A stretch of 64,000 nt of DNA, taken from an uncultured Fibrobacter sp. Lineage in GTDB: Bacteria > Fibrobacterota > Fibrobacteria > Fibrobacterales > Fibrobacteraceae. The first letter of the stretch is position 1. Every line of letters starts with the position of its first letter. The DNA lies in NCBI GenBank assembly GCA_946408125.1, contig CAMJQW010000002.1:1-64000 (forward strand), in the 5' to 3' direction. Below the pieces are notes generated by a model. It was not told where the DNA came from, searched no databases, and saw nothing but the letters and a program-made list of their open reading frames with translations. The position numbers and the translations under genes are program-made. This document shows, one piece after another, positions 1 through 64,000 of the stretch.

Positions 1-875
1 CCGAGCAGGTGGTGCTCGTTGAACCCGACCTGTTCTACAGCGCCCAGGACCGCGGTCCGCACCGCATCGGTCCTCTCGAGAAGGACCGCCCGGACATCGA
101 CTTGAAGAAGTTCGACGGCCAGGCCTTCACGAGCCACCTCTATGCAGAACTTTTGAAGACCTCCGGCGTGGATGCGGTCGTGACCTGCCACAACCACAGC
201 GTCAAGGTGCAGAACCTCTTCAGCGAAATTTTCGAGGGCAACTTCCACAACCTCATCCCGACGGATGTGTACGCCCACTACATCAAGAGCAGCAACTTCG
301 TCCAGACCGGCAAGGACGGCAACAACCTCGTGATTGTCTCCCCGGACAAGGGCGCCCGCCCGTTCATGAACGCGGTGTACGACGCTCTCCAGCTCCCCGA
401 GTGCAAGCGCGTGGTGATGGACAAGGTCCGTACCGGCGAACGTGAAATCAGCATGACCTTCAACCCGGAACTCTCCGACATCAGCATCGAGGAAATCCAG
501 GGCAAGGACGTGATCGTGTTCGATGACATGGTGCGCACCGGTACGACCATCGTGCAGTGCTGCGAACACATCAAGAAGGGCAACCCGAACCGCGTGTGCT
601 TCGGCGTGACGCACTTCCACACCAGTGCAGAAGCTCGCGAAAAGCTCAACAGCCCGGCCATCGACGAAATTCTCACGACCTCCACGCTCCCGGACATCAT
701 GAACCGCGACTGCCAGGGCCGCCTCCGCAAGAAGCTCACCGTGATGAAGCTCGGTAAGTGGATTGCCCGCCACGTGATGCAGATGTACGGCCTGGACGAC
801 GGACGTTTCGAGAAGGACTTCTACAAGATCGATATGTCCTCCAAGAACCCGCGTTGGCCGCCTCAGTTCTTCTAG
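1..875 (+). CDS. Ribose-phosphate pyrophosphokinase-like protein (5' truncated by window)
   Basis: The reading frame is open from the window edge to a TAG at 873-875, so the true start lies upstream; about 290 C-terminal residues are visible. The motif VIVFDDMVRTGTTI near the middle is the PRPP-binding loop of the type I phosphoribosyltransferase fold, and an upstream SPDKGARP segment matches the PRPP synthetase layout. The family makes PRPP from ribose-5-phosphate and ATP for nucleotide, His and Trp synthesis. The sequence is divergent: the usual DLHAxQ segment reads CHNHSVKVQNLF. A PRPP synthetase of an unusual subgroup is most likely; a related phosphoribosyltransferase is less likely. A strong terminator follows. 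Confidence 0.8.
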   Translation, partial: EQVVLVEPDLFYSAQDRGPHRIGPLEKDRPDIDLKKFDGQAFTSHLYAELLKTSGVDAVVTCHNHSVKVQNLFSEIFEGNFHNLIPTDVYAHYIKSSNFVQTGKDGNNLVIVSPDKGARPFMNAVYDALQLPECKRVVMDKVRTGEREISMTFNPELSDISIEEIQGKDVIVFDDMVRTGTTIVQCCEHIKKGNPNRVCFGVTHFHTSAEAREKLNSPAIDEILTTSTLPDIMNRDCQGRLRKKLTVMKLGKWIARHVMQMYGLDDGRFEKDFYKIDMSSKNPRWPPQFF

Positions 876-896
876 TTATATGTAAAATCGGTAAGG

Positions 897-921
897 CCGC
901 CCCGTCCGGGGCGGTTTTTTT
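897..921 (+). terminator. Rho-independent terminator after the PRPP-synthetase-like gene
   Basis: The GC-rich stem CCGCCCC/GGGGCGG with a very short loop is followed directly by seven T residues. It sits 22 bases after the stop codon and separates this gene from nhaA. Confidence 0.85.
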
Positions 922-956
922 ATTTAAAAATGATTATTTTAGATGTTGAGGTATCC

Positions 957-2291
957 ATGTCTGCAAAAGTAACGAGTAGCGACAAGATTGAAGATCTGTT
1001 TCCGGAAACATCTATCCGAAAGATTATTACCCCGATTGAACGCCTGATGAAGGTGGAGACGACGGGCGGCATCGTTTTGATTATCATGACGGTGGCGGCC
1101 CTGCTGTGGGCGAACCTTGCCCCGGAATCGTACCATCACTTTTGGCACATGCCCTTCGCGCTCACGATTGGCGGATGGCTAGGTGCGGCTGACTTGCATT
1201 GGCTCATCAACGACGCGATGATGACGATATTCTTCTTCAATATCGGTCTCGAGGTCAAGGGCGAAATGACGTACGGCGAACTCAGGAACCCGAAGGCGGC
1301 GAGCCTCCCGATTATCGCGGCGGCCGGCGGTATGCTGTTCCCGGCGCTCATCTACCTGATGCTCTGCCCGCATGGCGCGAACAGCGCGGCACACGGCTGG
1401 GGAATCCCGACGGCTACGGATATCGCGTTCGTGGTGGGTTGCATGGCGATTCTGGGCCGCAAGGTTCCGCATGCGCTCCGCGTGATGATTTTGACCTTGG
1501 CGATTGCCGACGATATCGGTGCGATCCTGGTGATTGCGATTGGCTACCCGAGCGGTGACGGCATCAACTTCCTGGCCTTGGGCTCGGGCATTGCTTTGCT
1601 CGTATTGATAAACGTCTTGTTCCGCATCGGCGTCAGGAACCTCCTGCTGCATGGTGTCATCGGCATCGCGGTGTGGGCGTTCTTCGTGAAGAGCGGCGTA
1701 CACCCGACTATCGCGGGCGTGCTGCTTGGACTCTCTGTGCCGGCGAAGCCCGTGCTTGCGAAGGGCAAGCTTGCGCATTTTGCGGGTAGCGTTGGCGGCA
1801 AGCTTTCGGGCGAAGCGGTGGACCGTAACGAACAGTACGAGGTGTTTACACTCCTCAAGCGCGGTGCACGTGAAAGTATCTCGATGCAGGAACGCCTGTT
1901 CAAGCCTCTCGTTCCGTGGGTGAACTTCTTCATTATGCCGCTGTTCGCGCTCAGCAACGCAGGTGTCGAAATCAAGCTCGGTGGCGTGGAAGTGCCCGTG
2001 ATGGGCGCCGTGGCGCTTGCCCTGATCTTTGGCAAGCCTATCGGCATATTCCTGTTCAGCCTGCTCGCCGTTAAGGTGGGCGTATCGGTCAAGCCCAGCT
2101 ACAGCTGGAAGGTGCTGTGGGGCGGTGGCATGCTCGCGGGAATCGGCTTTACGATGGCTCTGTTCGTGGCAAGCCTCGCCTTCGACGTGGGCGACCGTCA
2201 GGATTCCGCGAAGCTCGGCATCTTGCTCGGAAGCTTCTGTGCGGCTATCCTCGGCACGATCTACATGAGCATCGTGTCGAAGAAGGAATAG
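957..2291 (+). CDS. nhaA: NhaA Na+/H+ antiporter
   Basis: This is an inner-membrane sodium/proton antiporter for pH and salt homeostasis, about 444 residues with roughly 12 hydrophobic segments. Family hallmarks are visible: the NDAMMTIFFFNIGLEVK segment, the WGIPTATDIAF segment, and the paired aspartates of LAIADDIGAI that bind Na+. The ATG at 957 is preferred over the in-frame ATG at 930, because GAGG lies about six bases before it. The 930 start would add MIILDVEVS and lies almost on the preceding terminator. The next gene starts 17 bases after the stop, so the two are probably cotranscribed. Confidence 0.93.
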   Translation: MSAKVTSSDKIEDLFPETSIRKIITPIERLMKVETTGGIVLIIMTVAALLWANLAPESYHHFWHMPFALTIGGWLGAADLHWLINDAMMTIFFFNIGLEVKGEMTYGELRNPKAASLPIIAAAGGMLFPALIYLMLCPHGANSAAHGWGIPTATDIAFVVGCMAILGRKVPHALRVMILTLAIADDIGAILVIAIGYPSGDGINFLALGSGIALLVLINVLFRIGVRNLLLHGVIGIAVWAFFVKSGVHPTIAGVLLGLSVPAKPVLAKGKLAHFAGSVGGKLSGEAVDRNEQYEVFTLLKRGARESISMQERLFKPLVPWVNFFIMPLFALSNAGVEIKLGGVEVPVMGAVALALIFGKPIGIFLFSLLAVKVGVSVKPSYSWKVLWGGGMLAGIGFTMALFVASLAFDVGDRQDSAKLGILLGSFCAAILGTIYMSIVSKKE

Positions 2292-2308
2292 TCCGCCCGG
2301 ACTTCGTT

Positions 2309-2683
2309 ATGCCCCATTTTGTCTACATGCTCCGTTGTGCGGGAAACCGCATCTATACGGGTTATGCCGTCGATGTCGAAGCGCGATTTGCACAGCACAA
2401 GGCCGGGAAAGGGGCCAAGTTCACGCGCGCCTTCCCTCCGGAGTGCATCCTTAGGTTCTTCGAGTTGGAAAGCCATGAACTTGCGCTCCGTCTGGAGGCG
2501 CGCATCAAGAAGCTTCCCCGCCCGCAAAAGGAGTTGCTTGCCGCCGGCGACAAGGCGCTGACGGACAACTTGCTCGCCGGCCTGAGCGAGACTCTCGAAG
2601 AACGGGACAGCCGCATCAGGCGTGCCAACCGCGAAAAGGAAAAGGTCGAAAAGGAGAAGGGCGAAAAACCCGAGAGCCTATAG
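2309..2683 (+). CDS. GIY-YIG domain protein (UPF0213 / YhbQ-like)
   Basis: This is a small protein of 124 residues. It begins MPHFVYMLRCAGNRIYTGYAVDVEARFAQHKAGKGAKFTRAF, which is the compact GIY-YIG nuclease core in its YhbQ/UPF0213 form (VYML and YTGYA strands, then the conserved Arg and K-G-A-K-F-T-R segment). A charged Lys/Glu tail of about 25 residues follows the domain. The ATG at 2309 starts just before the domain; an upstream extension would only read through the end of nhaA in another frame. No good Shine-Dalgarno is present, so it may depend on translation of nhaA. Its cellular role is unknown. Confidence 0.82.
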   Translation: MPHFVYMLRCAGNRIYTGYAVDVEARFAQHKAGKGAKFTRAFPPECILRFFELESHELALRLEARIKKLPRPQKELLAAGDKALTDNLLAGLSETLEERDSRIRRANREKEKVEKEKGEKPESL

Positions 2684-2693
2684 TGCCAGCGGA

Positions 2694-3029
2694 TTACCGC
2701 TTGCGCTTTTTCTTTGTCTGTTCGACATATTTCTTGTATTTGGCTTCTTCGGCCGCCTTTATTAGGGGTGCGGACTCGTTGACGAATTTATCGCGGATAT
2801 TCCTGGTGATATCGACGACATCGATGTCTGTGGCTAGAAGGAACCGGAAGAAGTTGAACAGTTTGGGGCTGGTCTTGCCTGATTCGATCCGGCTAATCCA
2901 TTGGCGGTGTACTCCGGCCTTGCGTGCCAGGTCTTCTTGGGCGGCGCCGTTCATGTTGCTGCGGCGCTTCGATATTTCGTTTCCGACAATCTTGTCGAAT
3001 AGCAGGTGTAGTTCGTCTTTTTTTCCCAT
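2694..3029 (-). CDS. XRE-family helix-turn-helix transcriptional regulator
   Basis: This protein of about 111 residues carries a Cro/C1-type helix-turn-helix in its first half (AAQEDLARKAGVHRQWISRIESGKTSP, with the classic SRIESGK signature). A short basic C-terminus ends KKKRKR. The start at MGKKDEL (3029) is chosen because the open frame upstream of it runs through a palindrome at 3065-3082 that looks like an operator. It is convergent with the GIY-YIG gene, with about 10 bases between the stop codons. The likely role is DNA-binding autoregulation; targets beyond its own promoter cannot be seen. Confidence 0.87.
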   Translation of the reverse strand: MGKKDELHLLFDKIVGNEISKRRSNMNGAAQEDLARKAGVHRQWISRIESGKTSPKLFNFFRFLLATDIDVVDITRNIRDKFVNESAPLIKAAEEAKYKKYVEQTKKKRKR

Positions 3030-3064
3030 TCCAAACACAAGTAGGAAAATAGACAGGGATTTTG

Positions 3065-3082
3065 TGCAACTAAATAGTTGCA
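3065..3082 (-). promoter_or_regulatory. Inverted repeat upstream of the XRE regulator (putative operator)
   Basis: TGCAACT and AGTTGCA flank AAAT, giving a 7-bp perfect inverted repeat 36-53 bases before the regulator's ATG. On the minus strand its edge supplies a TTGCAC that could act as a -35 box. Position and symmetry suit an autoregulatory XRE operator. Confidence 0.5.
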
Positions 3083-3096
3083 AAATTTTGTTTTTT

Positions 3097-3873
3097 TTAG
3101 TGGAGCAGCAAATCGACCATCAGGTAGATGGCCATGGCGATGCTTGTCGCGCTGATGAAGTGCTGAATGAAGCGGTTGCCCTTCTTGCGCTGCAAAAAGC
3201 TGCCGAAGTAACCGCCCACATAGGCGCCCGCGGCCATGACGATGGCGATGGGCCAGTCAATCTTGCCCGCGATGCCGAGCGCCAAGGTCCCGATGACGAG
3301 GAATACCGTGGTCAGGGCGTTCTTGAGCGCGTTCACGTGGATGGGGTCGAGCCCGGTATAGCGCGTGAGCCCGAAAATCTGGACGAATCCGACGCCCACC
3401 TGCACGATGCACCCGTAGATGGAAATGAGCGCGAATCCGATGGCGCCTTTCCACGTGAGCTTTTGCGGTGGTGTCGCTGGCGGCTTGCCCAGAATATCCT
3501 TGCGCAGGTTGCTCATGACGACCACGAGGCAGATGACGCAGGCGAGTATGGCCTGGAACGCGCGGTCGCCGATATGCACGAGGAATGCGACGCCGATGAG
3601 GGCGCCCACGAACGTGGGGATGATGAGCTGCCTGAAAATCTTCTTGTCGAGGTAGCCGTGCCGCGCGAGGTTATAGACGCTGCTCAGGTTCCCGATAATG
3701 AGGCCGATGCGGTTCGTGCCGTTTGCGACGGTGGCGGGCATCCCGAGGAAAATCATGATGGGAAGGCTCAGCGTGGAGCCGCCGCCCGCGATGCTGTTGA
3801 TGAGGCTTACGACAAGTCCGAGGATAAAGAAGGCCGGGTACTGCGCGTACTGCCACCATTCCGCGTCGATCAT
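3097..3873 (-). CDS. TSUP / TauE-SafE family membrane permease
   Basis: This 258-residue integral membrane protein has about eight hydrophobic segments arranged as two homologous halves. The first helix pair contains NSIAGGGSTLSLPIMIF and the second half VQVGVGFVQIFGLTRYTGLDP, both typical of the sulfite exporter TauE/SafE (TSUP) family. Members move sulfite, sulfoacetate or other small organic anions; the substrate here cannot be deduced. Its ATG overlaps the stop codon of the upstream lipoprotein gene by four bases, indicating translational coupling in a PBP-lipoprotein-permease operon. Confidence 0.88.
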   Translation of the reverse strand: MIDAEWWQYAQYPAFFILGLVVSLINSIAGGGSTLSLPIMIFLGMPATVANGTNRIGLIIGNLSSVYNLARHGYLDKKIFRQLIIPTFVGALIGVAFLVHIGDRAFQAILACVICLVVVMSNLRKDILGKPPATPPQKLTWKGAIGFALISIYGCIVQVGVGFVQIFGLTRYTGLDPIHVNALKNALTTVFLVIGTLALGIAGKIDWPIAIVMAAGAYVGGYFGSFLQRKKGNRFIQHFISATSIAMAIYLMVDLLLH

Positions 3874-5072
3874 TTGGCGAGTTCCTTCTCGAGGAATTGC
3901 CTGTTCTCGACGACCTTGTTCTTCTGGCTATTGTCGGGATATTCCGAGAGGCACTTGTCGAGCGGCGCGATGGCTTGCTTCAGGAGATCTTTCTTCTTGG
4001 CGTCGTCCTTCTGCTTTTGCGCCTTGGCGAAAAGCTGCGACGTGGCCTTGCGCTGCTCGTTGCAGAACGTGTCGGCGAGGGTCTTGTACTTCTCGTTCGC
4101 TTCCTTGCGGAGCTTGCTCGCCTTGAGCTTTACGAGGAGCTTCTTGGCATCGGCGTACTTGCCCGCCTTGATGAGTTCGTCGGCCTTGGCGAGAGCCTGG
4201 GCCGGGTCGTTCGTTTCCCAGTACTTGACCGCTTCGGCATCGGTTGCCTGGGCGAGCTCCTCGATGTGCGCGATGAGTTCCTGGATGTGCAGGACTTCAT
4301 CGAAGTCGCGGTAGCGCAACAGGAATTCGCTAGCCTTCTTTTTAGCTTCCGCGAATTGCGCCTTGTCGTCGGCGAGGGACTTGATTTCGGCGTATTCTTT
4401 CTTTGCCTTCGCGAGGGTGTTGTTGTAGGCGGTCTGCTTCTGGGCATTCGCCCAGGCGGTGAGGGAATCACCGGGCGCAAGCGCAATCAGACTGTCGGCG
4501 GTGCTTGCGACCATGCTGTAGGCGGCCTGTGCGCGGTTCATGTTCTGGATTTCGAGGACGAGCGGCTCGAATGCTTTCGCCCTGTCGGCGCGTTCCTTGC
4601 CGAGGGCGTTCAGGATGGAGTCCGCCTTGGCTTCCCATGTCGCCCAGAGCGGCTTGATGATGCGGAAGCGCTGGAGGTAGGCCGTGGCCGAATCCGGTTG
4701 GCCCGCCTTGATGAGCTCGTTTGCGTGTGCGAAAACCTGGTCGGCGAGATCGGGGAATGCCGTGTACGGGTCGACGACCCTGGTGGATTCCTGCGCCGTC
4801 TGCGGGCCCGTTACACTGCTTGCCGGACCGGAATCTTTCGCGGTGTCGAATTGCGGCGTCTTCTCGGGAGTGGCGAGGCGGTAGCTGTCGAGCGAGTTGG
4901 AAACGAAGATTGCCTGTCCCTGCTGATCTTCGGATGATGTCGTAGTGGCGGTATCGCCGGTGGGCAAGCTTTCTCCTTCCGTCGCCGGGCGGGGTGCGTT
5001 ACCTGCGCAGGCGGCAAGCGCGAATGCCGCTGTCGCCATCAGGAGGGACTTGTTCAAGAATTTCATGCGCAT
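3870..5072 (-). CDS. Helical repeat lipoprotein, function unknown
   Basis: This 400-residue protein has a lipoprotein signal peptide (MRMKFLNKSLLMATAAFALAAC, lipobox LAAC). A Thr/Ser/Gly-rich linker leads into a largely alpha-helical body rich in Ala, Lys and Glu. Segments such as ADELIKAGQPDSATAYLQRF and ADELIKAGKYADAKKLLVKL look like TPR-type repeats. GGAG stands about six bases before the ATG at 5072, only three bases after the stop of the penicillin-binding protein. Location and lipobox suggest an envelope scaffold or partner of the PBP, by analogy with LpoA-type activators; this is inference only. Confidence 0.78.
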   Translation of the reverse strand: MRMKFLNKSLLMATAAFALAACAGNAPRPATEGESLPTGDTATTTSSEDQQGQAIFVSNSLDSYRLATPEKTPQFDTAKDSGPASSVTGPQTAQESTRVVDPYTAFPDLADQVFAHANELIKAGQPDSATAYLQRFRIIKPLWATWEAKADSILNALGKERADRAKAFEPLVLEIQNMNRAQAAYSMVASTADSLIALAPGDSLTAWANAQKQTAYNNTLAKAKKEYAEIKSLADDKAQFAEAKKKASEFLLRYRDFDEVLHIQELIAHIEELAQATDAEAVKYWETNDPAQALAKADELIKAGKYADAKKLLVKLKASKLRKEANEKYKTLADTFCNEQRKATSQLFAKAQKQKDDAKKKDLLKQAIAPLDKCLSEYPDNSQKNKVVENRQFLEKELAK

Positions 5073-5075
5073 TTT

Positions 5076-8000
5076 TTACTCCGCTTCAATCGGCACGAAC
5101 GCATTCCCGTCCATGCCTTCGGGCAGATCCCAGTCGTCATCCTTGGGCATTGCTGCCGCCTTCGGTGCAGCCGCGGGAGTCGGCGCAGGGGCGGGCTCTG
5201 CAACGGCTGTGCCAGCCTGTGCGGCGGGCTGTGCCGCGCCTGCAGCCTCGGACGCGGTGTCCGCGGTTGCCGGAGCCGCCATGGCGCCTGCATCCGGGCC
5301 AGCGGCCGTTTCTTCGGCGGGGCCGGGTGTCGGGAGGCTCGTGATGATGCCCATTTCGGCGCTGGCCTCGGCGGCGCGTTCCTGCACCTGCGGCGGCGTG
5401 AATCCCGGAACGTCGAGCCACGGGAGCGGGCGGCCTTCGGAACTGCTCGCTCCTGCCATGGCGATACCTGTCATCGGGTCGACGGTGAGTTCGCCGCGTT
5501 CGTTCGTCAGGATCAGCGGGACTTCGCCTGTGGCGAGGATGGAAATGTCGAGGAAGTCGATTTTTTCAGGAATGCCGAGGATGTTGATTTCTTCCTTCGC
5601 GAACGCGGCCCACTGCGGAAGGCCGCCCGAGGCGCCTGCGATGCGCGTGCGTCCGGACTTGAGCGGCTTGTTGTCGTCGAAGCCCACGTAGCTGCCGATG
5701 GCGACGACGGAATCGAGCGCGACGCCGTTCTTGCTTTCTACGTAGGTGGGAAGCGCACCCATGAACGCGACGTTCCTGTAGTCGTTGGTGGTACCCGTTT
5801 TGCCGAGGGCGGGGTAGCGGAGCGTCGTGGAGTTGTCGGGGCTCTTGACGGAGAGCGCCGAGAGCTGGCTACGTGCGGTACCGTTCGTGAACACGGAACG
5901 CAGCATCGCGCCCATCTGCGTAGTGACGGTATCGTCGAGCACGGTCTTGCTCTCGATTTCGTTCCTGAAGATGACGCGTCCGTCGCGGTTCTTGATTTCC
6001 TTGATGAAGCACGGGTCCGTCCATTCGCCGTCCTTGCACTTGAAGATCTTGCCGGTGAGGATCGTCTGGTAGGCGGTGCTGATTTCGGAAAGCGTAATCT
6101 CGTTCACGCCGAGCGGCATGCTGAACACTTTCTGCAACTTCTGGTGGATGCCGATCTCGTTTGCGAACCTCGCGTATTCGGCCATCGAAAGTGCGCGGCG
6201 GTAGTCGGGCCAGTAGCGAAGGTGCGATGCATCCAGGTAATCGCTTTCCGGATCGGTCGGCTCGATCATCGTGTTCAGGCGCTTGAAGTCGGCGAGGCTC
6301 ATGCTCGGGAAAAGTTCGACGCTGTCGAGCGGCGGCAACATTCCGGCGGACTCGGGATCGAGCTCGCGGGCTTCGCGGGCGCGGAGCACTTCGGAATAGT
6401 GCTTGTAGTTGTGGTTCAGGTACTTGATGAGGGTCGCGTCCTTCTTGGCCTGCTTGATGCCCACGTCGGTGTAGGTACCATAGCGCAGGGCCTGCACGGC
6501 GCGTGCCTGTGCATTCTTACCCTCGTTCCTATATCTTTCGACAAGCGCGTCGCGGGCCTTGGTGAACTCGATTTCACGCTTGACTTCTTCCTTCATCGTG
6601 AGGCCGAACTTGTCGCGCAGCCTTTCGTAGAAAGCCTTGTCCTCTTCTTCGGCGCCGCGGGCGAAACCGTTCTGCGTTGCGACTTCTTCGAACTCGCTGT
6701 CGCTCAGCTTGTCAAGCAGGTGTTCCAGGAGCCAGATGCTTGCGATGTTCTCGGAGCGCGTGGTGGCCCAGGCGATGGTCACGATGTCGCCCTTGTTCTT
6801 GTGGTCGGGGCGCGGGAAGTAGAACTGGTTCGTGTACTGGAATACGTTGTATTCGTTCTCGAGTTCGTCCAGGTAGTTCCAGTGGTGCTGCAGGGCGAGC
6901 GCGTAGAGCAGGGGCTTCCAGCTGGAACCGAGCTGGCGGAGCGCCTTGAAGCTGCGGTCGAATCCGGTATTGTGGAAGCCGCCCTGGCTTGCGATGACCT
7001 TGCCGTTCTGGATGGCGACGAGGCCTCCCTGCAGTACGGGTTCAGTCTCGATCTTGCAAGGGGCGTATCCGGTGGAATCCTTGTCGCCGATGATGCTCAC
7101 CAGCAGGATGGCACCCGGCTTGAGCTGTGCCGCGAGAATCTTGTTCACGTCGCCGCCGGCCTGCTTGCCGAATTCCTTAACGGCATTCTCGGTCACGACA
7201 CCCTTGAGCTGCCCGAAGTCGAGCTTGAGGCTCTTGAGCTTTCCTGCATCGTCGAAGAACACGCTGTCGACCGTGCCGTACAGGTAATCGCCCAGGCGGG
7301 CGCTCTGGGCGCGGTTCGCGAATTCGGCCTTGGGCAACACGAAACCGCCCAATTGCATCTGCAGGTTGCTGATATTGGTCTGAAGGGCGCGTTTGGCCGC
7401 ATCCTGGCTCCTCGCGTCGAGCGTCGTCACGATTTCGAGCTGTGCCTTGCGCCAGTCCTCGATGCCTTCCTTTTCGAACAGGTCGTGGAAGAAGTCGCTG
7501 TCGAGCTTTTCTTCGAGGCGTTCGAGCGTGGTGCTCATCGAGAAGCGGAAGTTGCCGTGGTTGAATTCCAGCGGCTTCGCGAGCGCCTTGTCCATGTCCT
7601 GCTGCTCGATGTAGCCTTCCTCGACCATGCGGCCGAGCACGTAGCGGAGGCGTTCCGCACCGCGCGCGATGGCCTTTTCCCTGCGTTCCACGTTGCGCTG
7701 GATGAACGGGTCGTAGTTGAACGGGCCCTTGACCGAGCCTGCGATGAAGGCGCACTCGGCGAGCGTCAGGTCCTTGAGTTCCTTGTTGAAGAAGTACTGC
7801 GCAGCGATGGCGACGCCCTTGCCGGTTCCCGAAACGTGGAACTGGTTCAGGTAGAATTCCAGGATTTCTTCCTTGGTGAAATGCTTCTCCATGCGGAGCG
7901 CGTTCATCAGTTCCTTGAACTTTTCCTTGACGCTCCTCTCTTCGCGGCCGAAGATGTTCTTGACGGCCTGCTGGGTGAGCGTCGAACCGCCCTGGCGCAT

Positions 8001-8366
8001 GTGCCCGCTCTTGAGGTTCGATGCCATGGCTCGGGCAAAACCGTGGACGCTGAATCCGTCGTGGTTCCAGTAGCCTGCGTCTTCGGCTGCCACGAGCGCG
8101 TTCACGATGTTGACGGGGATGTCGCCGTAGGGGACGTACACGCGGTGGTTCGCGTCGAAGAAGGCGCCCAGGAGTTCATTGCCGTCGTTATAGAAAACGC
8201 GGGTTTCTCCGGAAAGGACTTGCAGGATGGTGTTTCGGTTGAACAGGTTGTCTGGGTCGCGGTCCGGCAGGATTTTGAATACGACTATGTAGGCGGGAAT
8301 GCAGCAGATGAGTCCCACCAGGATAAATGCCGCGACGATTTTGAGCAATTTTTTCAAAAGGCGCAT
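5076..8366 (-). CDS. Bifunctional penicillin-binding protein 1A-type (transglycosylase/transpeptidase)
   Basis: This 1096-residue class A PBP polymerises and cross-links peptidoglycan. It has a single N-terminal membrane anchor (about residues 8-34). The GT51 domain shows EDAGYWNHDGF, RQGGSTLTQQ and a Glu-rich helix. The transpeptidase domain shows SSWK near residue 480, SEN near 536 and KTG near 857. The SEN-KTG spacing is about 320 residues, against roughly 190 in E. coli PBP1a, because of a charged helical insertion. About 100 C-terminal residues are Ala/Pro-rich and of low complexity. TATCTTTG ends just before the ATG, and there is no Shine-Dalgarno. It heads an operon with the lipoprotein and TSUP genes. 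Confidence 0.93.
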   Translation of the reverse strand: MRLLKKLLKIVAAFILVGLICCIPAYIVVFKILPDRDPDNLFNRNTILQVLSGETRVFYNDGNELLGAFFDANHRVYVPYGDIPVNIVNALVAAEDAGYWNHDGFSVHGFARAMASNLKSGHMRQGGSTLTQQAVKNIFGREERSVKEKFKELMNALRMEKHFTKEEILEFYLNQFHVSGTGKGVAIAAQYFFNKELKDLTLAECAFIAGSVKGPFNYDPFIQRNVERREKAIARGAERLRYVLGRMVEEGYIEQQDMDKALAKPLEFNHGNFRFSMSTTLERLEEKLDSDFFHDLFEKEGIEDWRKAQLEIVTTLDARSQDAAKRALQTNISNLQMQLGGFVLPKAEFANRAQSARLGDYLYGTVDSVFFDDAGKLKSLKLDFGQLKGVVTENAVKEFGKQAGGDVNKILAAQLKPGAILLVSIIGDKDSTGYAPCKIETEPVLQGGLVAIQNGKVIASQGGFHNTGFDRSFKALRQLGSSWKPLLYALALQHHWNYLDELENEYNVFQYTNQFYFPRPDHKNKGDIVTIAWATTRSENIASIWLLEHLLDKLSDSEFEEVATQNGFARGAEEEDKAFYERLRDKFGLTMKEEVKREIEFTKARDALVERYRNEGKNAQARAVQALRYGTYTDVGIKQAKKDATLIKYLNHNYKHYSEVLRAREARELDPESAGMLPPLDSVELFPSMSLADFKRLNTMIEPTDPESDYLDASHLRYWPDYRRALSMAEYARFANEIGIHQKLQKVFSMPLGVNEITLSEISTAYQTILTGKIFKCKDGEWTDPCFIKEIKNRDGRVIFRNEIESKTVLDDTVTTQMGAMLRSVFTNGTARSQLSALSVKSPDNSTTLRYPALGKTGTTNDYRNVAFMGALPTYVESKNGVALDSVVAIGSYVGFDDNKPLKSGRTRIAGASGGLPQWAAFAKEEINILGIPEKIDFLDISILATGEVPLILTNERGELTVDPMTGIAMAGASSSEGRPLPWLDVPGFTPPQVQERAAEASAEMGIITSLPTPGPAEETAAGPDAGAMAAPATADTASEAAGAAQPAAQAGTAVAEPAPAPTPAAAPKAAAMPKDDDWDLPEGMDGNAFVPIEAE

Positions 8367-8370
8367 GGCT

Positions 8371-8378
8371 CAAAGATA
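8371..8378 (-). promoter_or_regulatory. TATCTTTG box directly before the PBP start codon
   Basis: On the minus strand the hexamer TATCTT ends six bases before the ATG at 8366. It matches the Bacteroidetes-type -7 element TAnnTTTG and predicts a leaderless transcript for the PBP operon. Confidence 0.5.
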
Positions 8379-8451
8379 GAAAATATGCAAAAAATGACCC
8401 CCCACCCTTGAAATTTTGGCCGAAATTAAGTAAAATTAGTGTCCCCAAGAT

Positions 8452-8540
8452 GGGAAGATGGCCGAGTTGGCCGAAGGCGCGTCCCTGCTAAGGACGTATA
8501 GGACTTAATCCTATCGCGAGTTCGAATCTCGCTCTTCCCG
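8452..8540 (+). tRNA. tRNA-Ser (GCT anticodon)
   Basis: An 89-nt cloverleaf: acceptor GGGAAGA pairs with TCTTCCC, followed by discriminator G. The anticodon stem CGTCC/GGACG encloses the loop CTGCTAA, giving anticodon GCT (reads AGC/AGU). A long variable arm (TAGGA..TCCTA) is typical of serine tRNAs, and the T arm is GCGAG-TTCGAAT-CTCGC. CCA is not encoded. Confidence 0.97.
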
Positions 8541-8550
8541 CTGCAAAGAT

Positions 8551-8576
8551 CCCCCGGAGAAATCCGGGGGGTTTTT
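8551..8576 (+). terminator. Terminator after tRNA-Ser
   Basis: A perfect 8-bp stem CCCCCGGA/TCCGGGGG with a GAAA tetraloop, followed by G and five Ts, lies ten bases after the tRNA. Confidence 0.92.
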
Positions 8577-8677
8577 GTGTATTAAAATCCGGTTTTTTGT
8601 GCTGTTTTTGGCGGTTACGCTGGTCCGCAAGCAAATTTTGTAGGTATATTAGTGAAGACTAACGCAAGGAGTCTGAT

Positions 8678-9025
8678 ATGAAGACAGAAAGTTTTATCGC
8701 AGGTGCAGTCCTTGGCGCGGTGGCTGCGGTCGCCGTAAGCAAGAAGTTCTTTGGCGGCAAGTGCCCGGTCTGTGGCGAATCCGGAGCCGCGGAAGGGGAC
8801 GAAAGCGCCGTTGACAGCCTTCGCAATTCTGTGGAAAGCCTCCGCAACGAACTGAGCAAGCGCATCGAGTCCGAGCAGACCTTCGCCGCCCAGTGCGAGG
8901 AACTCAAGGACCAGGTCGCAAAGCAGTCCGTGGAAATCGAGAACCTCAAGAACGTATGCGACGTGCAGAACAACTGCAACAAGAAGCTCGAAGAAGAGCT
9001 CGCCCAGGTGAAGTCGGGCAAGTAA
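8678..9025 (+). CDS. Membrane-anchored coiled-coil protein with a CPVCG motif
   Basis: This 115-residue protein has a hydrophobic N-terminus (about residues 7-25, Ala/Val-rich) that would serve as a membrane anchor or glycine-zipper helix. It continues with GGKCPVCGESG (one zinc-knuckle-like pair), then a continuous acidic coiled coil with heptad-like Leu/Val spacing to the end. AAGGAGTCTGAT gives a clear Shine-Dalgarno before the ATG. I do not recognise a named family. It is convergent with the lipoprotein gene that ends at 9031, with only five bases between them. Confidence 0.75.
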   Translation: MKTESFIAGAVLGAVAAVAVSKKFFGGKCPVCGESGAAEGDESAVDSLRNSVESLRNELSKRIESEQTFAAQCEELKDQVAKQSVEIENLKNVCDVQNNCNKKLEEELAQVKSGK

Positions 9026-9030
9026 AAGGC

Positions 9031-9540
9031 CTATTCGGCCTCGTACTTACGGACCACGTCCTCGTATCTCACGATCTCTTTGATAAGGGGATTCGGTTTT
9101 ATCTTGTAGGTGACTGCAGTACCGAAGTACTTGCAGGAATAACCGCCATCTGTTTTTGTTTCAGACATTGAAATGTCTACTAGGCCGTGATATCCCGAAG
9201 AGGGGGTTACGACGGTTGAGAAGAAGTAGACTTCGTTGCAGTGGTCCTGGGAGGTGAAGCCGACAGGGGCCAAAGAAACGATGGTCAGGTCGTTATCGAC
9301 ATCTAAAGCCTTCGGAATGGGGTACAGGTTGTCCGTGACAACCTCGTAATCCGTTTTCTTTTTCACGACAGGAGCAGGCTTGGCCTTAGGAGCGGGCTTT
9401 GCTTTAGCGACAGTTTTGCGCTTTGGAGCCGGGGCTTCTTCTTCGTCGTAGTCGTTGTAGGTTTCAAAGGAACGGGGTGCGCAACCTTCGAAAATGAATG
9501 CCATAAAGGCGCAAGCGAATAATGCTATAAACTTTTTCAT
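9031..9540 (-). CDS. Lipoprotein with one copy of an unrecognised cysteine-bearing domain
   Basis: The protein has 169 residues. A lipoprotein signal ends FIFEGC, followed by an acidic patch and a Lys/Ala/Pro linker (KPAPKAKPAPVVKKK) suited to spanning periplasm or peptidoglycan. The C-terminal ~75 residues carry a pattern: P-V-[FT]-x(4-5)-C, then GYHG(L/I)VD, then C-x(1-2)-[FW]-G. The upstream neighbour at 9551 has two more copies. The Shine-Dalgarno GAGGG precedes the ATG, and the gap to the upstream gene is ten bases, so the two genes form an operon. I know of no function. Confidence 0.78.
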   Translation of the reverse strand: MKKFIALFACAFMAFIFEGCAPRSFETYNDYDEEEAPAPKRKTVAKAKPAPKAKPAPVVKKKTDYEVVTDNLYPIPKALDVDNDLTIVSLAPVGFTSQDHCNEVYFFSTVVTPSSGYHGLVDISMSETKTDGGYSCKYFGTAVTYKIKPNPLIKEIVRYEDVVRKYEAE

Positions 9541-9550
9541 ATGGCCCTCC

Positions 9551-10321
9551 CTAATGATGATCGCAACAGCAGGTGACGCAGCAGCAGTTTTGTGCAGGTG
9601 CGGGGACTAACACTGTATCGGGTTTGGGAAGCGGAACTTTGATGATTTCAATGGTCCGCCTCTTTGTAACCGTTTTCTCGATGACTTCTCTGTGCTTGTA
9701 CTTTACCGCAAGCCCCCAGAAAGTGCAGACGTTTTTTCCATCGATTAACGATGGGTCGTACTTCATATCTATAATGCCGTGATAACCGGTCTGTTCGTTC
9801 GCGATGTTGAGTAGAAAGTCAACCTTGTGGCAATCGCCTTCGGTCTGGAATGTTACCGGCGTTATGCTTTCCACTTCGAGGAACGCGGAATCTGAATTAA
9901 AGAGCTTTTTTATGGCGTGGCTATTCTGGGCCGAGAACGGAGTGCTCTTGTTGGGGGGCAAAGCATAATTTTCGGAATTCTTGCTTGTATCCGGATTCAC
10001 TTTGAAAGACAAACCCAGTCCCCAGGATTCGCAGGAATAAGCATCGTTCTTTTTGGTTTGCTTGTAGTGATAGTCTACGATTGTGGAGTAACCGAGACCT
10101 TGCGATATGCTACTATGGTAGAGGTCCAGGATATCGCATTTTCCTTCGCCACTGTAAGTGACGGGGCCCCATTTGTCTATTTTGAATTCGTTGTAGTTTT
10201 CGACGGCCTTAGGGACTTTCAGCGAGTCTGAAAACTGCTCGGTGGGCTTTGCTTCTGCAAAGGCGGATGCCGCCAAAGCCAAGGCGACAAGGGATATTTG
10301 CTTAAGATATCTGTTTATCAT
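9551..10321 (-). CDS. Secreted protein with two copies of the same cysteine-bearing domain and a Cys-rich tail
   Basis: This 256-residue protein has a Sec signal peptide (ISLVALALAASAFA-EA). Two domains of about 65 residues follow (near 45-115 and 145-215). They share P-V-T-[FY]-x(4)-C, GY-x(3)-VD or GYHGIID, and C-x(1-2)-WG, matching the single domain of the next gene. The C-terminus ends in the unusual cluster NCCCVTCCCDHH, a plausible metal-binding or disulfide cap. A short A/T-rich stretch with TATTTT precedes the ATG and there is no Shine-Dalgarno. Export to periplasm or surface is inferred; the biochemical role is unknown. Confidence 0.77.
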   Translation of the reverse strand: MINRYLKQISLVALALAASAFAEAKPTEQFSDSLKVPKAVENYNEFKIDKWGPVTYSGEGKCDILDLYHSSISQGLGYSTIVDYHYKQTKKNDAYSCESWGLGLSFKVNPDTSKNSENYALPPNKSTPFSAQNSHAIKKLFNSDSAFLEVESITPVTFQTEGDCHKVDFLLNIANEQTGYHGIIDMKYDPSLIDGKNVCTFWGLAVKYKHREVIEKTVTKRRTIEIIKVPLPKPDTVLVPAPAQNCCCVTCCCDHH

Positions 10322-10372
10322 AAATATTAAAAATAGCTAAAAAAACGGGCTTAGGGGACTTTTTTTCGGGTG

Positions 10373-10407
10373 GGTGATTTGTGTCACTTTTTGTGTTTTT
10401 CTATATT
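10373..10407 (+). promoter_or_regulatory. Putative iorAB promoter with overlapping GTGA-N6-TCAC dyad
   Basis: The dyad GTGATTTGTGTCAC overlaps a TTGTGT hexamer at 10379-10384. That hexamer stands 17 bases before TATATT at 10402-10407. The arrangement fits a sigma70-type promoter with a CRP/FNR-like operator over its -35 region. The dyad arms are short, so the call is tentative. Confidence 0.35.
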
Positions 10408-10462
10408 TCCCCGCGTTTAAGGCCATGCCTTATAATCCATTTGACACAAGAAAAGGAACGCT

Positions 10463-12130
10463 ATGCCAGCTTTTGATCCGAATGCGAAAAAGATGCTGAT
10501 TTCGGGAAACGAGGCCATCTCGCTTTCCATGCGCCACTGCAACGTGCAGTTTGCCGCGGGTTACCCGGGTACCCCCTCTACCGAAATCCTCGAGGACTAT
10601 TCTGAACTCGGCGGGTATGCCCAGTGGGCCCCGAACGAGAAGGTCGCCGCCGAAGTGGCCCTGGGTGCAGCCTTTGGCCATGCCCGCAGCGTGGTCACCA
10701 TGAAGATGGTCGGCCTCAACGTGGCTAGCGACGTGCTCTACACCGCGACCTACACGGGCGTGGACGGTGCCATGGTGTGGATCGTTGCCGACGACCCGGG
10801 CCAGGGCAGCTCCCAGAACGAACAGGATACCCGCAACCATGCGAAGGCATCCGTTTGCCCGATGTTCGAGCCCTCCAACTCCCAGGAGGCTTACGACTTC
10901 TTCCGCATTGCGGTGCAGACGAGCGAAAAGTTCAAGATTCCGGTGATTCTCCGCATGACGACCCGCGTGGACCACTCCAAGTCCATCGTGGTGCCCAAGG
11001 AAGAACTCCCGGCCATGGTGCCGAACTTCGAGCGCAATATCGCCCAGCACGTGATGGTGCCCGGCTTCAGCAAGCCGGCTGGCCGCAAGCTCCGCGCCAA
11101 GATGGACGAGATGGAAGCCTGGAACGTGGCCGAAGGCCCGAACAAGGTGGAAATGCGCAGCGCCGACATGGGCATTATCGTGAGCGGCATCAGCTACCAC
11201 CATGTGCGTGAAGCTGCTCCGGAAGCAAGCATCCTCAAGCTCGGCATGACGTACCCGCTGCCGATGCAGCTCATCAAGGATTTCGCGAAGAAGTTCGAAG
11301 GCAAGCGCCTGATGGTCATCGAAGAGAACGACCCGTGGCTCGCCGAGAACATCAAGGCCGCCGGAATCCCGGTGGAATCCAAGTACGACCCGATTTTCCG
11401 CTTCGGCGAACTCGACGTGAACCGCGTGCGCCGCATTATCGCTGGCGATCGCAACCCGGATCCGGTTCCGGTGAAGGGCAAGCCGCCTATGCTCTGCCCG
11501 GGCTGCCCGCACCGCAGCTCTTTCGCTGTTCTCAAGGAACTCGACTGCATCGTCTCTGGCGACATCGGCTGCTACACGCTCGCCGCTCTCCCGCCCATCA
11601 GCGCGATGGACTACATGATTGACATGGGTGCCGCTATCGGTATGGGCATCGGCCTCCGTAACGTGCTTCCGCGCGAACAGGCCAAGAAGGTCGTCTCCGT
11701 GATCGGCGACTCCACGTTTGTCCACAGCGGCATCACCGGCCTCGTGGAAGCAGGCTACAACCGCCCCGACACCGGCCACGTGGTCGTCATTCTCGACAAC
11801 AGCATCACCGCCATGACTGGCCAGCAGGAACACCCGGGTACGGGCCGCCACCTGGACCATAGTCCGGCCTACAAGCTCGACTACGGTGCCATCGCGAAGA
11901 CAGCCGGTTTCGACAACGTCTACGAAGTGAACCAGGTCAAGGAACCCGAGAAGTTCAAGGAACTCGTGAAGGAAGCCCTCGAGAAGGACGAGCTCACGCT
12001 CATCGTGGCGAAGAGCCCCTGCATCCTCGCTCTCAAGAGCATCCTCGCCTGGGACAAGGCCAACAAGGAAAAGGCTGAAAAGGCTCTCGCCGAGTCCGAA
12101 GCCGCTGCTAAAAAGAACGGCAACTTTTAA
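10463..12130 (+). CDS. iorA: Indolepyruvate ferredoxin oxidoreductase, alpha subunit, without the usual ferredoxin domain
   Basis: This 555-residue protein resembles the IorA large subunit, which oxidatively decarboxylates aryl pyruvates to aryl-CoA with ferredoxin, or runs in reverse to make aromatic amino acids in anaerobes. N-terminal pyrimidine-binding residues include GYPGTPSTEI; CPGCPHRSSF lies near residue 344; the TPP-binding GDIGCYTL segment and the C-terminal pyrophosphate domain follow. Family members usually end with an 8-Cys bacterial ferredoxin domain. Here the protein stops after KSPCILALK with a Lys/Ala/Glu helix, so both [4Fe-4S] sites of that domain are absent. AAAAGGAACGCT provides a Shine-Dalgarno. 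iorB follows after 12 bases. Confidence 0.92.
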   Translation: MPAFDPNAKKMLISGNEAISLSMRHCNVQFAAGYPGTPSTEILEDYSELGGYAQWAPNEKVAAEVALGAAFGHARSVVTMKMVGLNVASDVLYTATYTGVDGAMVWIVADDPGQGSSQNEQDTRNHAKASVCPMFEPSNSQEAYDFFRIAVQTSEKFKIPVILRMTTRVDHSKSIVVPKEELPAMVPNFERNIAQHVMVPGFSKPAGRKLRAKMDEMEAWNVAEGPNKVEMRSADMGIIVSGISYHHVREAAPEASILKLGMTYPLPMQLIKDFAKKFEGKRLMVIEENDPWLAENIKAAGIPVESKYDPIFRFGELDVNRVRRIIAGDRNPDPVPVKGKPPMLCPGCPHRSSFAVLKELDCIVSGDIGCYTLAALPPISAMDYMIDMGAAIGMGIGLRNVLPREQAKKVVSVIGDSTFVHSGITGLVEAGYNRPDTGHVVVILDNSITAMTGQQEHPGTGRHLDHSPAYKLDYGAIAKTAGFDNVYEVNQVKEPEKFKELVKEALEKDELTLIVAKSPCILALKSILAWDKANKEKAEKALAESEAAAKKNGNF

Positions 12131-12142
12131 GGAGAAGTTTTT

Positions 12143-12616
12143 ATGAGCGTAGTTAACGTGAAATTTGCCGGCCTCGGTGGCACAGGCGTTATCAAGGCGA
12201 GCGACGTGATGGCGGAACTCGTGTTCGAACAGGGTTACGACGTGAAGAAGGCCGAAGTGCACGGCATGAGCCAGCGCGGCGGTTCCATCGCTTCTGACGT
12301 CCGCTTTGCGAAGGGCGAAGAGGTGCAGTCCCCGATGATCCCGACGGGCGAAGCCGACTACCTGGTGGTATTCGACGAGACGCAGGTCGTGGTGAACGAG
12401 GCCTTCCTCAAGCAGGGCGGCGTGCTCCTCACTCCGGCGGACATCGATGCCTCCAAGCTCGAGAACGTGAAGGCCCTGAACGTCGCGATGCTCGGCAAGC
12501 TTTCCAAGCACTTCGACTTTACCGTCGAACAGTGGGAAGTTGCCCTGAACAAGCTCTTCGCCGAAAAGTTCCACGAAGGGAACAAGAAGGCGTTCATGCT
12601 TGGCCGCGAAGGGTAA
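12143..12616 (+). CDS. iorB: Indolepyruvate ferredoxin oxidoreductase, beta subunit
   Basis: This 157-residue protein belongs to the pyruvate/ketoisovalerate oxidoreductase gamma family. It opens with the nucleotide-binding GLGGTGVIKAS and contains the characteristic VHGMSQRGGSIASDVRF segment. It is shorter than many IorB proteins (about 190-200 residues), with the C-terminal helix region reduced. It partners with the alpha subunit directly upstream. AAGGAGAAG lies at good spacing before the ATG. Because the alpha subunit lacks its ferredoxin domain, electrons must leave the complex by a separate carrier; that carrier is not in the window. Confidence 0.9.
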   Translation: MSVVNVKFAGLGGTGVIKASDVMAELVFEQGYDVKKAEVHGMSQRGGSIASDVRFAKGEEVQSPMIPTGEADYLVVFDETQVVVNEAFLKQGGVLLTPADIDASKLENVKALNVAMLGKLSKHFDFTVEQWEVALNKLFAEKFHEGNKKAFMLGREG

Positions 12617-12637
12617 CCTGAAACCGCGAAAGGGGAA

Positions 12638-14665
12638 ATGAGAAACTTCTACTGGTTTTGGTTCGGTTTGACGCTCTGGAGTACCCGCCTGGTACTCCTT
12701 TGCGTATTGTACTTTACGGACGCGCCCACGGGCGGCCCGATTGTGGACCGCTGGTATAGATTTTTCCCCCATACGCTGGTAATTGAAGCCGGCGTCGTGA
12801 TGGCGCTTGCCTTTGCGGGCGGGCTGCTCTGCACGCTGTTGCGCGGGAAAGCGCGGAAAGTCGCGGGCATCGTTTTCCTCACTCTCGGAATCGCCTACAT
12901 GGTAACTGCCGGGACCGACGACGAGATTATGCGCTGGATGGGCCAGCACCTTTCGCTTTCGTTCATTACCACATACGCGCTTGCCGCATCGGACATGGGC
13001 CTGGTGGGCCGCGTGTTTTTGGGAGGTGCATGGCACTTTCTGCTCACGACGTTCATCGTGATTGCCGGGATTGTCGGGACGGTGTTTCTTTATAGGAAGA
13101 TGTTCGCGAAGTGGAGCGAAGAGACGGTTGTCGCGGTAAAGAACCGCGCATCTGGTGTGAACTTCGCGGCGGTCAGGAACTGGATCTGCCTTGGGATTGC
13201 GCTTGCACTCGCGATTACGGGACTCACGTCGAAGAACTGGTTCGCGCCGAGCAACATGCGCTGGAAGCGCATCGCGCCGGTCGCTTTTCGCCTAGTCGAC
13301 GAAATCAAGTACAAGCTCACGGAAGCCGAAAAGCGCGGCGACTATGCCGAGGGCATAGAGTTGCTCGGCGGCTTCCCCCTCGCAGATTACCCCTTCGAGG
13401 ATTGCACGGCATCCGCAAGCGAATGCGAACAATACCGTCAGCACGATATTGAGCAATTCAAGGCAAGGGGCGACCGCAAACCCGATATCATCTTCTTCGT
13501 GATAGAAACGTTCCGCGGCTGGACCGGCGACATCCGCGTCCCCGCGACATGCGAAAAGCTCCCGAACATCTGCAAGCTCGCGAAGAGTGGGCTTTACTTC
13601 CCGAACGCGCACAGCGTGGGCTACCCCTCCATCGAAGGGTTCCTCGGGATTCTCGCGGGCGTCTGGGCGCATCCGCAGACAACCTTCCTCTCGGACTACC
13701 CGAATACGCGCATGCGTGCCTTGCCCGAAATCTTGGGCGAAGCGGGTTACTACCGTATGGTGCTCACCGCCACCGAACCGAGTTTTGACAATTTGCACCC
13801 GTGGTTCGCCAAGTGGTTCGACTATTCGGAATACAAGCCCGAGAACCAGCACGACGTCCCCATCGCGAACCGTTTCCGCGAACTTTACGCAAAGCGCCCT
13901 GCAGGGCAACCGCTGTTCTTCGACTGGATGAGCACCACGAGCCACGTGCCGTTCTCGCTCCCCAAGGAATACGGCCCCACGCCGAGCGACCCCGAAGAAG
14001 CTTACGTGCGTTCGCTCGCCTATATGGATAGCGCCGTGGGCATCGTGATGGACGAAGTGGCCAAGGGTCCGAATGCCGACAATACTTTGTTCGTGCTCGT
14101 GGGTGACCATGCGTTTGCGAACAATGCACAGCATCGCGTATCGAATTTTATCGGTGGTGTGCATGACGGTTATACGTGGGTTCCGCTCATTGTCGCAGGC
14201 CCGAATATCGAACCGAAAGTCGTTACGACGCCTGTTTCGCAGGTGGATATTGCGCCGACGGTTCTAGATTACATCTTCCTTTATGGGGCTACCGAATTTT
14301 TTGTCGGGGAGAGCCTCCTTGAACTCGATCCGCCTGCTGCGTTCGATGGCGTAGACTACACCATCGTTTTCCATGCCGCGTCTAAACATAGGCCGGTATT
14401 CGCGTTCCGCATGGGCGACATGACGATGATTACCGACTCGGTCACCTACATTGCGAACATCCAGGATTCGACGCTCGTGAGCGCCTTCGAGACGGTTCTC
14501 GAACCCACCTGGGATACGTCGCACCCCGCCGAAGGATTTGTGACGGGCAAGGTTATCGAGAACGCTGCCGCCAAATACGCCGAGACATTCCGCAAGATGC
14601 GCGCTGCGGGCCATGCCTGGGAATACGTCATCAACAAGAACCTGCTGCTACCGCCAAAGAAGTAG
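12638..14665 (+). CDS. LTA-synthase-like membrane sulfatase-fold transferase (copy 1)
   Basis: This 675-residue protein has about five N-terminal transmembrane helices (to ~residue 200) and a large extracytoplasmic alkaline-phosphatase/sulfatase-fold domain. Visible landmarks are DIIFFVIETFRGW near 282 (metal-binding Glu), NAHSVGYPSIEGF near 327 (where the LtaS/MdoB nucleophile sits; probably the Ser of YPS), HVPF, and LVGDHAF near 488 (metal ligands). Relatives transfer phosphoglycerol or phosphoethanolamine from lipids onto glycans or lipid A. GAAAGGGGAAATG supplies a Shine-Dalgarno. It lies 21 bases after iorB and just before a close paralogue. Confidence 0.87.
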   Translation: MRNFYWFWFGLTLWSTRLVLLCVLYFTDAPTGGPIVDRWYRFFPHTLVIEAGVVMALAFAGGLLCTLLRGKARKVAGIVFLTLGIAYMVTAGTDDEIMRWMGQHLSLSFITTYALAASDMGLVGRVFLGGAWHFLLTTFIVIAGIVGTVFLYRKMFAKWSEETVVAVKNRASGVNFAAVRNWICLGIALALAITGLTSKNWFAPSNMRWKRIAPVAFRLVDEIKYKLTEAEKRGDYAEGIELLGGFPLADYPFEDCTASASECEQYRQHDIEQFKARGDRKPDIIFFVIETFRGWTGDIRVPATCEKLPNICKLAKSGLYFPNAHSVGYPSIEGFLGILAGVWAHPQTTFLSDYPNTRMRALPEILGEAGYYRMVLTATEPSFDNLHPWFAKWFDYSEYKPENQHDVPIANRFRELYAKRPAGQPLFFDWMSTTSHVPFSLPKEYGPTPSDPEEAYVRSLAYMDSAVGIVMDEVAKGPNADNTLFVLVGDHAFANNAQHRVSNFIGGVHDGYTWVPLIVAGPNIEPKVVTTPVSQVDIAPTVLDYIFLYGATEFFVGESLLELDPPAAFDGVDYTIVFHAASKHRPVFAFRMGDMTMITDSVTYIANIQDSTLVSAFETVLEPTWDTSHPAEGFVTGKVIENAAAKYAETFRKMRAAGHAWEYVINKNLLLPPKK

Positions 14666-14671
14666 GTGGCC

Positions 14672-16642
14672 ATGTCGCGCTTCTACTGGTTCTTCTTTGC
14701 GTTGATTGTGGTCGTTGCCCGCGTGGTGCAGCTCTGTGCGCTGTACCTGTGCAACGCCCCGACGGGCGGGCCGTTCGTGGCCGACTGGAACCGTTTTTTG
14801 TGGCACACGATGTTTGCCGATATCGGCATCATCATGGCGTCGGCATTCTGCCTGCAGGCTGTTTCGCTCGCTGTCAGGGGCCGCGGGCTGCGCATTGTAA
14901 AAATCGTTTCGGTCGTTCTTGCGGGCGTGTACCTTTTTGCCTGCGGTACCGATGACGAAATCATGCGCTGGATGAACCAGAGGCTCTCTTTCTCGTTCAT
15001 CGGGACTTATATGGGTGCCGTATCCGATACGGGCCTTGTCGCAAGTATTTTTAAGGAAGGCGCGTTCCATTTCCTGTTCAGTTTCTTTACGGTGGTCGCG
15101 GCCATCGTCGGTCTTGCAATCTTTTCGCGCGGGAACCGTTTGGAGCGTGCCGTCGCGCGTCCGTTCGACAAGACTTTCGTGGCGCCTGTCGTAGCGATTC
15201 TCGTTTTCGCGATTCTCGGCTGCACGTCGCACATGTGGTTCAATCCGTCTCACCGCCGCTGGCCGCGCATCAAGCCTATCCCGTACGTGCTTGTCGAAGA
15301 AGCCTTGCATGCATTCGAGTCGCTGGAACCGCCGGCAGATTACCGCGAAGGCATCCTTGCGCTGGGAGGCAATCCCGATGCGGAATATCCGTTCTGGCAT
15401 TGGGCCGGCGGGGATTCCGCGCATGCCGCCGCCGCAGAAGAGGCTAGCCTTGCCGCGTTCAAGAACAAGCCCCTCGAAGAGCGCCCGGACATCATCCTCT
15501 TCAATATCGAGAGTCTGCGCGGTTGGACAAGCGATATGCGCACCAGGAGCTGCATGCGTTTCCCGAACCTTTGCAAGCTCGTTTTAAGCGGTACCTACTA
15601 CCCGAATGCGCACAGCGTGGGCTATCCGTCCATCGAAGGTTTCCTTGGCATCATGGTGGGTGTGCCGAGCCATCCGCGCGCGACTTTCCTGTACAACTAT
15701 CCCAACACGCGCATGCGTTCGATTGGCGATGTGCTGCAGGCGGCGGGTTACAATAGGCAGGTGCTTTGCGGTGCCGATCCCAAGTTCGACAACGAACTCG
15801 TGTGGCAAGAGAAATGGTTCGACTATAACGAATTCAAGCCCGAGAACGACAACGATGTCGCGCTTGCCCGTCGCTTCGTGGAGATGTACCGCGAACGCGA
15901 TAAGGATAAGCCGCTGTTCTTCCATTGGATGAGCCGCAGTATGCATATCCCGTTCGACTTGCCCGCCGATATGGGCGAACGCCCTGCCGATGCAGAAGCG
16001 GCCTACCTGCGTGCCGAAGCCTACATGGATAGCGCCCTCGGGATTATTGTGAACGAGGTGAAGAACGGACCGCGCGCGAATAGCACTCTGTTCATTCTGG
16101 TGGGGGACCATTCGTACCCGAACAGCGCGCAGACGGCGGAATCGGAACGCCTCGGCAAGATTCACGAAGGCGAGACCTGGGTGTCGCTGATTTTCGCCGG
16201 AGCGGGTGCCGAACGGACAATGGACCTGCGTCCCGTATCGCAGGGAAGCATCGCCTCGTCGGTTGTCGACTTCCTCGGGCTCGACGTCTCCAACCATTTC
16301 ATGGGCGCAAAGCTTATTTCGAAAGCGGTTCCGCCCGATTCCGCGGATTCTTCTGTCGTGCCGTTACGAAAACTTCCCGGCGTGTATTCTTTCCGCCAAG
16401 GCGAAATCGCCTACCGTATCGATTCCCTCGCGTTCTTCGCGGGCATGGACGATGCTACGCCTGCTACCGTGCGCACCGCCAGTTGGAAAGCGGACTGGGA
16501 CGTTTCTCGCCCGGTCGAAGGATTCGTTTCGGGACGCAGCGTCACTGTGGATGAAAAGCTTCTCGCCGAGACAACCGCGAAGATGCGCGCTGCTGCGCGT
16601 GCCTGGGAATTCGTGGTGACAAAGAACAAACTGATGCCCTGA
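14672..16642 (+). CDS. LTA-synthase-like membrane sulfatase-fold transferase (copy 2)
   Basis: This 656-residue paralogue of the preceding gene has the same architecture: five N-terminal membrane helices, DIILFNIESLRGW near 273, NAHSVGYPSIEGF near 314, HIPF, and LVGDHSY near 478. The two share long identical blocks, so they arose by tandem duplication. Differences near the active site (IET versus IES, DHAF versus DHSY) suggest different lipid donors or acceptors. The ATG at 14672 is used, with GTAGGTGGCC as Shine-Dalgarno; an in-frame GTG lies two codons upstream. Only six bases separate it from copy 1. Confidence 0.87.
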   Translation: MSRFYWFFFALIVVVARVVQLCALYLCNAPTGGPFVADWNRFLWHTMFADIGIIMASAFCLQAVSLAVRGRGLRIVKIVSVVLAGVYLFACGTDDEIMRWMNQRLSFSFIGTYMGAVSDTGLVASIFKEGAFHFLFSFFTVVAAIVGLAIFSRGNRLERAVARPFDKTFVAPVVAILVFAILGCTSHMWFNPSHRRWPRIKPIPYVLVEEALHAFESLEPPADYREGILALGGNPDAEYPFWHWAGGDSAHAAAAEEASLAAFKNKPLEERPDIILFNIESLRGWTSDMRTRSCMRFPNLCKLVLSGTYYPNAHSVGYPSIEGFLGIMVGVPSHPRATFLYNYPNTRMRSIGDVLQAAGYNRQVLCGADPKFDNELVWQEKWFDYNEFKPENDNDVALARRFVEMYRERDKDKPLFFHWMSRSMHIPFDLPADMGERPADAEAAYLRAEAYMDSALGIIVNEVKNGPRANSTLFILVGDHSYPNSAQTAESERLGKIHEGETWVSLIFAGAGAERTMDLRPVSQGSIASSVVDFLGLDVSNHFMGAKLISKAVPPDSADSSVVPLRKLPGVYSFRQGEIAYRIDSLAFFAGMDDATPATVRTASWKADWDVSRPVEGFVSGRSVTVDEKLLAETTAKMRAAARAWEFVVTKNKLMP

Positions 16643-16710
16643 CGCGATTCATCGGGCATTCTGTCCCTCGCAAATTGCGCTTTATCAAGAAAATCTTCTA
16701 GAAGCTTCGA

Positions 16711-17811
16711 ATGGGACGTTTAAATGTCTATTTTAAAAAAATGGACTCTTTTTTTGCTCGGAATGGAATTGTATGCTGTTTGATGTGCGCCGTCTGCGCC
16801 TTTGCAGATCTGGACAACCCGCAAATCAATTTTACTGACGTGGAAGATGAAGTTGAAAATGTTGGCCCTTTGGTCACGAGGGTACCCCGCGCTTTTGTCT
16901 GCATGGGCCCGCTGGTGGAAGAAGGTGAATGGGGCAAAGAGATCAATGTAGATGAAATCCAGGGCATCACGGCCGATTCGAAACATTACTACATCACGAA
17001 CCAGTGGGAAATTTACAAGGTTGCAAAAGACAACCCGCAGAAGGTTGTGGCCAAACGTCATCTGATGGGAATACAGCGATTCTTGAAGGATGGCTTCTAC
17101 CGGCATTTCGGGGGAATCTCCTATTACAAGGGATTCGTCTATGTCGCTACGACGGGCCGTGTACATCCGCTGACGACTAAGCGTGCCGTTCCTATTGTCG
17201 TCGTTTTTGATACGGACCTCAATTTCGTGAAATTTGCGAGGTTCCCTGAGAATAGTCAGGCGGGAGCCGCCTGGATTGCGGTGAACCCGACAAATGGGCA
17301 CTTGTATTCCTCTTACAACAAGACTGTTTTTGAATACTCGTCTTCTTTTTTGAACGGAGGGGAACTATCCCTGCTTTCTAGCTATCGCATGGATTTTGAA
17401 CATGCCGACTTGTCGCAAGAGGAATGGGACGATGCCGTTGCGCAGGGCGGTACGTTCACGAACGAGGGTGTGTTGTTTTACGTGCTCGACTTGAAGCATG
17501 CCGAGTTCAACACGAGTACGGGAATCCACGCGTTCGTATTGCACGGCGGGCGCGCGAGCGAAATTGACGTGTTCGGCTTAAACAACAAGGGCGAACTGCG
17601 CCCGTTCATTTCGGTAAGGTATCGCGGTTCCATGGACGGGGATAGATTCTGGGAAATGGAAGATGTGCAGTTCGGAGTCGATTCGGTGGGTGAGTATATC
17701 GACTTGCTCAAGTTGCGTAACGGCAAGAAGGACGAAGCGGAAATTGTCCGTTACCGCTTGATTCACGATCTCAAGGCTGCGTTAAATAAGCTTGTCGAAA
17801 ATCTCTTCTAG
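16711..17811 (+). CDS. Predicted secreted beta-propeller-like protein, function unknown
   Basis: This reading frame has 366 residues from the ATG at 16711; a second ATG at 16741 would place the hydrophobic stretch GIVCCLMCAVCAFA as a normal signal peptide. The body has repeated short beta-strand signatures (DEIQGITADSKHYYITNQWEIYKV, FGGISYYKGFVYVATTG, AAWIAVNPTNGHLYSS), as in five- or six-bladed propellers. No catalytic motif is recognisable and no Shine-Dalgarno is clear for either start. Its 3' end overlaps the convergent glycosyltransferase gene by 30 bases. Confidence 0.72.
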   Translation: MGRLNVYFKKMDSFFARNGIVCCLMCAVCAFADLDNPQINFTDVEDEVENVGPLVTRVPRAFVCMGPLVEEGEWGKEINVDEIQGITADSKHYYITNQWEIYKVAKDNPQKVVAKRHLMGIQRFLKDGFYRHFGGISYYKGFVYVATTGRVHPLTTKRAVPIVVVFDTDLNFVKFARFPENSQAGAAWIAVNPTNGHLYSSYNKTVFEYSSSFLNGGELSLLSSYRMDFEHADLSQEEWDDAVAQGGTFTNEGVLFYVLDLKHAEFNTSTGIHAFVLHGGRASEIDVFGLNNKGELRPFISVRYRGSMDGDRFWEMEDVQFGVDSVGEYIDLLKLRNGKKDEAEIVRYRLIHDLKAALNKLVENLF

Positions 17812-18894
17812 CTTTTCGTTCTGCTTGACGGTGTCGTATTCCGCTTCCATCTTGGCGCGGGCATCAATGCCCATCTGCGTGCGCAGATTGTAGTCGCTTG
17901 CAAGGGCATCCATCGATTCGGCAAGGCTGTCAATTTCGCGTTGGCCGACAAGGTATCCGGTACGCCCGTCGTCGATGATTTCGGGGAGGCCTCCGCAGAA
18001 CGTTCCGATGCTCGCCATGGCGCTCGCACCCGCTTCCTTGAGCACGATGAGTCCGGAATCGCGGTCGTTGTTTTTCGCGACAATGCAGGGCGCTACGAGA
18101 ACGTCGTATTCGGCGAGCAGGGCCGGCATCAGCTGGGCGGCAATGCTTCCCTTGAAAATGACTTTATCTGCAATTCCGAGTTCCGCGGCAAGAGCCTGTA
18201 GAGATTCCTGCAGCGGGCCTTTGCCTATGAGCGTGAGCGTCGATTCCTTGTGCTTGCCTGCAATTTTTGCAAACGCGCGGATGCCGTATTCAAAGCCTTT
18301 CTTTTCGACCTGGCGGCCGATCATCAGGAACTGGGCGGGGCGATCGGGACGCTTGAACGGCGTGAATGCCGAAGTGTCCACGCCGAGCCTGTGAATGTGA
18401 ATCTTGCTTTCGGGAGCGCCGAGTTGCACGAGGCAGTCGGCGAGTTCCTGCGAGGCGGGGAGCAGCAGCTGAGCCGTCTCGAACATCCTCTTGTACGTGC
18501 GCTTGTAGAAGAGGTAATCGACGGGAATGTGCGGGTTCAGCAAGATGCCCACATCCACTCCGTGCAATGTCACGATGAGCGGCTTGTCAGTTTTACGTGC
18601 GGTCGCCGCGATCAATGCCCCGTTGGTGCCGAAGTGCGCATGTATGAATTTCGCCCCGCTTTCCCGGATGACGCTTGCGAACTTGCTGCAGGGGAGAGCC
18701 GCGTAGTAGAGCATGCGTGCGACGGAGCCGAGAGACGTGACTTTGTCGTAGGGGAAGTTCTCGCGTGCCGGATTCAGGCCGCGGGCCAGTACGTAGGGCT
18801 CGTATTTCTTGGCATGCTTCACCTGGTCATAGATGAAGGTCTCGCTGTAGGGCAGCCAGTTGCCAATTGCCATTGCGTACGGGATTTTCGTCAT
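17782..18894 (-). CDS. GT4-type glycosyltransferase
   Basis: This GT-B fold retaining glycosyltransferase has about 370 residues from the ATG at 18894 (MTKIPYAMAIGNW). Family signatures include HAHFGTNGALIA and LHGVDV in the acceptor domain, VEKKGFEYGIRAFA, and the GT4 nucleotide-sugar motif DSGLIVLKEAGASAMASIGTFCGGLPE (Glu-x7-Glu). It probably adds a sugar to a surface polysaccharide or LPS precursor on the cytoplasmic face. It diverges from a second GT4 gene across 58 bases. Upstream in-frame codons would extend into that promoter region, and TACATT ends six bases before the chosen ATG. Confidence 0.9.
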   Translation of the reverse strand: MTKIPYAMAIGNWLPYSETFIYDQVKHAKKYEPYVLARGLNPARENFPYDKVTSLGSVARMLYYAALPCSKFASVIRESGAKFIHAHFGTNGALIAATARKTDKPLIVTLHGVDVGILLNPHIPVDYLFYKRTYKRMFETAQLLLPASQELADCLVQLGAPESKIHIHRLGVDTSAFTPFKRPDRPAQFLMIGRQVEKKGFEYGIRAFAKIAGKHKESTLTLIGKGPLQESLQALAAELGIADKVIFKGSIAAQLMPALLAEYDVLVAPCIVAKNNDRDSGLIVLKEAGASAMASIGTFCGGLPEIIDDGRTGYLVGQREIDSLAESMDALASDYNLRTQMGIDARAKMEAEYDTVKQNEKLEEIFDKLI

Positions 18895-18900
18895 ATTGTT

Positions 18901-18906
18901 AATGTA
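18901..18906 (-). promoter_or_regulatory. TACATT box before the GT4 start codon
   Basis: On the minus strand TACATT ends six bases before the ATG at 18894, with no Shine-Dalgarno between. It is one of the leaderless-type boxes of this window. Confidence 0.35.
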
Positions 18907-18952
18907 GTATTTTTGGACGGGATGCGAAATAGATTTATATTTGCAGTACCTT

Positions 18953-19990
18953 ATGGACAAAGTCAAAGTCTGCTTCTATCCGACTTGCGGGAATGCGACC
19001 AACCACTTTCTCGCGAATCTCGCCCGCCTGCTCCGCAGCAGCGGTGATTTTGAGTGCTCCGGATTCCTGGACCTCGCGAAGCAAAAGAAGGGCGAGGAAT
19101 TCAGGCAGGATGTTTATCATTTCAACTGGTTCGACCAGAGCCTCACATTTGCGTCGTTTCTGTACCGCTACTACATCCTGCTCCGCATCATTTTTGCCCG
19201 CAAGCGGATCGTGTGGACCATCCACAATTCGGTCCCGCATGGCGGTGTGCCCGCGTACAACCGCATTCTGCGCTACCTCTTGTTGCGTTATTCTTCCGTC
19301 ATCCATATCATGAACGAGGGGAGCCGCGAGCTGCCCTACTTGCAGCCGTACTTGCACAAGGTGGTCCATATCCCGCATGGCGACTACTTCGGTTCGTACC
19401 CTGACTCCGATGTCGATGTCCGTAAGCGCTACGGCATTGCCGCCAATGTCCCGATCGTCCTTTTCCTCGGCGCCATCAGGCCTTACAAGCATATTGAAAT
19501 CCTGCTGGAAGCGTTTGATTTTCAAGATGCTGCGCTTTTGATTTGTGGCAGCGTCCGTCCGCCCGATTATTTGTATAAACTAACGGGATCTGCGGTGGGA
19601 AAGCGGAATGTCTTTTTCTCGCCGGAATTCGTACCCGATTCCGAGCTTTCGGCCTACCTCCGTACCGCCTCGTTCCTGGTGGCTCCCTATTCGTACGATT
19701 CCACGCTCAACTCGGGAACCGTGCTGCTTGCCTGTTCGTACGGCAAGACGATGGTGTGTCCCGATATTGCAGGCGTACGCGATATCCAGTCGGAGTCGGA
19801 TTGCCTATATGCGTACCACTATGTAGACAAGGCGGACCACGCCGGAAAACTTCGGGAAACCATGGCCCGTGCCCTCGCCGATACAGCCTCTGGAGCGATA
19901 GCCGAAAAGGAGGCTCGGGCACTCGAGTACATGCGTCGCAATTCGTGGCAGGCCAATAGTTCCAAGTGGCGTGTGCTGTTCACGCGCTAG
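18953..19990 (+). CDS. GT4-type glycosyltransferase (second)
   Basis: This protein of about 345 residues is a distant GT-B fold glycosyltransferase: TCGNATNHFLANLARLLRSSGDF at the N-terminus, TIHNSVPHGG, IPHGDYFGSYPD, then FLGAIRPYKHIEILLEAF and a C-terminal domain with APYSYDSTLNSGTVLLACSYGK. It resembles GT4 enzymes of exopolysaccharide clusters. The ATG at 18953 is preferred to an in-frame TTG at 18941; TATATTTG at 18936-18943 provides a likely -10 box with a very short leader. The GT2-flippase fusion follows after 27 bases. Confidence 0.85.
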   Translation: MDKVKVCFYPTCGNATNHFLANLARLLRSSGDFECSGFLDLAKQKKGEEFRQDVYHFNWFDQSLTFASFLYRYYILLRIIFARKRIVWTIHNSVPHGGVPAYNRILRYLLLRYSSVIHIMNEGSRELPYLQPYLHKVVHIPHGDYFGSYPDSDVDVRKRYGIAANVPIVLFLGAIRPYKHIEILLEAFDFQDAALLICGSVRPPDYLYKLTGSAVGKRNVFFSPEFVPDSELSAYLRTASFLVAPYSYDSTLNSGTVLLACSYGKTMVCPDIAGVRDIQSESDCLYAYHYVDKADHAGKLRETMARALADTASGAIAEKEARALEYMRRNSWQANSSKWRVLFTR

Positions 19991-20005
19991 TACGTCCAAA
20001 TTTTC

Positions 20006-20013
20006 TATCTTTG
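20006..20013 (+). promoter_or_regulatory. TATCTTTG box before the GT2-flippase start codon
   Basis: TATCTT ends six bases before the ATG at 20018, and there is no Shine-Dalgarno. A leaderless start is predicted even though the gene follows another in the same direction. Confidence 0.45.
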
Positions 20014-20017
20014 GAAT

Positions 20018-22309
20018 ATGGAGATCAAGGCAAAGGATAACTACCTTCCCGGTTTTACCGTATTGATTCCGTTCTACAATGAACGGAATTTCTTGCCGAG
20101 GCTCCTGGAAAGCCTGCTGCAGCAGACAATGCTTCCCGCAAAACTCGTGCTGATAGACAACGATTCTACGGACGATTCTGTGGAGGTCGCGAAGAAGGCC
20201 CTCGAAAATTCCCCCGTGCCCTACGAGATCCTCCATGAACCGCGCAAGGGAAAGGCGAACGCCCTGGAACAGGGTTGCACGCACATCGAGACGGAATATA
20301 CCGTATGTACCGATGCCGACACGTGGTTTCCGCCGCACAGTCTGGAACTTGCCGAAAAGCTCTTTAGGGAAAATCCCGATTACAGCTGCTACCTCGCTTT
20401 CGGCGTGAACGAGGAATGGTCCAAGGACGAGCAGGAAAACTTTATCGACAAGTGCTACGCGCTCGCGAACCATTTCAAGGACCGCTGTTTCTCGGGCGGC
20501 TATGGCCATTTTTTCCGCAGCGACCCGTTCCTCAGGTGCGGAGGTTTCTCGACCAAGATTTGGCCGTACACCCTGATGGACCACGAAATCATCCACCGCA
20601 TGCTCCGGTACGGCAAGCGCGGCTATCACAAGGACCTGTGGTGCTATACGAGCTACCGCCGTACGAACCGCAGGACTGTCCGCTGGAACATCACGGAACG
20701 ATTCCTCTATCATCACCTGCCTTCTTTCTGTATGGAATGGTTCTTCTATACGTTCCTGTGGAGGCGTTTCAAGAAGAGGAACATCGTAGGCATCAACCTG
20801 CGTGAACAGCCTTGGCAGAACCCGGTCAAGGCGGAAATGCCCAAGGACGAATTCGCGGTCGACAAGAAGTACCTCACGCAAAGTTCTCTGTTCTCTGTGC
20901 TCGGAACCATCTTCAAGGTCGCGGGCCCGGTCCTGATGATTTTGGTGGCCCGAATTTTCGACAAGGAAGAGTTCGGCATATACGTTTCCGTGCAGCTCTT
21001 GATGCTCATGTTCAGCCGCGTGGCGGTCCTCGGGCTCGACAAGGGCCTGCACTGGTTCATCCCTCAGAACAGGCTTTTGGGAAGGCCCGTGTACTACGGC
21101 GTATCGGAATCCGTGCGCCGCGCCTTCTACATGGCCTTGGGAATTTTCGTTATCGGAGTCGTCGCATCGCTGTTCGGCTTGCACCGATATTCGACGAGCC
21201 TTTCCAGCCTTTCGATTGTCGATAACGCGCTATTCTTCGGTTCGCTTTTGCCGTGGGTCGTCATCCACGTCCTTTCAGGGGCGTCCGAAGGCAATCGAAA
21301 ACCGCAGTACAAGATATTCGTGAACGACTTCGCGGTTGCTACGCTTGCGCCGCTCATTGCGCTCGGTCTCCATTTCTGCGGGCTCGGTGACCATGAGCTT
21401 CCCCTGGGCCTCTTGCTCGCCAACTGCATCGGAGCCCTCATCCTCATCTGGCTTGCGGTAAAGCAGTTCCCCAACATGCTCTGGTTGAGCAAGAAGCGCC
21501 TGGATCCGGTGCTGTTCCGCTACGCCCTCCCGCTCGGTTTCTCCGAAGTGGTCATCTCGCTCCTGTTGCGCATGGACTTGTGGATGGTGCTCCTCTTCCT
21601 CGGCCCGGGCTATGCGGGCGTGTACGCACTCATGGTGACCATATCGAACGGTCTTCGTACCATCAGCCTCAGCTATGCGCCTATCCTTTTGCCGGTTGTT
21701 GCGGGCATGAAGCCGGAACGCTACAGCAAGGATTTGAAGGGCACTTACAGCTATTGCGTGGCGCTCGTGACGCTCATCCAGCTGGCCATCGGTTTCTTTA
21801 TCGTCCTGTTCCCCGATGAAATCCTGATGATTGCGGGCAAGTCGTTCGTCATCAATCCCGAGGTCCTCGGCATCCTCCTGTTCGGCAACCTGCTGAACGG
21901 TTTCTTCGGACTTTCGGGAACGGTCATCAACGGCATGGGAAACAGCCGCTTTATGCTCAAGCTTAATGTGTTCACGCTCCTGTTCGCATTGGGCATGAAC
22001 GCGCTCCTGATTCCGCGCCTCGGTCTTGCGGGTGCCGCCCTTTCGACGGCCGCTTACCAGTTGATGCAGTGCGTGTGGATGAACGTCTACCTCGTCCGTA
22101 TGGGCTACTGGCCTTACAAGCTTTCGCTCCTGGTGCAGATAGGCTGGATTGTCGCGCTCCTCGCACTGTACATCGGGATCAACTGCGATATGCTGAAACT
22201 CGCGTTCTACCAGGACGTACTCGTCTTTATCGCGGCGATCGCGGGCCTGTTCCTTACGCTCTGGAGCCAGGGCCTGATGGACTCGCTTTTCTCCAAGGGG
22301 AAGAAATGA
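20018..22309 (+). CDS. Fusion protein: GT2 glycosyltransferase plus Wzx-type polysaccharide flippase
   Basis: This is a 763-residue single reading frame. Residues ~12-270 form a GT-A family 2 glycosyltransferase: VLIPFYNERNFLPRLLESLL, VLIDNDSTDDS, KGKANALEQG, and CTDADTWFPP (DxD-type metal site). From ~residue 288 onward there are about 14 hydrophobic helices of the MOP/Wzx polysaccharide flippase type (LTQSSLFSVLGTIFKVAGP, ARIFDKEEFGIY, LGLDKGLHWFIP). These functions are usually separate proteins, so one chain may add a sugar to a lipid-linked glycan and then flip it. There is no frameshift at the junction. Its stop overlaps the lptC start (ATGA). Confidence 0.9.
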   Translation: MEIKAKDNYLPGFTVLIPFYNERNFLPRLLESLLQQTMLPAKLVLIDNDSTDDSVEVAKKALENSPVPYEILHEPRKGKANALEQGCTHIETEYTVCTDADTWFPPHSLELAEKLFRENPDYSCYLAFGVNEEWSKDEQENFIDKCYALANHFKDRCFSGGYGHFFRSDPFLRCGGFSTKIWPYTLMDHEIIHRMLRYGKRGYHKDLWCYTSYRRTNRRTVRWNITERFLYHHLPSFCMEWFFYTFLWRRFKKRNIVGINLREQPWQNPVKAEMPKDEFAVDKKYLTQSSLFSVLGTIFKVAGPVLMILVARIFDKEEFGIYVSVQLLMLMFSRVAVLGLDKGLHWFIPQNRLLGRPVYYGVSESVRRAFYMALGIFVIGVVASLFGLHRYSTSLSSLSIVDNALFFGSLLPWVVIHVLSGASEGNRKPQYKIFVNDFAVATLAPLIALGLHFCGLGDHELPLGLLLANCIGALILIWLAVKQFPNMLWLSKKRLDPVLFRYALPLGFSEVVISLLLRMDLWMVLLFLGPGYAGVYALMVTISNGLRTISLSYAPILLPVVAGMKPERYSKDLKGTYSYCVALVTLIQLAIGFFIVLFPDEILMIAGKSFVINPEVLGILLFGNLLNGFFGLSGTVINGMGNSRFMLKLNVFTLLFALGMNALLIPRLGLAGAALSTAAYQLMQCVWMNVYLVRMGYWPYKLSLLVQIGWIVALLALYIGINCDMLKLAFYQDVLVFIAAIAGLFLTLWSQGLMDSLFSKGKK

Positions 22310-23148
22310 TGGGAATGCGTAGACTGATTTGGTTAATCCTGTTGGCACTTATGCTTTCCGCCTGCGAGGAAATCGAAGAGGAAAAGCCGTGGATCCAGGT
22401 GGAGCGTCCGCAGATGCTCTTTACCGACACGACGCTCCTGGACAGCTACGACAAGGATGTACTCAACTGGAAACTCAAGACTGCGTATCTGGAACGCTGG
22501 GCTGACAAGGAAATCGTGTTCGTGTGCCCGGTGCTTGTGGATATCTACGATTCGCTCGGGGAACGCGTCGCCTTCCTCCGCGCGGACTCCGGCAGCATGG
22601 ATATGAAGTTTACCTACGTGAGCGCCTTTGGGCATGTCTACGCGCTCACTCCGAAGGGCGCCTCCGTCCGCGCCGATTCGCTCCTCTGGAACAAGAAGGA
22701 TAACCTGGTGCGCACCGAAAGCTACGTGCGCGTGGTGAGCGAGGAAGGCGACGTGCTGCAGGGCAAGGGATTCGAGAGCGATGCCAAGATGGACCACTGG
22801 AAAATCCTGTCGGAAGTCACCGGCATATTCCAGGATGCGGCCAAGCGCCTCAAGGAAGAAGACAAGAAGGAATCCGTACATCTGGAAAATGCGTCCTCGT
22901 CGTCGGTGGCCGCATCTTCTGCTGCCGTGGCGAAGCATCCGCCGAAGATGCCCGGCTCGTCGGCTTCGCGCAAGGCGGAGGGACGCAAGCACGGATTCAT
23001 GCCCAACGGCGCGCCGAAGCGCCTTTCGCCCGAGGACTCGCTCGCCAAGGAAGAGAATAGGAAGGCCCGCGAAAAAGTTGAACACATGAAGGAACTTCGC
23101 GCACAGGCTCGCCAGCGCATGAGCCAGGGAGATTCTACGAAGAAATGA
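22306..23148 (+). CDS. lptC: LptC-like lipoprotein of the LPS export bridge
   Basis: This 280-residue protein has an N-terminal lipoprotein signal (LILLALMLSAC-EE) in place of the LptC transmembrane helix. The beta-jellyroll part follows: DKDVLNWKLKTAYLERWADKEIVFVCPV, then DSLLWNKKDNLVRTESYVRVVSEEGDVLQGKGFESDAKMDHWKI, the conserved LptC core. A Ser/Ala linker and a basic helical tail of ~90 residues extend beyond normal LptC (~190). The ATG at 22306 overlaps the upstream stop, and the 3' end overlaps the lptA start. It probably links the Lpt ATPase complex to the periplasmic bridge. Confidence 0.82.
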   Translation: MMGMRRLIWLILLALMLSACEEIEEEKPWIQVERPQMLFTDTTLLDSYDKDVLNWKLKTAYLERWADKEIVFVCPVLVDIYDSLGERVAFLRADSGSMDMKFTYVSAFGHVYALTPKGASVRADSLLWNKKDNLVRTESYVRVVSEEGDVLQGKGFESDAKMDHWKILSEVTGIFQDAAKRLKEEDKKESVHLENASSSSVAASSAAVAKHPPKMPGSSASRKAEGRKHGFMPNGAPKRLSPEDSLAKEENRKAREKVEHMKELRAQARQRMSQGDSTKK

Positions 23149-24425
23149 TTCCCCCGTTCGGACATCTGCTTGCTTGCCTCCTTTGCGTAGCCGTCTTTGG
23201 CGGTTATGCGTTCGGGCAGAGTTCGCCCTTGATCATGAAGCATGCGGATGTGCTGAATGTCGCGCGTACTTACGGTTCGCTCCTCCTGGAAGGCAAGGTG
23301 TTCTTTGTCCACGACAGCATCCAGTTCAAGACGCAGCGCGCTACCTGGAACAAGAACAACGAAGTCGTGCAGTGCGATGGCGGGTTCCTCTTCACGCATC
23401 CGTCCGGATATATTCAGGCGAATTCCGGCATGTACAACAAGAAGGGCCAGGTCGCGACCGCCACGGGGAACGTGAGGGCCGCCGATTCCGCAGGTACCTA
23501 CATGCTGACGGGCGAACACCTGATATACGACCGCGAGAACGAAATCTTGACCCTGCCCGACAAGCCCAAGCTGTACCAGTTCGACAAGAAGAAAGACGGT
23601 ACGATCGATACGGTGACTATCGAGGCCCGGAGAATCATCTTCAACAAGGGAGAATCCTTCGCGGAGGCGTTCAACGACGTGAAGGTCGTGCAGAGCGATA
23701 TGGTGGTCACCTGCGATACGGGTTATTTCGACCGCAAGAACAACTGGCTCAGCATGAAGGGACACCCTACCTGCGAGATGAAGAATTACCACCTCACGGG
23801 AGATTCCATCTTCTTGGTGCTCGACGAGACGGGCAAGTCGCTGCAGTCGGCGCTCGTGATCCGCAATGCGCACGGCGTGCAGCAGGAAGACCCGAAGAAG
23901 GGGAGTCCCGGAAGCGTGACGGAGGCGTTCGGCGATACGCTCTATTGCGAGTTCGCGAACAACAAGATCGAGAGGCTTTACGTGAACCTGAACGCGAAGG
24001 GATTCTTTTACGAGACCGACCTTCCGGATTACCGCAACCTGATGGACGGCGACCGCCTGGACCTCTTCTTCAAGATGGGCAAGATGGACCGCGCCGTCGT
24101 TTCGGGCAAGGCGCAGAGCACGTATTTCTACGTGAAAAAGGACCGCTCTGTTTCCGGCAAGAACGAGGCCGCGGGCGATACCATCAATATCATTTTCGAT
24201 GCCCAGAAGAATGCTGTGAGGTCGCTCAAGCTCCTCGGGCGCACCAACCATGCGAGCGGGCGCTATATCGACCTCGAAAAGGAGCAGCGTGCCAAGGCCG
24301 CCGCCGAAAAAGCCCGCAAGGATTCCCTTGCGACCGAAAAAAAGCCCAATCCTGGAGCTTTTATGCTTGACGGGAAACGCAAAAAAAGCCATAATATTGA
24401 AAAGAAGAAGTTGGAAAAGAAATGA
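23145..24425 (+). CDS. lptA: LptA/OstA-like periplasmic LPS transport protein
   Basis: This 426-residue protein has a signal peptide ([17 protein letters not shown]). OstA/LptA repeats follow in which short strands alternate in the typical way: [74 protein letters not shown]. It is more than twice the length of E. coli LptA (~185), like the long OstA-type proteins of Bacteroidetes, so it could span the periplasm as a monomer. It is coupled to lptC and lptB by ATGA overlaps. The basic C-terminus (KKLEKK) overlaps the lptB start. Confidence 0.87.
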
Positions 24426-25159
24426 AGAACTTGGTAAGCACCATCCGAACGGACAAACTGCGCAAGATTTATGGCGGTAGGCAGGTCGTGAGCGACGTGT
24501 CCATCAGTGTGTCCCAGGGCGAAATTGTCGGGCTGCTCGGGCCGAATGGCGCGGGCAAGACGACGTCGTTCTATATGATTGTCGGCATGGTGCGCCCGGA
24601 TGCCGGACACATTTTCCTTGACGATATCGAGATGACCGATAAGCCGATGTACAAGCGCGCCCGCCTGGGCGTGGGCTACCTCCCGCAGGAAGCGTCCATC
24701 TTCCGCAAGCTCTCGGTGGAAGACAACATCATGGCCATCCTCGAAACCCAGAACATGAAGCGCCGCGAGCGCAAGATGCGTCTGGAACAGCTCCTCGAGG
24801 AATTCAAGATTACGCATATCCGCAAGACCAAGTCCATGAGCTGTTCCGGCGGTGAGCGCCGCCGTCTCGAGATTGCCCGTGCGCTCGCGAGCGACCCGTC
24901 GTTCCTGCTGCTCGACGAACCTTTTGCCGGTATCGACCCGATTGCGGTCGCCGATATCCAGTCCATCATTTCTGGCCTGAAGGACAAGGGCATGGGGGTC
25001 CTGATTACGGACCACAACGTGCGTGAAACGCTTTCGATTACCGACCGCGCCTACATCATGTACAAGAGCCAAGTGCTGACGGAAGGTTCCTCGGAATACC
25101 TTGCGAACGACCCGGAGGCGAGGAGAATTTATCTGGGCGACAGTTTCCGTCTGGATTGA
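24422..25159 (+). CDS. lptB: LptB, ABC ATPase for LPS export
   Basis: This 245-residue cytoplasmic ATPase powers LPS extraction with LptFG. Walker [10 protein letters not shown], the Q-loop in [18 protein letters not shown], signature SCSGGERRR, Walker [14 protein letters not shown] and the switch His in ITDHNVRE are all intact. Length and sequence match the LptB family (~240). The start overlaps lptA by four bases, and rpoN begins 14 bases after the stop, a conserved arrangement in many Gram-negative bacteria. lptF and lptG are not in the window. Confidence 0.95.
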
Positions 25160-25173
25160 TTGCAGGTGCGTGT

Positions 25174-26790
25174 ATGGATGTAGGAATGCAATTGGGGCAG
25201 AGCCAGCGTCTGGAGCAGAACATATCGCCCCAGATGCTTCAGTCGATTGCCATTCTGCAAAAGAATACGCTCGAACTCGAAACTGCCATCAAGCAAGAAA
25301 TCGAAAGCAACCCGCTGCTCGAGCTGGACGAATCGATGCCCGATGATTCCGTGGAATCTCCTTCCCAGGAAGAGGACGATTACGGCCAGGAACGGGAAGA
25401 ATCTATTTCCGAGATGGATTTCGAACGCGGCACGCTCGAGGACAGCGCCGACACGGATTACGATATTTACGAGAACTCCTCCGGTGAAGACTGGGTCAAG
25501 CGCCTGGAAGACGGCGCTAACGACGCGGATGCTCCCTTCAAGGATTTGAACGCCGCCCCGCAGGATGCCGACGAAGCCTGGGACCGCCCGCAGAAGGATC
25601 GTGACGCGAGCCTCCAGGACAGGCTCCGCGAACAGCTCCGCGAATGGAACGGCACGCACGAGCTTCTGGAACAGCTCCGGAAGTCGGGATGCACGGAAGG
25701 CCGGTTCCGCGAGCTGGTGGAATACCTCATCGATTCCCTCGACGAGAACGGCTTTTTGCAGAAGGCCGACGAGACCGCCATGACGAAGGTCCTCGCGGAC
25801 AACGACCGCTTTATCGTCGAGATTGAACGCGTGCTGCGCGACGAGATTCCGCTCGAGGTGGCGAGCCTTCCCGTGGCCGAAGCGATCCATGTGCTGCAGA
25901 GTTTCAAGCCGAGGGGCATCGGCGCCCGCAACCTCCGCGAAAGCTTCCTTATCCAGGCGATGGCCATCGACGATTTTCCCGAACTGGCGTTGAGGATCCT
26001 CCAGGACCATTTCGACGACCTGATGGCGCTCCGCTATGGAAAGATTGCGAAGGACATGGCGGTTTCGACCGAGCTTGTCCAGCAGGCGGTCGCCAACTTC
26101 TCGAGGCTTGCCCCGCATCCGGGTCTGCAGATTTCCGCGGGCCCGACGCAGGTGAAGGCGGCCGATATGAGCGTCGTTTTCAAGAACGGGCGCTACGAGG
26201 TGGAATGCTTCAAGCCGCCTGTCCAGAAACGCCTGCGCATCAACAGGACTTATGCCGAGATGCTGAACGACAAGCGCCTGAGCAAGAGCGACCGCGAGTA
26301 TATCCAGAGCAATCTTGCCCGTGCCAACGATTTCATCAAGTCTTTAGACAACCGCTTCAGCACCATGGAGCAGGTGATGCGCGCCATCGTGAAGCACCAG
26401 AAGGATTTCTTCAAGAAGGGCCCCGCCTTTTTAAAGCCGATGATCTTGCAGGATGTCGCCGAAGAAGTTGGCCGCGACCTCTCGACCATCAGCCGCGTGA
26501 CCAACGGCAAGTATGTGGAGACGCCCTACGGCATTTTCGAGCTGAAGCAGTTCTTTACCTCCGGGGTCAAGCAGGGGGCCTCCGCTACAGACGAGGTGGT
26601 GGGTTCTGCCCGCATTCTCGATGCCATCCGGGCGCTTGTGGACTCCGAGGACAAGAAAAAGCCCCTTTCGGACCAGGCCATTACCGAGGCTCTCGAGGCG
26701 CAGGGAATCCGGGTCGCCCGCCGGACCGTGGCCAAGTACCGCGAGGAAGAACTCAAGATTTTGCCCGCGAGGCTCCGGAAACAAGTGTAA
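25174..26790 (+). CDS. rpoN: RNA polymerase sigma-54 factor
   Basis: This 538-residue protein has the three sigma-54 regions. Region I is the Gln/Leu-rich activator-interacting part (MQLGQSQRLEQNISPQMLQSIAILQKNTLELETAIKQEIESNPLLEL). An acidic region II follows (~60-130). The core-binding and HTH domains end in DVAEEVGRDLSTISRVTNGKYVETPYGIFELKQFF and the RpoN box ARRTVAKYREE that reads the -24 element. The ATG at 25174 fits the family N-terminus; an in-frame TTG at 25156 overlaps lptB. I found no convincing -24/-12 promoter in this window. Confidence 0.96.
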   Translation: MDVGMQLGQSQRLEQNISPQMLQSIAILQKNTLELETAIKQEIESNPLLELDESMPDDSVESPSQEEDDYGQEREESISEMDFERGTLEDSADTDYDIYENSSGEDWVKRLEDGANDADAPFKDLNAAPQDADEAWDRPQKDRDASLQDRLREQLREWNGTHELLEQLRKSGCTEGRFRELVEYLIDSLDENGFLQKADETAMTKVLADNDRFIVEIERVLRDEIPLEVASLPVAEAIHVLQSFKPRGIGARNLRESFLIQAMAIDDFPELALRILQDHFDDLMALRYGKIAKDMAVSTELVQQAVANFSRLAPHPGLQISAGPTQVKAADMSVVFKNGRYEVECFKPPVQKRLRINRTYAEMLNDKRLSKSDREYIQSNLARANDFIKSLDNRFSTMEQVMRAIVKHQKDFFKKGPAFLKPMILQDVAEEVGRDLSTISRVTNGKYVETPYGIFELKQFFTSGVKQGASATDEVVGSARILDAIRALVDSEDKKKPLSDQAITEALEAQGIRVARRTVAKYREEELKILPARLRKQV

Positions 26791-26877
26791 AAATTTGTTG
26801 AATTTGCTCAAAATAAGGGATATTTCGGGATATATTCCAATTGAGACGATAAAGATTCCGAATTTTCGACAAAATGC

Positions 26878-26909
26878 TTGCTTTTTTCTGAAAAAAAGAT
26901 GTATATACT
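26878..26909 (+). promoter_or_regulatory. Putative promoter before hpf
   Basis: TTGCTT at 26878 and TATATA/TATACT at 26902-26909 are spaced about 18-20 bases apart in the 175-bp gap after rpoN. An extra promoter here would let the ribosome hibernation factor be induced separately from the Lpt genes. Confidence 0.4.
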
Positions 26910-26965
26910 CTAGATGCAAGGCGAAAGCCTAAAAATTGCCATCTTTATTTTACGGAGGTATCACA

Positions 26966-27283
26966 ATGGATATTCAGTTCTCTGCTCGCCACTTCAACGC
27001 TTCTGCCGGTCTCCAGGACCGCATCCAGGAAGAAATGGATAAGCTGGCCAAGTTTTACCCGAACATAACGGGCGCTTCCGTAATCCTTGACCACGAAGTG
27101 GAACACCTTCGTCACTGCGAAATTGCCGTGAGCATCACCGGCAACACCGTTGTCGCATCCGCGGACGAAGAAAATATGGGCAAGGCGGTCGACGTGACGC
27201 TGGAACGCATCAAGGTCCAGCTGAAGAAGGCCAACGACAAGCAGAATGATCACCGCGCTCAGCCGACAGCCAATCTGGTATAA
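26966..27283 (+). CDS. hpf: Ribosome hibernation promoting factor (short HPF/RaiA family)
   Basis: This 105-residue protein (MDIQFSARHFNASAGLQDRIQEEMDKLAKFYPNI...) has the beta-alpha-beta-beta-beta-alpha S30AE fold of HPF/YfiA. These proteins occupy the mRNA/tRNA channel of the 30S subunit in stationary phase. The helix containing TLERIKVQLKKANDK closes the domain. There is no long C-terminal dimerisation domain, so it is a short-form HPF. TACGGAGGTATCACA gives a near-perfect Shine-Dalgarno. The stop codon overlaps the hprK start. Confidence 0.93.
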   Translation: MDIQFSARHFNASAGLQDRIQEEMDKLAKFYPNITGASVILDHEVEHLRHCEIAVSITGNTVVASADEENMGKAVDVTLERIKVQLKKANDKQNDHRAQPTANLV

Positions 27284-28314
27284 TGGCAGAGTCTAAGCTG
27301 AAAGATCTCAAAGTTTTGCACCGGGAAAAACTCTCGGTGCGAGACTTTTTTTTCCGTTACGGGAAAGACCTGCAACTGGCGCTCCATTCGCCGGAGACGG
27401 ACCTGGACACGTTTATCGCGGAAGGCGGTATCCATCGTCCGGGCCTTGCCATGGCGGGCTATACGAACGTGTACAGCTCCCAGCAGATCCAGGTTGTAGG
27501 CCATACCGAATGGAACTATCTTGAATCGCTCGGGCATGAAGGCCGCGAACGCGTGTTCCGGAACCTGTCCGTTTTCAGGGCCCCGATGTGGGTCGTGACG
27601 CATGCGCAGATGCCGCACCCGGAACTCAAGGAGATGTGCGAGAAGCTTTCCATCCCGCTGTTCTCGACGACCCTTCATACATACGAGTTCAATAAGGTTG
27701 CCCAGCGCATCCTTGAAGAATTTTTCGCGCCGCACGCGATAATCCACGGAAGCCTCGTCGATGTCTACGGCGTCGGCATGCTTTTTGTGGGCGACAGCAA
27801 CGTGGGCAAGTCGGAATGCGTGCTGGACCTTGTCGAAAGTGGTCACCGCATGGTTGCCGACGACGTCGTGCATATCAGCCACATGGGCAACATCATTATC
27901 GGTCGCCCTGATCCGCTGATTAGGCACCACATGGAAATCCGTGGCGTGGGCATTATCGATATCCGCTCCATGTTCGGTATCCACGCTATCCGTAAGGTGA
28001 AAAAGATCGAAGTCATCGTCGAGCTGCAGCAATGGAGTCGCGACGTGTCGTACGACCGCACCGGCCTGAACGAAAGCGAGGAACTCGTGATGGGCGTTTC
28101 CATCCCGAAGATTGTCATCCCCGTGGCGCCCGGCAAGAACTTGACCGTGATTAGCGAAGTTATCGCGATGAATGCGCTCATGAAGTTGAACGGCCAGAAC
28201 GTGGCCGCCGATTTCAACGAGAGCCTGATGCAGAAGATCAAAGCGAAGGCGAAGGGCGAATACACCGATGACCTGCTAGACATGAACCCCCAGCAATGGT
28301 CTCCGTACGAGTAG
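27283..28314 (+). CDS. hprK: HPr kinase/phosphorylase
   Basis: This 343-residue protein phosphorylates and dephosphorylates a regulatory Ser of HPr or its relatives. The N-terminal lobe is followed by the P-loop GDSNVGKSECVLDLVESGHRMVADDVV and the family signature EIRGVGIIDIRSMFG. The P-loop has Asn where GxSGxGKS has Gly. The ATG overlaps the hpf stop by one base. In many beta-proteobacteria hprK sits in the same lptB-rpoN-hpf cluster with ptsN; ptsN is missing here and no HPr gene is visible. It presumably couples carbon status to regulation. Confidence 0.94.
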   Translation: MAESKLKDLKVLHREKLSVRDFFFRYGKDLQLALHSPETDLDTFIAEGGIHRPGLAMAGYTNVYSSQQIQVVGHTEWNYLESLGHEGRERVFRNLSVFRAPMWVVTHAQMPHPELKEMCEKLSIPLFSTTLHTYEFNKVAQRILEEFFAPHAIIHGSLVDVYGVGMLFVGDSNVGKSECVLDLVESGHRMVADDVVHISHMGNIIIGRPDPLIRHHMEIRGVGIIDIRSMFGIHAIRKVKKIEVIVELQQWSRDVSYDRTGLNESEELVMGVSIPKIVIPVAPGKNLTVISEVIAMNALMKLNGQNVAADFNESLMQKIKAKAKGEYTDDLLDMNPQQWSPYE

Positions 28315-28315
28315 C

Positions 28316-29233
28316 ATGAACCAGCTTCTAGAAAAGATAAAGTCGAATACCTTCCCGTTTATCGTGGCGGTGACGGTTCTGGTGGGCAGCAGCGCCGCCT
28401 GGTACTTGCTGCATCCGGCGAGCCCGTACCACGAGCGTTACGTGTTCGTGGTGCGTTACGAGTCCATCGGTACGCTTTCTCCGGGAAACCGCGTGGGCGT
28501 GCAGGGTATTACCAGGGGGCAGATCCTGAAGGTGGAACTGACCGATGATGCCGTTTACGTGACCGCCGAGGTTTTGGCCAGCACGAAGATTCCGAAGAAC
28601 TCGGAATTCCGCCTGATCATGTCGGGCCTTATGGGTGAGCGCGAGATGAGCGTCATCAGTGGGGATTCCCATGAATACATAGCCGATGGCGATACGGTCC
28701 GGGGCATTTTCGACAACGGGACTTCGGATATTTCGAAGGACCTTTTCGCGGCCCTCAATAGCCTGGAAGAGATCAAGAACAAGATGACCGCCTTCCGCGA
28801 TTCCCTTGTCGAGGGGAGCGCGGGCAAGCGTATCGACCGCATCGTCAAGAAGGGCAAGAACGTCATGAACGCGACGCAGGCGGTAGCCGACGACAGCGAG
28901 GCGGAAATCAACCAGGCGATCGAAAGGGGAAAGGCCGCCCTGGAGAGGGCCAAGGCTCTCGCCGAGTCCATTCCGGATCAGACGAACGCGACGCTTGCGA
29001 AGGCGGAAAAGTCCGTCGAGAAGGTTGATTCCTTGACGGCGAGCCTGGAGAGGCTTAAGAACGAAATGGATGCTATTTCGTCCAAATTGGACCATCAGGA
29101 TAACACGGTCGGCCTGATTGCTTCGGGCAAGGGCCGCGTTAATGACGAAATTGACGCGCTTGTGAAGGATACGGACGCCTTGATAGCCGATATCAAGAAA
29201 CGGGGTCTCCGGCTGAACGTGGATATTTTTTAA
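28316..29233 (+). CDS. MCE/MlaD-family lipid-transport protein
   Basis: This 305-residue protein has an N-terminal membrane helix (FPFIVAVTVLVGSSAAWYLL) and one MCE domain (YVFVVRYESIGTLSPGNRVGVQGITRGQILKVEL...VTAEVLASTKIPKNSEFRLIMSGLMGERE). About 170 residues of helical, coiled-coil C-terminus follow. MCE proteins form hexameric rings or tubes that carry phospholipids between the inner and outer membrane. It starts two bases after hprK. The usual MlaE/MlaF permease and ATPase are not adjacent, so its transporter partners lie elsewhere. Confidence 0.87.
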   Translation: MNQLLEKIKSNTFPFIVAVTVLVGSSAAWYLLHPASPYHERYVFVVRYESIGTLSPGNRVGVQGITRGQILKVELTDDAVYVTAEVLASTKIPKNSEFRLIMSGLMGEREMSVISGDSHEYIADGDTVRGIFDNGTSDISKDLFAALNSLEEIKNKMTAFRDSLVEGSAGKRIDRIVKKGKNVMNATQAVADDSEAEINQAIERGKAALERAKALAESIPDQTNATLAKAEKSVEKVDSLTASLERLKNEMDAISSKLDHQDNTVGLIASGKGRVNDEIDALVKDTDALIADIKKRGLRLNVDIF

Positions 29234-29295
29234 TATTACATGCTTTTTTTGGAAAAAAAAGATAGTTTAAAACGGATAAGAAAAAGGAGCGAGCT

Positions 29296-29769
29296 ATGGC
29301 TGAAAAGAAACCCGCGAAAATGAGCGATGCAGACCTTAAATTTTTTGAGGAGATGCTTATTGAGAAGCGTCGCCAGCTGGTGACCGCTCAGAGCGAATCC
29401 GAAAAGGCGAACGCGTTCCACGGACAGAAGAGCCAGGCCGGCGATGGCGGAGATTCCGACAGTGCGGATTCCGCGACCGACTACAACGCACTCGAAACGA
29501 CTTTCTCTTTGGCGGCTCGCGAAGGCAAGTACCTCGTGTATCTCGAAGAGGCGCTCCAGCGTATACGTAAGGGCACCTTTGGCGTATGTAAGGTGTGCAA
29601 GCGGCTTATCCCCAAGGCGCGCCTCATCGCGGTTCCGACGGCGACCAAGTGCGTGAACTGCAAGGAAGAGACGAAGAAGAAGGAACAGGAGAACAACCGT
29701 ATCGAGATGGCTCGCCTGTTCGCCGAAGAACAGCGCCGCGAACTCCAGAAGAAGAACGCGGGTCGCTAG
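29296..29769 (+). CDS. DksA/TraR-family zinc-finger transcription factor
   Basis: This 157-residue protein has an N-terminal coiled coil (FFEEMLIEKRRQLVTAQSESEKANAF), an acidic loop (GDGGDSDSADSATDYNALE) and a C4 zinc finger (CKVCKRLIPKARLIAVPTATKCVNCKE). DksA-type proteins enter the RNA polymerase secondary channel and act with ppGpp. The finger and loop acidic residues are intact. An additional helical tail of ~25 residues ends the protein. AAAAGGAGCGAGCT gives a strong Shine-Dalgarno. A terminator follows. Confidence 0.9.
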   Translation: MAEKKPAKMSDADLKFFEEMLIEKRRQLVTAQSESEKANAFHGQKSQAGDGGDSDSADSATDYNALETTFSLAAREGKYLVYLEEALQRIRKGTFGVCKVCKRLIPKARLIAVPTATKCVNCKEETKKKEQENNRIEMARLFAEEQRRELQKKNAGR

Positions 29770-29801
29770 TCTTTAGACTTTCTCAATTAACCATCAAGGA
29801 G

Positions 29802-29832
29802 TCCCGGCCGTATCGCCGGGATTCTTTTTTTT
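29802..29832 (+). terminator. Terminator after the DksA-like gene
   Basis: A 7-bp stem TCCCGGC/GCCGGGA with a six-base loop is followed by TTCTTTTTTTT. The T run reaches the stop codon of the convergent serine hydrolase gene. Confidence 0.85.
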
Positions 29833-30859
29833 ATAGCGCGCCGAAGAAGGCGTCGGCCAGCGAGGCGCGGAAGGCGTGGATGCGGTCTGCGTTTTGTTCC
29901 CTGTGCGGGTAGGTGAAGTTGCTGAGGAGCACGACGGCGGCGCCTGCGATGGGGTCTGCGACGATGCTCGCCCCGGTGAACCCGGTCTTTCCGAATGCAT
30001 GGGGCGACACGCGCGACCCCATGAACTTGCTCTGGGCAAGTTCCCAGCCGAGGGCTGTGCAGGCGCCCACGGCTTTGTCGAATGCGTTTTCGCTTACCAT
30101 CTTGAGGATTCCCTTCGGGCGGTCGTCCATCACCATCTTCACGAACTTGAGCAGGTCGGGTACGCAGCTGAACATGCCGGCACTTCCGACCGGATAGAGT
30201 TGGCGCAGCACCCAGGCGCTCTCGTCGTGGATTTCCCCGCATATCTCGCGCCCGCGGAAAGCGCATATTTCGGTCGGGGAAATTTCTTCTTTGGGAATCG
30301 GGTTCCAGTCCCGCGTGAGCGGATCCCAACCGCTGCGCGTCATGCCGAGCGGTTCAAAGAATTTTTCGCGGCCCTGCTGTTGCAGGTCCTTGCCCGTGAG
30401 CCGCTGGAGGACGATTCCCAGGAGTACGCTCGCCGGGTTCCCGTAGTTGAAATCCGCTCCGGGAGCCTTTTCGAATTTGTACGTGAAGAGCGCGTCGAGG
30501 ATTCCTTCGGGCGGAAGTTCCCGGAGCGTCTTCATCGGGACGCGGTAATCGAGGCTGTGCGTGAGCAGGTGGAAGATGCGGATGTCTTCGCGATAATTCG
30601 TATTAAGTTCGGGAATGTAGTCGATGACTTTCGTATCGACATCGAGTTTCCCTTCGAGGATGTAGTTCAGCGCAAGCGTCGACGTGGGGCATACCTTGGT
30701 GAGGCTTGCGATATCGAATACGGTGTTTTCGGGCGTGTTGTGCGCGATAATCCGGGTGGAACCGTCGGGCAAGATGAATCCGGCGACGGCCTTGCTGAAT
30801 ACGTCGGCCGCTTCCGCCTGTTCCAGGAGTCTTTCGATGTTGCTCTCGCTAAATGCCAT
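29831..30859 (-). CDS. Beta-lactamase-family serine hydrolase (class C / esterase type)
   Basis: This 342-residue protein has the three motifs of the beta-lactamase/DD-peptidase clan: SLTK near residue 52 (nucleophile Ser), YGN near 139, and HAFGKTGFTG near 285. No signal peptide is evident (it starts MAFSESNIERLLEQ), so it is probably cytoplasmic. That favours an esterase or peptide hydrolase over an antibiotic beta-lactamase. GGAGGTATCC is an excellent Shine-Dalgarno, and TATAAT precedes it. It diverges from the Nudix gene across 52 bases. Confidence 0.87.
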   Translation of the reverse strand: MAFSESNIERLLEQAEAADVFSKAVAGFILPDGSTRIIAHNTPENTVFDIASLTKVCPTSTLALNYILEGKLDVDTKVIDYIPELNTNYREDIRIFHLLTHSLDYRVPMKTLRELPPEGILDALFTYKFEKAPGADFNYGNPASVLLGIVLQRLTGKDLQQQGREKFFEPLGMTRSGWDPLTRDWNPIPKEEISPTEICAFRGREICGEIHDESAWVLRQLYPVGSAGMFSCVPDLLKFVKMVMDDRPKGILKMVSENAFDKAVGACTALGWELAQSKFMGSRVSPHAFGKTGFTGASIVADPIAGAAVVLLSNFTYPHREQNADRIHAFRASLADAFFGAL

Positions 30860-30911
30860 GGATACCTCCTTTCAAAATTATAGCAATAAAAAGATTGTTA
30901 TTTTATCGGTC

Positions 30912-31451
30912 ATGAAGGAAGAACAGATTGACATTCTGAATGCGGACGGTTCGCCGGCGGGTTATTCCTGCGGGCGCACGCGCGTGCATGCGGAAGGCCT
31001 TTGGCACCGCACGATTCATGTATGGGTTTTTAACCGCGAAGGCAAGATTCTTTTCCAGCTGCGGGCCCGCGTGAAGGAAAACAATCCCGGGCTCCTGGAC
31101 ACGAGTTGCGCGGGGCATATCTCTGCAGGCGATACCAGTGTGAATGCCGCCGTGCGCGAACTCCGCGAAGAACTGGGCGTGCATAAGAGTCCGCGCGACC
31201 TCGAATATCTATTCGAGGTCAAGTACTCGACCGTACTTAACGGCGGCAGCTATCTCGACAACGAATATTACGATGTCTACAGGACGACCCTCTCGGATGA
31301 AGAAGCTGCATCCCTCGTGCCGCAACCCGGCGAGGTCGACGATTTTGTCTGGATGACGCGCGATGAATTTTTCGCGAAGCGCAGGCTGCACCCCGAAAAG
31401 TTCGTATCGCACCCGAAGGATTACCAGTGGCTTATGGAGAATGCCCGATGA
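30912..31451 (+). CDS. Nudix hydrolase (YfcD/IPP-isomerase-like)
   Basis: This 179-residue protein opens with a strand pair typical of the YfcD-like branch (MKEEQIDILNADGSPAGYSCGRTRVHAEGLWHRTIHVWVFN). The Nudix box reads GHISAGDTSVNAAVRELREELGV, matching Gx5Ex7REUxEExGU except that the first Glu is Asp. The metal-binding REUxEE is intact. Members hydrolyse nucleoside diphosphates linked to other groups; the substrate is unknown. The ATG at 30912 is chosen because the open frame upstream only reads the divergent promoter. Its stop overlaps the patatin gene start. Confidence 0.88.
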   Translation: MKEEQIDILNADGSPAGYSCGRTRVHAEGLWHRTIHVWVFNREGKILFQLRARVKENNPGLLDTSCAGHISAGDTSVNAAVRELREELGVHKSPRDLEYLFEVKYSTVLNGGSYLDNEYYDVYRTTLSDEEAASLVPQPGEVDDFVWMTRDEFFAKRRLHPEKFVSHPKDYQWLMENAR

Positions 31452-32317
31452 CGATGTACAAGAATACGGCTCTCGTGCTTGAAGGCGGCGGAATGCTCGG
31501 TGCCTACCTGTCGGGCGTGCTCGACGTGATGCTCGATAATGGACTCAAGTTCGGCGGCTATGCCGGAACTTCGGCGGGCGCCACGCACCTGTGCAACTAC
31601 CTCTCCGAACAGCGCGATAGGAACAGGCGTGTCGACGTTATCCATTCGGCGAGCAAGCGCTACATGGGATGGGGCAACCTCATCCGCACCGGCGAATTCT
31701 TCGAAGTCGATTATTGCTACAGGCAGATTCCCTACGTGATAGATCCGTTCGATTTCGAGAAGTTCCGCGAGAACGCCGCTCAGTCCGATTTCTATGCCAC
31801 TGCAACGAATCTGGAAACGGGCGAGGGCGCCTACTTGCTGACCCGCGAACTCGACACGCCCGAAGGCATGGACAGGATCCGTGCCTCGGCATCGCTCCCG
31901 CTGCTGAGCCATATCGTGGAAGTCGACGGCATGAAGCTTGTGGACGGCGGTACCGCCGACAGCATCCCGTTCGAAATTATGGCGAAGAAGGGCTTCGAAA
32001 AACAGGTCGTCATCGTGACGCGCCCCGAGGGTTATGTCAAGGGACCGAATTCGCTGATTCCCCTGTTCAGGCTAATCTATCGCAAGTATCCGAAGTTTGT
32101 CGAGGCCTCGAAGAACCGCCATATCCGTTACAACCAGTGCTTGAAAACGCTTGACGAATGGTGCAAGCGCGGGACTACGTTCCGAATCCGCCCCAGTGCG
32201 CAGCTGAATGTCGCGCGTCTCGAGAAAGACAAGTCCAAGCTCGCGCGGCTCTACGACCTCGGCGTGAAGGACATGACCGCCCTCATGCCGGAGTTGATTG
32301 AATTCTTGGAAAAATAA
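31448..32317 (+). CDS. Patatin-like phospholipase
   Basis: This 289-residue protein has the patatin catalytic dyad: oxyanion loop EGGGMLGAY, nucleophile elbow GTSAGA (GxSxG), and DGG (in KLVDGGTADSIPF) for the catalytic Asp. It resembles the YjjU/RssA-type bacterial patatins, with no signal peptide, so it probably acts on membrane lipids from the cytoplasm. The ATG at 31448 overlaps the Nudix stop (ATGA). The next ATG two codons later is an alternative start. Confidence 0.92.
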   Translation: MTMYKNTALVLEGGGMLGAYLSGVLDVMLDNGLKFGGYAGTSAGATHLCNYLSEQRDRNRRVDVIHSASKRYMGWGNLIRTGEFFEVDYCYRQIPYVIDPFDFEKFRENAAQSDFYATATNLETGEGAYLLTRELDTPEGMDRIRASASLPLLSHIVEVDGMKLVDGGTADSIPFEIMAKKGFEKQVVIVTRPEGYVKGPNSLIPLFRLIYRKYPKFVEASKNRHIRYNQCLKTLDEWCKRGTTFRIRPSAQLNVARLEKDKSKLARLYDLGVKDMTALMPELIEFLEK

Positions 32318-32318
32318 T

Positions 32319-32570
32319 ATGTCGAAAGCGATTGCAAACCACAGATACCGACACTATAAGAAAGAGTCCATGGTCTATACCGTGATTACCGCCGATGCGC
32401 TTGATTGCGAGACGGTAAAACCGCTTGTAGTGTACCGCAGCGAATACTCGACGCCCGACCACCCGGAGGGGACGCTCTGGGTTCGAGACCGGGACGATTT
32501 TGAAAGCAAGGTGACGCTTCCGGACGGGTCCGTGGTCGACCGATTTACCGAAATATTTCTACCTTTGTGA
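32319..32570 (+). CDS. DUF1653 family small protein
   Basis: This 83-residue protein has the pattern YRHYKKESMVYTVI...ETVKPLVVYRSEY......TLWVRDRDDFESKV......RF, matching the DUF1653 domain (YRHxKG, LVVYxxLY, LWVRPxxxF). Function is unknown across the family. The ATG at 32319 follows the patatin stop by one base, so it is probably translated with it. It may be transcribed as the last gene of the Nudix-patatin unit. Confidence 0.8.
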   Translation: MSKAIANHRYRHYKKESMVYTVITADALDCETVKPLVVYRSEYSTPDHPEGTLWVRDRDDFESKVTLPDGSVVDRFTEIFLPL

Positions 32571-32603
32571 CATAAGAAAATCCCTCTTTGACAAGGAGTC
32601 TTT

Positions 32604-34076
32604 ATGGGTGGCTTTTGCGGAGTTGTTTCCAGGGAAGATTGCGTAAGCGACCTCTTCTTCGGTACCGACTACCATTCTCATCTTGGCACGCATCGCGGCG
32701 GCATGGCTGTATTGAATCCGAATGGAAAGTTCCATCGCTCGATTCACAATATCCAGAATACGCCGTTCCGCAGCAAGTTTGAACATGACCTCGCGTCTTT
32801 CTCGGGCAAGGTGGGAATCGGCGTCATTTCCGATACCGATCCGCAGCCGCTCGTCATGACGTCGAAGCTCGGGACTTTCGCCATCGTCACCGTCGGGCTC
32901 CTCACGAACATCGAGGAACTGAAGGACGAACTCTTCCGCAACAACTGCATGCAGCTGCAGTACTCGACGACGAGCGGCATGGTCGGCCCGACTGAAGTCG
33001 TGTCTGCGCTCATCGCGACCCGTGATTCTATTGTCGATGGCCTCAAGTATGTGCATGAAAAAGTGAAGGGCAGCTGCTCCATTCTTTTGATGGATAGCGA
33101 AGGCAAGTTCTACGCGAGCCGTGACCGCTGGGGACGCACGCCCATCGTGCTTGGCAAGAAGGATGGCGCGATGATTGCCGTTCAGGAAAGCTGCGCGCTC
33201 CAGAACCTCGGATTCGATTACGTACGTGACCTCGGTCCGGGCGAAATCGCGGAACTCACTCCCGATGGCGATACGACGCTCGTGCAGCCCGGCAAGAAGA
33301 TGGCCATCTGCTCGTTCCTCTGGGTCTATTATGGTTATCCCGCATCGAGCTACGAAGGCCGCAACGTAGAAATGACCCGCTACCGCTGCGGTTCCGCGCT
33401 TGCGAAGCGTACGCCGACTGAAGCGGACGCCGCCTGCGGTATTCCGGATTCCGGTACGTCGCATGCGCTTGGTTATGCGCACGAGGCCGGCATCAAGTTT
33501 GCACGCCCCTTCGTGAAGTACACTCCCACGTGGGCCCGCTCCTTCATGCCGCAAGACCAGAAGCAGCGTGAACGTGTCGCCTCCATGAAGCTTATCCCGA
33601 TTCCGGGACTCATCAAGGACCGCCGTCTCGTATTCTGCGACGACTCCATCGTGCGCGGTACCCAGCTCGGTAAGCAGGCCCTCAAGCTCTATTCGCTCGG
33701 GTGCAAGGAAACGCATATGCGTATCGCGTGCCCGCCGCTCGTTTATCCCTGCAAGTTCATCAACTTCTCCCGTTCCAAGAACGAGTACGACTTGATTACG
33801 CGTCGCTACATCCGCGACCAGGAAGGCGAAAATGCCGATGTCGAGAAGTACACTGATCCGGATGGCCAGCCCTACAAGGATATGGTCGAATACATCCGCA
33901 AGAAGCTGAACTTGACGACGCTTGCGTTCCAGCGCATCGACGACGTGATCCATGCTATCGGTCTTCCCGAAGACCAGCTCTGCACCTACTGCTGGAGCGG
34001 CAAGGACTACGCCGAAACGGGCGACTGCTTCCATTGCCCCTGCGAAGAATGCAGGAGCAAATCCGAAAAGAAGTAA
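32604..34076 (+). CDS. purF: Amidophosphoribosyltransferase (PurF-like)
   Basis: This 490-residue protein catalyses the first purine step, PRPP plus Gln to phosphoribosylamine. The N-terminal class II glutaminase would need removal of MGGF to expose Cys5 (CGVVSRED). ASRDRWGRTPIVLG and the PRPP loop RLVFCDDSIVRGTQL are clear. CPPLVYPC and CTYCWSGK correspond to the [4Fe-4S] ligand segments of the Bacillus-type enzyme. The C-terminus adds an unusual cluster CFHCPCEEC. The Shine-Dalgarno is AAGGAG. The enzyme is divergent from standard PurF, so a paralogue with a changed role is possible. Confidence 0.85.
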   Translation: MGGFCGVVSREDCVSDLFFGTDYHSHLGTHRGGMAVLNPNGKFHRSIHNIQNTPFRSKFEHDLASFSGKVGIGVISDTDPQPLVMTSKLGTFAIVTVGLLTNIEELKDELFRNNCMQLQYSTTSGMVGPTEVVSALIATRDSIVDGLKYVHEKVKGSCSILLMDSEGKFYASRDRWGRTPIVLGKKDGAMIAVQESCALQNLGFDYVRDLGPGEIAELTPDGDTTLVQPGKKMAICSFLWVYYGYPASSYEGRNVEMTRYRCGSALAKRTPTEADAACGIPDSGTSHALGYAHEAGIKFARPFVKYTPTWARSFMPQDQKQRERVASMKLIPIPGLIKDRRLVFCDDSIVRGTQLGKQALKLYSLGCKETHMRIACPPLVYPCKFINFSRSKNEYDLITRRYIRDQEGENADVEKYTDPDGQPYKDMVEYIRKKLNLTTLAFQRIDDVIHAIGLPEDQLCTYCWSGKDYAETGDCFHCPCEECRSKSEKK

Positions 34077-34081
34077 AGACC

Positions 34082-34969
34082 TTATTTCTTGTATTGCGCG
34101 AGAATCATTCCCGCGATGATCGCTACCGCACCCGCGATGGCGAATGGCGTGATGCGTTCGTCCAACGCGATGACCGCGGTAATCATCGTTACCATGGGGA
34201 GGGCGTAGCCGTAGGTGCTTGCGAGCACCGTGCCGAGCTGCTTTAGCACCTTGTTCCAGATGAGGTAACCGAACAGCGACGAGAATGCCGTAAGGCACAG
34301 GAAGTTGAACGTGACGACGGGTTCCGCAAAATTCTGCCACGGGATGTTGAGAGCCTTCGATGCGCTGCCGCCCGCTTCTAGGAATAGCGCGGGAATCGAA
34401 GTGAGCGTCCCGTAGAAGAACATCCTGCGCGTGATAAAGAGGGTATTGTACTTGCCGTTCAGCTGCTTGACGATGAGCGAGTAGGCAGCCCACATGAGTC
34501 CGGCGCAGCAGGCGAGCAGGTCGCCCGCGGGAGATAGCTGCAAGATGAACTTGCCGTTCAGAACCACGAGTACCATCCCGACAAACGTGATTAGGCATCC
34601 TAGAACTTGCCGCTTGCTGATCCTTTCGCTCTTGTAGATGAGTCCGCCGAGGATCATGATGAGCAGCGGGTTCGTGCAGACGATGAGGGCGACGTTGCTA
34701 GATGGCGAAAGCGAAAGCGCCGTATTCTCCGTCCAGAAGTAGAGCGTGCATCCGGTGATGCCGCAGATGAACAGGATGAGTTCGTGCTTCCAGTTTTCGG
34801 TGCGGAACTTGGTGTGCGATGCCGCGAGGAGAATCAGGTAGGTGACCGCGAACCGCAACGTGAAAATCTGCACCGCGCTGAATCCGTGATTCAGGAGAAC
34901 CTTCGTGCTCACGAAGCTCGTTCCCCAGAAGGCGATGGTCGTAATGGCGAGGAGGTGCCAGATTTTCAT
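34082..34969 (-). CDS. EamA / DMT-superfamily transporter
   Basis: This protein of about 295 residues has ten predicted membrane helices in two EamA repeats (MKIWHLLAITTIAFWGTSFVSTKVLL at the start; LLACCAGLMWAAYSLIVKQLNGKYN opening the second). The family exports amino acids and other metabolites; the substrate is unknown. The ATG at 34969 matches the family N-terminus, and TATCTT ends seven bases before it. A longer form from 34996 is less likely. It is convergent with purF, only five bases apart. Confidence 0.87.
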   Translation of the reverse strand: MKIWHLLAITTIAFWGTSFVSTKVLLNHGFSAVQIFTLRFAVTYLILLAASHTKFRTENWKHELILFICGITGCTLYFWTENTALSLSPSSNVALIVCTNPLLIMILGGLIYKSERISKRQVLGCLITFVGMVLVVLNGKFILQLSPAGDLLACCAGLMWAAYSLIVKQLNGKYNTLFITRRMFFYGTLTSIPALFLEAGGSASKALNIPWQNFAEPVVTFNFLCLTAFSSLFGYLIWNKVLKQLGTVLASTYGYALPMVTMITAVIALDERITPFAIAGAVAIIAGMILAQYKK

Positions 34970-34974
34970 GCGCA

Positions 34975-34982
34975 CAAAGATA
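34975..34982 (-). promoter_or_regulatory. TATCTTTG box before the EamA transporter
   Basis: On the minus strand TATCTT (34977-34982) ends seven bases before the ATG at 34969. It supports the shorter start and a leaderless transcript. Confidence 0.45.
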
Positions 34983-35027
34983 GTTTTTGTTCCCATAATT
35001 TTTCATTCGCGGTTCCCTAAAAAAACA

Positions 35028-35033
35028 TATATT
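35028..35033 (+). promoter_or_regulatory. TATATT box before the FISUMP gene
   Basis: TATATT ends seven bases before the GTG start at 35041, and no Shine-Dalgarno is present. It is one of the leaderless-type boxes. Confidence 0.4.
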
Positions 35034-35040
35034 GTGTCGC

Positions 35041-36660
35041 GTGAAGAAGTGTTTGACGTTATTGATGGTTGCCGCCCTTGTTGCGGGAGTTTCGCTATCC
35101 CATGCGATTGTTTCCATCCCTATTAACGATGTCAAGGCGTCAGCGACTTTGCTGGACAAGGACAAGAATAATTACAGGCCCGAAAACTTGATCATGAAGA
35201 AGAACGTGCACCCCTTCAACCAGGCATGGGGAGCACCGTTCAACGACAAGAGCGTCACCCTTGAATTCACGATGGGCGCGCAGCAGGTCAGCGTGATAAC
35301 CCTCTTCAACGGAAACATGCGCGACTCGGCTTCCTATGTGAACAACAGCCTCGCGAAAACGGTCAAGGTCTACCTGAATTCAAAGAACAATCTCGTAAAA
35401 ACGGTTACGCTAGCGAAGCCGAAATGGGGTGGATACAAGAAATCCCATCCCGACGTCATCGTGTTTGACCCGCCCCTCGAAAACGTGCGCAAGATTATTC
35501 TCGAGATAGAGGACATCTACCCGGGAAAGAAATGGAAAGATGTTTGTATCGCCATGGTCAAGTTCTGGGGATTTGTCAAGGTGCCGGCGAAAATGAAGAT
35601 GGGCAAGATGAAGGATGTGCGTGACGGGAATTCCTACAATACCGTCAGGATCGGTGGCGAAACGTGGATGGCCCAGGATTTGCGCTACAAGACTCCGGGA
35701 AGCCGCGCGTTCACGAATCCCAAGTGGAAAAAGCCCAGAAAGCTTCCCGCGGATGCCGGCCTCGAATATCCGGAATCGGAAATTGACGACGGGATTTGTC
35801 CGAGCGGATGGAGGCTTCCCAAGGCTTCCGAATATGCGAAGCTCCGGTCGGAACTTCCCGAATCCGCATCGTTCGACGATATTTTCGCCACTTCGGACCA
35901 GAAGCCTTTCTACGCCATATACGAGTACGGGAATCTTGGCGGTGAGCAGGTTTTCCCGACGGATGTCGAGATGTTCTTTTATCCGACGGATGCGTACGGG
36001 TTGAATATTTCCACGCTGACCCGCTATTATTATGAAGGCGAATGTTCCGAGGATCGTGCCGAATACTTTGCCTTTTCGTCTTACTGGACCCTGGATTCGA
36101 AAAACATTCCCCTCTGGCCCGATGAAAACGGCAATGTCGAAGTCAAGCCGTTGAAGCATTTCCGTTTTGGCGGTAGCGATTACTGCGAGGCGATGCTGTG
36201 CCGCGAAGATTATCATTTCGTACGTTGCATCCAGGGCGATATCATGAGGGACCCGCGTGATGGCCAAGCCTACAAGGTGGTGAAGGTCGATAACCAGACG
36301 TGGATGGCGGAGAACATGAGGTACGAAGCGGGCGGGAGCGGCTGCTATGACGGCATGCCCGAAAACTGCTCCGAGTATGGTCGGATGTATCCTTGGGAGG
36401 CGGCCCAGACGGTGTGTCCGGAGGGATGGCACTTGCCGAGCGACATGGAATTCGTGATGCTTGCCGAATCCGCGGGCGGATGGAAACCCGCCAATGAAGT
36501 CGATAAGCTTGGATTCTGGGCGATTTCGCGCCCCGAATGCGAATCGGACAGCTGCGATGCGGTGAAGCCCGCGCGTATGGATGTCTCGAATGCGAGAATC
36601 GGTGACGAGGTTTCTCTCGAAGAGGCCCCGTCCTTGCCGGTCCGCTGCATCAAGGACTGA
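35041..36660 (+). CDS. Secreted protein with two Fibrobacter succinogenes major paralogous (FISUMP) domains
   Basis: This protein of about 539 residues starts with GTG at 35041 and has a signal peptide (LTLLMVAALVAGVSLSHA). Residues ~25-185 form an F5/8-type or CBM-like beta sandwich (NDVKASATLLDKDKNNYRPENLI). Two FISUMP (TIGR02145) domains follow: VRDGNSYNTVRIGGETWMAQDLRYK...CPSGWRLPKASEYAKL and PRDGQAYKVVKVDNQTWMAENMRYE...CPEGWHLPSDMEF. The family is greatly expanded in Fibrobacter and surface-exposed. Its function is not established; the N-terminal sandwich suggests glycan binding. Confidence 0.88.
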   Translation: MKKCLTLLMVAALVAGVSLSHAIVSIPINDVKASATLLDKDKNNYRPENLIMKKNVHPFNQAWGAPFNDKSVTLEFTMGAQQVSVITLFNGNMRDSASYVNNSLAKTVKVYLNSKNNLVKTVTLAKPKWGGYKKSHPDVIVFDPPLENVRKIILEIEDIYPGKKWKDVCIAMVKFWGFVKVPAKMKMGKMKDVRDGNSYNTVRIGGETWMAQDLRYKTPGSRAFTNPKWKKPRKLPADAGLEYPESEIDDGICPSGWRLPKASEYAKLRSELPESASFDDIFATSDQKPFYAIYEYGNLGGEQVFPTDVEMFFYPTDAYGLNISTLTRYYYEGECSEDRAEYFAFSSYWTLDSKNIPLWPDENGNVEVKPLKHFRFGGSDYCEAMLCREDYHFVRCIQGDIMRDPRDGQAYKVVKVDNQTWMAENMRYEAGGSGCYDGMPENCSEYGRMYPWEAAQTVCPEGWHLPSDMEFVMLAESAGGWKPANEVDKLGFWAISRPECESDSCDAVKPARMDVSNARIGDEVSLEEAPSLPVRCIKD

Positions 36661-36680
36661 TTTTCTGGGCCGAAAACATA

Positions 36681-36704
36681 ATTTATGCAAATATTTGCAT
36701 AAAT
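36681..36704 (+). promoter_or_regulatory. 24-bp perfect palindrome (putative operator) upstream of metY
   Basis: Each half is ATTTATGCAAAT, meeting its exact reverse complement at 36692/36693. It lies four bases upstream of the -35 box of the metY promoter, a typical place for an activator or repressor dimer. Confidence 0.6.
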
Positions 36705-36707
36705 GCA

Positions 36708-36735
36708 TTGACAAGGTGTAGCCTTTTTCTATATT
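36708..36735 (+). promoter_or_regulatory. Strong sigma70-type promoter of metY
   Basis: A consensus TTGACA at 36708-36713 is followed, 16 bases later, by TATATT at 36730-36735 (TATATTTG with the next bases). The expected leader is about 73 nt and carries no recognisable SAM riboswitch. Confidence 0.7.
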
Positions 36736-36815
36736 TGCCTATATAACAAATAGGTTTGGCGAGCCCGAATCGCCGACTATCTATATTTGAATGCGTAATT
36801 AAACAAGAGGCAAAA

Positions 36816-38093
36816 ATGTCCAAGATCGAAACTCTTTGCATCCAGGGCGGTTGGCAGCCGAAGAACGGCGAACCGCGCGTTCTCCCCATCTACCAGAGCA
36901 CTACGTTCAAGTACGAAACCACCAACGACATGGCGGACCTTTTCGACTTGAAGGCCAGCGGCTACTTCTACACACGTCTGCAGAACCCGACCAACGACGC
37001 TGTCGCCAACAAGATTGCCTCGCTCGAAGGTGGTGTCGCTGCGATGCTCACGAGCTCCGGTCAGGCTGCAAACTTCTACGCCGTCTTCAACATCTGCGAG
37101 GCGGGCGACCACTTCATCAGCACCAGCGCCATTTACGGCGGTACGAGCAACCTCTTCTCCGTGACGATGAAGAAGCTCGGCATCGAATGCACGTTCGTTG
37201 ACCAGGACGCCAGCGACGAAGAAATCGAAAAGGCCTTCCGCCCGAACACCAAGTGTCTCTTCGGCGAAACGGTCGCCAACCCGGCCGGCAAGGTTTTGGA
37301 CCTCAAGCGCTTCGCCGACATCGCCCACAAGCATGGCGTTCCGATGATTGTGGACAACACGTTCCCGACCCCGATTCTCTGCCGCCCGATTGAATTCGGC
37401 GTTGACATCGTGACCCACTCCACGACCAAGTACATGGACGGCCACGCCATGGCAGTCGGTGGCTGCATTGTGGATAGCGGCAACTTCGACTGGGAAGCAA
37501 ACCACGACCGTTTCAAGGGCCTCACCGAACCGGATCCGAGCTACCACGGCCTCGCCTACACGAAGGCTTTCGGCAAGGGTGCCTACATCACGAAGGCTAC
37601 CGCCCAGCTTATGCGCGACTTCGGTTCCATCCAGTCTCCGCAGAATGCGTTCCTCCTGAACGTGGGTCTCGAAACCTTGCACCTCCGTATGCCGCGCCAC
37701 TGCGAAAACGCTCTCGCCTGCGCCAAGTTCCTCAAGAACCATCCGAAGGTGGCTTGGGTCAACTACGCTGGCCTCGAAGGCGACAAGTACTACGAACTTG
37801 CCCAGAAGCAGTTCAAGGGTGGCCTCCCGTGCGGCGTCCTTACGTTCGGCATCAAGGGCGGCCGCGAAAAGAGCATCCAGTTCATGGACAGCCTCAAGAT
37901 GATTTGCATCGTGACCCATGTGGCCGACGCCCGCAGCTGCGTGCTGCACCCGGCAAGCCACACGCACCGCCAGCTCAGCGACGAACAGCTCATCGAAGCA
38001 GGCGTCGCTCCGGACCTGATCCGCTTCAGCGTGGGTATCGAGAACGTCGAAGACATCATCGCGGACCTCACCCAGGCTCTCGAAAAAGTTTAA
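36816..38093 (+). CDS. metY: O-acetylhomoserine sulfhydrylase (Cys/Met metabolism PLP enzyme)
   Basis: This 425-residue fold-type I PLP enzyme makes homocysteine from O-acetylhomoserine and sulfide. Sequence markers are RLQNPTNDAVANKIASLEGG, the SSGQAA segment, YGGTSNLF, the aspartate of IVDNTFPTP, and HSTTKYMDGH with the PLP lysine at about 205. AACAAGAGGCAAAA provides the Shine-Dalgarno for the ATG at 36816. Length and the NTFPTP segment favour MetY over MetB/MetC, though a few members act as other gamma-lyases. The promoter carries a conspicuous palindrome. Confidence 0.93.
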   Translation: MSKIETLCIQGGWQPKNGEPRVLPIYQSTTFKYETTNDMADLFDLKASGYFYTRLQNPTNDAVANKIASLEGGVAAMLTSSGQAANFYAVFNICEAGDHFISTSAIYGGTSNLFSVTMKKLGIECTFVDQDASDEEIEKAFRPNTKCLFGETVANPAGKVLDLKRFADIAHKHGVPMIVDNTFPTPILCRPIEFGVDIVTHSTTKYMDGHAMAVGGCIVDSGNFDWEANHDRFKGLTEPDPSYHGLAYTKAFGKGAYITKATAQLMRDFGSIQSPQNAFLLNVGLETLHLRMPRHCENALACAKFLKNHPKVAWVNYAGLEGDKYYELAQKQFKGGLPCGVLTFGIKGGREKSIQFMDSLKMICIVTHVADARSCVLHPASHTHRQLSDEQLIEAGVAPDLIRFSVGIENVEDIIADLTQALEKV

Positions 38094-38112
38094 TAGCGAC
38101 CTTCGCGATACA

Positions 38113-38219
38113 TGCGCCGAAGGCGCGCACGAAAATAACCCGCTAACCTGAAAGGCTCTGCCCGGATGGAGCGGGTTATTGAGTGTTGGGAGGGTCTTAG
38201 GGAGGGTGTAACCCTCCCT
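38113..38219. repeat. Three successive hairpins between metY and the membrane protein gene
   Basis: GCGCC-GAA-GGCGC at 38114-38126 is followed by an 11-bp stem AATAACCCGCT (38134-38144) pairing with 38170-38180 across a 25-base loop. A 9-bp stem AGGGAGGGT/ACCCTCCCT with a GTA loop follows at 38199-38219. None has a proper T run. The last lies just after the minus-strand stop codon at 38222 and may act as a terminator or RNA stabiliser. Confidence 0.5.
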
Positions 38220-38221
38220 TG

Positions 38222-39151
38222 TCATTTCAATCCGTTATTCCGATAAAACGGGACGCCGGCGATGACTTCCCGGACCCAGGAATTCTTGAGCGGGCTCTTG
38301 CGCCATTCGGTGTTCATTCCCTGCAGGTCGTGCACGGGATAGAACGTGGCGACCGCATCCTCGATGCTTTGCGTGCTGTCCAGCGCATCCCGGAGCATTC
38401 GCGCCCCGATGAGGATCTGCTCGAGGCCGTATCCCGATTCGAGCGCCATTAGCCCGCGTTCTCGGTTGTTGCCTTCATAGTTGAAGTCGAATCCGGAAAT
38501 ATGCCTGATAATGGACATGAGCAATGCCGGATCGATTCCTTCGCGGATGCTTGCTTCCATGACGGGCAATCCGCAGAGCTGCTCGTTGTCCCAGAGCTTT
38601 CCTTTGTATGCAATCTTTAGCTCGTGACTGGAATCTCCGTTGATGATCTGCACGACATAGCGAGGACCGAGCCTTTTCTGGAGGCCCTTCACGATATTGA
38701 TGCTCCTGTTGCGGAACTGCTTGTAACCGTCGAAGTAGATGACGGCGATGTCGTCGATACGGGCGAGGCGCGGCGTGGTCGGGTTTTTCACGACCTCGTT
38801 GTAGACACCGATGACCACCGGGAGGATATAGGTGATTTCCGGCTGCGGTGCGTCGAGGTCGCAGGTAGAATCCAGTACGATGGCGCCCTGCTCCTGCAGC
38901 TTGAAGATGAGGGACTGCGCATACCCTTCGAAGATGGGCCTGGATTCGATCTTCTCGCCTGAAGAGGAAGGGATGATTGCGTATGCCGCGACGATTGCGC
39001 TAATTGTCACTATGGCGATGATGCTGCCCCTGCGGACTTTCCTGTTGTGCCACAGGATCCGGAGCCATCCCTTACCTTTCGGTGTATGCCCGAGGTAAAT
39101 CAGCAGGAATGCTGAAATGGCAAGCCATATTGTCGCGAGGATATAGATCAT
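38222..39151 (-). CDS. Membrane protein with a degenerate lytic-transglycosylase (SLT-like) domain
   Basis: This 309-residue protein has two membrane helices (about 1-20 and 42-62) and a periplasmic region (~65-190) with mixed alpha/beta character. A C-terminal part follows the goose-lysozyme/SLT pattern: MEASIREGIDPALLMSIIRHISGFDFNYEGNNRERGLMALESGYGLEQILIGARMLRDAL. In active SLT enzymes the catalytic Glu stands in the ExGF position; here residue 218 is Ile (HISGF). That predicts a non-catalytic glycan-binding or scaffold protein. It diverges from the groES-like gene, with only 33 bases between them. GGAAG stands before the ATG. Confidence 0.72.
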   Translation of the reverse strand: MIYILATIWLAISAFLLIYLGHTPKGKGWLRILWHNRKVRRGSIIAIVTISAIVAAYAIIPSSSGEKIESRPIFEGYAQSLIFKLQEQGAIVLDSTCDLDAPQPEITYILPVVIGVYNEVVKNPTTPRLARIDDIAVIYFDGYKQFRNRSINIVKGLQKRLGPRYVVQIINGDSSHELKIAYKGKLWDNEQLCGLPVMEASIREGIDPALLMSIIRHISGFDFNYEGNNRERGLMALESGYGLEQILIGARMLRDALDSTQSIEDAVATFYPVHDLQGMNTEWRKSPLKNSWVREVIAGVPFYRNNGLK

Positions 39152-39171
39152 TTCACTTCCAATATAAATTC

Positions 39172-39177
39172 TATCTT
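39172..39177 (+). promoter_or_regulatory. TATCTT box before the GroES-like gene
   Basis: TATCTT ends seven bases before the ATG at 39185. The divergent gene's TATATT box lies only a few bases away, so the two promoters overlap back to back. Confidence 0.4.
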
Positions 39178-39184
39178 GTAGGGT

Positions 39185-39568
39185 ATGATGGATCCTTTGA
39201 AAAATATTGTTGTTATAGGCGACCGCGTGCTGATAAAGCCGCTTGAAGCATCCAATAAGACCGATAGCGGACTGTACCTGCCTCCCAGCGTGAAGGAGAG
39301 GGATGCCGTGCATACGGGTATCGTCGTGCGCGTGGGCCCGGGCTATCCGGTTCCCACCACACAGGAACCCGACGAACTGTTCCGCGAAGAATCCGGGAAT
39401 CGCGTCAATTACGTGCCCCTGCAGGTACACGAAGGCGACGAGGCGCTATACCTGCACGCCAACTGTACCGAACTTGAAATCAATGGTGAGAAATACGTTA
39501 TCGTAGGTCAGAACGCCATCCTGCTTGTCATCCGTAACGAGATTCCGGACAGCGTCGACAACCTCTAG
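39185..39568 (+). CDS. GroES-like co-chaperonin (stand-alone Cpn10)
   Basis: This 127-residue protein has a Cpn10 N-terminus (IVVIGDRVLIKPLEASNKTDSGLYLPPSVKERDAVHTGIVVRVGPG). It then has an insertion of about 30 residues (YPVPTTQEPDELFREESGNRVNYVPLQVHEGDEALYLHAN) before the closing strands (GEKYVIVGQNAILLVI). Canonical GroES is ~95 residues and cotranscribed with groEL; here no groEL follows. It is therefore a second, specialised co-chaperonin, or a Cpn10-fold protein that has lost its partner. Confidence 0.87.
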   Translation: MMDPLKNIVVIGDRVLIKPLEASNKTDSGLYLPPSVKERDAVHTGIVVRVGPGYPVPTTQEPDELFREESGNRVNYVPLQVHEGDEALYLHANCTELEINGEKYVIVGQNAILLVIRNEIPDSVDNL

Positions 39569-39571
39569 ATA

Positions 39572-41050
39572 TTAGAAGTTCTTCTGGTTCGCGATGAGTT
39601 CGTGAGCCTCTTTAATCTTTCCGATAATCACCTTGGTGGACTCGAACAGATCCGTCACCTGTTCCTGCGCCTTCTTGAAGAATTCCTTATGGCAGAACAG
39701 GTCGTCCTTGGACGCCTTGATGTCGTTGAACACGTCGCGGAGCGTCTGGAGGTTCTTGGTCTCGCGTTCGGCCGCAGTCTGGATTTCGACGCGGATATCG
39801 GCGAGCTGCGCCTTTTTCTGCTCGATCACTTCGGGGGCGTTTTCCATGAGGATGTACGTGGGAAGCGTACCGAAGTCCTCGAACTTGCCTTGCGGCTTGG
39901 CTTGCTGGCTCTGAAGTCCGCGGGCGTAAGTGTTGCGGAGCCCGATGGTCTTGACGGCGGAATCGATGGAAATCGTACAGCTCGAAGTCCCGTGGAAATT
40001 GCAGCGCACGCGCTTTTCTTCTTGCTTGAGTTCGTTCAGCGGATTGAAATCCTCGTCGGTTTCCACATAGCGGAGCGGCACGTAGAGCGGAGCCGGTTCG
40101 CCGGCGATGTTGATCTTGTACAGGACGCAAGGTTCGTTGTTGAACATCTTGGTTTCGTACAGGTTGTTGCTCGTGAACAGGATGTGCTTCACGCGGCGCA
40201 GCAGGTCGTCGGCATCGTAGGGATTGCTGATGATATCCGGGATTTCCTTGAGGATGCGTGCGCGGACGATATTCTTGTAGCTCTCGATGATGGTCGTGTT
40301 CGTCATCGTGCGGCCCCAGATGGGGGTCCCGAGGAAGAACGTGTCGGTAATGCGCGTCTCCTGCCTTCCGTTGAAGAATGCCGCCGCCTTGATGATGTTC
40401 GTGAGCGCGAGCCACTTGCGGATGGGAACGTAGATGTTGTTCTCGTCGCAGGTCTTCGCAATTTCGCCGATGATGTGGAGGGTGTCCTCGGAAAGGGCGA
40501 CCTTCGTGATTTCTTCGTTCCACTGCTTCTTTTCTTCGGCAGTGACTGTCAGGCCTGCAGGAACGTACGTGTTGGTGATGTCGTTCGGCGTCATGAGCAG
40601 GTTGCACAGGGCCTCGGACGAAATGCTGTCGGGAAGCGCCACGATGAGCGTAATCTTGTCTGTAATCTCGGTGCGGTTGAGCGCCACTTCGGGGCGGATG
40701 TCGCCGGAGATGATGAGGGATGCCTTCGAGCGGTCCTCGATGGCGATGTGGACGTTCGCCTTGTTCTTTTCTTCGAACGGATTGAAGCTTTGGAAAATGA
40801 CGATGTCGTAGGAATCGAGGCTCGGCGGGAGTTCCTTCTCGCGCTTGCCGAGCTTGAGGATCTTCACGTTCTTGAAGGCGCTTGTAATGCGGTTGATGAC
40901 GAGGGCCTTGCCGGAACCGGAACGGCCGTACAGGTAGAAGGGCTTGCCGACGAGCGTCGCCAGGAATCCCAGCTGGATACAGAATTCACGTTCGGGGATG
41001 TTTGCAGTGATGGCCTGCATTAACTCGGAGATACGTTTCGTGAGGGTCAT
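39572..41050 (-). CDS. RavA-like MoxR AAA+ protein with degenerate nucleotide-binding motifs
   Basis: This 492-residue protein aligns by eye with E. coli RavA: RISELMQAITANIPEREFCIQLGFLATLVGKPFYLYG at the start, the middle segment around VTAEEKKQWNEEITKVALSEDTLHIIGEIA, and RKWLALTNIIKAAAFFNGR. The P-loop at 42-49 reads GRSGSGKA, lacking the terminal Ser/Thr. The Walker B position near 81-88 reads DIVIFQSF, lacking the Asp-Glu pair. ATP hydrolysis is therefore doubtful. A long coiled-coil C-terminus replaces the RavA LARA region. No ViaA-type VWA gene is adjacent. GAAGGAATGGGAA is its Shine-Dalgarno region. Confidence 0.78.
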   Translation of the reverse strand: MTLTKRISELMQAITANIPEREFCIQLGFLATLVGKPFYLYGRSGSGKALVINRITSAFKNVKILKLGKREKELPPSLDSYDIVIFQSFNPFEEKNKANVHIAIEDRSKASLIISGDIRPEVALNRTEITDKITLIVALPDSISSEALCNLLMTPNDITNTYVPAGLTVTAEEKKQWNEEITKVALSEDTLHIIGEIAKTCDENNIYVPIRKWLALTNIIKAAAFFNGRQETRITDTFFLGTPIWGRTMTNTTIIESYKNIVRARILKEIPDIISNPYDADDLLRRVKHILFTSNNLYETKMFNNEPCVLYKINIAGEPAPLYVPLRYVETDEDFNPLNELKQEEKRVRCNFHGTSSCTISIDSAVKTIGLRNTYARGLQSQQAKPQGKFEDFGTLPTYILMENAPEVIEQKKAQLADIRVEIQTAAERETKNLQTLRDVFNDIKASKDDLFCHKEFFKKAQEQVTDLFESTKVIIGKIKEAHELIANQKNF

Positions 41051-41120
41051 TTCCCATTCCTTCTTAGTTGACCGTCCTATTGCACGAAAATATAATGATT
41101 CGTGGCCCTACAGGACAACT

Positions 41121-41969
41121 TTATTTTGAAAAAAGCGCAGAAATTGCCTCGAATGCGCTTGACGAGACGGAAACTTCCTGGTAGGCGACGAATACGGCGG
41201 GATTTTGGCGCAGTTCCTTGCCGAGTCTCGCGGCGTCCTTCTCGGTGATGACGGCCTGGCTTCCTCCGCGGATGATTTGCAGGAGGCTTCGCTCGAAATT
41301 CTTGCTGTGGTCGGGCAGCTTGACGATTCTTGCGGGAGCGATGCCGACTGCTGCGAGGTCTTCGCGGAAGCGGTCTGGGTCGCCGATGCCGCAAATCGCG
41401 GTCGCACCGGCGGGACATGGTTCTCCGGAGGCGTTGACGGCTTTGGCGATGCGGAATTGGACCGCGTCGGGACCGAGCGCGAGCGCGGGTTCGGGATGGT
41501 CCTGCACGAGGCTCCTGCATTTGCCGGCGGGAATGAGGTCGCGCAGGCTATGGGGAAGGGGAGCGCGGTCCAGGCGGATGATTGTGGCTCCCGTGAGCCG
41601 CGTGTCCTCGAATCCGTCGTCGCAAATGATGCAACGGGTCTTTTGGTCAAGCCGGTGTGCAGTCCGGTAGCGGTTACCCGTTGCGACGACGGTTGCGAAC
41701 GGGAGCTTTTCGCGTAGCATTTCCGCCTCGTCGGTGGCGGACGAATGGCAGAGTATGGCAATCGTGTCGCAGGGTTCGCCGAGCTTGCCTTCGTGGAGGT
41801 TTACGGCGAGCCATGCGGAGAAGGGCGTCTTGCCCGCGCCTCCGACGAGGTGGCTCCCGACAACGATCAGGCGCGCATGCGTTAGCGGCTTGCCTGGTTT
41901 AAGACAAACTAAATGATGGAGCTTGTAGGCGATTCGGTAGATGCCGGCAAGGCAAATCTTCGCGAACAT
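41121..41969 (-). CDS. lpxK: Tetraacyldisaccharide 4'-kinase (lipid A kinase)
   Basis: This 282-residue protein phosphorylates the 4' position of the lipid A disaccharide. It begins MFAKICLAGIYRIAYKL (membrane-associating helix) and carries the family P-loop VGSHLVGGAGKTPFSAWLA, followed by CIICDDGFEDTRL (the conserved DDGFQ region) and ITEKDAARL. It is shorter than E. coli LpxK (328). Its ATG overlaps the aroC stop in a TAATG junction, so it is translationally coupled to chorismate synthase. Confidence 0.88.
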   Translation of the reverse strand: MFAKICLAGIYRIAYKLHHLVCLKPGKPLTHARLIVVGSHLVGGAGKTPFSAWLAVNLHEGKLGEPCDTIAILCHSSATDEAEMLREKLPFATVVATGNRYRTAHRLDQKTRCIICDDGFEDTRLTGATIIRLDRAPLPHSLRDLIPAGKCRSLVQDHPEPALALGPDAVQFRIAKAVNASGEPCPAGATAICGIGDPDRFREDLAAVGIAPARIVKLPDHSKNFERSLLQIIRGGSQAVITEKDAARLGKELRQNPAVFVAYQEVSVSSSAFEAISALFSK

Positions 41970-43048
41970 TATTTTTGCCGCAGTTGCTGCAGATACAGAT
42001 CCGCGAGAACGAGGGCAGCCATGCTCTCGACGATTACGGGCGCGCGCACGGCAACGCAAGGGTCGTGCCGACCCTTGGCGGCGAGCTCGCCGTTTTCGCC
42101 GCCGCGACCGGCGGTCTTTTGCGGCTGCGAAATCGTTGCCGTCGGCTTGAATGCCATGCGGCAGAGGATGTCTTCGCCGTTGCTGATGCCGCCCACGATT
42201 CCTCCCGCGTTGTTGGTGCGGGTGTGGTAGGCTTTGCCGTCAAAGAAAATCTCGTCGTTGTGTTCGCTGCCGCGCATTTTCGTTCCGGCAAATCCGCTTC
42301 CGACTTCGAATCCCTTGCAGGCGGGGATGCTGAGCATCGCCTGCGCGAGCAGCGCGTCGAGCTTGTCGAACACGGGTTCGCCGAGTGCGGCCGGAACGTT
42401 GCGGACGACGAGACGGACCGTGCCGCCGATGCTGTCGCCGTCTTTTTTCGCGGCGAGGATTTCGGCTTCCATGGCGGCACTTGCCGCTGCGACCGGGCAA
42501 CGTACCGGCGAAGCTTCGATCGCTTCGCGCGTGAGCTTATTGATGTCGAATTCCGGGCAGTCGATATTCCCGACGGAATCCACCCAGGCGATAAATTCTG
42601 TTCCGGCGACCTGCTTCAGGAATTTTTGCGCGACCGCGCCGGCGCAAACACGCCCGATTGTTTCCCTTGCGGAACTGCGGCCGCCGCCGCGGTAGTCGCG
42701 CAGTCCGTATTTCAGGTCGTAGCAGAGGTCGGCATGACCGGGCCTGTACCATTTTTCGATGTCGGCATAGTCGTTGCTGTGCTGGTCTTCGTTCTCGACG
42801 ATGAACGAAATCGGGGTTCCGGTGGTTTTTCCGTCAAAAACGCCACTCAGGATGCGGACCCGGTCCTTTTCGTTGCGGGCCGTGGTCACTTTACCCTGTC
42901 CGGGGCGCCTGCGGTCCAGCAGTTCCTGGACGTCTGCTTCGGATAGGGGGAGGCCTGCGGGGCATCCATCCAGAACGGCACCTACGGCCGGTCCGTGTGA
43001 TTCTCCCCACGTTGAGACGGAAAAAAGCTTACCAAACGTGCTTGACAT
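41969..43048 (-). CDS. aroC: Chorismate synthase
   Basis: This 359-residue protein converts EPSP to chorismate with reduced FMN. Signatures are STFGKLFSVSTWGESHGPAVGAVLDGCPAG, RRRPGQGKVTTARNEKDRVRILSGVFDGKTTGTPI, YRPGHADLCYDLKYGLRDYRGGGRSSARET and HDPC. The ATG at 43048 is used rather than an in-frame TTG at 43054, and TATATT ends six bases before it. aroC heads a two-gene unit with lpxK. Confidence 0.96.
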   Translation of the reverse strand: MSSTFGKLFSVSTWGESHGPAVGAVLDGCPAGLPLSEADVQELLDRRRPGQGKVTTARNEKDRVRILSGVFDGKTTGTPISFIVENEDQHSNDYADIEKWYRPGHADLCYDLKYGLRDYRGGGRSSARETIGRVCAGAVAQKFLKQVAGTEFIAWVDSVGNIDCPEFDINKLTREAIEASPVRCPVAAASAAMEAEILAAKKDGDSIGGTVRLVVRNVPAALGEPVFDKLDALLAQAMLSIPACKGFEVGSGFAGTKMRGSEHNDEIFFDGKAYHTRTNNAGGIVGGISNGEDILCRMAFKPTATISQPQKTAGRGGENGELAAKGRHDPCVAVRAPVIVESMAALVLADLYLQQLRQK

Positions 43049-43054
43049 GCCCAA

Positions 43055-43060
43055 AATATA
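43055..43060 (-). promoter_or_regulatory. TATATT box before aroC
   Basis: On the minus strand TATATT ends six bases before the aroC ATG at 43048. It continues as TATATTTTG, and no Shine-Dalgarno is present. Confidence 0.45.
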
Positions 43061-43144
43061 GATAAAGGCCGGAAAAAACCACTATCCCGTGGTCCAAAAC
43101 CGCAAAAGTTTATTATCTTTTACATTGGTCTTTAGGAGATAATT

Positions 43145-43717
43145 GTGCCGAGATTAGGATCCATAATTGCGTTGGTTGTGCTAGCACTTTCCATGGAAGT
43201 GTTCGCCCAGCGTCATACTGAATTGGAATTTGCAGGAATTCCCTTTGGTGTATCTCGTGAAACTGTTATCGAGGAACTCATGAAAATGGGCTATGACACC
43301 TACGATCAGGGCGGTCATACGCAGGTTCCCGTGTTCAAGTTTGGCGAGCTGCCGGTACAGGTGGATTTCATTTTCAACAAGAATGACAAGTTCTACGCCT
43401 TCGAAATCCGCACGGGCCGTGTGGAAGAAGCCCGCAAGGGCAAGGCCATCGAGGCCGTGGAATACATGTCCGAACAGTTTACGCTCAAGTACGGCAAGCC
43501 TTCGGCCGAGCCCGCCGTCAAGGAACATACGCTCCGTAGCGGACGCAACATCTACCAGGAATGGTACGGCGTAAAGCTTTTGAACGCAGCGACTTCCGTC
43601 ATCAAGCAGGGCGAGAAGTTCTTTGCGGTCGGCGTTGTCGAGCACCGCTCCCTCGCGAAGGAAGCTGTCCCCGCGAAGAAGACGAAGGAAAAGGCTTCCA
43701 CGGAACCGGTTTTCTAG
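43145..43717 (+). CDS. Secreted protein of unknown function
   Basis: This 190-residue protein starts with GTG at 43145; TTTAGGAGATAATT gives a strong Shine-Dalgarno. The signal peptide is LGSIIALVVLALSMEVFA. The mature part begins LEFAGIPFGVSRETVIEELMKMGYDTYDQ, a pattern of small alpha/beta domains in which a short helix follows a strand pair. A second strand-rich block (PVQVDFIFNKNDKFYAFEIRTGR) and a Lys/Ala-rich tail follow. I do not recognise a family. It stands alone, with a hairpin and other dyads after it. Confidence 0.75.
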   Translation: MPRLGSIIALVVLALSMEVFAQRHTELEFAGIPFGVSRETVIEELMKMGYDTYDQGGHTQVPVFKFGELPVQVDFIFNKNDKFYAFEIRTGRVEEARKGKAIEAVEYMSEQFTLKYGKPSAEPAVKEHTLRSGRNIYQEWYGVKLLNAATSVIKQGEKFFAVGVVEHRSLAKEAVPAKKTKEKASTEPVF

Positions 43718-43756
43718 GTCGGACCTCGCACCTAAGTCCAAGATACAGAACAAGTT

Positions 43757-43790
43757 AAGGCGTGCCTCGGTAAGCACGCCTTGTTTATTT
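43757..43790 (+). terminator. Hairpin terminator after the secreted-protein gene
   Basis: A 9-bp stem AAGGCGTGC/GCACGCCTT with an eight-base loop is followed by a T-rich stretch (GTTTATTTT). It lies 39 bases after the stop codon. Confidence 0.7.
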
Positions 43791-43814
43791 TGGTGCGCCG
43801 GACCGGCGCCTCGG

Positions 43815-43832
43815 GTGTGACGTACGTCACAC
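43815..43832. promoter_or_regulatory. Perfect 18-bp palindrome matching the CRP consensus
   Basis: GTGTGACGTACGTCACAC contains TGTGA-N6-TCACA exactly. It lies between convergent genes, directly before TATATT at 43833-43838. A transcript from there would run antisense to the ktrA-type gene. Confidence 0.5.
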
Positions 43833-43883
43833 TATATTACTTTGTACGAACCCGGCGGAAAACCCGCACGGGTCCTGGCCTGG

Positions 43884-44540
43884 TTAGCTCTTGAACTTGT
43901 CCAGGGCGTCGTTCGGGCCGATCAGGAAGAGCACGTCGTCTTCCTGGAGCACGATGTCGGCGAGGTTACCGATCTTGGGGGTCGGTTCCTGCGGGTCGCG
44001 GATGGCGATGACCTGCACGCCGTACTTGTGGGTGATGTTCAAGTCCTTCAGGGTCTTGCCGATGAAGTCCTTGGGGCATACGACCTCGACGATGCTGAAG
44101 CCTTCCATGAACGGCAAGAAGTCGAGCATGTTTGGGCGGTTCAGGCGTTCGGCGAGTGCAATGGCCGAGTCGCGTTCCGGGTGGAAAATGTCGGAGACGC
44201 CGAGCTTCTCGAGGATGCTCGAGTGGGCGGCGCTGCTCGACTTCGCGATGATGTGCTTGACGCCGAGTTCCTTCAGGTTCAGTACGGTGAGGAGGCTCGC
44301 TTCCAGGTTTTCGCCGATACAGACGATGACGGAGTCCGCCTTGGAAAGCGGGATGCTCGCGAGCTGCTTCTTGCGGGTGGAGTCGGCGACCATGGCCTGC
44401 GAGACGGTGCTGGAGATGTCCTGCACCTTTTCGGGGTGGTTGTCCACCACGAGCACGTCGTGGCCGAGACTGGTCAGGTGACGGGCCAGGAATATGGCCG
44501 AGTTTCCGAGACCGATAATGATATATTGCTTCGATGCCAT
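43884..44540 (-). CDS. ktrA: TrkA/KtrA-type potassium uptake regulatory subunit
   Basis: This 218-residue RCK protein starts with a Rossmann dinucleotide site (YIIIGLGNSAIFLARHLTSLGHDVLVVDNHPEKV, with Asp at the ribose-binding position). A C-terminal TrkA_C domain follows (VEVVCPKDFIGKTLKDLNITHKYGVQVIAI). Single RCK length (~220) indicates KtrA rather than the double TrkA of E. coli. It gates the adjacent KtrB-like channel in response to ATP/ADP or NAD(H). It follows ktrB by 17 bases. Confidence 0.93.
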   Translation of the reverse strand: MASKQYIIIGLGNSAIFLARHLTSLGHDVLVVDNHPEKVQDISSTVSQAMVADSTRKKQLASIPLSKADSVIVCIGENLEASLLTVLNLKELGVKHIIAKSSSAAHSSILEKLGVSDIFHPERDSAIALAERLNRPNMLDFLPFMEGFSIVEVVCPKDFIGKTLKDLNITHKYGVQVIAIRDPQEPTPKIGNLADIVLQEDDVLFLIGPNDALDKFKS

Positions 44541-44557
44541 GTGTTATAATGTAGTAA

Positions 44558-45961
44558 TTAGCCCACCATGATGTCTTCTTCGGCGTACCAGGTAGTGTTC
44601 TGCACCTGGCCTGCAACAGCCGAGATGAGGAACAGCGGGCCCATACGACCGATGAACATCACGCAGCAGATGACAATCTGGCCTACCGTGGAAAGCTCCC
44701 CGGTAAGTCCCATCGAAAGCCCGCAGGTACTGTAGGCGCTGATGACCTCGAACAGCACCTTGAGGAAGGGGGTGCCGTTCTCGTTGAACCCAACGCCGGA
44801 GGGGATTTCGGTGCAGAGCAGGATCATGGTCGCAAGTGCGATGACCACGATGGCCACGACGAAGATTCGCACGGCCTTGTCGACCGTGGTTTCGGGAATG
44901 GTGCGGCCGAGGACCTGGGTCTTCTCGCGGCCGAGCAGCCGGTTGAATCCGAGCAGGCTGATAACCGCAGCCGTGGTGACCTTGATGCCGCCACCGCAGC
45001 TTCCGGGGTTCGCACCGATGAACATGATGATGATAAAGAAGAACAGCGAGGAGGCGCAGAGCGACGGAGTGTCCACCGTGTTCAATCCGGCGGTGCGGCT
45101 CGTGAACGCCATGAATGTCGTGGACTGGAGCTTGTCGAAGAAGCTTAGGCCTTCGAGCGTGTTGCTCCATTCGGTGAGCATGAACGCGACGATGCTTACG
45201 AAGATGATGATGAAGGTACAGAAGGTCGCGATGCGCGTATGGAGCGAAATCTTGCGGAACTGGCGCTTCTTGAAGTCAATCGCGTACTGCAGTTCGGTAA
45301 TGGCGAGGAAGCCGAATCCGCCCGCGAGCGCGAGGATGCAGGTCGTGAAGTTCATGACGGGGTTCAGCTGGAACTGCACGAGCGAATCGGGGAACAGCGT
45401 GAACCCGACGTTGCAGAACGAACTGACCGCCTGGAATACGGAACAGAAGATGCGGTCGTACATCTCCATGTTGCTGAACTGCGTGAAGTAGAGGACGGCG
45501 CCGATGGCTTCCAGGATGAACGTGAAGGGCAGCACCGCCATGAGGATGCGCCTCGCGTCAACGTTTCCTTCTTGCGTGAAGTCGGAGAGCAGGACAGACT
45601 GGTGGTTGAATCCGGGGTGCATGCCGGCGAGCAGGATGAGCACCGTAGATACCGTCATGATACCGAGACCGCCGAGTTGCATCAGGATGACCAGGACCCA
45701 GTTGCCGAATCCGGTGAACGTGGAGCTGATGTCGATGACGGAAAGTCCCGTGACGCACACGGCGGATGTCGCCGTGAACAGGGCCTGCAAGAAGTCGATA
45801 GGTTCGCGCGTGGATACCGGCAGGTGCAGGAGCAGCGCGCCCAAGGTAATGAGGAGCAGGTAACCCAACACGACCAACGTAAGGGGATTAGCCTGTCTTT
45901 TTGCCTTGAAGACGTTCTCGGATGTCGTATCCGTGAAAGCCTGGTACTTTGAACGTAGCAT
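44558..45961 (-). CDS. ktrB: TrkH/KtrB-type potassium transporter membrane subunit
   Basis: This 467-residue channel-like protein has four M1-P-M2 repeats. Selectivity-filter-type loops are visible (TSAVCVTGLSV, SFCNVGFTLFP, TSRTAGLNTVD, STCGLSMGLTG). It forms the K+ (or Na+-dependent K+) pore regulated by KtrA. The sequence follows the KtrB group in length. TAAATT ends seven bases before the ATG at 45961, with no Shine-Dalgarno. It is divergent from the BASS transporter gene. Confidence 0.93.
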   Translation of the reverse strand: MLRSKYQAFTDTTSENVFKAKRQANPLTLVVLGYLLLITLGALLLHLPVSTREPIDFLQALFTATSAVCVTGLSVIDISSTFTGFGNWVLVILMQLGGLGIMTVSTVLILLAGMHPGFNHQSVLLSDFTQEGNVDARRILMAVLPFTFILEAIGAVLYFTQFSNMEMYDRIFCSVFQAVSSFCNVGFTLFPDSLVQFQLNPVMNFTTCILALAGGFGFLAITELQYAIDFKKRQFRKISLHTRIATFCTFIIIFVSIVAFMLTEWSNTLEGLSFFDKLQSTTFMAFTSRTAGLNTVDTPSLCASSLFFFIIIMFIGANPGSCGGGIKVTTAAVISLLGFNRLLGREKTQVLGRTIPETTVDKAVRIFVVAIVVIALATMILLCTEIPSGVGFNENGTPFLKVLFEVISAYSTCGLSMGLTGELSTVGQIVICCVMFIGRMGPLFLISAVAGQVQNTTWYAEEDIMVG

Positions 45962-45968
45962 GGTGCGA

Positions 45969-45974
45969 AATTTA
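45969..45974 (-). promoter_or_regulatory. TAAATT box before the ktrB-type gene
   Basis: On the minus strand TAAATT ends seven bases before the ATG at 45961. It is weaker than the TATATT forms but has the same spacing. Confidence 0.3.
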
Positions 45975-46000
45975 GCAATTTTCTAAATTAGGATAACGGA

Positions 46001-46906
46001 ATGAAGAATTTGCGCGCCATACTGATGCCGATTGCGATAATCCTCGGGATTCTCATCCCGCAGGCGCACGTGCTTTCGCCGTTGATGCCCTTCTTGATCG
46101 GCTCCATGATGTTTTTGACGTTCGTGACGAAAATTCCTCCGCAGACCCACGGCTATACCTTCAAGATCGAAATCCGCGCGCTCGTCGTGAGCCTGCTGCT
46201 CGTCGTGGCCCTCGCGGGTATCGTGAATTTCTTCGGCCTCCCGCGCGAGGTGCTGCTCGGCGGTGCGATTATCGCGCTTTGCCCGCCCGCGAACGCGGCT
46301 CCTGCCATGGCGAAGATGCTCGGCGGTTCGGCCTCCCTCGCCCTGAAAATCTTTTTGAGCGGAAACCTCATCGCGTGTTTCTCGATTCCCATCGTGTTCG
46401 GCTACCTTACCGGCACCGACGCGAGCCTGCAAGACATCTCGATGAAAATTTTCAATACCATCCAGCCCATCATCAGTATCCCGCTCGCCTTTGCGCTCGG
46501 CCTCCGCGCGTTTTACCCGGAACTTGCCGACCGCGCCGCCAAATTCCAGAAGTACACGATGTTCATCTGGACATTCTCGGTGTTCGTGATTTTGGCGAAG
46601 GCGAGCTACGACATCCGCGAGATGGGATTCTGGGATTTGTGGAATAGCGGAAAGCTCCCGATGATGGCGGGCATCTCGCTGATTCTCTGCATTCTGCTCT
46701 ATGCCCTCGGCTGGTTTGTCGAAAAGAACCGCCGCCCGATTGAAAGCGCGCAGAGCATGGGCCAGAAGAACACGACGCTCGTCATCTGGATTTCCACGTT
46801 GTACGCGGGCCCGGTAGTGGCGCTTGCTCCCACGTGCTACGTGGTATGGCAGAACTTGGTGCTCAGCTATCTGAGCGCCAGAATCAAACCGAAAACACCG
46901 GCATAG
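46001..46906 (+). CDS. BASS-family (bile acid:Na+ symporter-like) transporter
   Basis: This 301-residue integral membrane protein has about nine or ten helices. It shows the family's ALCPPANAAPAMAKMLGGSASLAL segment and the crossover motif GQKNTTLVIWIS near the C-terminus. Members cotransport Na+ with organic acids such as pyruvate, pantothenate or bile acids; bile acids are not a likely substrate here. TTAGGATAACGG stands before the ATG. A lipoprotein gene starts four bases after its stop. Confidence 0.85.
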   Translation: MKNLRAILMPIAIILGILIPQAHVLSPLMPFLIGSMMFLTFVTKIPPQTHGYTFKIEIRALVVSLLLVVALAGIVNFFGLPREVLLGGAIIALCPPANAAPAMAKMLGGSASLALKIFLSGNLIACFSIPIVFGYLTGTDASLQDISMKIFNTIQPIISIPLAFALGLRAFYPELADRAAKFQKYTMFIWTFSVFVILAKASYDIREMGFWDLWNSGKLPMMAGISLILCILLYALGWFVEKNRRPIESAQSMGQKNTTLVIWISTLYAGPVVALAPTCYVVWQNLVLSYLSARIKPKTPA

Positions 46907-46910
46907 CACT

Positions 46911-47561
46911 ATGAACAAGATTCTCCTTTTTCTGGCCGTATCCGTCTTCCTGCTTTCGGGCTGCGCGAACCCGACGCATTCATACCATCCGTTGGAATTG
47001 CCGGATAGGAACAAGGGTGAAATCGTCCAGTACGAAGGCGTAACGCCGAAAACCAGACTCACGGGTGTCGCGTACGAAGCCAAAACAGGCGATAGTCTGA
47101 ACTTGTTTTATGCGCAGAGGTTCTGCTACGATCCGCAGAATGATTACATCGTTCTCCCGAATTCTGCGGACGAGTTCAGCTATACGCCCAAGGACGGGAT
47201 GTATCTCGCGATTCCGAGGACGTCCGTGAAACTGTGCAAGGATGGCAAACTCAAAAACAATTCGTACTTCTCCCGACACCATGCATTGCGCGGAGCCGCC
47301 TTTGGGGCGCTTGGTGTAGGCGCGGGTGTGGCTATAGCGTTTTTCCCATTCTATGTTCTTTTAAGTTTTGCGGATGCTTCGGCGGCAACGTTGGCCTATT
47401 TATCTATGGTGGGTATCAGTGCCGGCGTCGGCGGAGGGATTGGCATGCTTGTCGGCATCATGGTAAACGGAAGCGTCGTCGACGAAATCGAGGACGCCTG
47501 TGCAGAATACTTCACCGAAGAAGAACTGGCAAAGTACCTCAACAGTAACCTGTGTTTCTAG
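46911..47561 (+). CDS. Lipoprotein with a glycine-rich hydrophobic segment
   Basis: This 216-residue protein has a lipoprotein signal (LFLAVSVFLLSGC-AN). A beta-type middle region of about 100 residues includes SYHPLELPDRNKGEIVQYEGVTPKTRLTG. A long hydrophobic hairpin follows (ALRGAAFGALGVGAGVAIAFFPFYVLLSF...GISAGVGGGIGMLVGIMV), resembling glycine-zipper domains. The C-terminus is acidic. I do not recognise the family. Tight spacing to the preceding transporter and the following AlkD-like gene (three bases) suggests one transcript. Confidence 0.75.
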   Translation: MNKILLFLAVSVFLLSGCANPTHSYHPLELPDRNKGEIVQYEGVTPKTRLTGVAYEAKTGDSLNLFYAQRFCYDPQNDYIVLPNSADEFSYTPKDGMYLAIPRTSVKLCKDGKLKNNSYFSRHHALRGAAFGALGVGAGVAIAFFPFYVLLSFADASAATLAYLSMVGISAGVGGGIGMLVGIMVNGSVVDEIEDACAEYFTEEELAKYLNSNLCF

Positions 47562-47564
47562 GAC

Positions 47565-48332
47565 ATGTCTCCCGCTGAACTTGTCAAACGCCTTTTGGCC
47601 GAACAGGATTTGAAGTACCGCGACTTTCATGCGTCGCTGTTGCCGAATATCGACAAGAAATCGATTATCGGCGTGCGGGTGCCCACGATGAGGAAAATAG
47701 CGAAGGAATTTGCTTCGTCTGCGATGCCTGCCGAACTCGACAAATTCCTGGACAAGCTTCCGCACAAGTATTTCGAAGAGAATCAGGTCCACCTTTTTGT
47801 GGTCGAGCGCATCAAGGATGCGGAGCAGTGCCTGCGCCGTATCGAACAGTTCTTGCCCTACATCGACAACTGGGCGGTGTGCGACGGAAAATCCCCGAAG
47901 GCACTGCTGAAGGACGAGTCACGTTTTTACGCCAAGATTTGCGAATGGCTGAAGTCGACCAAGCCCTATACGGTGCGCTTCGGTGTGAACATGCTGATGG
48001 CGTTCTTTCTGGACGATCGATTCGACAAGAACCAGCTGAAGCTTGTCGCCGCGATAGATGAAAAAATATTTGATGACGCGGGAAGCTCGGGCGCCACGCG
48101 GTCCTCGAAAAAAGAGACCCAGCCTACCGACCGCTACTACGTGCAGATGGTTATTGCCTGGTACATGGCGACCGCCCTCGCCAAGCAATGGGACGCGACG
48201 TTCCCTTACATCAAGGGCCGTAAGCTCTCGCCCTGGATTCACAACAAGACCATCCAGAAAGCCTGCGAAAGCTACCGCATCACGGACGCGCAGAAGAAAA
48301 TCCTCCGCGGATTGAAGCTAGAATTGCATTAA
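47565..48332 (+). CDS. AlkD-like DNA alkylation repair protein
   Basis: This 255-residue all-helical HEAT-repeat protein is of the DNA alkylation repair family (COG4912): IIGVRVPTMRKIAKEFA, YFEENQVHLFVVERIKD, FLPYIDNWAVCDG, and TVRFGVNMLMAFFLDD. AlkD removes bulky or cationic N3/N7-alkylpurines without base flipping. The WAVCD segment corresponds to the conserved WDxxD region, here with Ala-Val-Cys. The insertion GSSGATRSSKKETQPTDRYYVQM is also seen. It may act in a stress operon with the two genes before it. Confidence 0.88.
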   Translation: MSPAELVKRLLAEQDLKYRDFHASLLPNIDKKSIIGVRVPTMRKIAKEFASSAMPAELDKFLDKLPHKYFEENQVHLFVVERIKDAEQCLRRIEQFLPYIDNWAVCDGKSPKALLKDESRFYAKICEWLKSTKPYTVRFGVNMLMAFFLDDRFDKNQLKLVAAIDEKIFDDAGSSGATRSSKKETQPTDRYYVQMVIAWYMATALAKQWDATFPYIKGRKLSPWIHNKTIQKACESYRITDAQKKILRGLKLELH

Positions 48333-48404
48333 AATTAATTTTTTTGGGCTTAATTAAGAGCGGACGGTCCCATGTGAGCCGTAGTTGCCCCAAAAAGTCC
48401 ACAT

Positions 48405-48433
48405 TTGACATTCCTAGATACTTAGGGTATATT
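48405..48433 (+). promoter_or_regulatory. Consensus promoter immediately upstream of the GH30 gene
   Basis: TTGACA (48405-48410) and TATATT (48428-48433) are separated by exactly 17 bases. The -10 box ends six bases before the ATG at 48440, so transcription should begin at or next to the start codon. Confidence 0.75.
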
Positions 48434-48439
48434 TAGGGT

Positions 48440-50392
48440 ATGAAGGGATTGGTTCAGAAATTTACAGTTGTTTCGGCGGCTTTCGGCGTTGCGTGCCTTG
48501 CAGGCATTGCATCCCCTGCGTATGCACAGACCAAGGTCGTCGTAGATCCGGGAAAACGTTATCAAGAATTCGAAGGCTGGGGCACAAGCCTCTGCTGGTG
48601 GGCCGTGAAGGCAGGCGCCTGGAGCGAAGAAAACAGGAGCAAGCTCATCGGCGCGATTGCCGACCCCGATACCGGTCTCGGCTACAACATTTTCCGCTAC
48701 AACATCGGCGGCGGTGACCAGCCGGGCCATAACCATCTGGACAAGGGTGACGGCGGCGCCAACGTTCCCGGCTACAAGCCCACAGAAAAAGGCGATTACG
48801 ACTGGACGGCCGACCCGTACCAGAGAACCATCGCGATTGAACTTTCGAAGCGCGTGAAGAGTCCGATTTTCGAGGCGTTCAGCAATTCGCCCCCGTGGTG
48901 GATGACCAAGAGCGGTTGCGTGTCGGGCAGCAGCGACGGCAGTGACAACCTCAAGTCCGACTACTTCGACGATTTTGCGGATTACCTCTCCGAGGTCGCG
49001 CTGCATTTCAAGACGGAATGGGGAATCACGTTCCGTACGGTGGAGCCATTCAACGAACCGAGTGCCGGCTGGTGGAAATCGAACGGCGGGCAGGAAGGTT
49101 GCGGCTTCAAGAACAACCAGACACAAATGATCGTGGAGCTCGGCAAGGCGCTCCAGAAGAAAGGCCTGTTCCCCGAGACCTCCGTGAGTGCCGCTGACGA
49201 GACAAACATCGGCGATGCGCTCAACCAGTTCAATAAGTACAGCTCGGAAGCGCTCTCGTACATGTTCCAAGTGAATACGCACAGCTATTCGGGCGGCGAT
49301 TCCCGCGCAAAGCTTTTCAATGCCGCGTTCGCGAAGAACAAGAGAGTGTGGCAGTCCGAAACGGGCCCGCTTAGCAAGAGCGGCGACGAACATATCGCAC
49401 TCTGGATGGCAAACGTGATTATCCAGGACCTGCGCGACATGAAGGCGAACGCCTGGGTGGACTGGCAAATCGGTGACCCGGCCGAGAACTGGCGCAGCCT
49501 CGCGCTCAACCATTCCAAGCAGACCTTTACGCCGAATGCGCGTTACTACATGCATGCCGCCTTTAGCCGTTATATCCGTCCGGGTTCGCGCATCATCGGT
49601 AGCGACAACAGCAATACGCTTGCGGCACTCCGCCCCGATGATGCCCTAGTGCTTATCGTGCGCAATGCGGGCTCGTCCGACGCCAAGTACAGTTTCGACC
49701 TGACGGGCTTCGACAAGATTGGCACGAGCGCGAAGGTGGTCCGCTTTGAACTCCCGGGCAGCCTGAAGGCGCAGGACGATATCGCTGTCTCGGGCAAGGC
49801 GCTTTCGATGACGGCCCCGGCGCAGACAATCACCACGATGGTGATAGACGGCGCCGAGGGCGGCATCTGCACGCCGGATACGATCATCCCGTACGTGAAA
49901 ATCCATAACGGCGAATGGGACGAGTCTATAGACGTGAAGGTAGGCAAGGGCGATTCGCTCGTGATTGGCCCGCATCCGTGGGAAGGCGGACGGTGGGTGT
50001 GGAGCGGCCCGAAGGAATTCAGTTCCACCGACCGCGAAATCCGTTTCAAGAATATGGACGGCACCATGAGCGGTTACTACAAGGCCGTGCATACGAACGC
50101 TTCCGGCTGCGAGAACTCCGTCACCATCAAGGTGGTGGTGGACGATCCGGACCATCCGTTCGTGGAGCCGGATACGAGCGTGACGGATTCTACGGGGGAT
50201 ACGTCGACGGTGGCGCTGCACGCATTTGACATGTGCCGGTTGGAATCGTTGCGTGCCGGCGCACCGGTGCAGGTATTTGACGTGCAGGGGCATTACCTGA
50301 AGGGTGTGCAGGAATTCCGCCCGCAGGATTTCCGCCCGGGCATCTACATCGTGAAGCAGGGCGCCCGCGTGCGCCGGGTTCGCGTGCAGTAA
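48440..50392 (+). CDS. Secreted GH30-family glycoside hydrolase with Ig-like and C-terminal sorting-type domains
   Basis: This 650-residue protein has a signal peptide ending SPAYAQ. The catalytic (beta/alpha)8 domain of GH30 covers ~30-470: GYNIFRYNIGGGD, SNSPPWWMTKSG, acid/base Glu near 206 in VEPFNEPS, nucleophile Glu near 307 in WQSETG, and the side beta-domain. An Ig-like module follows (~475-570), then a Thr/Asp linker and a short end domain (VQVFDVQGHYLKG...GIYIVKQGARVRRVRV) like type IX sorting tails. GH30 acts on xylan, galactan or beta-glucans; GPLSKSG hints at galactanase-type members. It lacks a Shine-Dalgarno. Confidence 0.88.
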   Translation: MKGLVQKFTVVSAAFGVACLAGIASPAYAQTKVVVDPGKRYQEFEGWGTSLCWWAVKAGAWSEENRSKLIGAIADPDTGLGYNIFRYNIGGGDQPGHNHLDKGDGGANVPGYKPTEKGDYDWTADPYQRTIAIELSKRVKSPIFEAFSNSPPWWMTKSGCVSGSSDGSDNLKSDYFDDFADYLSEVALHFKTEWGITFRTVEPFNEPSAGWWKSNGGQEGCGFKNNQTQMIVELGKALQKKGLFPETSVSAADETNIGDALNQFNKYSSEALSYMFQVNTHSYSGGDSRAKLFNAAFAKNKRVWQSETGPLSKSGDEHIALWMANVIIQDLRDMKANAWVDWQIGDPAENWRSLALNHSKQTFTPNARYYMHAAFSRYIRPGSRIIGSDNSNTLAALRPDDALVLIVRNAGSSDAKYSFDLTGFDKIGTSAKVVRFELPGSLKAQDDIAVSGKALSMTAPAQTITTMVIDGAEGGICTPDTIIPYVKIHNGEWDESIDVKVGKGDSLVIGPHPWEGGRWVWSGPKEFSSTDREIRFKNMDGTMSGYYKAVHTNASGCENSVTIKVVVDDPDHPFVEPDTSVTDSTGDTSTVALHAFDMCRLESLRAGAPVQVFDVQGHYLKGVQEFRPQDFRPGIYIVKQGARVRRVRVQ

Positions 50393-50400
50393 GTATTTAC

Positions 50401-50406
50401 TATACT
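50401..50406 (+). promoter_or_regulatory. TATACT box before the YhhN gene
   Basis: TATACT ends six bases before the ATG at 50413 (TATACTTTG). There is no Shine-Dalgarno. Confidence 0.4.
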
Positions 50407-50412
50407 TTGTCC

Positions 50413-51228
50413 ATGCTTTTACAGACAAAGACTCAAAAAATCATTTTTTCCATTCTCGCCATCCTCCTGCTCGTCACTACGGGCAAGGATTGGTTTGATT
50501 TTCACGCCTGCGGTGCCGTGGGCACTTGCCTTTCCGATGCCGGACATTTCCAGCTTTATACGAAGTTCGCGATGTCCGTCATGCTGACGGCCCTCGCCTT
50601 CGTGACGGCGGCCAGCGGGTTCAGTACGCGTGACGGCAAGATCTTGCGGATCGCCTTCATCTTCTCGCTGCTTGCGGATTTCAGTTTCAGCATGATCAAG
50701 GCGATCGCTCCCGATGCAGGCTCGTTGAGCACGGCGCTCGGCATAGCCTGCTTCATGGCTTTCCAGACGGTCCTTATCTATAGGCATTCGCGTACGTCGG
50801 AGTCCGACAAGAGCATCCCCAAGATTTACTGGCTCCTGGCGGTTGCTCTTGTTGCCGCCGTAGTGCTTGGCACGACCAAGGTTCTCGATTTCACGGTCGC
50901 CCTCGTGGTCGCCTATGCCGTATTCCTCATCACTTCGATTGTCGTGGGTGTCCTCGCTCCGCGCAAGGGCTTCTATCCCGCGGAGAACGCCAAGTTTGTC
51001 CGCATCGGCATGATTGTCTGGTTCTTCGGTGATGCGTTGGTTGGTCTTTCCATGATTTCCGGTGACGACCACAGCGCCCTGCAGATGGTAGCGACGTTGG
51101 CGAACAACTTCATCTGGTGGGTGTACGTGCCCTCGCAGCTCCTGGTCATCCGCTCGGCCTGCGGCGTTTTGGGTACAAAAAAAGGCATCCTACACGGTGG
51201 AACACTCGAAACTACTATTATAAAATGA
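50413..51228 (+). CDS. YhhN/TMEM86-family membrane protein (lysoplasmalogenase-like)
   Basis: This 271-residue membrane protein has about eight helices. Conserved features of the family include FSLLADFSFSM, FFGDALVGLSM and NNFIWWVYVPSQLLVI (the W-x-Y-x-PxQ ending). Eukaryotic TMEM86B hydrolyses the vinyl-ether bond of lysoplasmenyl lipids. Rumen Fibrobacter lipids are rich in plasmalogens, so such an activity is plausible; this is inference. The ATG at 50413 has TATACT six bases upstream; an in-frame TTG at 50407 is an alternative. Confidence 0.8.
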   Translation: MLLQTKTQKIIFSILAILLLVTTGKDWFDFHACGAVGTCLSDAGHFQLYTKFAMSVMLTALAFVTAASGFSTRDGKILRIAFIFSLLADFSFSMIKAIAPDAGSLSTALGIACFMAFQTVLIYRHSRTSESDKSIPKIYWLLAVALVAAVVLGTTKVLDFTVALVVAYAVFLITSIVVGVLAPRKGFYPAENAKFVRIGMIVWFFGDALVGLSMISGDDHSALQMVATLANNFIWWVYVPSQLLVIRSACGVLGTKKGILHGGTLETTIIK

Positions 51229-51440
51229 TAGCAGTGCCTCGGGGCTTTGTTTTTCGCGTCGTAGCGCGCCTAAACTGAACCACAAGAGCAACGAGCTGAA
51301 ATAATCTTGTTAGATCGGGCGTTAATCCGTGTGATGCCTGTATTCTTAATATATATCCGAATCGCTCCAAAAACAATAGCGAATTTACTCGAAATTGTAC
51401 TTAGATTGTCAGATTAGTGTAAAATGTTCGGAACGTTGGA
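51229..51440 (-). ncRNA. Intergenic region downstream of zapA: possible 6S-type RNA
   Basis: The 212 bases after zapA on the minus strand hold no gene. A promoter-like TTGTTT with TATATATT about 15 bases on (51334-51386) reads in the zapA direction. The remaining ~110-190 bases and the position downstream of zapA match where many bacteria encode 6S RNA. I could not draw a convincing 6S fold, so this is a positional hint only. On the plus strand GCC-TCGG-GGC followed by TTTGTTTTT may end the YhhN transcript. Confidence 0.2.
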
Positions 51441-51758
51441 TTAATCCCAGCTCTTGGGCGTGTCGATGCCTTCGTCCAGCATGCTCGATATGTCCCTGAT
51501 GCTCTGGTCCATCTGTTCCTTGTAGACTTTCGCCTGGTGCAGCCTGCGCTTCGCCTCGAACAGCTGCTGGGCCATTTCGAGGGCGAGGAGGGCCATGCGC
51601 TTTCCGGCTTCCAGGTTGTATTTCCCGTAGCTTGCGTAACGTTCGTCGATGTAGTCGACAATTTCCTTCAGGTCCGCGTCGGAGAGGTCCGTGCGGATCT
51701 GGAGCCGTTCCTTGGCTACGTTGATACTTATCGATCTGTGGGTTTCTACGTCAGACAT
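51441..51758 (-). CDS. zapA: ZapA-family cell division protein
   Basis: This 105-residue protein has the ZapA N-terminal domain (SISINVAKERLQIRTDLSDADLKEIVDYIDERYASYGK) and a coiled coil (ALLALEMAQQLFEAKRRLHQAKVYKEQMDQSIRDISSML). ZapA tetramers cross-link FtsZ filaments in the Z ring. A TAGGAATGA stretch before the ATG serves as ribosome site. The coiled-coil gene upstream (51802) occupies the usual place of a ZapB-type partner. Confidence 0.85.
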   Translation of the reverse strand: MSDVETHRSISINVAKERLQIRTDLSDADLKEIVDYIDERYASYGKYNLEAGKRMALLALEMAQQLFEAKRRLHQAKVYKEQMDQSIRDISSMLDEGIDTPKSWD

Positions 51759-51801
51759 TATTTCATTCCTACGCCGAATGGATCATCGTCCATCAGCCAC
51801 T

Positions 51802-52620
51802 TTAGCCGAAAAAATTTGTTTGCGAGCCTCCATTGCTCGCAGAGAATAAATCGTTGTCCTTTTCGTTGGCGCCGTGGACTTCGATGGGGAGGTCTTCGTC
51901 TTCGGCAATCTGGTTGAAGTCGAGCACGGGCTCTTCTTCGGGTGCGCTCTCTTCCGCGGGGGCGGGGGCCTCCTCGGCGACGGGTTCGACGGTCGGTTCG
52001 TTTACCGGGGCTTCCTCGGCAGGAGCCGCTTCGGCGGGGGCTTCCTGGACGGGGGCCGGCTCGGCTGCCGGTTCTGCGGCGGGCTCCGCGGCCGTTTCGA
52101 AGGTGTGCTCGACGGGGAACTCGGTACCGAGTTCGTTCTCGATGGTGGAGAGGAGCTGCTTGAACTTTTCCTGTGCTTCCGAGATTTCTTCGGTCTGCGA
52201 CAGGATGGTCTCGTTCATCTTTTCGATGGCGGATTCCTTGTCGGCAATCTGGCCGTTGAGATTCTCGATGAGGGATTCCTTTTCGGCGATGGTCGCCTTG
52301 AGGCTCTCGATTTCGCCGCCCTTCTGGGCGATTTCTTCCTGCTGCCGGTTCATGGCGGCGCGGAGGTCGCTAATTTCGTCAATCTTGAGATTCAACGCTT
52401 CGTTCTGGGCTGCCACCTGGTTTGCGCGTGCATCCAGGGCGGCCTTGCAGTCGACCAGGTTCGCGTTTGCCGTATCCAGGAGCATGCTCTTGTCCTGAAG
52501 TTCTGCGTTCGCGCTCGCGAGCGCCTGTTTTAGCCCTGCGACTTCCTGGCGAAGATTCCTCACGGTGGCCAGGACGCTGTCGACCTTTTGCGAAAGAAGG
52601 TTGATGTTCTCTAGATTCAT
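51802..52620 (-). CDS. Coiled-coil protein, ZapB-like N-terminus
   Basis: This 272-residue protein is almost pure coiled coil from residue ~3 to 160 (NINLLSQKVDSVLATVRNLRQEVAGLKQALASANAELQ...). It then has a low-complexity Ala/Pro/Glu segment (~170-235) and a short acidic end (NFFG). The first 60 residues resemble ZapB-like coiled coils that bind ZapA. The gene precedes zapA by 43 bases on the same strand, supporting a Z-ring role by context only. CCGGAGAAAAA is its Shine-Dalgarno. Confidence 0.75.
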   Translation of the reverse strand: MNLENINLLSQKVDSVLATVRNLRQEVAGLKQALASANAELQDKSMLLDTANANLVDCKAALDARANQVAAQNEALNLKIDEISDLRAAMNRQQEEIAQKGGEIESLKATIAEKESLIENLNGQIADKESAIEKMNETILSQTEEISEAQEKFKQLLSTIENELGTEFPVEHTFETAAEPAAEPAAEPAPVQEAPAEAAPAEEAPVNEPTVEPVAEEAPAPAEESAPEEEPVLDFNQIAEDEDLPIEVHGANEKDNDLFSASNGGSQTNFFG

Positions 52621-52707
52621 TTTTTCTCCGGTTAGTTCTAGAAAGGATTTCCTTTAATAAGATATATATAAAAAAAAGAAAAAAAGAATAATTTATTTCT
52701 ATTTATC

Positions 52708-52713
52708 TATTTT
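52708..52713 (+). promoter_or_regulatory. TATTTT box before uvrC
   Basis: TATTTT ends six bases before the uvrC ATG at 52720 (spacer GAGGGT). The GAGGG could also act as a very close Shine-Dalgarno, so this case is ambiguous. Confidence 0.3.
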
Positions 52714-52719
52714 GAGGGT

Positions 52720-54612
52720 ATGCTTCCCGTCGATGGACATATCGAGCGCCGCCTGGCCGAACTTCCCGCACTGCCCGGAGTCTACATCATGAAGAACTCG
52801 CAGGGGAAGATCATCTATATCGGCAAGGCGAAGGTGCTGAAGAACCGCGTGAAGAGCTACTTCGACGGTAGCGAGCACGGCGGGCACCGGGCCGCATCGC
52901 TGATGCTTCCCTTTATCCGCGACATCGAGTGGATCATCACGGAGACCGAGGAGGAGGCCCTCATCCTCGAGGCGAACCTTATCCGCAAGCACAAGCCCAA
53001 GTACAACGTTCTCCTGAAGGACGACAAGCATTTCCCGTACCTGGCTTTTTCGGTGGGGGAGCCGTTCCCGAGGCTGTTCCTGAGCCGCTCGGTCCACAAG
53101 GACGATAGCCAGTATTACGGGCCCTACATGAACTCGCGGGTCGTTTCGCAGCTGATTGACCTCTCGGCGAGGCTTTTCCATATCCGCGAATGCAAGCTCA
53201 AGTTGCCGCTTGCCGCGCCGGCCCGCCCGTGCCTCAATTACCACATCGGGCGTTGCGACGCCCCGTGCGCGGGCCTGATCAGCCAGGAGGAATACCGCGC
53301 CAAGGTGGAACAGGCGCGCCTCATGCTCGAAGGCAAACGCGATGACCTGCTCGAACAGTGGCAGCGCGAGATGGAGGAAGCGAGCGAACGGCTCGATTTC
53401 GAGGCGGCGGGCAAGAAGCGCGACGCCATCCAGGCGCTCCAATCCACGGGGATCCGCCAGAAGACGGATACGAGCGACCCGAACCTCTCTCTCGACATCC
53501 TGTCCATCCGCCGGAACGGCACGCTGGCGGCAGCGGTGATTCTCGAGTACCGCGCGGGTGTGCTGACGGGCCGCAGGCATTACCGCCTGGAATGCAGGCT
53601 CGAGGACGACGAGACCGAGATTTTCCGCCAGATGGTCGTGCAGTGGTACATGGAGGTCCCGCTTATCCCGGCGGAGATTGCGACCGATGTCGCCTTGCCC
53701 GACGATGCGGGGCCGCTGCAGCAGGCGCTTGCCGAGAAAGCGGGCCGCAAGGTGACGTTTACGAACCCGCAGCGCGGCGAGAAGGTCGGGTTCTTGAAGC
53801 TCGCGAGCGCGAATGCCGACATGATTTTGGTGGAGATGCGCGCCGAGGTGCAAAAGTACAGCGAGATAGATGGTTCCGTATTCGAACTCCAGAAGGTTCT
53901 CGGCCTGAAGAAGACGCCTTTCCGCATAGAGTGCGTGGATATCTCGCATTTGAGCGGCACGAATACCGTGGCAAGCCTCGTCGCTTTCAAGAATGGCCGC
54001 CCCGACAAGGCGAATTACCGCAAGTTTATCATCAAGACGGTTTCGGGCGTGGATGACTTCGCGAGCATGCGCGAGGTGATGATCCGCCGTATCCGTCGGC
54101 TCGAGGAAGAAGGGACGCCCATGCCCGACCTGTGGGTGTGCGATGGCGGCAAGGGCCAGGTCGATGCCACGATGCAGATCTTGAAGGAGCTTGGCCACGA
54201 TCAGGACCTGCCGCTCATCGGGCTCGCGAAGCGCCTCGAAGAAATCGTGTTCCCCGACGACCGCAAGAGCATCGTGCTGCACCGCACGAGCCCTGCGCTC
54301 AAGCTGTTGCAGAACGCCCGCGACGAGGCGCACCGCTTCGCCATTACGTACCAGCGGAGCAAGCGCAAGAAGGATCTTGAAGTGGAATGGCTCAAGATGC
54401 CCGGCGTGGGCCACGAGACCCGCGTGAAGGTCCTCTCCAAATACAAAAGCGCGGAGGCCTTTATGGCTGCTCCGCTCGAAGATATTGTCGATTTGCTCGG
54501 GAAGGTTCGTGGCAACAGGCTCCGCGAACAAGTGGCGCAGTATAGACCGCTCGGCTCTGATTCAAATGAGGAAACTCCGGCAGAGCCTCGCTCTCGCCAC
54601 CACGACTCGTAA
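52720..54612 (+). CDS. uvrC: UvrABC excinuclease subunit C
   Basis: This 630-residue protein makes both incisions in nucleotide excision repair. It has an N-terminal GIY-YIG domain (LPALPGVYIMKNSQGKIIYIGKAKVLKNRVKSYF), a Cys-rich stretch (RPCLNYHIGRCDAPCAGLI), a UVR motif (ERLDFEAAGKKRDAIQALQ), an RNase H-like domain (RIECVDISHLSGTNTVASLVAF...WVCDGGKGQVDA) and a terminal helix-hairpin-helix (PGVGHETRVKVLSKYKSAEAFMAAPLEDI). The final residues NEETPAEPRSRHHDS come from an insertion of repeated DNA, which also supplies the stop codon. Confidence 0.95.
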   Translation: MLPVDGHIERRLAELPALPGVYIMKNSQGKIIYIGKAKVLKNRVKSYFDGSEHGGHRAASLMLPFIRDIEWIITETEEEALILEANLIRKHKPKYNVLLKDDKHFPYLAFSVGEPFPRLFLSRSVHKDDSQYYGPYMNSRVVSQLIDLSARLFHIRECKLKLPLAAPARPCLNYHIGRCDAPCAGLISQEEYRAKVEQARLMLEGKRDDLLEQWQREMEEASERLDFEAAGKKRDAIQALQSTGIRQKTDTSDPNLSLDILSIRRNGTLAAAVILEYRAGVLTGRRHYRLECRLEDDETEIFRQMVVQWYMEVPLIPAEIATDVALPDDAGPLQQALAEKAGRKVTFTNPQRGEKVGFLKLASANADMILVEMRAEVQKYSEIDGSVFELQKVLGLKKTPFRIECVDISHLSGTNTVASLVAFKNGRPDKANYRKFIIKTVSGVDDFASMREVMIRRIRRLEEEGTPMPDLWVCDGGKGQVDATMQILKELGHDQDLPLIGLAKRLEEIVFPDDRKSIVLHRTSPALKLLQNARDEAHRFAITYQRSKRKKDLEVEWLKMPGVGHETRVKVLSKYKSAEAFMAAPLEDIVDLLGKVRGNRLREQVAQYRPLGSDSNEETPAEPRSRHHDS

Positions 54613-54677
54613 AGACGAGTCGCTTGTGGCTCACCTGCGCCGCCTAGTTCTAATTCAAATGAGGAAACTCCGGCAGA
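54556..54677 (+). repeat. 29-bp direct repeats flanking a palindromic insertion at the end of uvrC
   Basis: The copies at 54556-54584 and 54649-54677 match over 29 bases with one mismatch; 25 bases (54560-54584 and 54653-54677) are identical. The period is exactly 93 bases, so the downstream copy stays in the uvrC frame and reads NSNEETPAEK followed by TAA at 54682-54684, the probable ancestral end. The intervening DNA holds a 7-bp stem CGACTCG/CGAGTCG (54603-54622), with the current TAA stop in its loop. Confidence 0.85.
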
Positions 54678-54683
54678 AAAATA

Positions 54684-54707
54684 AAGAGGCCCGTTCGCGG
54701 GCCTCTT
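54684..54707. terminator. Bidirectional terminator between uvrC and the FISUMP lipoprotein gene
   Basis: A perfect 10-bp stem AAGAGGCCCG/CGGGCCTCTT with a TTCG tetraloop. The minus strand continues with TTATTTTT, so it best serves the convergent lipoprotein gene; the plus side has a weaker tail. Confidence 0.88.
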
Positions 54708-54727
54708 CGTAAAAGTTTGCAGGCTGT

Positions 54728-55627
54728 TTATTCCTGCACGCAGCGTACGCTGAAGTGCTTGCCCTTTTCGTCGACCTGGAAGAACTTCTGGTCGTTGTCG
54801 CCGGCGTAGCCGGGTTCTTTTTCTACGATAATGACCGCATAGCTGTCACCCTTGTTCTCTTCGAAGTTCTTGTCGCCGTCCTGCGGGGTGGCGCTTGTCC
54901 AATGGAAGCCCATCTCGCCGGTGAATCCGCAATCGCTGGTTCCCTTGCAGCGTCCGCTGTAGCTCCAAGTGTACGAGTCGTCGTTGATGAGCGCCTGGGC
55001 CTCTTCGCGGCTCGGCAGCTTCCAGCCCTTAGGGCATGCGCTCTGGGCGTTGCTGAAGGTGTACAGGCGGCCATACTTTTCGCAGTTGGCATCTTCGTTG
55101 TTGAAGCACATGCTCTGTCCGAACGCGTAGTTCAGGTCCTGGGCCATCCAGAGCTTGCCGCCGACGCTCACGAGCTGGTATGTCTTCTTGTCGCGGTTGT
55201 CGGTCATGGTATTGCCTTCGATGGTCGGGGGCTCTTCGGACGGGGTGTCGATGGAGGCGCCGCCGCCGGAGCTAGAGGAAGAGGACTTTGCCTTGGACGA
55301 AGAAGACGGGAGGTTGGCCTCGCAGCCTTCGTCCCAGCAGAAAGCTACGGCGCTGCTGTAATAGGGGCTTTCGATGTTGGAATTTGCCGAGATGTACACC
55401 TTGTCGACGACGGTGTCCTTCTTGATCTCGGTGGAGTCCACGACGAGCACGCTATCGCCCGAAGACGACTTCTTGGAGCTGGAGGACGAGTTTTTAGACG
55501 AGGAGGACGTCGTTTGGGACGTTTCGTCCGGATCGTCGGAAGCGGCCGCCAGGTCGGTGGAGGAGGAACATGCCGAATAGAACGCAATAAGGGCAAGAAT
55601 GCCCAAGAAAAGTAAATAACGCTTCAT
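54728..55627 (-). CDS. FISUMP-domain lipoprotein
   Basis: This 299-residue protein has a lipoprotein signal ending FYSAC. A Ser/Lys-rich linker of more than 30 residues follows, then a middle segment (~75-130) with another Ser run. One FISUMP (TIGR02145) domain covers ~135-299: DNRDKKTYQLVSVGGKLWMAQDLNYAF, CPKGWKLPSREEAQALI, FSVRCVQE. The start at MKRYLLFLG (55627) is chosen because TATATT ends seven bases before it and the upstream frame contains only the divergent nuoA promoter. It is probably anchored at the cell surface. Confidence 0.87.
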   Translation of the reverse strand: MKRYLLFLGILALIAFYSACSSSTDLAAASDDPDETSQTTSSSSKNSSSSSKKSSSGDSVLVVDSTEIKKDTVVDKVYISANSNIESPYYSSAVAFCWDEGCEANLPSSSSKAKSSSSSSGGGASIDTPSEEPPTIEGNTMTDNRDKKTYQLVSVGGKLWMAQDLNYAFGQSMCFNNEDANCEKYGRLYTFSNAQSACPKGWKLPSREEAQALINDDSYTWSYSGRCKGTSDCGFTGEMGFHWTSATPQDGDKNFEENKGDSYAVIIVEKEPGYAGDNDQKFFQVDEKGKHFSVRCVQE

Positions 55628-55634
55628 ATGCCGA

Positions 55635-55640
55635 AATATA
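55635..55640 (-). promoter_or_regulatory. TATATT box before the FISUMP lipoprotein
   Basis: On the minus strand TATATT ends seven bases before the ATG at 55627, with no Shine-Dalgarno. Confidence 0.45.
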
Positions 55641-55694
55641 CTTTTCTTTTTGGCCCTGAACGGAAAAAACTTTTTTACTATCTTTTTCATCACT

Positions 55695-56087
55695 ATGAGC
55701 AACGTTGAAGTTTTTGACATCGCATTTGCCGTGACCGTCCTGGTCATAATGGCTATCTGCATTCCGGCCGTACTCCTCCTTGCAAACTGGTTCCTGCACC
55801 CGGGCAAGATCAAGCAGGTGCTCATCAAGGGATCTGCATATGAGTGTGGCCTAGCTCACGTTTCCGGGACCGCCAACGAGCGCTATCCGGTGAAATATTA
55901 CATGGTGGCGATGCTTTTCCTGGTGTTCGACCTCGAAGTCGCCTTCCTCTACCCGTGGACGGTCCAGTTCCTGGCCGGCGGGTGGGAGCTCCTCTTTGTG
56001 CTTCTCGGCTTCCTCCTGATACTCGAAGCCGGCTACATCTACCTGTACAAGAAGGGCGTGCTGGATTGGACCAGCATCAAGGATTAA
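55695..56087 (+). CDS. nuoA: NADH-quinone oxidoreductase subunit A, solitary
   Basis: This 130-residue membrane protein has three helices. The family hallmark KGSAYECGLAHVSGTANERYPVKYYMVAMLFLVFDLEVAFLYPW includes the conserved Cys loop and the FDLE segment next to the quinone channel. In most genomes nuoA begins a nuoA-N operon. Here it is followed 30 bases later by a terminator and then a convergent gene, so it is alone. TATCTT stands ten bases before the ATG. The rest of complex I must lie elsewhere. Confidence 0.93.
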   Translation: MSNVEVFDIAFAVTVLVIMAICIPAVLLLANWFLHPGKIKQVLIKGSAYECGLAHVSGTANERYPVKYYMVAMLFLVFDLEVAFLYPWTVQFLAGGWELLFVLLGFLLILEAGYIYLYKKGVLDWTSIKD

Positions 56088-56117
56088 GAGAGTATTCTAT
56101 CTCAAATAAATAAGGTG

Positions 56118-56147
56118 CGGACCCCTCCGAGGGGTCCGTGTCTTTTT
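56118..56147 (+). terminator. Terminator after nuoA
   Basis: A perfect 8-bp stem CGGACCCC/GGGGTCCG with the loop TCCGA is followed by TGTCTTTTTT. It lies between convergent genes. Confidence 0.9.
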
Positions 56148-56173
56148 TATACGGTTAAGCGGGTGTGAAAGCC

Positions 56174-57274
56174 CTAGAATGCTTCACGGATGTAGAACGT
56201 GACGCCGAGCTGCTCGAAGTCGATCCACGAGAAGTCGGCGCGGGCGTAGAGCTTTTCGCTCTTGTTGAGGGCGAACTGGCCACCGAAGCCGAGACCGGTA
56301 TGCCATTTGTTGCGCATGAGGTCGCTGAAGTAGTCGCCGACCTTGCCCCCCTCGAAGAAGATGTTCCCGGCGAGGCGCCAGAACAGCTCCTTGCGGAATT
56401 CGGTTTGCAGGAACAGCGCCTGGTCGCCACTGAAGTAGTTCGTCTTGACCCCGCGGAAGCGCTTGATGCCGTCGGGTCCGGCGAGCATGTCGAAGGGGAC
56501 GTCCCCGTCTACCCGCTGCCACAGGAATCCGACCGCCATGGAAGTGTTCCAGATGAACTCGCTGTAACCGCGGATGTCGAGTTCCTGCGTGCTGTAGGAG
56601 AAATCGCTGAAGGCGCCGGGGAAGAACTTCTGTTCCCACTGGGCGAACATGCCGTGGCGCGACCAGTTCAGGTTGTCGCGCGTATCGTAGTTGATGTGGT
56701 AGCCGATGCCGTTGCGCCAGCCGTCGACATCCCCGGGATGCTCCACCGGGCCGTCGTAGTCGTCGAAGTCGAAGGAGCTGTGGTTTATCTTGTACACGAC
56801 GCCGTACTTGAATGCGCTCATTTCCGGCGGCAGCAGCAGGCTCGTTTCCAGGTATCCTTCGGTGTAGAAGGTCGAGCGGGTCAGCTTGCGGAACGTATCC
56901 TTGTCGGGGTCGTTCCCGAAGCCGTAGAAATGCGTACTCCACTTCTCGTAGAAGAGGTAGACCTTGCCCGATACGCGGTCGTGCATCAAGAAAAACAGCG
57001 GCGAGATGGATGCGGAATACTGGTCTTCGGTGGTGGCGTAGGCGATGATGTCGAGCTCGCTGGTGCGCCCGCCCTCGAAGGATGGCTTGAAGAAGATGTT
57101 GCCCATGAGGCCGTATTCGAACTTGGTCTCCTCGGTGTAGCCGAGTACGGGAACAATGGCATAGCGCTGGAAATCGTCTTTTTCGCCTTCCTGTGCGGAA
57201 ACCGGAGCCAGGAGCGAGATGCTCACGGCTAGGGTACATAGGGCTTTTCGGGCGAGTTTCGTCACGCTCTCCAA
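56174..57274 (-). CDS. Outer-membrane beta-barrel of the bacterial surface antigen (BamA/TamA) type
   Basis: This protein of about 366 residues has a signal peptide (ALCTLAVSISLLAPVSAQ) and a predicted 16-strand barrel, without POTRA domains. The segment DMLAGPDGIKRFRGVKTNYFSGDQALFLQTEFRKEL carries the RGY/RGF-type loop-6 signature of the surface antigen family, and the protein ends in a C-terminal Phe (YIREAF). Such POTRA-less barrels are related to D15 porins and patatin-linked barrels. The start is uncertain: TTG at 57274 or GTG at 57265; neither has a good Shine-Dalgarno. Confidence 0.8.
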   Translation of the reverse strand: MESVTKLARKALCTLAVSISLLAPVSAQEGEKDDFQRYAIVPVLGYTEETKFEYGLMGNIFFKPSFEGGRTSELDIIAYATTEDQYSASISPLFFLMHDRVSGKVYLFYEKWSTHFYGFGNDPDKDTFRKLTRSTFYTEGYLETSLLLPPEMSAFKYGVVYKINHSSFDFDDYDGPVEHPGDVDGWRNGIGYHINYDTRDNLNWSRHGMFAQWEQKFFPGAFSDFSYSTQELDIRGYSEFIWNTSMAVGFLWQRVDGDVPFDMLAGPDGIKRFRGVKTNYFSGDQALFLQTEFRKELFWRLAGNIFFEGGKVGDYFSDLMRNKWHTGLGFGGQFALNKSEKLYARADFSWIDFEQLGVTFYIREAF

Positions 57275-57307
57275 TGTAGAAAAATACGCCCCGGAGGGGA
57301 ATATTTC

Positions 57308-57322
57308 TTTACAATTTGTAAA
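57308..57322. promoter_or_regulatory. Inverted repeat between the barrel and esterase genes
   Basis: TTTACAA and TTGTAAA flank a single T, a perfect 7-bp dyad in the 137-bp divergent promoter region. It could be a shared operator. Confidence 0.35.
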
Positions 57323-57411
57323 TGAAATAAAAATGGGGATTCGGGTTCAAAAGGCCTAAAAAATCTAGATAGAATAGGGGACATGTATGGGATGTTGGAA
57401 TAGGAGTGATT

Positions 57412-58953
57412 ATGAAGAGAACAACTCAACTTATTCTGACAATGGGCTTGATCACGGCTGTGGCCGCGCAGGCTCCGCTTAACTTCGACGTCGAGAATCG
57501 CGGCAAGGATCTAGGCGCCAAGGCGGGCGAACTCAAGACAAACCAAAAATTGCCCGACCCGTTCGAATTCCACGACGGTTCCAAGGTCACCAAGTATAGT
57601 GACTGGAGCAAGCGCCGTAACGAAATCAAGGCCGATATCGAAAAGTACGAGATTGGCGAGAAGCCGATTCCCTCCGACGTGAGCGCCACCTACAGCGGCG
57701 GCACCCTCACGGTGACGGTGAAGGAAGGCGGCAAGACGATGACGATTACCTCCAAGTTCAGCATGCCCTCCGGCAACGGGCCGCACCCGATTATCATCGG
57801 TATGAACAGCGGTACGGGCTCGCTTTCGTCGAGCATCTTCAGCGGCTTTGCGCAGGTGCCGTTCAGCCATGACCAAGTGGCAAAATACTCCATGAACGGC
57901 CAGAAGGACACGAATGTGGGCTTCTACAAGTTCTACGGCGACAAGAACCAGAACGGTGACTATTCCGCATGGTCGTGGGGCGTGAGCCGCCTGATTGACG
58001 GCCTTGCACTGATTGCCGAAGAACATCACCTTGACATGAGCAAAATCGCGGTGACGGGTTGTTCCTACGCGGGCAAGATGGCTCTATTCGCGGGCGCCTT
58101 CGACGAACGCGTGACGCTCACCATCGCTCAGGAATCGGGTGGCGGCGGCATCAACTCCTGGCGCACTTCCGCAGACTTCGCGAGCCGCGGCACGAACATC
58201 GAGAAGATTGACAACACGAACTACAGCTGGTTCATGCAGAGCCTGCAGCGTCAGGATCCCTACAAGCTCCCGCACGACCACCACGAACTTATCGCGATGA
58301 TTGCCCCGCGTGCAGTGATTGCTCTCGGTAACCCCGGTTACGAATGGCTTGGCGACGAATCGGGTTACAAGTCCATGATGGCGGCGACCGAAGTGTGGAA
58401 GGCCATGGGTATTGAAGACCGCATCGGTTTCGACTTTACCGGTGGTCATGAACACTGCCAGGCAGCTTCGAGCCAGACCAAGTCGGTGTCCGCATTTGTG
58501 GACAAGTTCCTCCGCAACAAGGAAGCCAATACGGATATCCATGTGAAACCCTCCAACGGCAAGGGATTCAAGATTGACAACTATGGTGACTGGATTGACT
58601 GGGAAACGCCGTCGCTCCCGTTCGAGTCTGCTCCTGGTCCCGATACGACCGCCTCTATCGATACGACCGCAACTACCGACACGAGCGCAACGGATACGTC
58701 GACTACGTCCTGTGGCATGGGCCTCGCCATGCCGGAACTTGGCATGCACGTCTCGATGGGCCGTCTCGAGGTTTCCGGTGCTCCGGCCGGAGCTCGCGTA
58801 AAGCTCTTCGACGTGCGCGGCAATGTGGTTGCGCAGTTCGGCGAGACCGGCGGCATGCTGCCGAAGGCCGGCAAGGGCAGGCTTCTCGCTATTGTCGAGA
58901 GCGCTTCGGGCTCGCGCCTCATGACCAAGGTAATCAACAATACCGGATTCTAA
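57412..58953 (+). CDS. Secreted CE15-like glucuronoyl esterase with C-terminal sorting-type domain
   Basis: This 513-residue protein has a signal peptide (LILTMGLITAVAAQA). The alpha/beta-hydrolase domain of CE15 covers ~30-385: ADIEKYEIGEKP, nucleophile Ser218 in TGCSYAGKMA, acid Glu241 in AQESGGGG, and His at 346/348 in GGHEHCQ. CE15 esterases cleave ester links between glucuronoxylan and lignin. The usual GCSRxG motif has Tyr in place of Arg here. A Thr/Asp-Ser linker and a short sorting-type end (VKLFDVRGNVVAQFGETGG...) complete the protein. TAGGAGTGATT is a good Shine-Dalgarno. Confidence 0.85.
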   Translation: MKRTTQLILTMGLITAVAAQAPLNFDVENRGKDLGAKAGELKTNQKLPDPFEFHDGSKVTKYSDWSKRRNEIKADIEKYEIGEKPIPSDVSATYSGGTLTVTVKEGGKTMTITSKFSMPSGNGPHPIIIGMNSGTGSLSSSIFSGFAQVPFSHDQVAKYSMNGQKDTNVGFYKFYGDKNQNGDYSAWSWGVSRLIDGLALIAEEHHLDMSKIAVTGCSYAGKMALFAGAFDERVTLTIAQESGGGGINSWRTSADFASRGTNIEKIDNTNYSWFMQSLQRQDPYKLPHDHHELIAMIAPRAVIALGNPGYEWLGDESGYKSMMAATEVWKAMGIEDRIGFDFTGGHEHCQAASSQTKSVSAFVDKFLRNKEANTDIHVKPSNGKGFKIDNYGDWIDWETPSLPFESAPGPDTTASIDTTATTDTSATDTSTTSCGMGLAMPELGMHVSMGRLEVSGAPAGARVKLFDVRGNVVAQFGETGGMLPKAGKGRLLAIVESASGSRLMTKVINNTGF

Positions 58954-58974
58954 AAGAAATACTTCTCATGTCTG

Positions 58975-59000
58975 GCCGCACGGTTTCCGTGCGGCTTTTT
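58975..59000 (+). terminator. Terminator after the CE15-like gene
   Basis: A perfect 9-bp stem GCCGCACGG/CCGTGCGGC with a TTT loop, followed by five Ts, 21 bases after the stop codon. Confidence 0.93.
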
Positions 59001-59045
59001 GTATGGGTTCCGCAGGTTCTAAACTTTTTCTAAATTGCATTTGCG

Positions 59046-60842
59046 ATGCCGATTCTTTCCGCACAGAATATACTGCTCCGTTTTGGCGGCCCGCCGCTTC
59101 TCGACAACGTCTCTTTCGACATCGAGGCCGGCGACCGCATTTGCCTGGTGGGCCGCAATGGCGAAGGCAAGAGCACACTCCTCAAGATTCTTACGGGCGA
59201 GATGGAGGCAAATTCCGGCGACATCGTCAAGAAGGCGGGCCTCAAGGTCGCCCGCATGATTCAGGAAATCCCTGCGCATATCGAGGGTACGGTCCGCGAT
59301 GTCGTCATGTCTGGAATTGCGCAGGATGGCCCCCACAATGCCGACGCCGAAGCGATTCTCGGAAAGACCGGCATAGCGGCGGACGCCCTGTATGACGATC
59401 TTAGCGGCGGGCAGAAGCGCCGCGTGCTCTTTGCGCAGGCTGTCGCCCGCGCCCCGGACCTGCTTTTGCTCGACGAACCCACGAACCATCTGGACATACC
59501 CGCCATCCAGTGGCTGGAAGGAATCGTGACGCGCCTCAATTGCGCGGTCATGTTCGTAAGCCACGACCGCGCGTTCGTGAGGCGCGTCGCGACACGCATA
59601 TTCGAACTGGACCGCGGCCGCGTGCGGGCATGGGATTTCCCGTACGACAAGTTCGTGCAGTTCAGGGACCAGGCGCTTGCCGAAGAGGAGAAGGCGAACG
59701 CGCTCTTTGACAAGCGCCTCGCTGAAGAAGAAGTCTGGATTCGCAAGGGCATCCAGGCGCGGCGGACCCGTAACGAGGGCCGCGTGCGCGCGCTCATCAA
59801 GATGCGCGAAGAGCGTGCCGCGCGCCGCACCCGAACGGGCAACGTGAGCATGCAGATAACGGAAGCCGACCGTTCGGGGCGCCTGGTTGCAAGGCTTACC
59901 GACGTGAGCTACTCCTACGACGGCGCTCCCTTGATTAGCGGCCTCACGACGGAGGTTTCCCGCGGGGACCGCATCGGCATCGTGGGCCCGAACGGTTCCG
60001 GAAAGACGACGCTCTTGCGCCTGATCCTCGGTGAATTGCAGCCCGACTCGGGCGAGATCCGCCTGGGAACGAATCTCCAGATAGCCTATTTTGACCAGAT
60101 GAGAACGCGCTTGCGCGAAGACAAGTCCCTGATAGAGAACATTGGGGACGGTCAGGCGTATATCACGTTGAACGGCGTCAAGCGCCATGTGTTAAGTTAT
60201 CTGCAGGATTTCCTCTTTTCGGCGGAACGTGCCCGCGGGCCCATCAGTGCCCTCAGCGGGGGCGAGAGGAACCGCCTGTTGCTTGCCTGCCTCTTTAGCC
60301 ATCCGAGCAATGTGCTCGTGCTCGACGAGCCCACCAACGACTTGGATATGGAGACGCTCGATTTGCTGGCCGAGCTCCTTGCCGACTACAAGGGGACGGT
60401 TCTGACGGTAAGCCACGATAGGGCCTTCCTGGACTCGGTTGCGACCAGCATCCTTGCCATCGAGGACGGCGGTAATGTGTTTGAGGCCGTCGGCGGGTAT
60501 TCCGATTACGAAGAAAATCGGAAGTTTAGGGAAAAAGAGCGTATTTTTGCCGAGAAAGAGTCTGCGAAAAACCGGATTTTAGACGAGAAATCCAATAATT
60601 TGTCGAATGTGGCAAAGAAAAAGAAGCGTAGTTACAACGAAGAACGCGAATTTGCGGCACTTCCGGAAAAAATAGAAATCCTTGAAAGTAAAATTACGGA
60701 AATTCAGGCGAATTTGGCGAAGCCGGAAGTCTATACGGATGCAAAACGCATCGTAGAACTGCAAAAAGAGCTTGCTGACCTTAATGCCGAATTGGAAAAA
60801 GCCTACGAAAGATACGGTGAATTGGACGCCCTCGGCGGGTAG
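59046..60842 (+). CDS. uup: ABC-F ATPase, Uup-like
   Basis: This 598-residue cytoplasmic ABC-F protein has two ATPase domains and no membrane segment. Domain 1 has GRNGEGKST, LSGGQKRR and LLLDEPTNHLD; domain 2 has GPNGSGKTT, LSGGERNR and DEPTNDLD. The linker between them (~230-280) is charged and helical, and the C-terminus (~535-598) is a coiled coil typical of Uup. ABC-F proteins act on the ribosome; Uup is linked to precise transposon excision and DNA branch intermediates. It is preceded by the CE15 terminator. Confidence 0.92.
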   Translation: MPILSAQNILLRFGGPPLLDNVSFDIEAGDRICLVGRNGEGKSTLLKILTGEMEANSGDIVKKAGLKVARMIQEIPAHIEGTVRDVVMSGIAQDGPHNADAEAILGKTGIAADALYDDLSGGQKRRVLFAQAVARAPDLLLLDEPTNHLDIPAIQWLEGIVTRLNCAVMFVSHDRAFVRRVATRIFELDRGRVRAWDFPYDKFVQFRDQALAEEEKANALFDKRLAEEEVWIRKGIQARRTRNEGRVRALIKMREERAARRTRTGNVSMQITEADRSGRLVARLTDVSYSYDGAPLISGLTTEVSRGDRIGIVGPNGSGKTTLLRLILGELQPDSGEIRLGTNLQIAYFDQMRTRLREDKSLIENIGDGQAYITLNGVKRHVLSYLQDFLFSAERARGPISALSGGERNRLLLACLFSHPSNVLVLDEPTNDLDMETLDLLAELLADYKGTVLTVSHDRAFLDSVATSILAIEDGGNVFEAVGGYSDYEENRKFREKERIFAEKESAKNRILDEKSNNLSNVAKKKKRSYNEEREFAALPEKIEILESKITEIQANLAKPEVYTDAKRIVELQKELADLNAELEKAYERYGELDALGG

Positions 60843-60893
60843 TCGGGCCGGTTTTCTTGGATTAAATGTCCACTTTTTTGGGGGTAGGACACT

Positions 60894-60909
60894 TGTGCGC
60901 TAGCTCACA
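60894..60909 (+). promoter_or_regulatory. CRP-like site upstream of the repeat-rich secreted protein
   Basis: TGTGCGCTAGCTCACA matches TGTGA-N6-TCACA in nine of ten positions. A/T-rich -10-like sequence (TATAAGATATATAG) follows 27-40 bases downstream, which would place the site near -41 of the start point, the class II activator position. Confidence 0.45.
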
Positions 60910-60968
60910 AAATATTATTTTCTTATTATAAGATATATAGTAATGGAACCTTAAAAGGGAGGGCTTCT

Positions 60969-63635
60969 ATGAACGCGAAACTTTCCATTCTGGCCGTGCT
61001 GGCCTTTGCGGGCTTGTCGATGGCGGCATCCGTCGTCGCCGTGAGTTCGGATACGAGCGAGGTGACTCAGAAGCCCGCATATTGGTTCTCCTTCAAGGAC
61101 ACCGGCAACAAGGCGACGTATGCGTCGACCAACAAGAAACTGAACGGGCAGTCGAAGGATATTAATCTGACGGTTGCGTCGAAGGGTGTCGCCGGCGTCG
61201 GGTTCACATGGAAGCAGAACTGCGACGAAGATGGGGAATGCTCGGACGCAACAATGAGTCTGAAGGCGTACAAGGGAGTGTGCCTCACATATTCGGCTAC
61301 GGCGCCGTTCCGCCTCGATATGAGGCAGTTTACCATTACCGATGACAACTATTTTGGAAAGACTATGCCCGCGTCGGAAACGCTTGTGTCCACGTTTGTC
61401 GACTTTGGCGATCTTTCCCAGGGATGGGAGTCTGATAAACCGGCTACTTGGAATGCCGGTGTGCAGACGGGAATGCAGTTCATTTACAAGGAACAGTGGA
61501 TCAAGAAAAACGGCAATGACAATGCGATCCGTATCGAGAAGATCGTTCTCGGCGACAATTGCCCGACGTTCGCGCCGACGCTCAAGAAGTCTGCGGCGTC
61601 CGAGTCGATCGATTTGCCCGAGGGCGGACAGCTCACGGTTTCCCTGTCGACCCTCTTCGAAGATAAGGATGGCGGCTCGAGTGTTACGGTGAAAATTTCT
61701 AATGATAATGTCGTGCAGGTTACCGAGGGCAAGACGTTTAGCCTTACGGACAAGCTGGTATTCTCCGCGAAGCCGAATACGGACGGTACGGCGAATATCG
61801 TGCTGACGGCAACGGACTCCATCAACGATGAATCGGTGTCCTACACGTACAAGGTTACAGTCGAGGATGTCGAAAACCCGCCGGTTGCCGTTAAGGATTC
61901 TTTCGAAATGCTCGAAGATGAAGTTCTCGAAGTGCCTGTCAAGAAGAGTGTCCTGGCCAATGACTACGATGTTGACGAAGGTGATGATTTCAGTCCTAAG
62001 ATGACTTTGGTGGATAGCACGGAACATGGCGAACTTTCTTGGGATGAGGATGGCCTGTTCACCTATACTCCCGAGCAGGATTTCTACGGAACGGAAACGT
62101 GGACATACCAAATCGTTGATGCGACCGGTCTCAAGGCTACGGGAACCGTAGTTATTACAGTGAAGAACGTCAATGACCCGCTCAAGCTGGAAGTCGTTCC
62201 CGACGACATCTTTACCGACGTGGTTAAGGCGGACGAGGACTTCAAGGATACGATCGAAATAGATATCCCGAAGGATCTCCTGACATTTACCGATGCCGAT
62301 GGCGTGGGTAACCTGAAATATGGCGTGAAAACATCCGGCGTTGTCAACGCGTCGTTCGAATCGATAGCGTCTTACTACGTGCTGACATTGACTTCCGTGC
62401 TCAACAAGAACGGACTCGATTCCGTGTTCTTCTATGCCACGGAAGGTGGCGATACTGCGGGCGTGTACATTCATGTAGAGATTGCGCCGGTCGCGGACGA
62501 CCCGCTTGCCGTGGCGGATTCCTTCGATGTGTTCGAGGATAGCACCGTGACCATTAAGGCGGATAAGGGTGTCCTCGTGAACGACGTGAACCCGGACGAT
62601 CCGTCGGTGGGCCTGGTTGCCGTGCTCGATACGACGACCGCGAAGGGTGAGCTGAAGCTGAATGAAGACGGAAGCTTCACCTACACGCCTTCGGAAGACT
62701 TCGTGGGCAAGGATTACTTCGTCTACCACGTGTATGCCGATGACGAAGGAAAGAGGGAATCGGCCAAGGTGAAGGTCACCCTCAATGTGAAGGATATGAA
62801 CGATGGCCCGATTGTCAAGGTTGATGCGAAGACGCTTGATACGACCTTGACGGAAGACCAGTCGAGAGTTTTGCAATATGCGAAGCAGGTGGTCGCCACC
62901 TGGTTCGAAGATCCGGAAAAGGATCCGCTTACCTTCTCCGCTTCCAGCGATGACGACAAGACCGTTGTGAACATTACGGCGGCAGGTATTCTCCAGATCA
63001 AGGTTGCTCCCGATTCTTCGGGCGATGCCTACGTGACTGTCGCTGCTACCGATAGCGTCAGCGGAGGTTCGGCGGAATTCAAGATTCACCTTACGATCAA
63101 GCCGACTCCTGACAAGCCTGTGATTGCAAAGAGGGATTCCCTCTGTGTCAAGGATACGGCGAAATGGTCGATCAAGATTGCGCTTACCGATTACTTCACC
63201 GATGCCGATGGCGACTCTCTCACCTACACTCCGGCTATCCCCAAGGATATGGCTGAAGCAATCGAAGTTGAAGTCAAGGGTGATACGCTGATTGTGAAGG
63301 CCAAGGAAAAGGCTGTGTTCCTGAAGGGCGACCTCGTTGCCTTCAGTGTCAAGGCGACTGATCCTACTGCGGCTTCGGTCACTGGAAACTTCTACATCTA
63401 TGTCGGACTTGAAAAGCCGCCGGTCAGCATCCGCGCCATCGCCGCCGCTCCGAAGGCGACCTGGCAGAATGCCGTCAAGGCGTCTCGCGGTGCCGTGGCC
63501 CTCCTCGACATGCAGGGCCGCGTGATGTGGAAGGCTCCGCTGCCGGTCTCCGAAATGGATGTGCGTAACGCCGCTGCCCAGGTGCAGGGCCGCAAGATCC
63601 TCCGCGTCAACAACCAGACCTGGACGATTAAGTAA
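60969..63635 (+). CDS. Large secreted repeat protein (cadherin/VCBS-type Ig modules) with sorting-type C-terminus
   Basis: This 888-residue protein has a signal peptide (SILAVLAFAGLSMAA). Residues ~25-200 form a beta-sandwich module (FTWKQNCDEDGECSDATMSL...WIKKNGNDNAIRIEKIVLGDNC) like family 11-type carbohydrate-binding modules. At least five tandem cadherin/VCBS-like modules follow, with repeated signatures such as DSFEMLEDEVLEVPV...VLANDYDVDEGDD, FTYTPEQDFYGTETWTYQIVD and DSFDVFEDSTVTI. The end resembles sorting domains (VALLDMQGRVMWKAPLP...KILRVNNQTWTIK). Role: probably adhesion to plant fibre or scaffold on the cell surface. AAGGGAGGG is its Shine-Dalgarno. Confidence 0.85.
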   Translation: MNAKLSILAVLAFAGLSMAASVVAVSSDTSEVTQKPAYWFSFKDTGNKATYASTNKKLNGQSKDINLTVASKGVAGVGFTWKQNCDEDGECSDATMSLKAYKGVCLTYSATAPFRLDMRQFTITDDNYFGKTMPASETLVSTFVDFGDLSQGWESDKPATWNAGVQTGMQFIYKEQWIKKNGNDNAIRIEKIVLGDNCPTFAPTLKKSAASESIDLPEGGQLTVSLSTLFEDKDGGSSVTVKISNDNVVQVTEGKTFSLTDKLVFSAKPNTDGTANIVLTATDSINDESVSYTYKVTVEDVENPPVAVKDSFEMLEDEVLEVPVKKSVLANDYDVDEGDDFSPKMTLVDSTEHGELSWDEDGLFTYTPEQDFYGTETWTYQIVDATGLKATGTVVITVKNVNDPLKLEVVPDDIFTDVVKADEDFKDTIEIDIPKDLLTFTDADGVGNLKYGVKTSGVVNASFESIASYYVLTLTSVLNKNGLDSVFFYATEGGDTAGVYIHVEIAPVADDPLAVADSFDVFEDSTVTIKADKGVLVNDVNPDDPSVGLVAVLDTTTAKGELKLNEDGSFTYTPSEDFVGKDYFVYHVYADDEGKRESAKVKVTLNVKDMNDGPIVKVDAKTLDTTLTEDQSRVLQYAKQVVATWFEDPEKDPLTFSASSDDDKTVVNITAAGILQIKVAPDSSGDAYVTVAATDSVSGGSAEFKIHLTIKPTPDKPVIAKRDSLCVKDTAKWSIKIALTDYFTDADGDSLTYTPAIPKDMAEAIEVEVKGDTLIVKAKEKAVFLKGDLVAFSVKATDPTAASVTGNFYIYVGLEKPPVSIRAIAAAPKATWQNAVKASRGAVALLDMQGRVMWKAPLPVSEMDVRNAAAQVQGRKILRVNNQTWTIK

Positions 63636-63647
63636 CCCGCATTTGTC

Positions 63648-63689
63648 ATCCCCGCCCTCACCTCCGTGAGGACAGGCTCCGGCGGGGAT
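63648..63689. repeat. REP-like compound hairpin
   Basis: ATCCCCGCC (63648-63656) pairs with GGCGGGGAT (63681-63689). Inside, CTCAC/GTGAG (63657-63670) forms a second stem. The layout matches bacterial intergenic palindromic repeats and may stabilise or end the upstream transcript; CTTTTAT follows. Confidence 0.6.
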
Positions 63690-63701
63690 CTTTTATAAAT
63701 G

Positions 63702-63731
63702 AGAAAAGCCCCGCGGAAGCGGGGCTTTTCT
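63702..63731. terminator. Bidirectional terminator between the repeat protein and ackA
   Basis: A perfect 13-bp stem AGAAAAGCCCCGC/GCGGGGCTTTTCT with the loop GGAA. T runs occur in both orientations, so it can stop both convergent genes. Confidence 0.93.
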
Positions 63732-63747
63732 GTAATGTGTTGATCGC

Positions 63748-64000
63748 TTATTTCACGAGAGCTTCAGTATCCAGCGCGATAAGCAGTTCTTCGTTCGTCG
63801 CGACAACCATCGCGGTCGGCGTGCCGTCCTTGCTGATGATGTGGCCGGAGTTCTTGCCGTTGTCCTCGTTGCGGGCGTCGTCAATCTGGTAGCCGAGCAG
63901 GGCGAGGTTTTCCATCACCGTCTTGCGGACCACGCGGCTGTTCTCGCCGATACCGCCGGTGAACACGAGCGCGTCGATGCGCGGGAGTGCCATGGCGATG
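63748..64000 (-). CDS. ackA: Acetate kinase, C-terminal part (runs off the window)
   Basis: The visible ~84 residues contain IDALVFTGGIGENSRVVRKTVMENLALLGY, the ATP-binding FTxGIGENS motif of acetate kinase. ISKDGTPTAMVVATNEELLIALDTEALVK follows, the normal end of the family. The reading frame continues past position 64000, so the N-terminal three quarters are missing. AckA makes ATP and acetate from acetyl phosphate in fermentation, fitting an anaerobic, acetate-producing cell. Confidence 0.93.
   Translation of the reverse strand, partial: IAMALPRIDALVFTGGIGENSRVVRKTVMENLALLGYQIDDARNEDNGKNSGHIISKDGTPTAMVVATNEELLIALDTEALVK

Follow-up and report, generated by a model that had tools for sequence, protein, structure and literature searches.

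The best-studied lipoprotein working through outer-membrane barrels is RcsF, the outer-membrane sensor lipoprotein of E. coli, whose disulfide-bonded domain docks on outer-membrane proteins (OMPs) and relays envelope damage. RcsF is known from enterobacteria, and our literature search found no paper linking Fibrobacter with RcsF-like proteins. Fibrobacter is a fibre-adherent genus, and the surface biology of rumen fibre degraders is poorly understood. Another protein relevant to the comparisons below is dodecin, a cytosolic flavin-binding dodecamer. A published structural comparison describes a DUF1471/RcsF/YbjQ fold group, whose entries are related to DUF1471 at DALI Z-scores of 5.3-6.8 (PMC4092069). 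YbjQ is predicted to bind metal, and YbjQ/DUF74 structures are pentameric (PMC4092069). DUF1471 proteins are small and exported, a domain of this fold is present in them either once or three times, and one of them, SrfN, binds sulfated polysaccharide (PMC4092069).

The window analysed here, which means the whole 64,000-nucleotide stretch of DNA from an uncultured Fibrobacter sp., contains a gene for an exported two-domain protein and, after a gap of 10 bases, a downstream lipoprotein gene. The following features were located:

9031..9540, minus strand: gene of the lipoprotein (169 aa, with a single copy of the domain); orthologues in genomes G024, G063 and G111
9481..9540, minus strand: signal peptide and lipobox of the lipoprotein (residues 1-20, IFEGC, putatively lipidated Cys20), called from the sequence
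9331..9480, minus strand: Pro/Lys/Ala-rich linker from lipid anchor to domain, 42% P/K/A (E. coli RcsF 44%)
9088..9288, minus strand: copy A of the domain (core of 67 aa), with Cys101 at 9238-9240 and Cys136 at 9133-9135 (alignment, profile searches and AF2 model)
9551..10321, minus strand: gene of the exported protein with two domains (256 aa), which precedes the lipoprotein gene on the same strand
10256..10321, minus strand: signal peptide of the two-domain protein, residues 1-22, predicted to be of the ordinary type (ASAFA/EAK) without lipobox
9986..10186, minus strand: domain copy B1, Cys62 at 10136-10138 and Cys97 at 10031-10033 (alignment and profile searches)
9680..9880, minus strand: domain copy B2, Cys164 at 9830-9832 and Cys199 at 9725-9727 (alignment and profile searches)
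9554..9589, minus strand: Cys-rich C-terminal tail of the two-domain protein, NCCCVTCCCDHH; relatives carry similar tails

The gene pair lies between a penicillin-binding protein 1C-like gene and one that resembles an indolepyruvate oxidoreductase gene (both identified by eye), and the latter flank is shared with G063 only. Intact orthologues of the two-domain gene were found in G063 and G111, and the gene is broken in G024. There (L002/L107, G024:C13:2242-2590) it has been degraded by frame changes: fragments of B1 and B2 are found in different open frames, the second half of B2 is missing, and the adjoining lipoprotein gene is intact.

The single domain of the lipoprotein and the two domains of the exported protein are homologous. 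Copies A, B1 and B2 align over 67 residues without a gap, and nine positions are identical in all of them (P, V, Cys, G, Y, D, Cys, G, K). When the lipoprotein was compared with the two-domain protein by BLASTP, copy A matched B2 with an E-value of 2e-13 (32% identity over 77 aa) and B1 with 1e-12 (27% over 85 aa). Copy-to-copy local scores were 14-23 standard deviations above those of shuffled sequences, and 0 of 5000 shuffles equalled them. These data, together with open reading frames that are as previously described, confirm the claim of the initial annotation that three copies are present in two adjacent exported proteins. The shared motif reads PV-x-[FY], five residues, Cys; GY-x(3)-[VI]D; C-x(2)-[FW]G. 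The version proposed earlier was right in substance, but the spacing from [FY] to Cys is always five and not 4-5 residues, and GY starts 15 rather than about 20 residues after this first Cys. The BLAST matches begin some 14 residues upstream of the proposed unit of about 65 residues (..PKALDVDND / ..PKAVENYNE / ..IKKLFNSDS), and therefore the repeat probably starts there and is nearer to 80-85 residues long.

When the window proteins and their relatives were scanned against Pfam and NCBIfam, no match reached the cut-off; for Pfam-A, the scanned set comprised six relatives and two consensus sequences in addition to the proteins of the window, at E <= 5-10. A weak match to BamK (0.088) was set aside since it falls on the signal peptide, and a match to DUF2718 (0.036) spans the linker and the domain start and is well under the cut-off of that family. 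Profile searches of the PDB sequences gave nothing at E <= 10, and a plasmid search returned no match. The absence of a named sequence family, as suggested earlier, is thus upheld for Pfam and NCBIfam, and a significant HMM match to a described domain, which the initial annotation had named as refutation, was not obtained.

Relatives were collected with profiles of increasing depth. A profile of the three copies found them in 6 of 41 genomes, a profile of nine copies in 33 of 126 genomes of the class, and a profile of 34 copies in 35 of 168 Fibrobacterota genomes, these 35 all being Fibrobacteraceae. Altogether, the profile searches gave 49 copies, every one from this bacterial family. A motif scan of 84,980 genomes based on a tighter alignment, which was limited by one short motif, identified three Fibrobacter loci (Fibrobacter sp. 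from horse faeces, F. intestinalis ATCC 43854, F. succinogenes RUG13981). The restriction to Fibrobacteraceae is therefore a result within Fibrobacterota, and coverage outside the phylum consists of the short-motif scan. Judged by sequence, the domain is a real and previously unnamed family that is specific for Fibrobacteraceae within its phylum. The family is fast-evolving and its divergence is high, with identities often at 20-30%. A lipobox is present in all proteins of the 49-copy alignment except the two-domain protein of the window type. In one divergent branch (L140, L142, L143, L145, L146), the domain is followed by a Lys/Ser-rich segment, and this in turn by a long acidic tail (EEEEEEEEDEE).

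Both cysteines are present in all 49 family members, the three window copies included, so that the constancy reported earlier holds for the whole family. Six of the 49 rows, which come from two separate parts of the tree, contain two additional cysteines, the first close to where strand 2 ends and the other two residues before the second invariant Cys in strand 3. These extra residues always occur together (6/6), as would be expected of a second disulfide that is acquired or lost as a whole, and this supports the reading of the invariant pair as a disulfide. On these grounds the domain is probably disulfide-bonded via its invariant cysteines, in line with the earlier suggestion. A DsbA-type thioredoxin (PF13462) was detected in 24 of 25 genomes including G000, the genome of the window; VKOR was also searched for and was absent.

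Cys-rich C-terminal tails (NCCCVTCCCDHH; ACVPCACVTCGCQPC) were observed at 9554-9589 of the window and in L110, L114 and L115, and together these cases fall into two separate clades. The initial annotation made no mention of the window tail at this point. The window tail resembles the ACVTCGC tails carried by one member of the pairs in G005, G076 and G082. As in these three pairs, exactly one member is Cys-tailed in the window, in G063 and in G111. Most family members have no such tail.

The RcsF/DUF4156/YbjQ group had been noted as a lead, on the basis of the sequence, before any structure was modelled. Both structures were modelled as monomers. An AF2 model of the lipoprotein domain of the window, calculated from nine alignment rows, showed a beta-alpha-beta-beta arrangement (DSSP: b26-39, a44-51, b60-71, b74-88) with a core pLDDT above 80, a mean of 68.5 and disordered ends. 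For the paralogue L043, which is closer to the family consensus, the same topology plus a C-terminal helix was predicted with a pLDDT of 88.8 and a pTM of 0.71. When we searched with the window-copy model in VIA-align, the YbjQ entries 1vr4 and 1y2i were at the top (Z 5.3 and 5.0), and dodecin, DUF74 and DUF1471 (2jna, 4.2) were also listed. The L043 model retrieved 3qkb/DUF74 (6.6), 1vr4/YbjQ (6.1), RcsF 2l8y (5.7) and 2y1b (5.6), dodecin (5.6), 1y2i (5.5), the BamA-RcsF complex 6t1w (5.0), DUF1471 2jna (4.5) and the Se-binding protein 2jz7 (4.2). Almost the same entries make up the published DUF1471/RcsF/YbjQ fold group (PMC4092069). All Z-scores within this fold group are below 8 and overlap with those of common arrangements. 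Matches to ornithine/lysine aminomutase, PilO and ribosomal proteins were set aside because their rmsd reached up to 10 A or because they were not common to both models. Foldseek gave no match at E <= 0.001 for either model, and a viral structure library contained no significant match.

Profile-profile comparison adds to this picture. In HHalign, the 49-copy profile scored 22.2 (P 0.0012) against Fibrobacterota YbjQ, compared with 14.6 for the best of 300 column shuffles and 9.1 for the reversed profile. The alignment (IIDI-meet..C-Y-GlAV-Y vs AIVNVRF..YGTAVKFK) is confined to the C-terminal half. Against E. coli RcsF, for which a single sequence was used, no signal was seen. Taken together, these results make it very likely that the domain belongs to the RcsF/YbjQ/DUF1471/dodecin fold group with its beta-alpha-beta-beta core. 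Since Foldseek alone is not significant, this assignment rests on agreement rather than on one strong score. As modelled, the domain is a new sequence family of an already known fold and not a categorically new fold. Consequently, the initial annotation went too far in regarding the domain as unrecognised at the structural level, since both models, of the window copy and of the paralogue, fall into this group. It took structural and profile-profile comparison to place the domain.

How closely do the individual members of this group resemble the window domain? YbjQ/UPF0145/DUF74 (1vr4, 1y2i, 3qkb) shares the beta-alpha-beta-beta core with both models, supplies the top VIA-align matches (Z 5-6.6) and aligns in its C-terminal half (GADAIVNVRF..YGTAV+FK vs ADDIINIRMEE..YSGLAVSY). 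However, it has neither a signal peptide nor the Cys pair, and it carries a long insert before the helix that is missing in the family. No match to YbjQ (PF01906) was found in any scanned member or anywhere in G000. Canonical YbjQ occurs in 67 of 161 Fibrobacterota genomes, separately from the domain family, and was not seen in G000, which is an 81% complete assembly. DUF1471 proteins (BhsA, McbA, YdgH) likewise export a small domain from this fold group, singly or in several copies per protein (PMC4092069), but they lack cysteines, are not lipidated, score lower (Z 4.5) and belong to a different phylum; no Pfam match to DUF1471 was found among the proteins scanned. Dodecin (1mog, 2vkf) has the same topology at a Z of about 5 but neither the Cys pair nor export.

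The likeness to RcsF extends to the architecture. Both proteins are lipoproteins in which a Pro/Lys/Ala-rich linker precedes a disulfide domain (a probable one in the window lipoprotein), and in both one Cys sits where the first core strand ends and another in the last strand. Among the window proteins, such a linker is present in the lipoprotein but not in the two-domain protein, and the linkers of most relatives are short. Moreover, relatives are often encoded next to barrel-like genes, and RcsF binds OMPs. In contrast to RcsF, which has four cysteines in two disulfides, the window copies have two; the additional pair in 6 of 49 members lies in what we take to be the region of the second RcsF disulfide. 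A further difference is the partner gene of the window, whose product is a soluble paralogue that has two domains and ends in a Cys-rich tail. Three RcsF entries were among the top 14 rows for the L043 model (Z 5.0-5.7, below 8), and none was listed for the window-copy model. The RcsF profile (PF16358) matched nothing in the Pfam-A set named above, which included six relatives and two consensus sequences besides the proteins of the window. The domain family is not RcsF itself. IgaA (PF07095) was absent from G000 and 30 relatives (31 genomes), with the control being detected in E. coli, and hence the downstream Rcs relay is not expected in them.

A barrel-like gene on the same strand, called heuristically by a signal peptide, an aromatic last residue and no internal transmembrane segment, was found within 250 bases in 15 of 35 relatives compared with 12 of 301 control ORFs of the same neighbourhoods. 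This enrichment corresponds to a Fisher P of 6e-10, although the cases are not phylogenetically independent. The barrel-like neighbours fall into about ten groups without phmmer link; those of L131 (OMP_b-brl_2) and L114 (Opacity) scored above the cut-off of a Pfam barrel family, and others gave sub-threshold matches. The L127 neighbour was discarded, since its last residue fits but the protein is repeat-rich and coiled-coil-like. No barrel-like neighbour was found for the window pair, for its orthologues in G024, G063 and G111 or for several remote clades. The suggestion of a lineage-specific surface system therefore holds in part: Fibrobacteraceae alone have the family within Fibrobacterota, the relatives other than the two-domain protein are lipoproteins and many lie near barrel-like genes, but surface exposure is conjectural and the window pair has no adjoining barrel. 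In three genomes, a conserved outer-membrane beta-barrel family (L110 4805-5596, L114 6846-7655, L115 5094-5858; FATWGYFPL.. start, C-terminal aromatic residue) is encoded directly downstream of a pair of domain-family lipoproteins.

The best explanation we can offer, with a probability of about 0.4, is that the domain is a Fibrobacteraceae RcsF/YbjQ-fold domain in lipoproteins that act as envelope sensors or OMP adaptors. The disulfide would staple strand 3 to the end of strand 1, the lipid would hold the lipoprotein in the outer membrane, and the Pro/Lys/Ala-rich tether would allow the domain to reach an envelope partner. For many relatives, the outer-membrane beta-barrel encoded alongside is the probable partner. 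In the branch to which the window belongs, the co-encoded soluble two-domain paralogue with its NCCCVTCCCDHH tail may take this place, and it could bridge to, or compete for, the envelope partner of the lipoprotein. By analogy with RcsF, envelope sensing or an OMP adaptor role might result, with signalling by a non-Rcs route. This docking mechanism, in which an outer-membrane lipoprotein serves as sensor or adaptor on a barrel or another envelope partner, is put forward tentatively. The broader scenario is somewhat unlikely: Fibrobacteraceae would have independently elaborated an RcsF-like sensing or OMP-adaptor system outside Rcs/IgaA, made of rapidly diverging disulfide-stapled lipoproteins each with its own co-encoded barrel, and in the window branch the barrel would have been replaced by the Cys-tailed soluble paralogue.

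YbjQ/DUF74 entries are the top structural matches, and YbjQ is the sole family with an HHalign signal. A YbjQ-type (UPF0145) oligomerising or metal-handling domain might have been relocated to the envelope. Binding of metal or thiols would then be the task of the Cys-rich tails, and the lipoprotein and the soluble protein would form a mixed ring rather than a sensor. The predicted metal binding and pentameric state of YbjQ proteins and the single tailed member of each pair in the window, G063, G111, G005, G076 and G082 suit this idea, which we consider unlikely: the family lacks the long YbjQ loop from strand 1 to the helix, Cys-rich tails are absent from most of its members, and two invariant cysteines in an exported domain suit a disulfide better than a metal site. 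Rather unlikely is a DUF1471 (BhsA/YdgH)-like exported multi-copy domain that serves in surface polysaccharide binding or in adhesion and biofilm formation without signalling. The small exported DUF1471 proteins with their one or three copies, here one or two, the polysaccharide binding of SrfN and the fibre-adherent habit of the genus point in this direction. Against it, most family members are lipid-anchored, 2jna scored below YbjQ and RcsF (Z 4.5) without a Pfam match, and DUF1471 domains lack the cysteines (PMC4092069).

It is quite improbable that the resemblance merely reflects a common two-layer arrangement and that Fibrobacteraceae invented the domain separately, as an unrelated structural or scaffolding element. 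Z-scores below 8, the absence of significant Foldseek and HMM matches and the confinement to one bacterial family within the phylum are what such an origin would lead one to expect, but the models of two different members gave the same ranked fold group and the HHalign signal for YbjQ exceeded 300 shuffles.

If the sensor or adaptor reading is true, non-Rcs barrel-paired lipoproteins of RcsF-like predicted fold in a distant phylum would suggest that this fold is a general envelope adaptor. The family also provides names and a testable structure for several 'hypothetical lipoproteins' of rumen fibre degraders. Elsewhere in the window, adjacent to the indolepyruvate oxidoreductase-like genes, two neighbouring genes (12638-14665 and 14666-16642) encode paralogous membrane-bound proteins of 675 and 658 aa, which by eye are probably sulfatase/LtaS-like.
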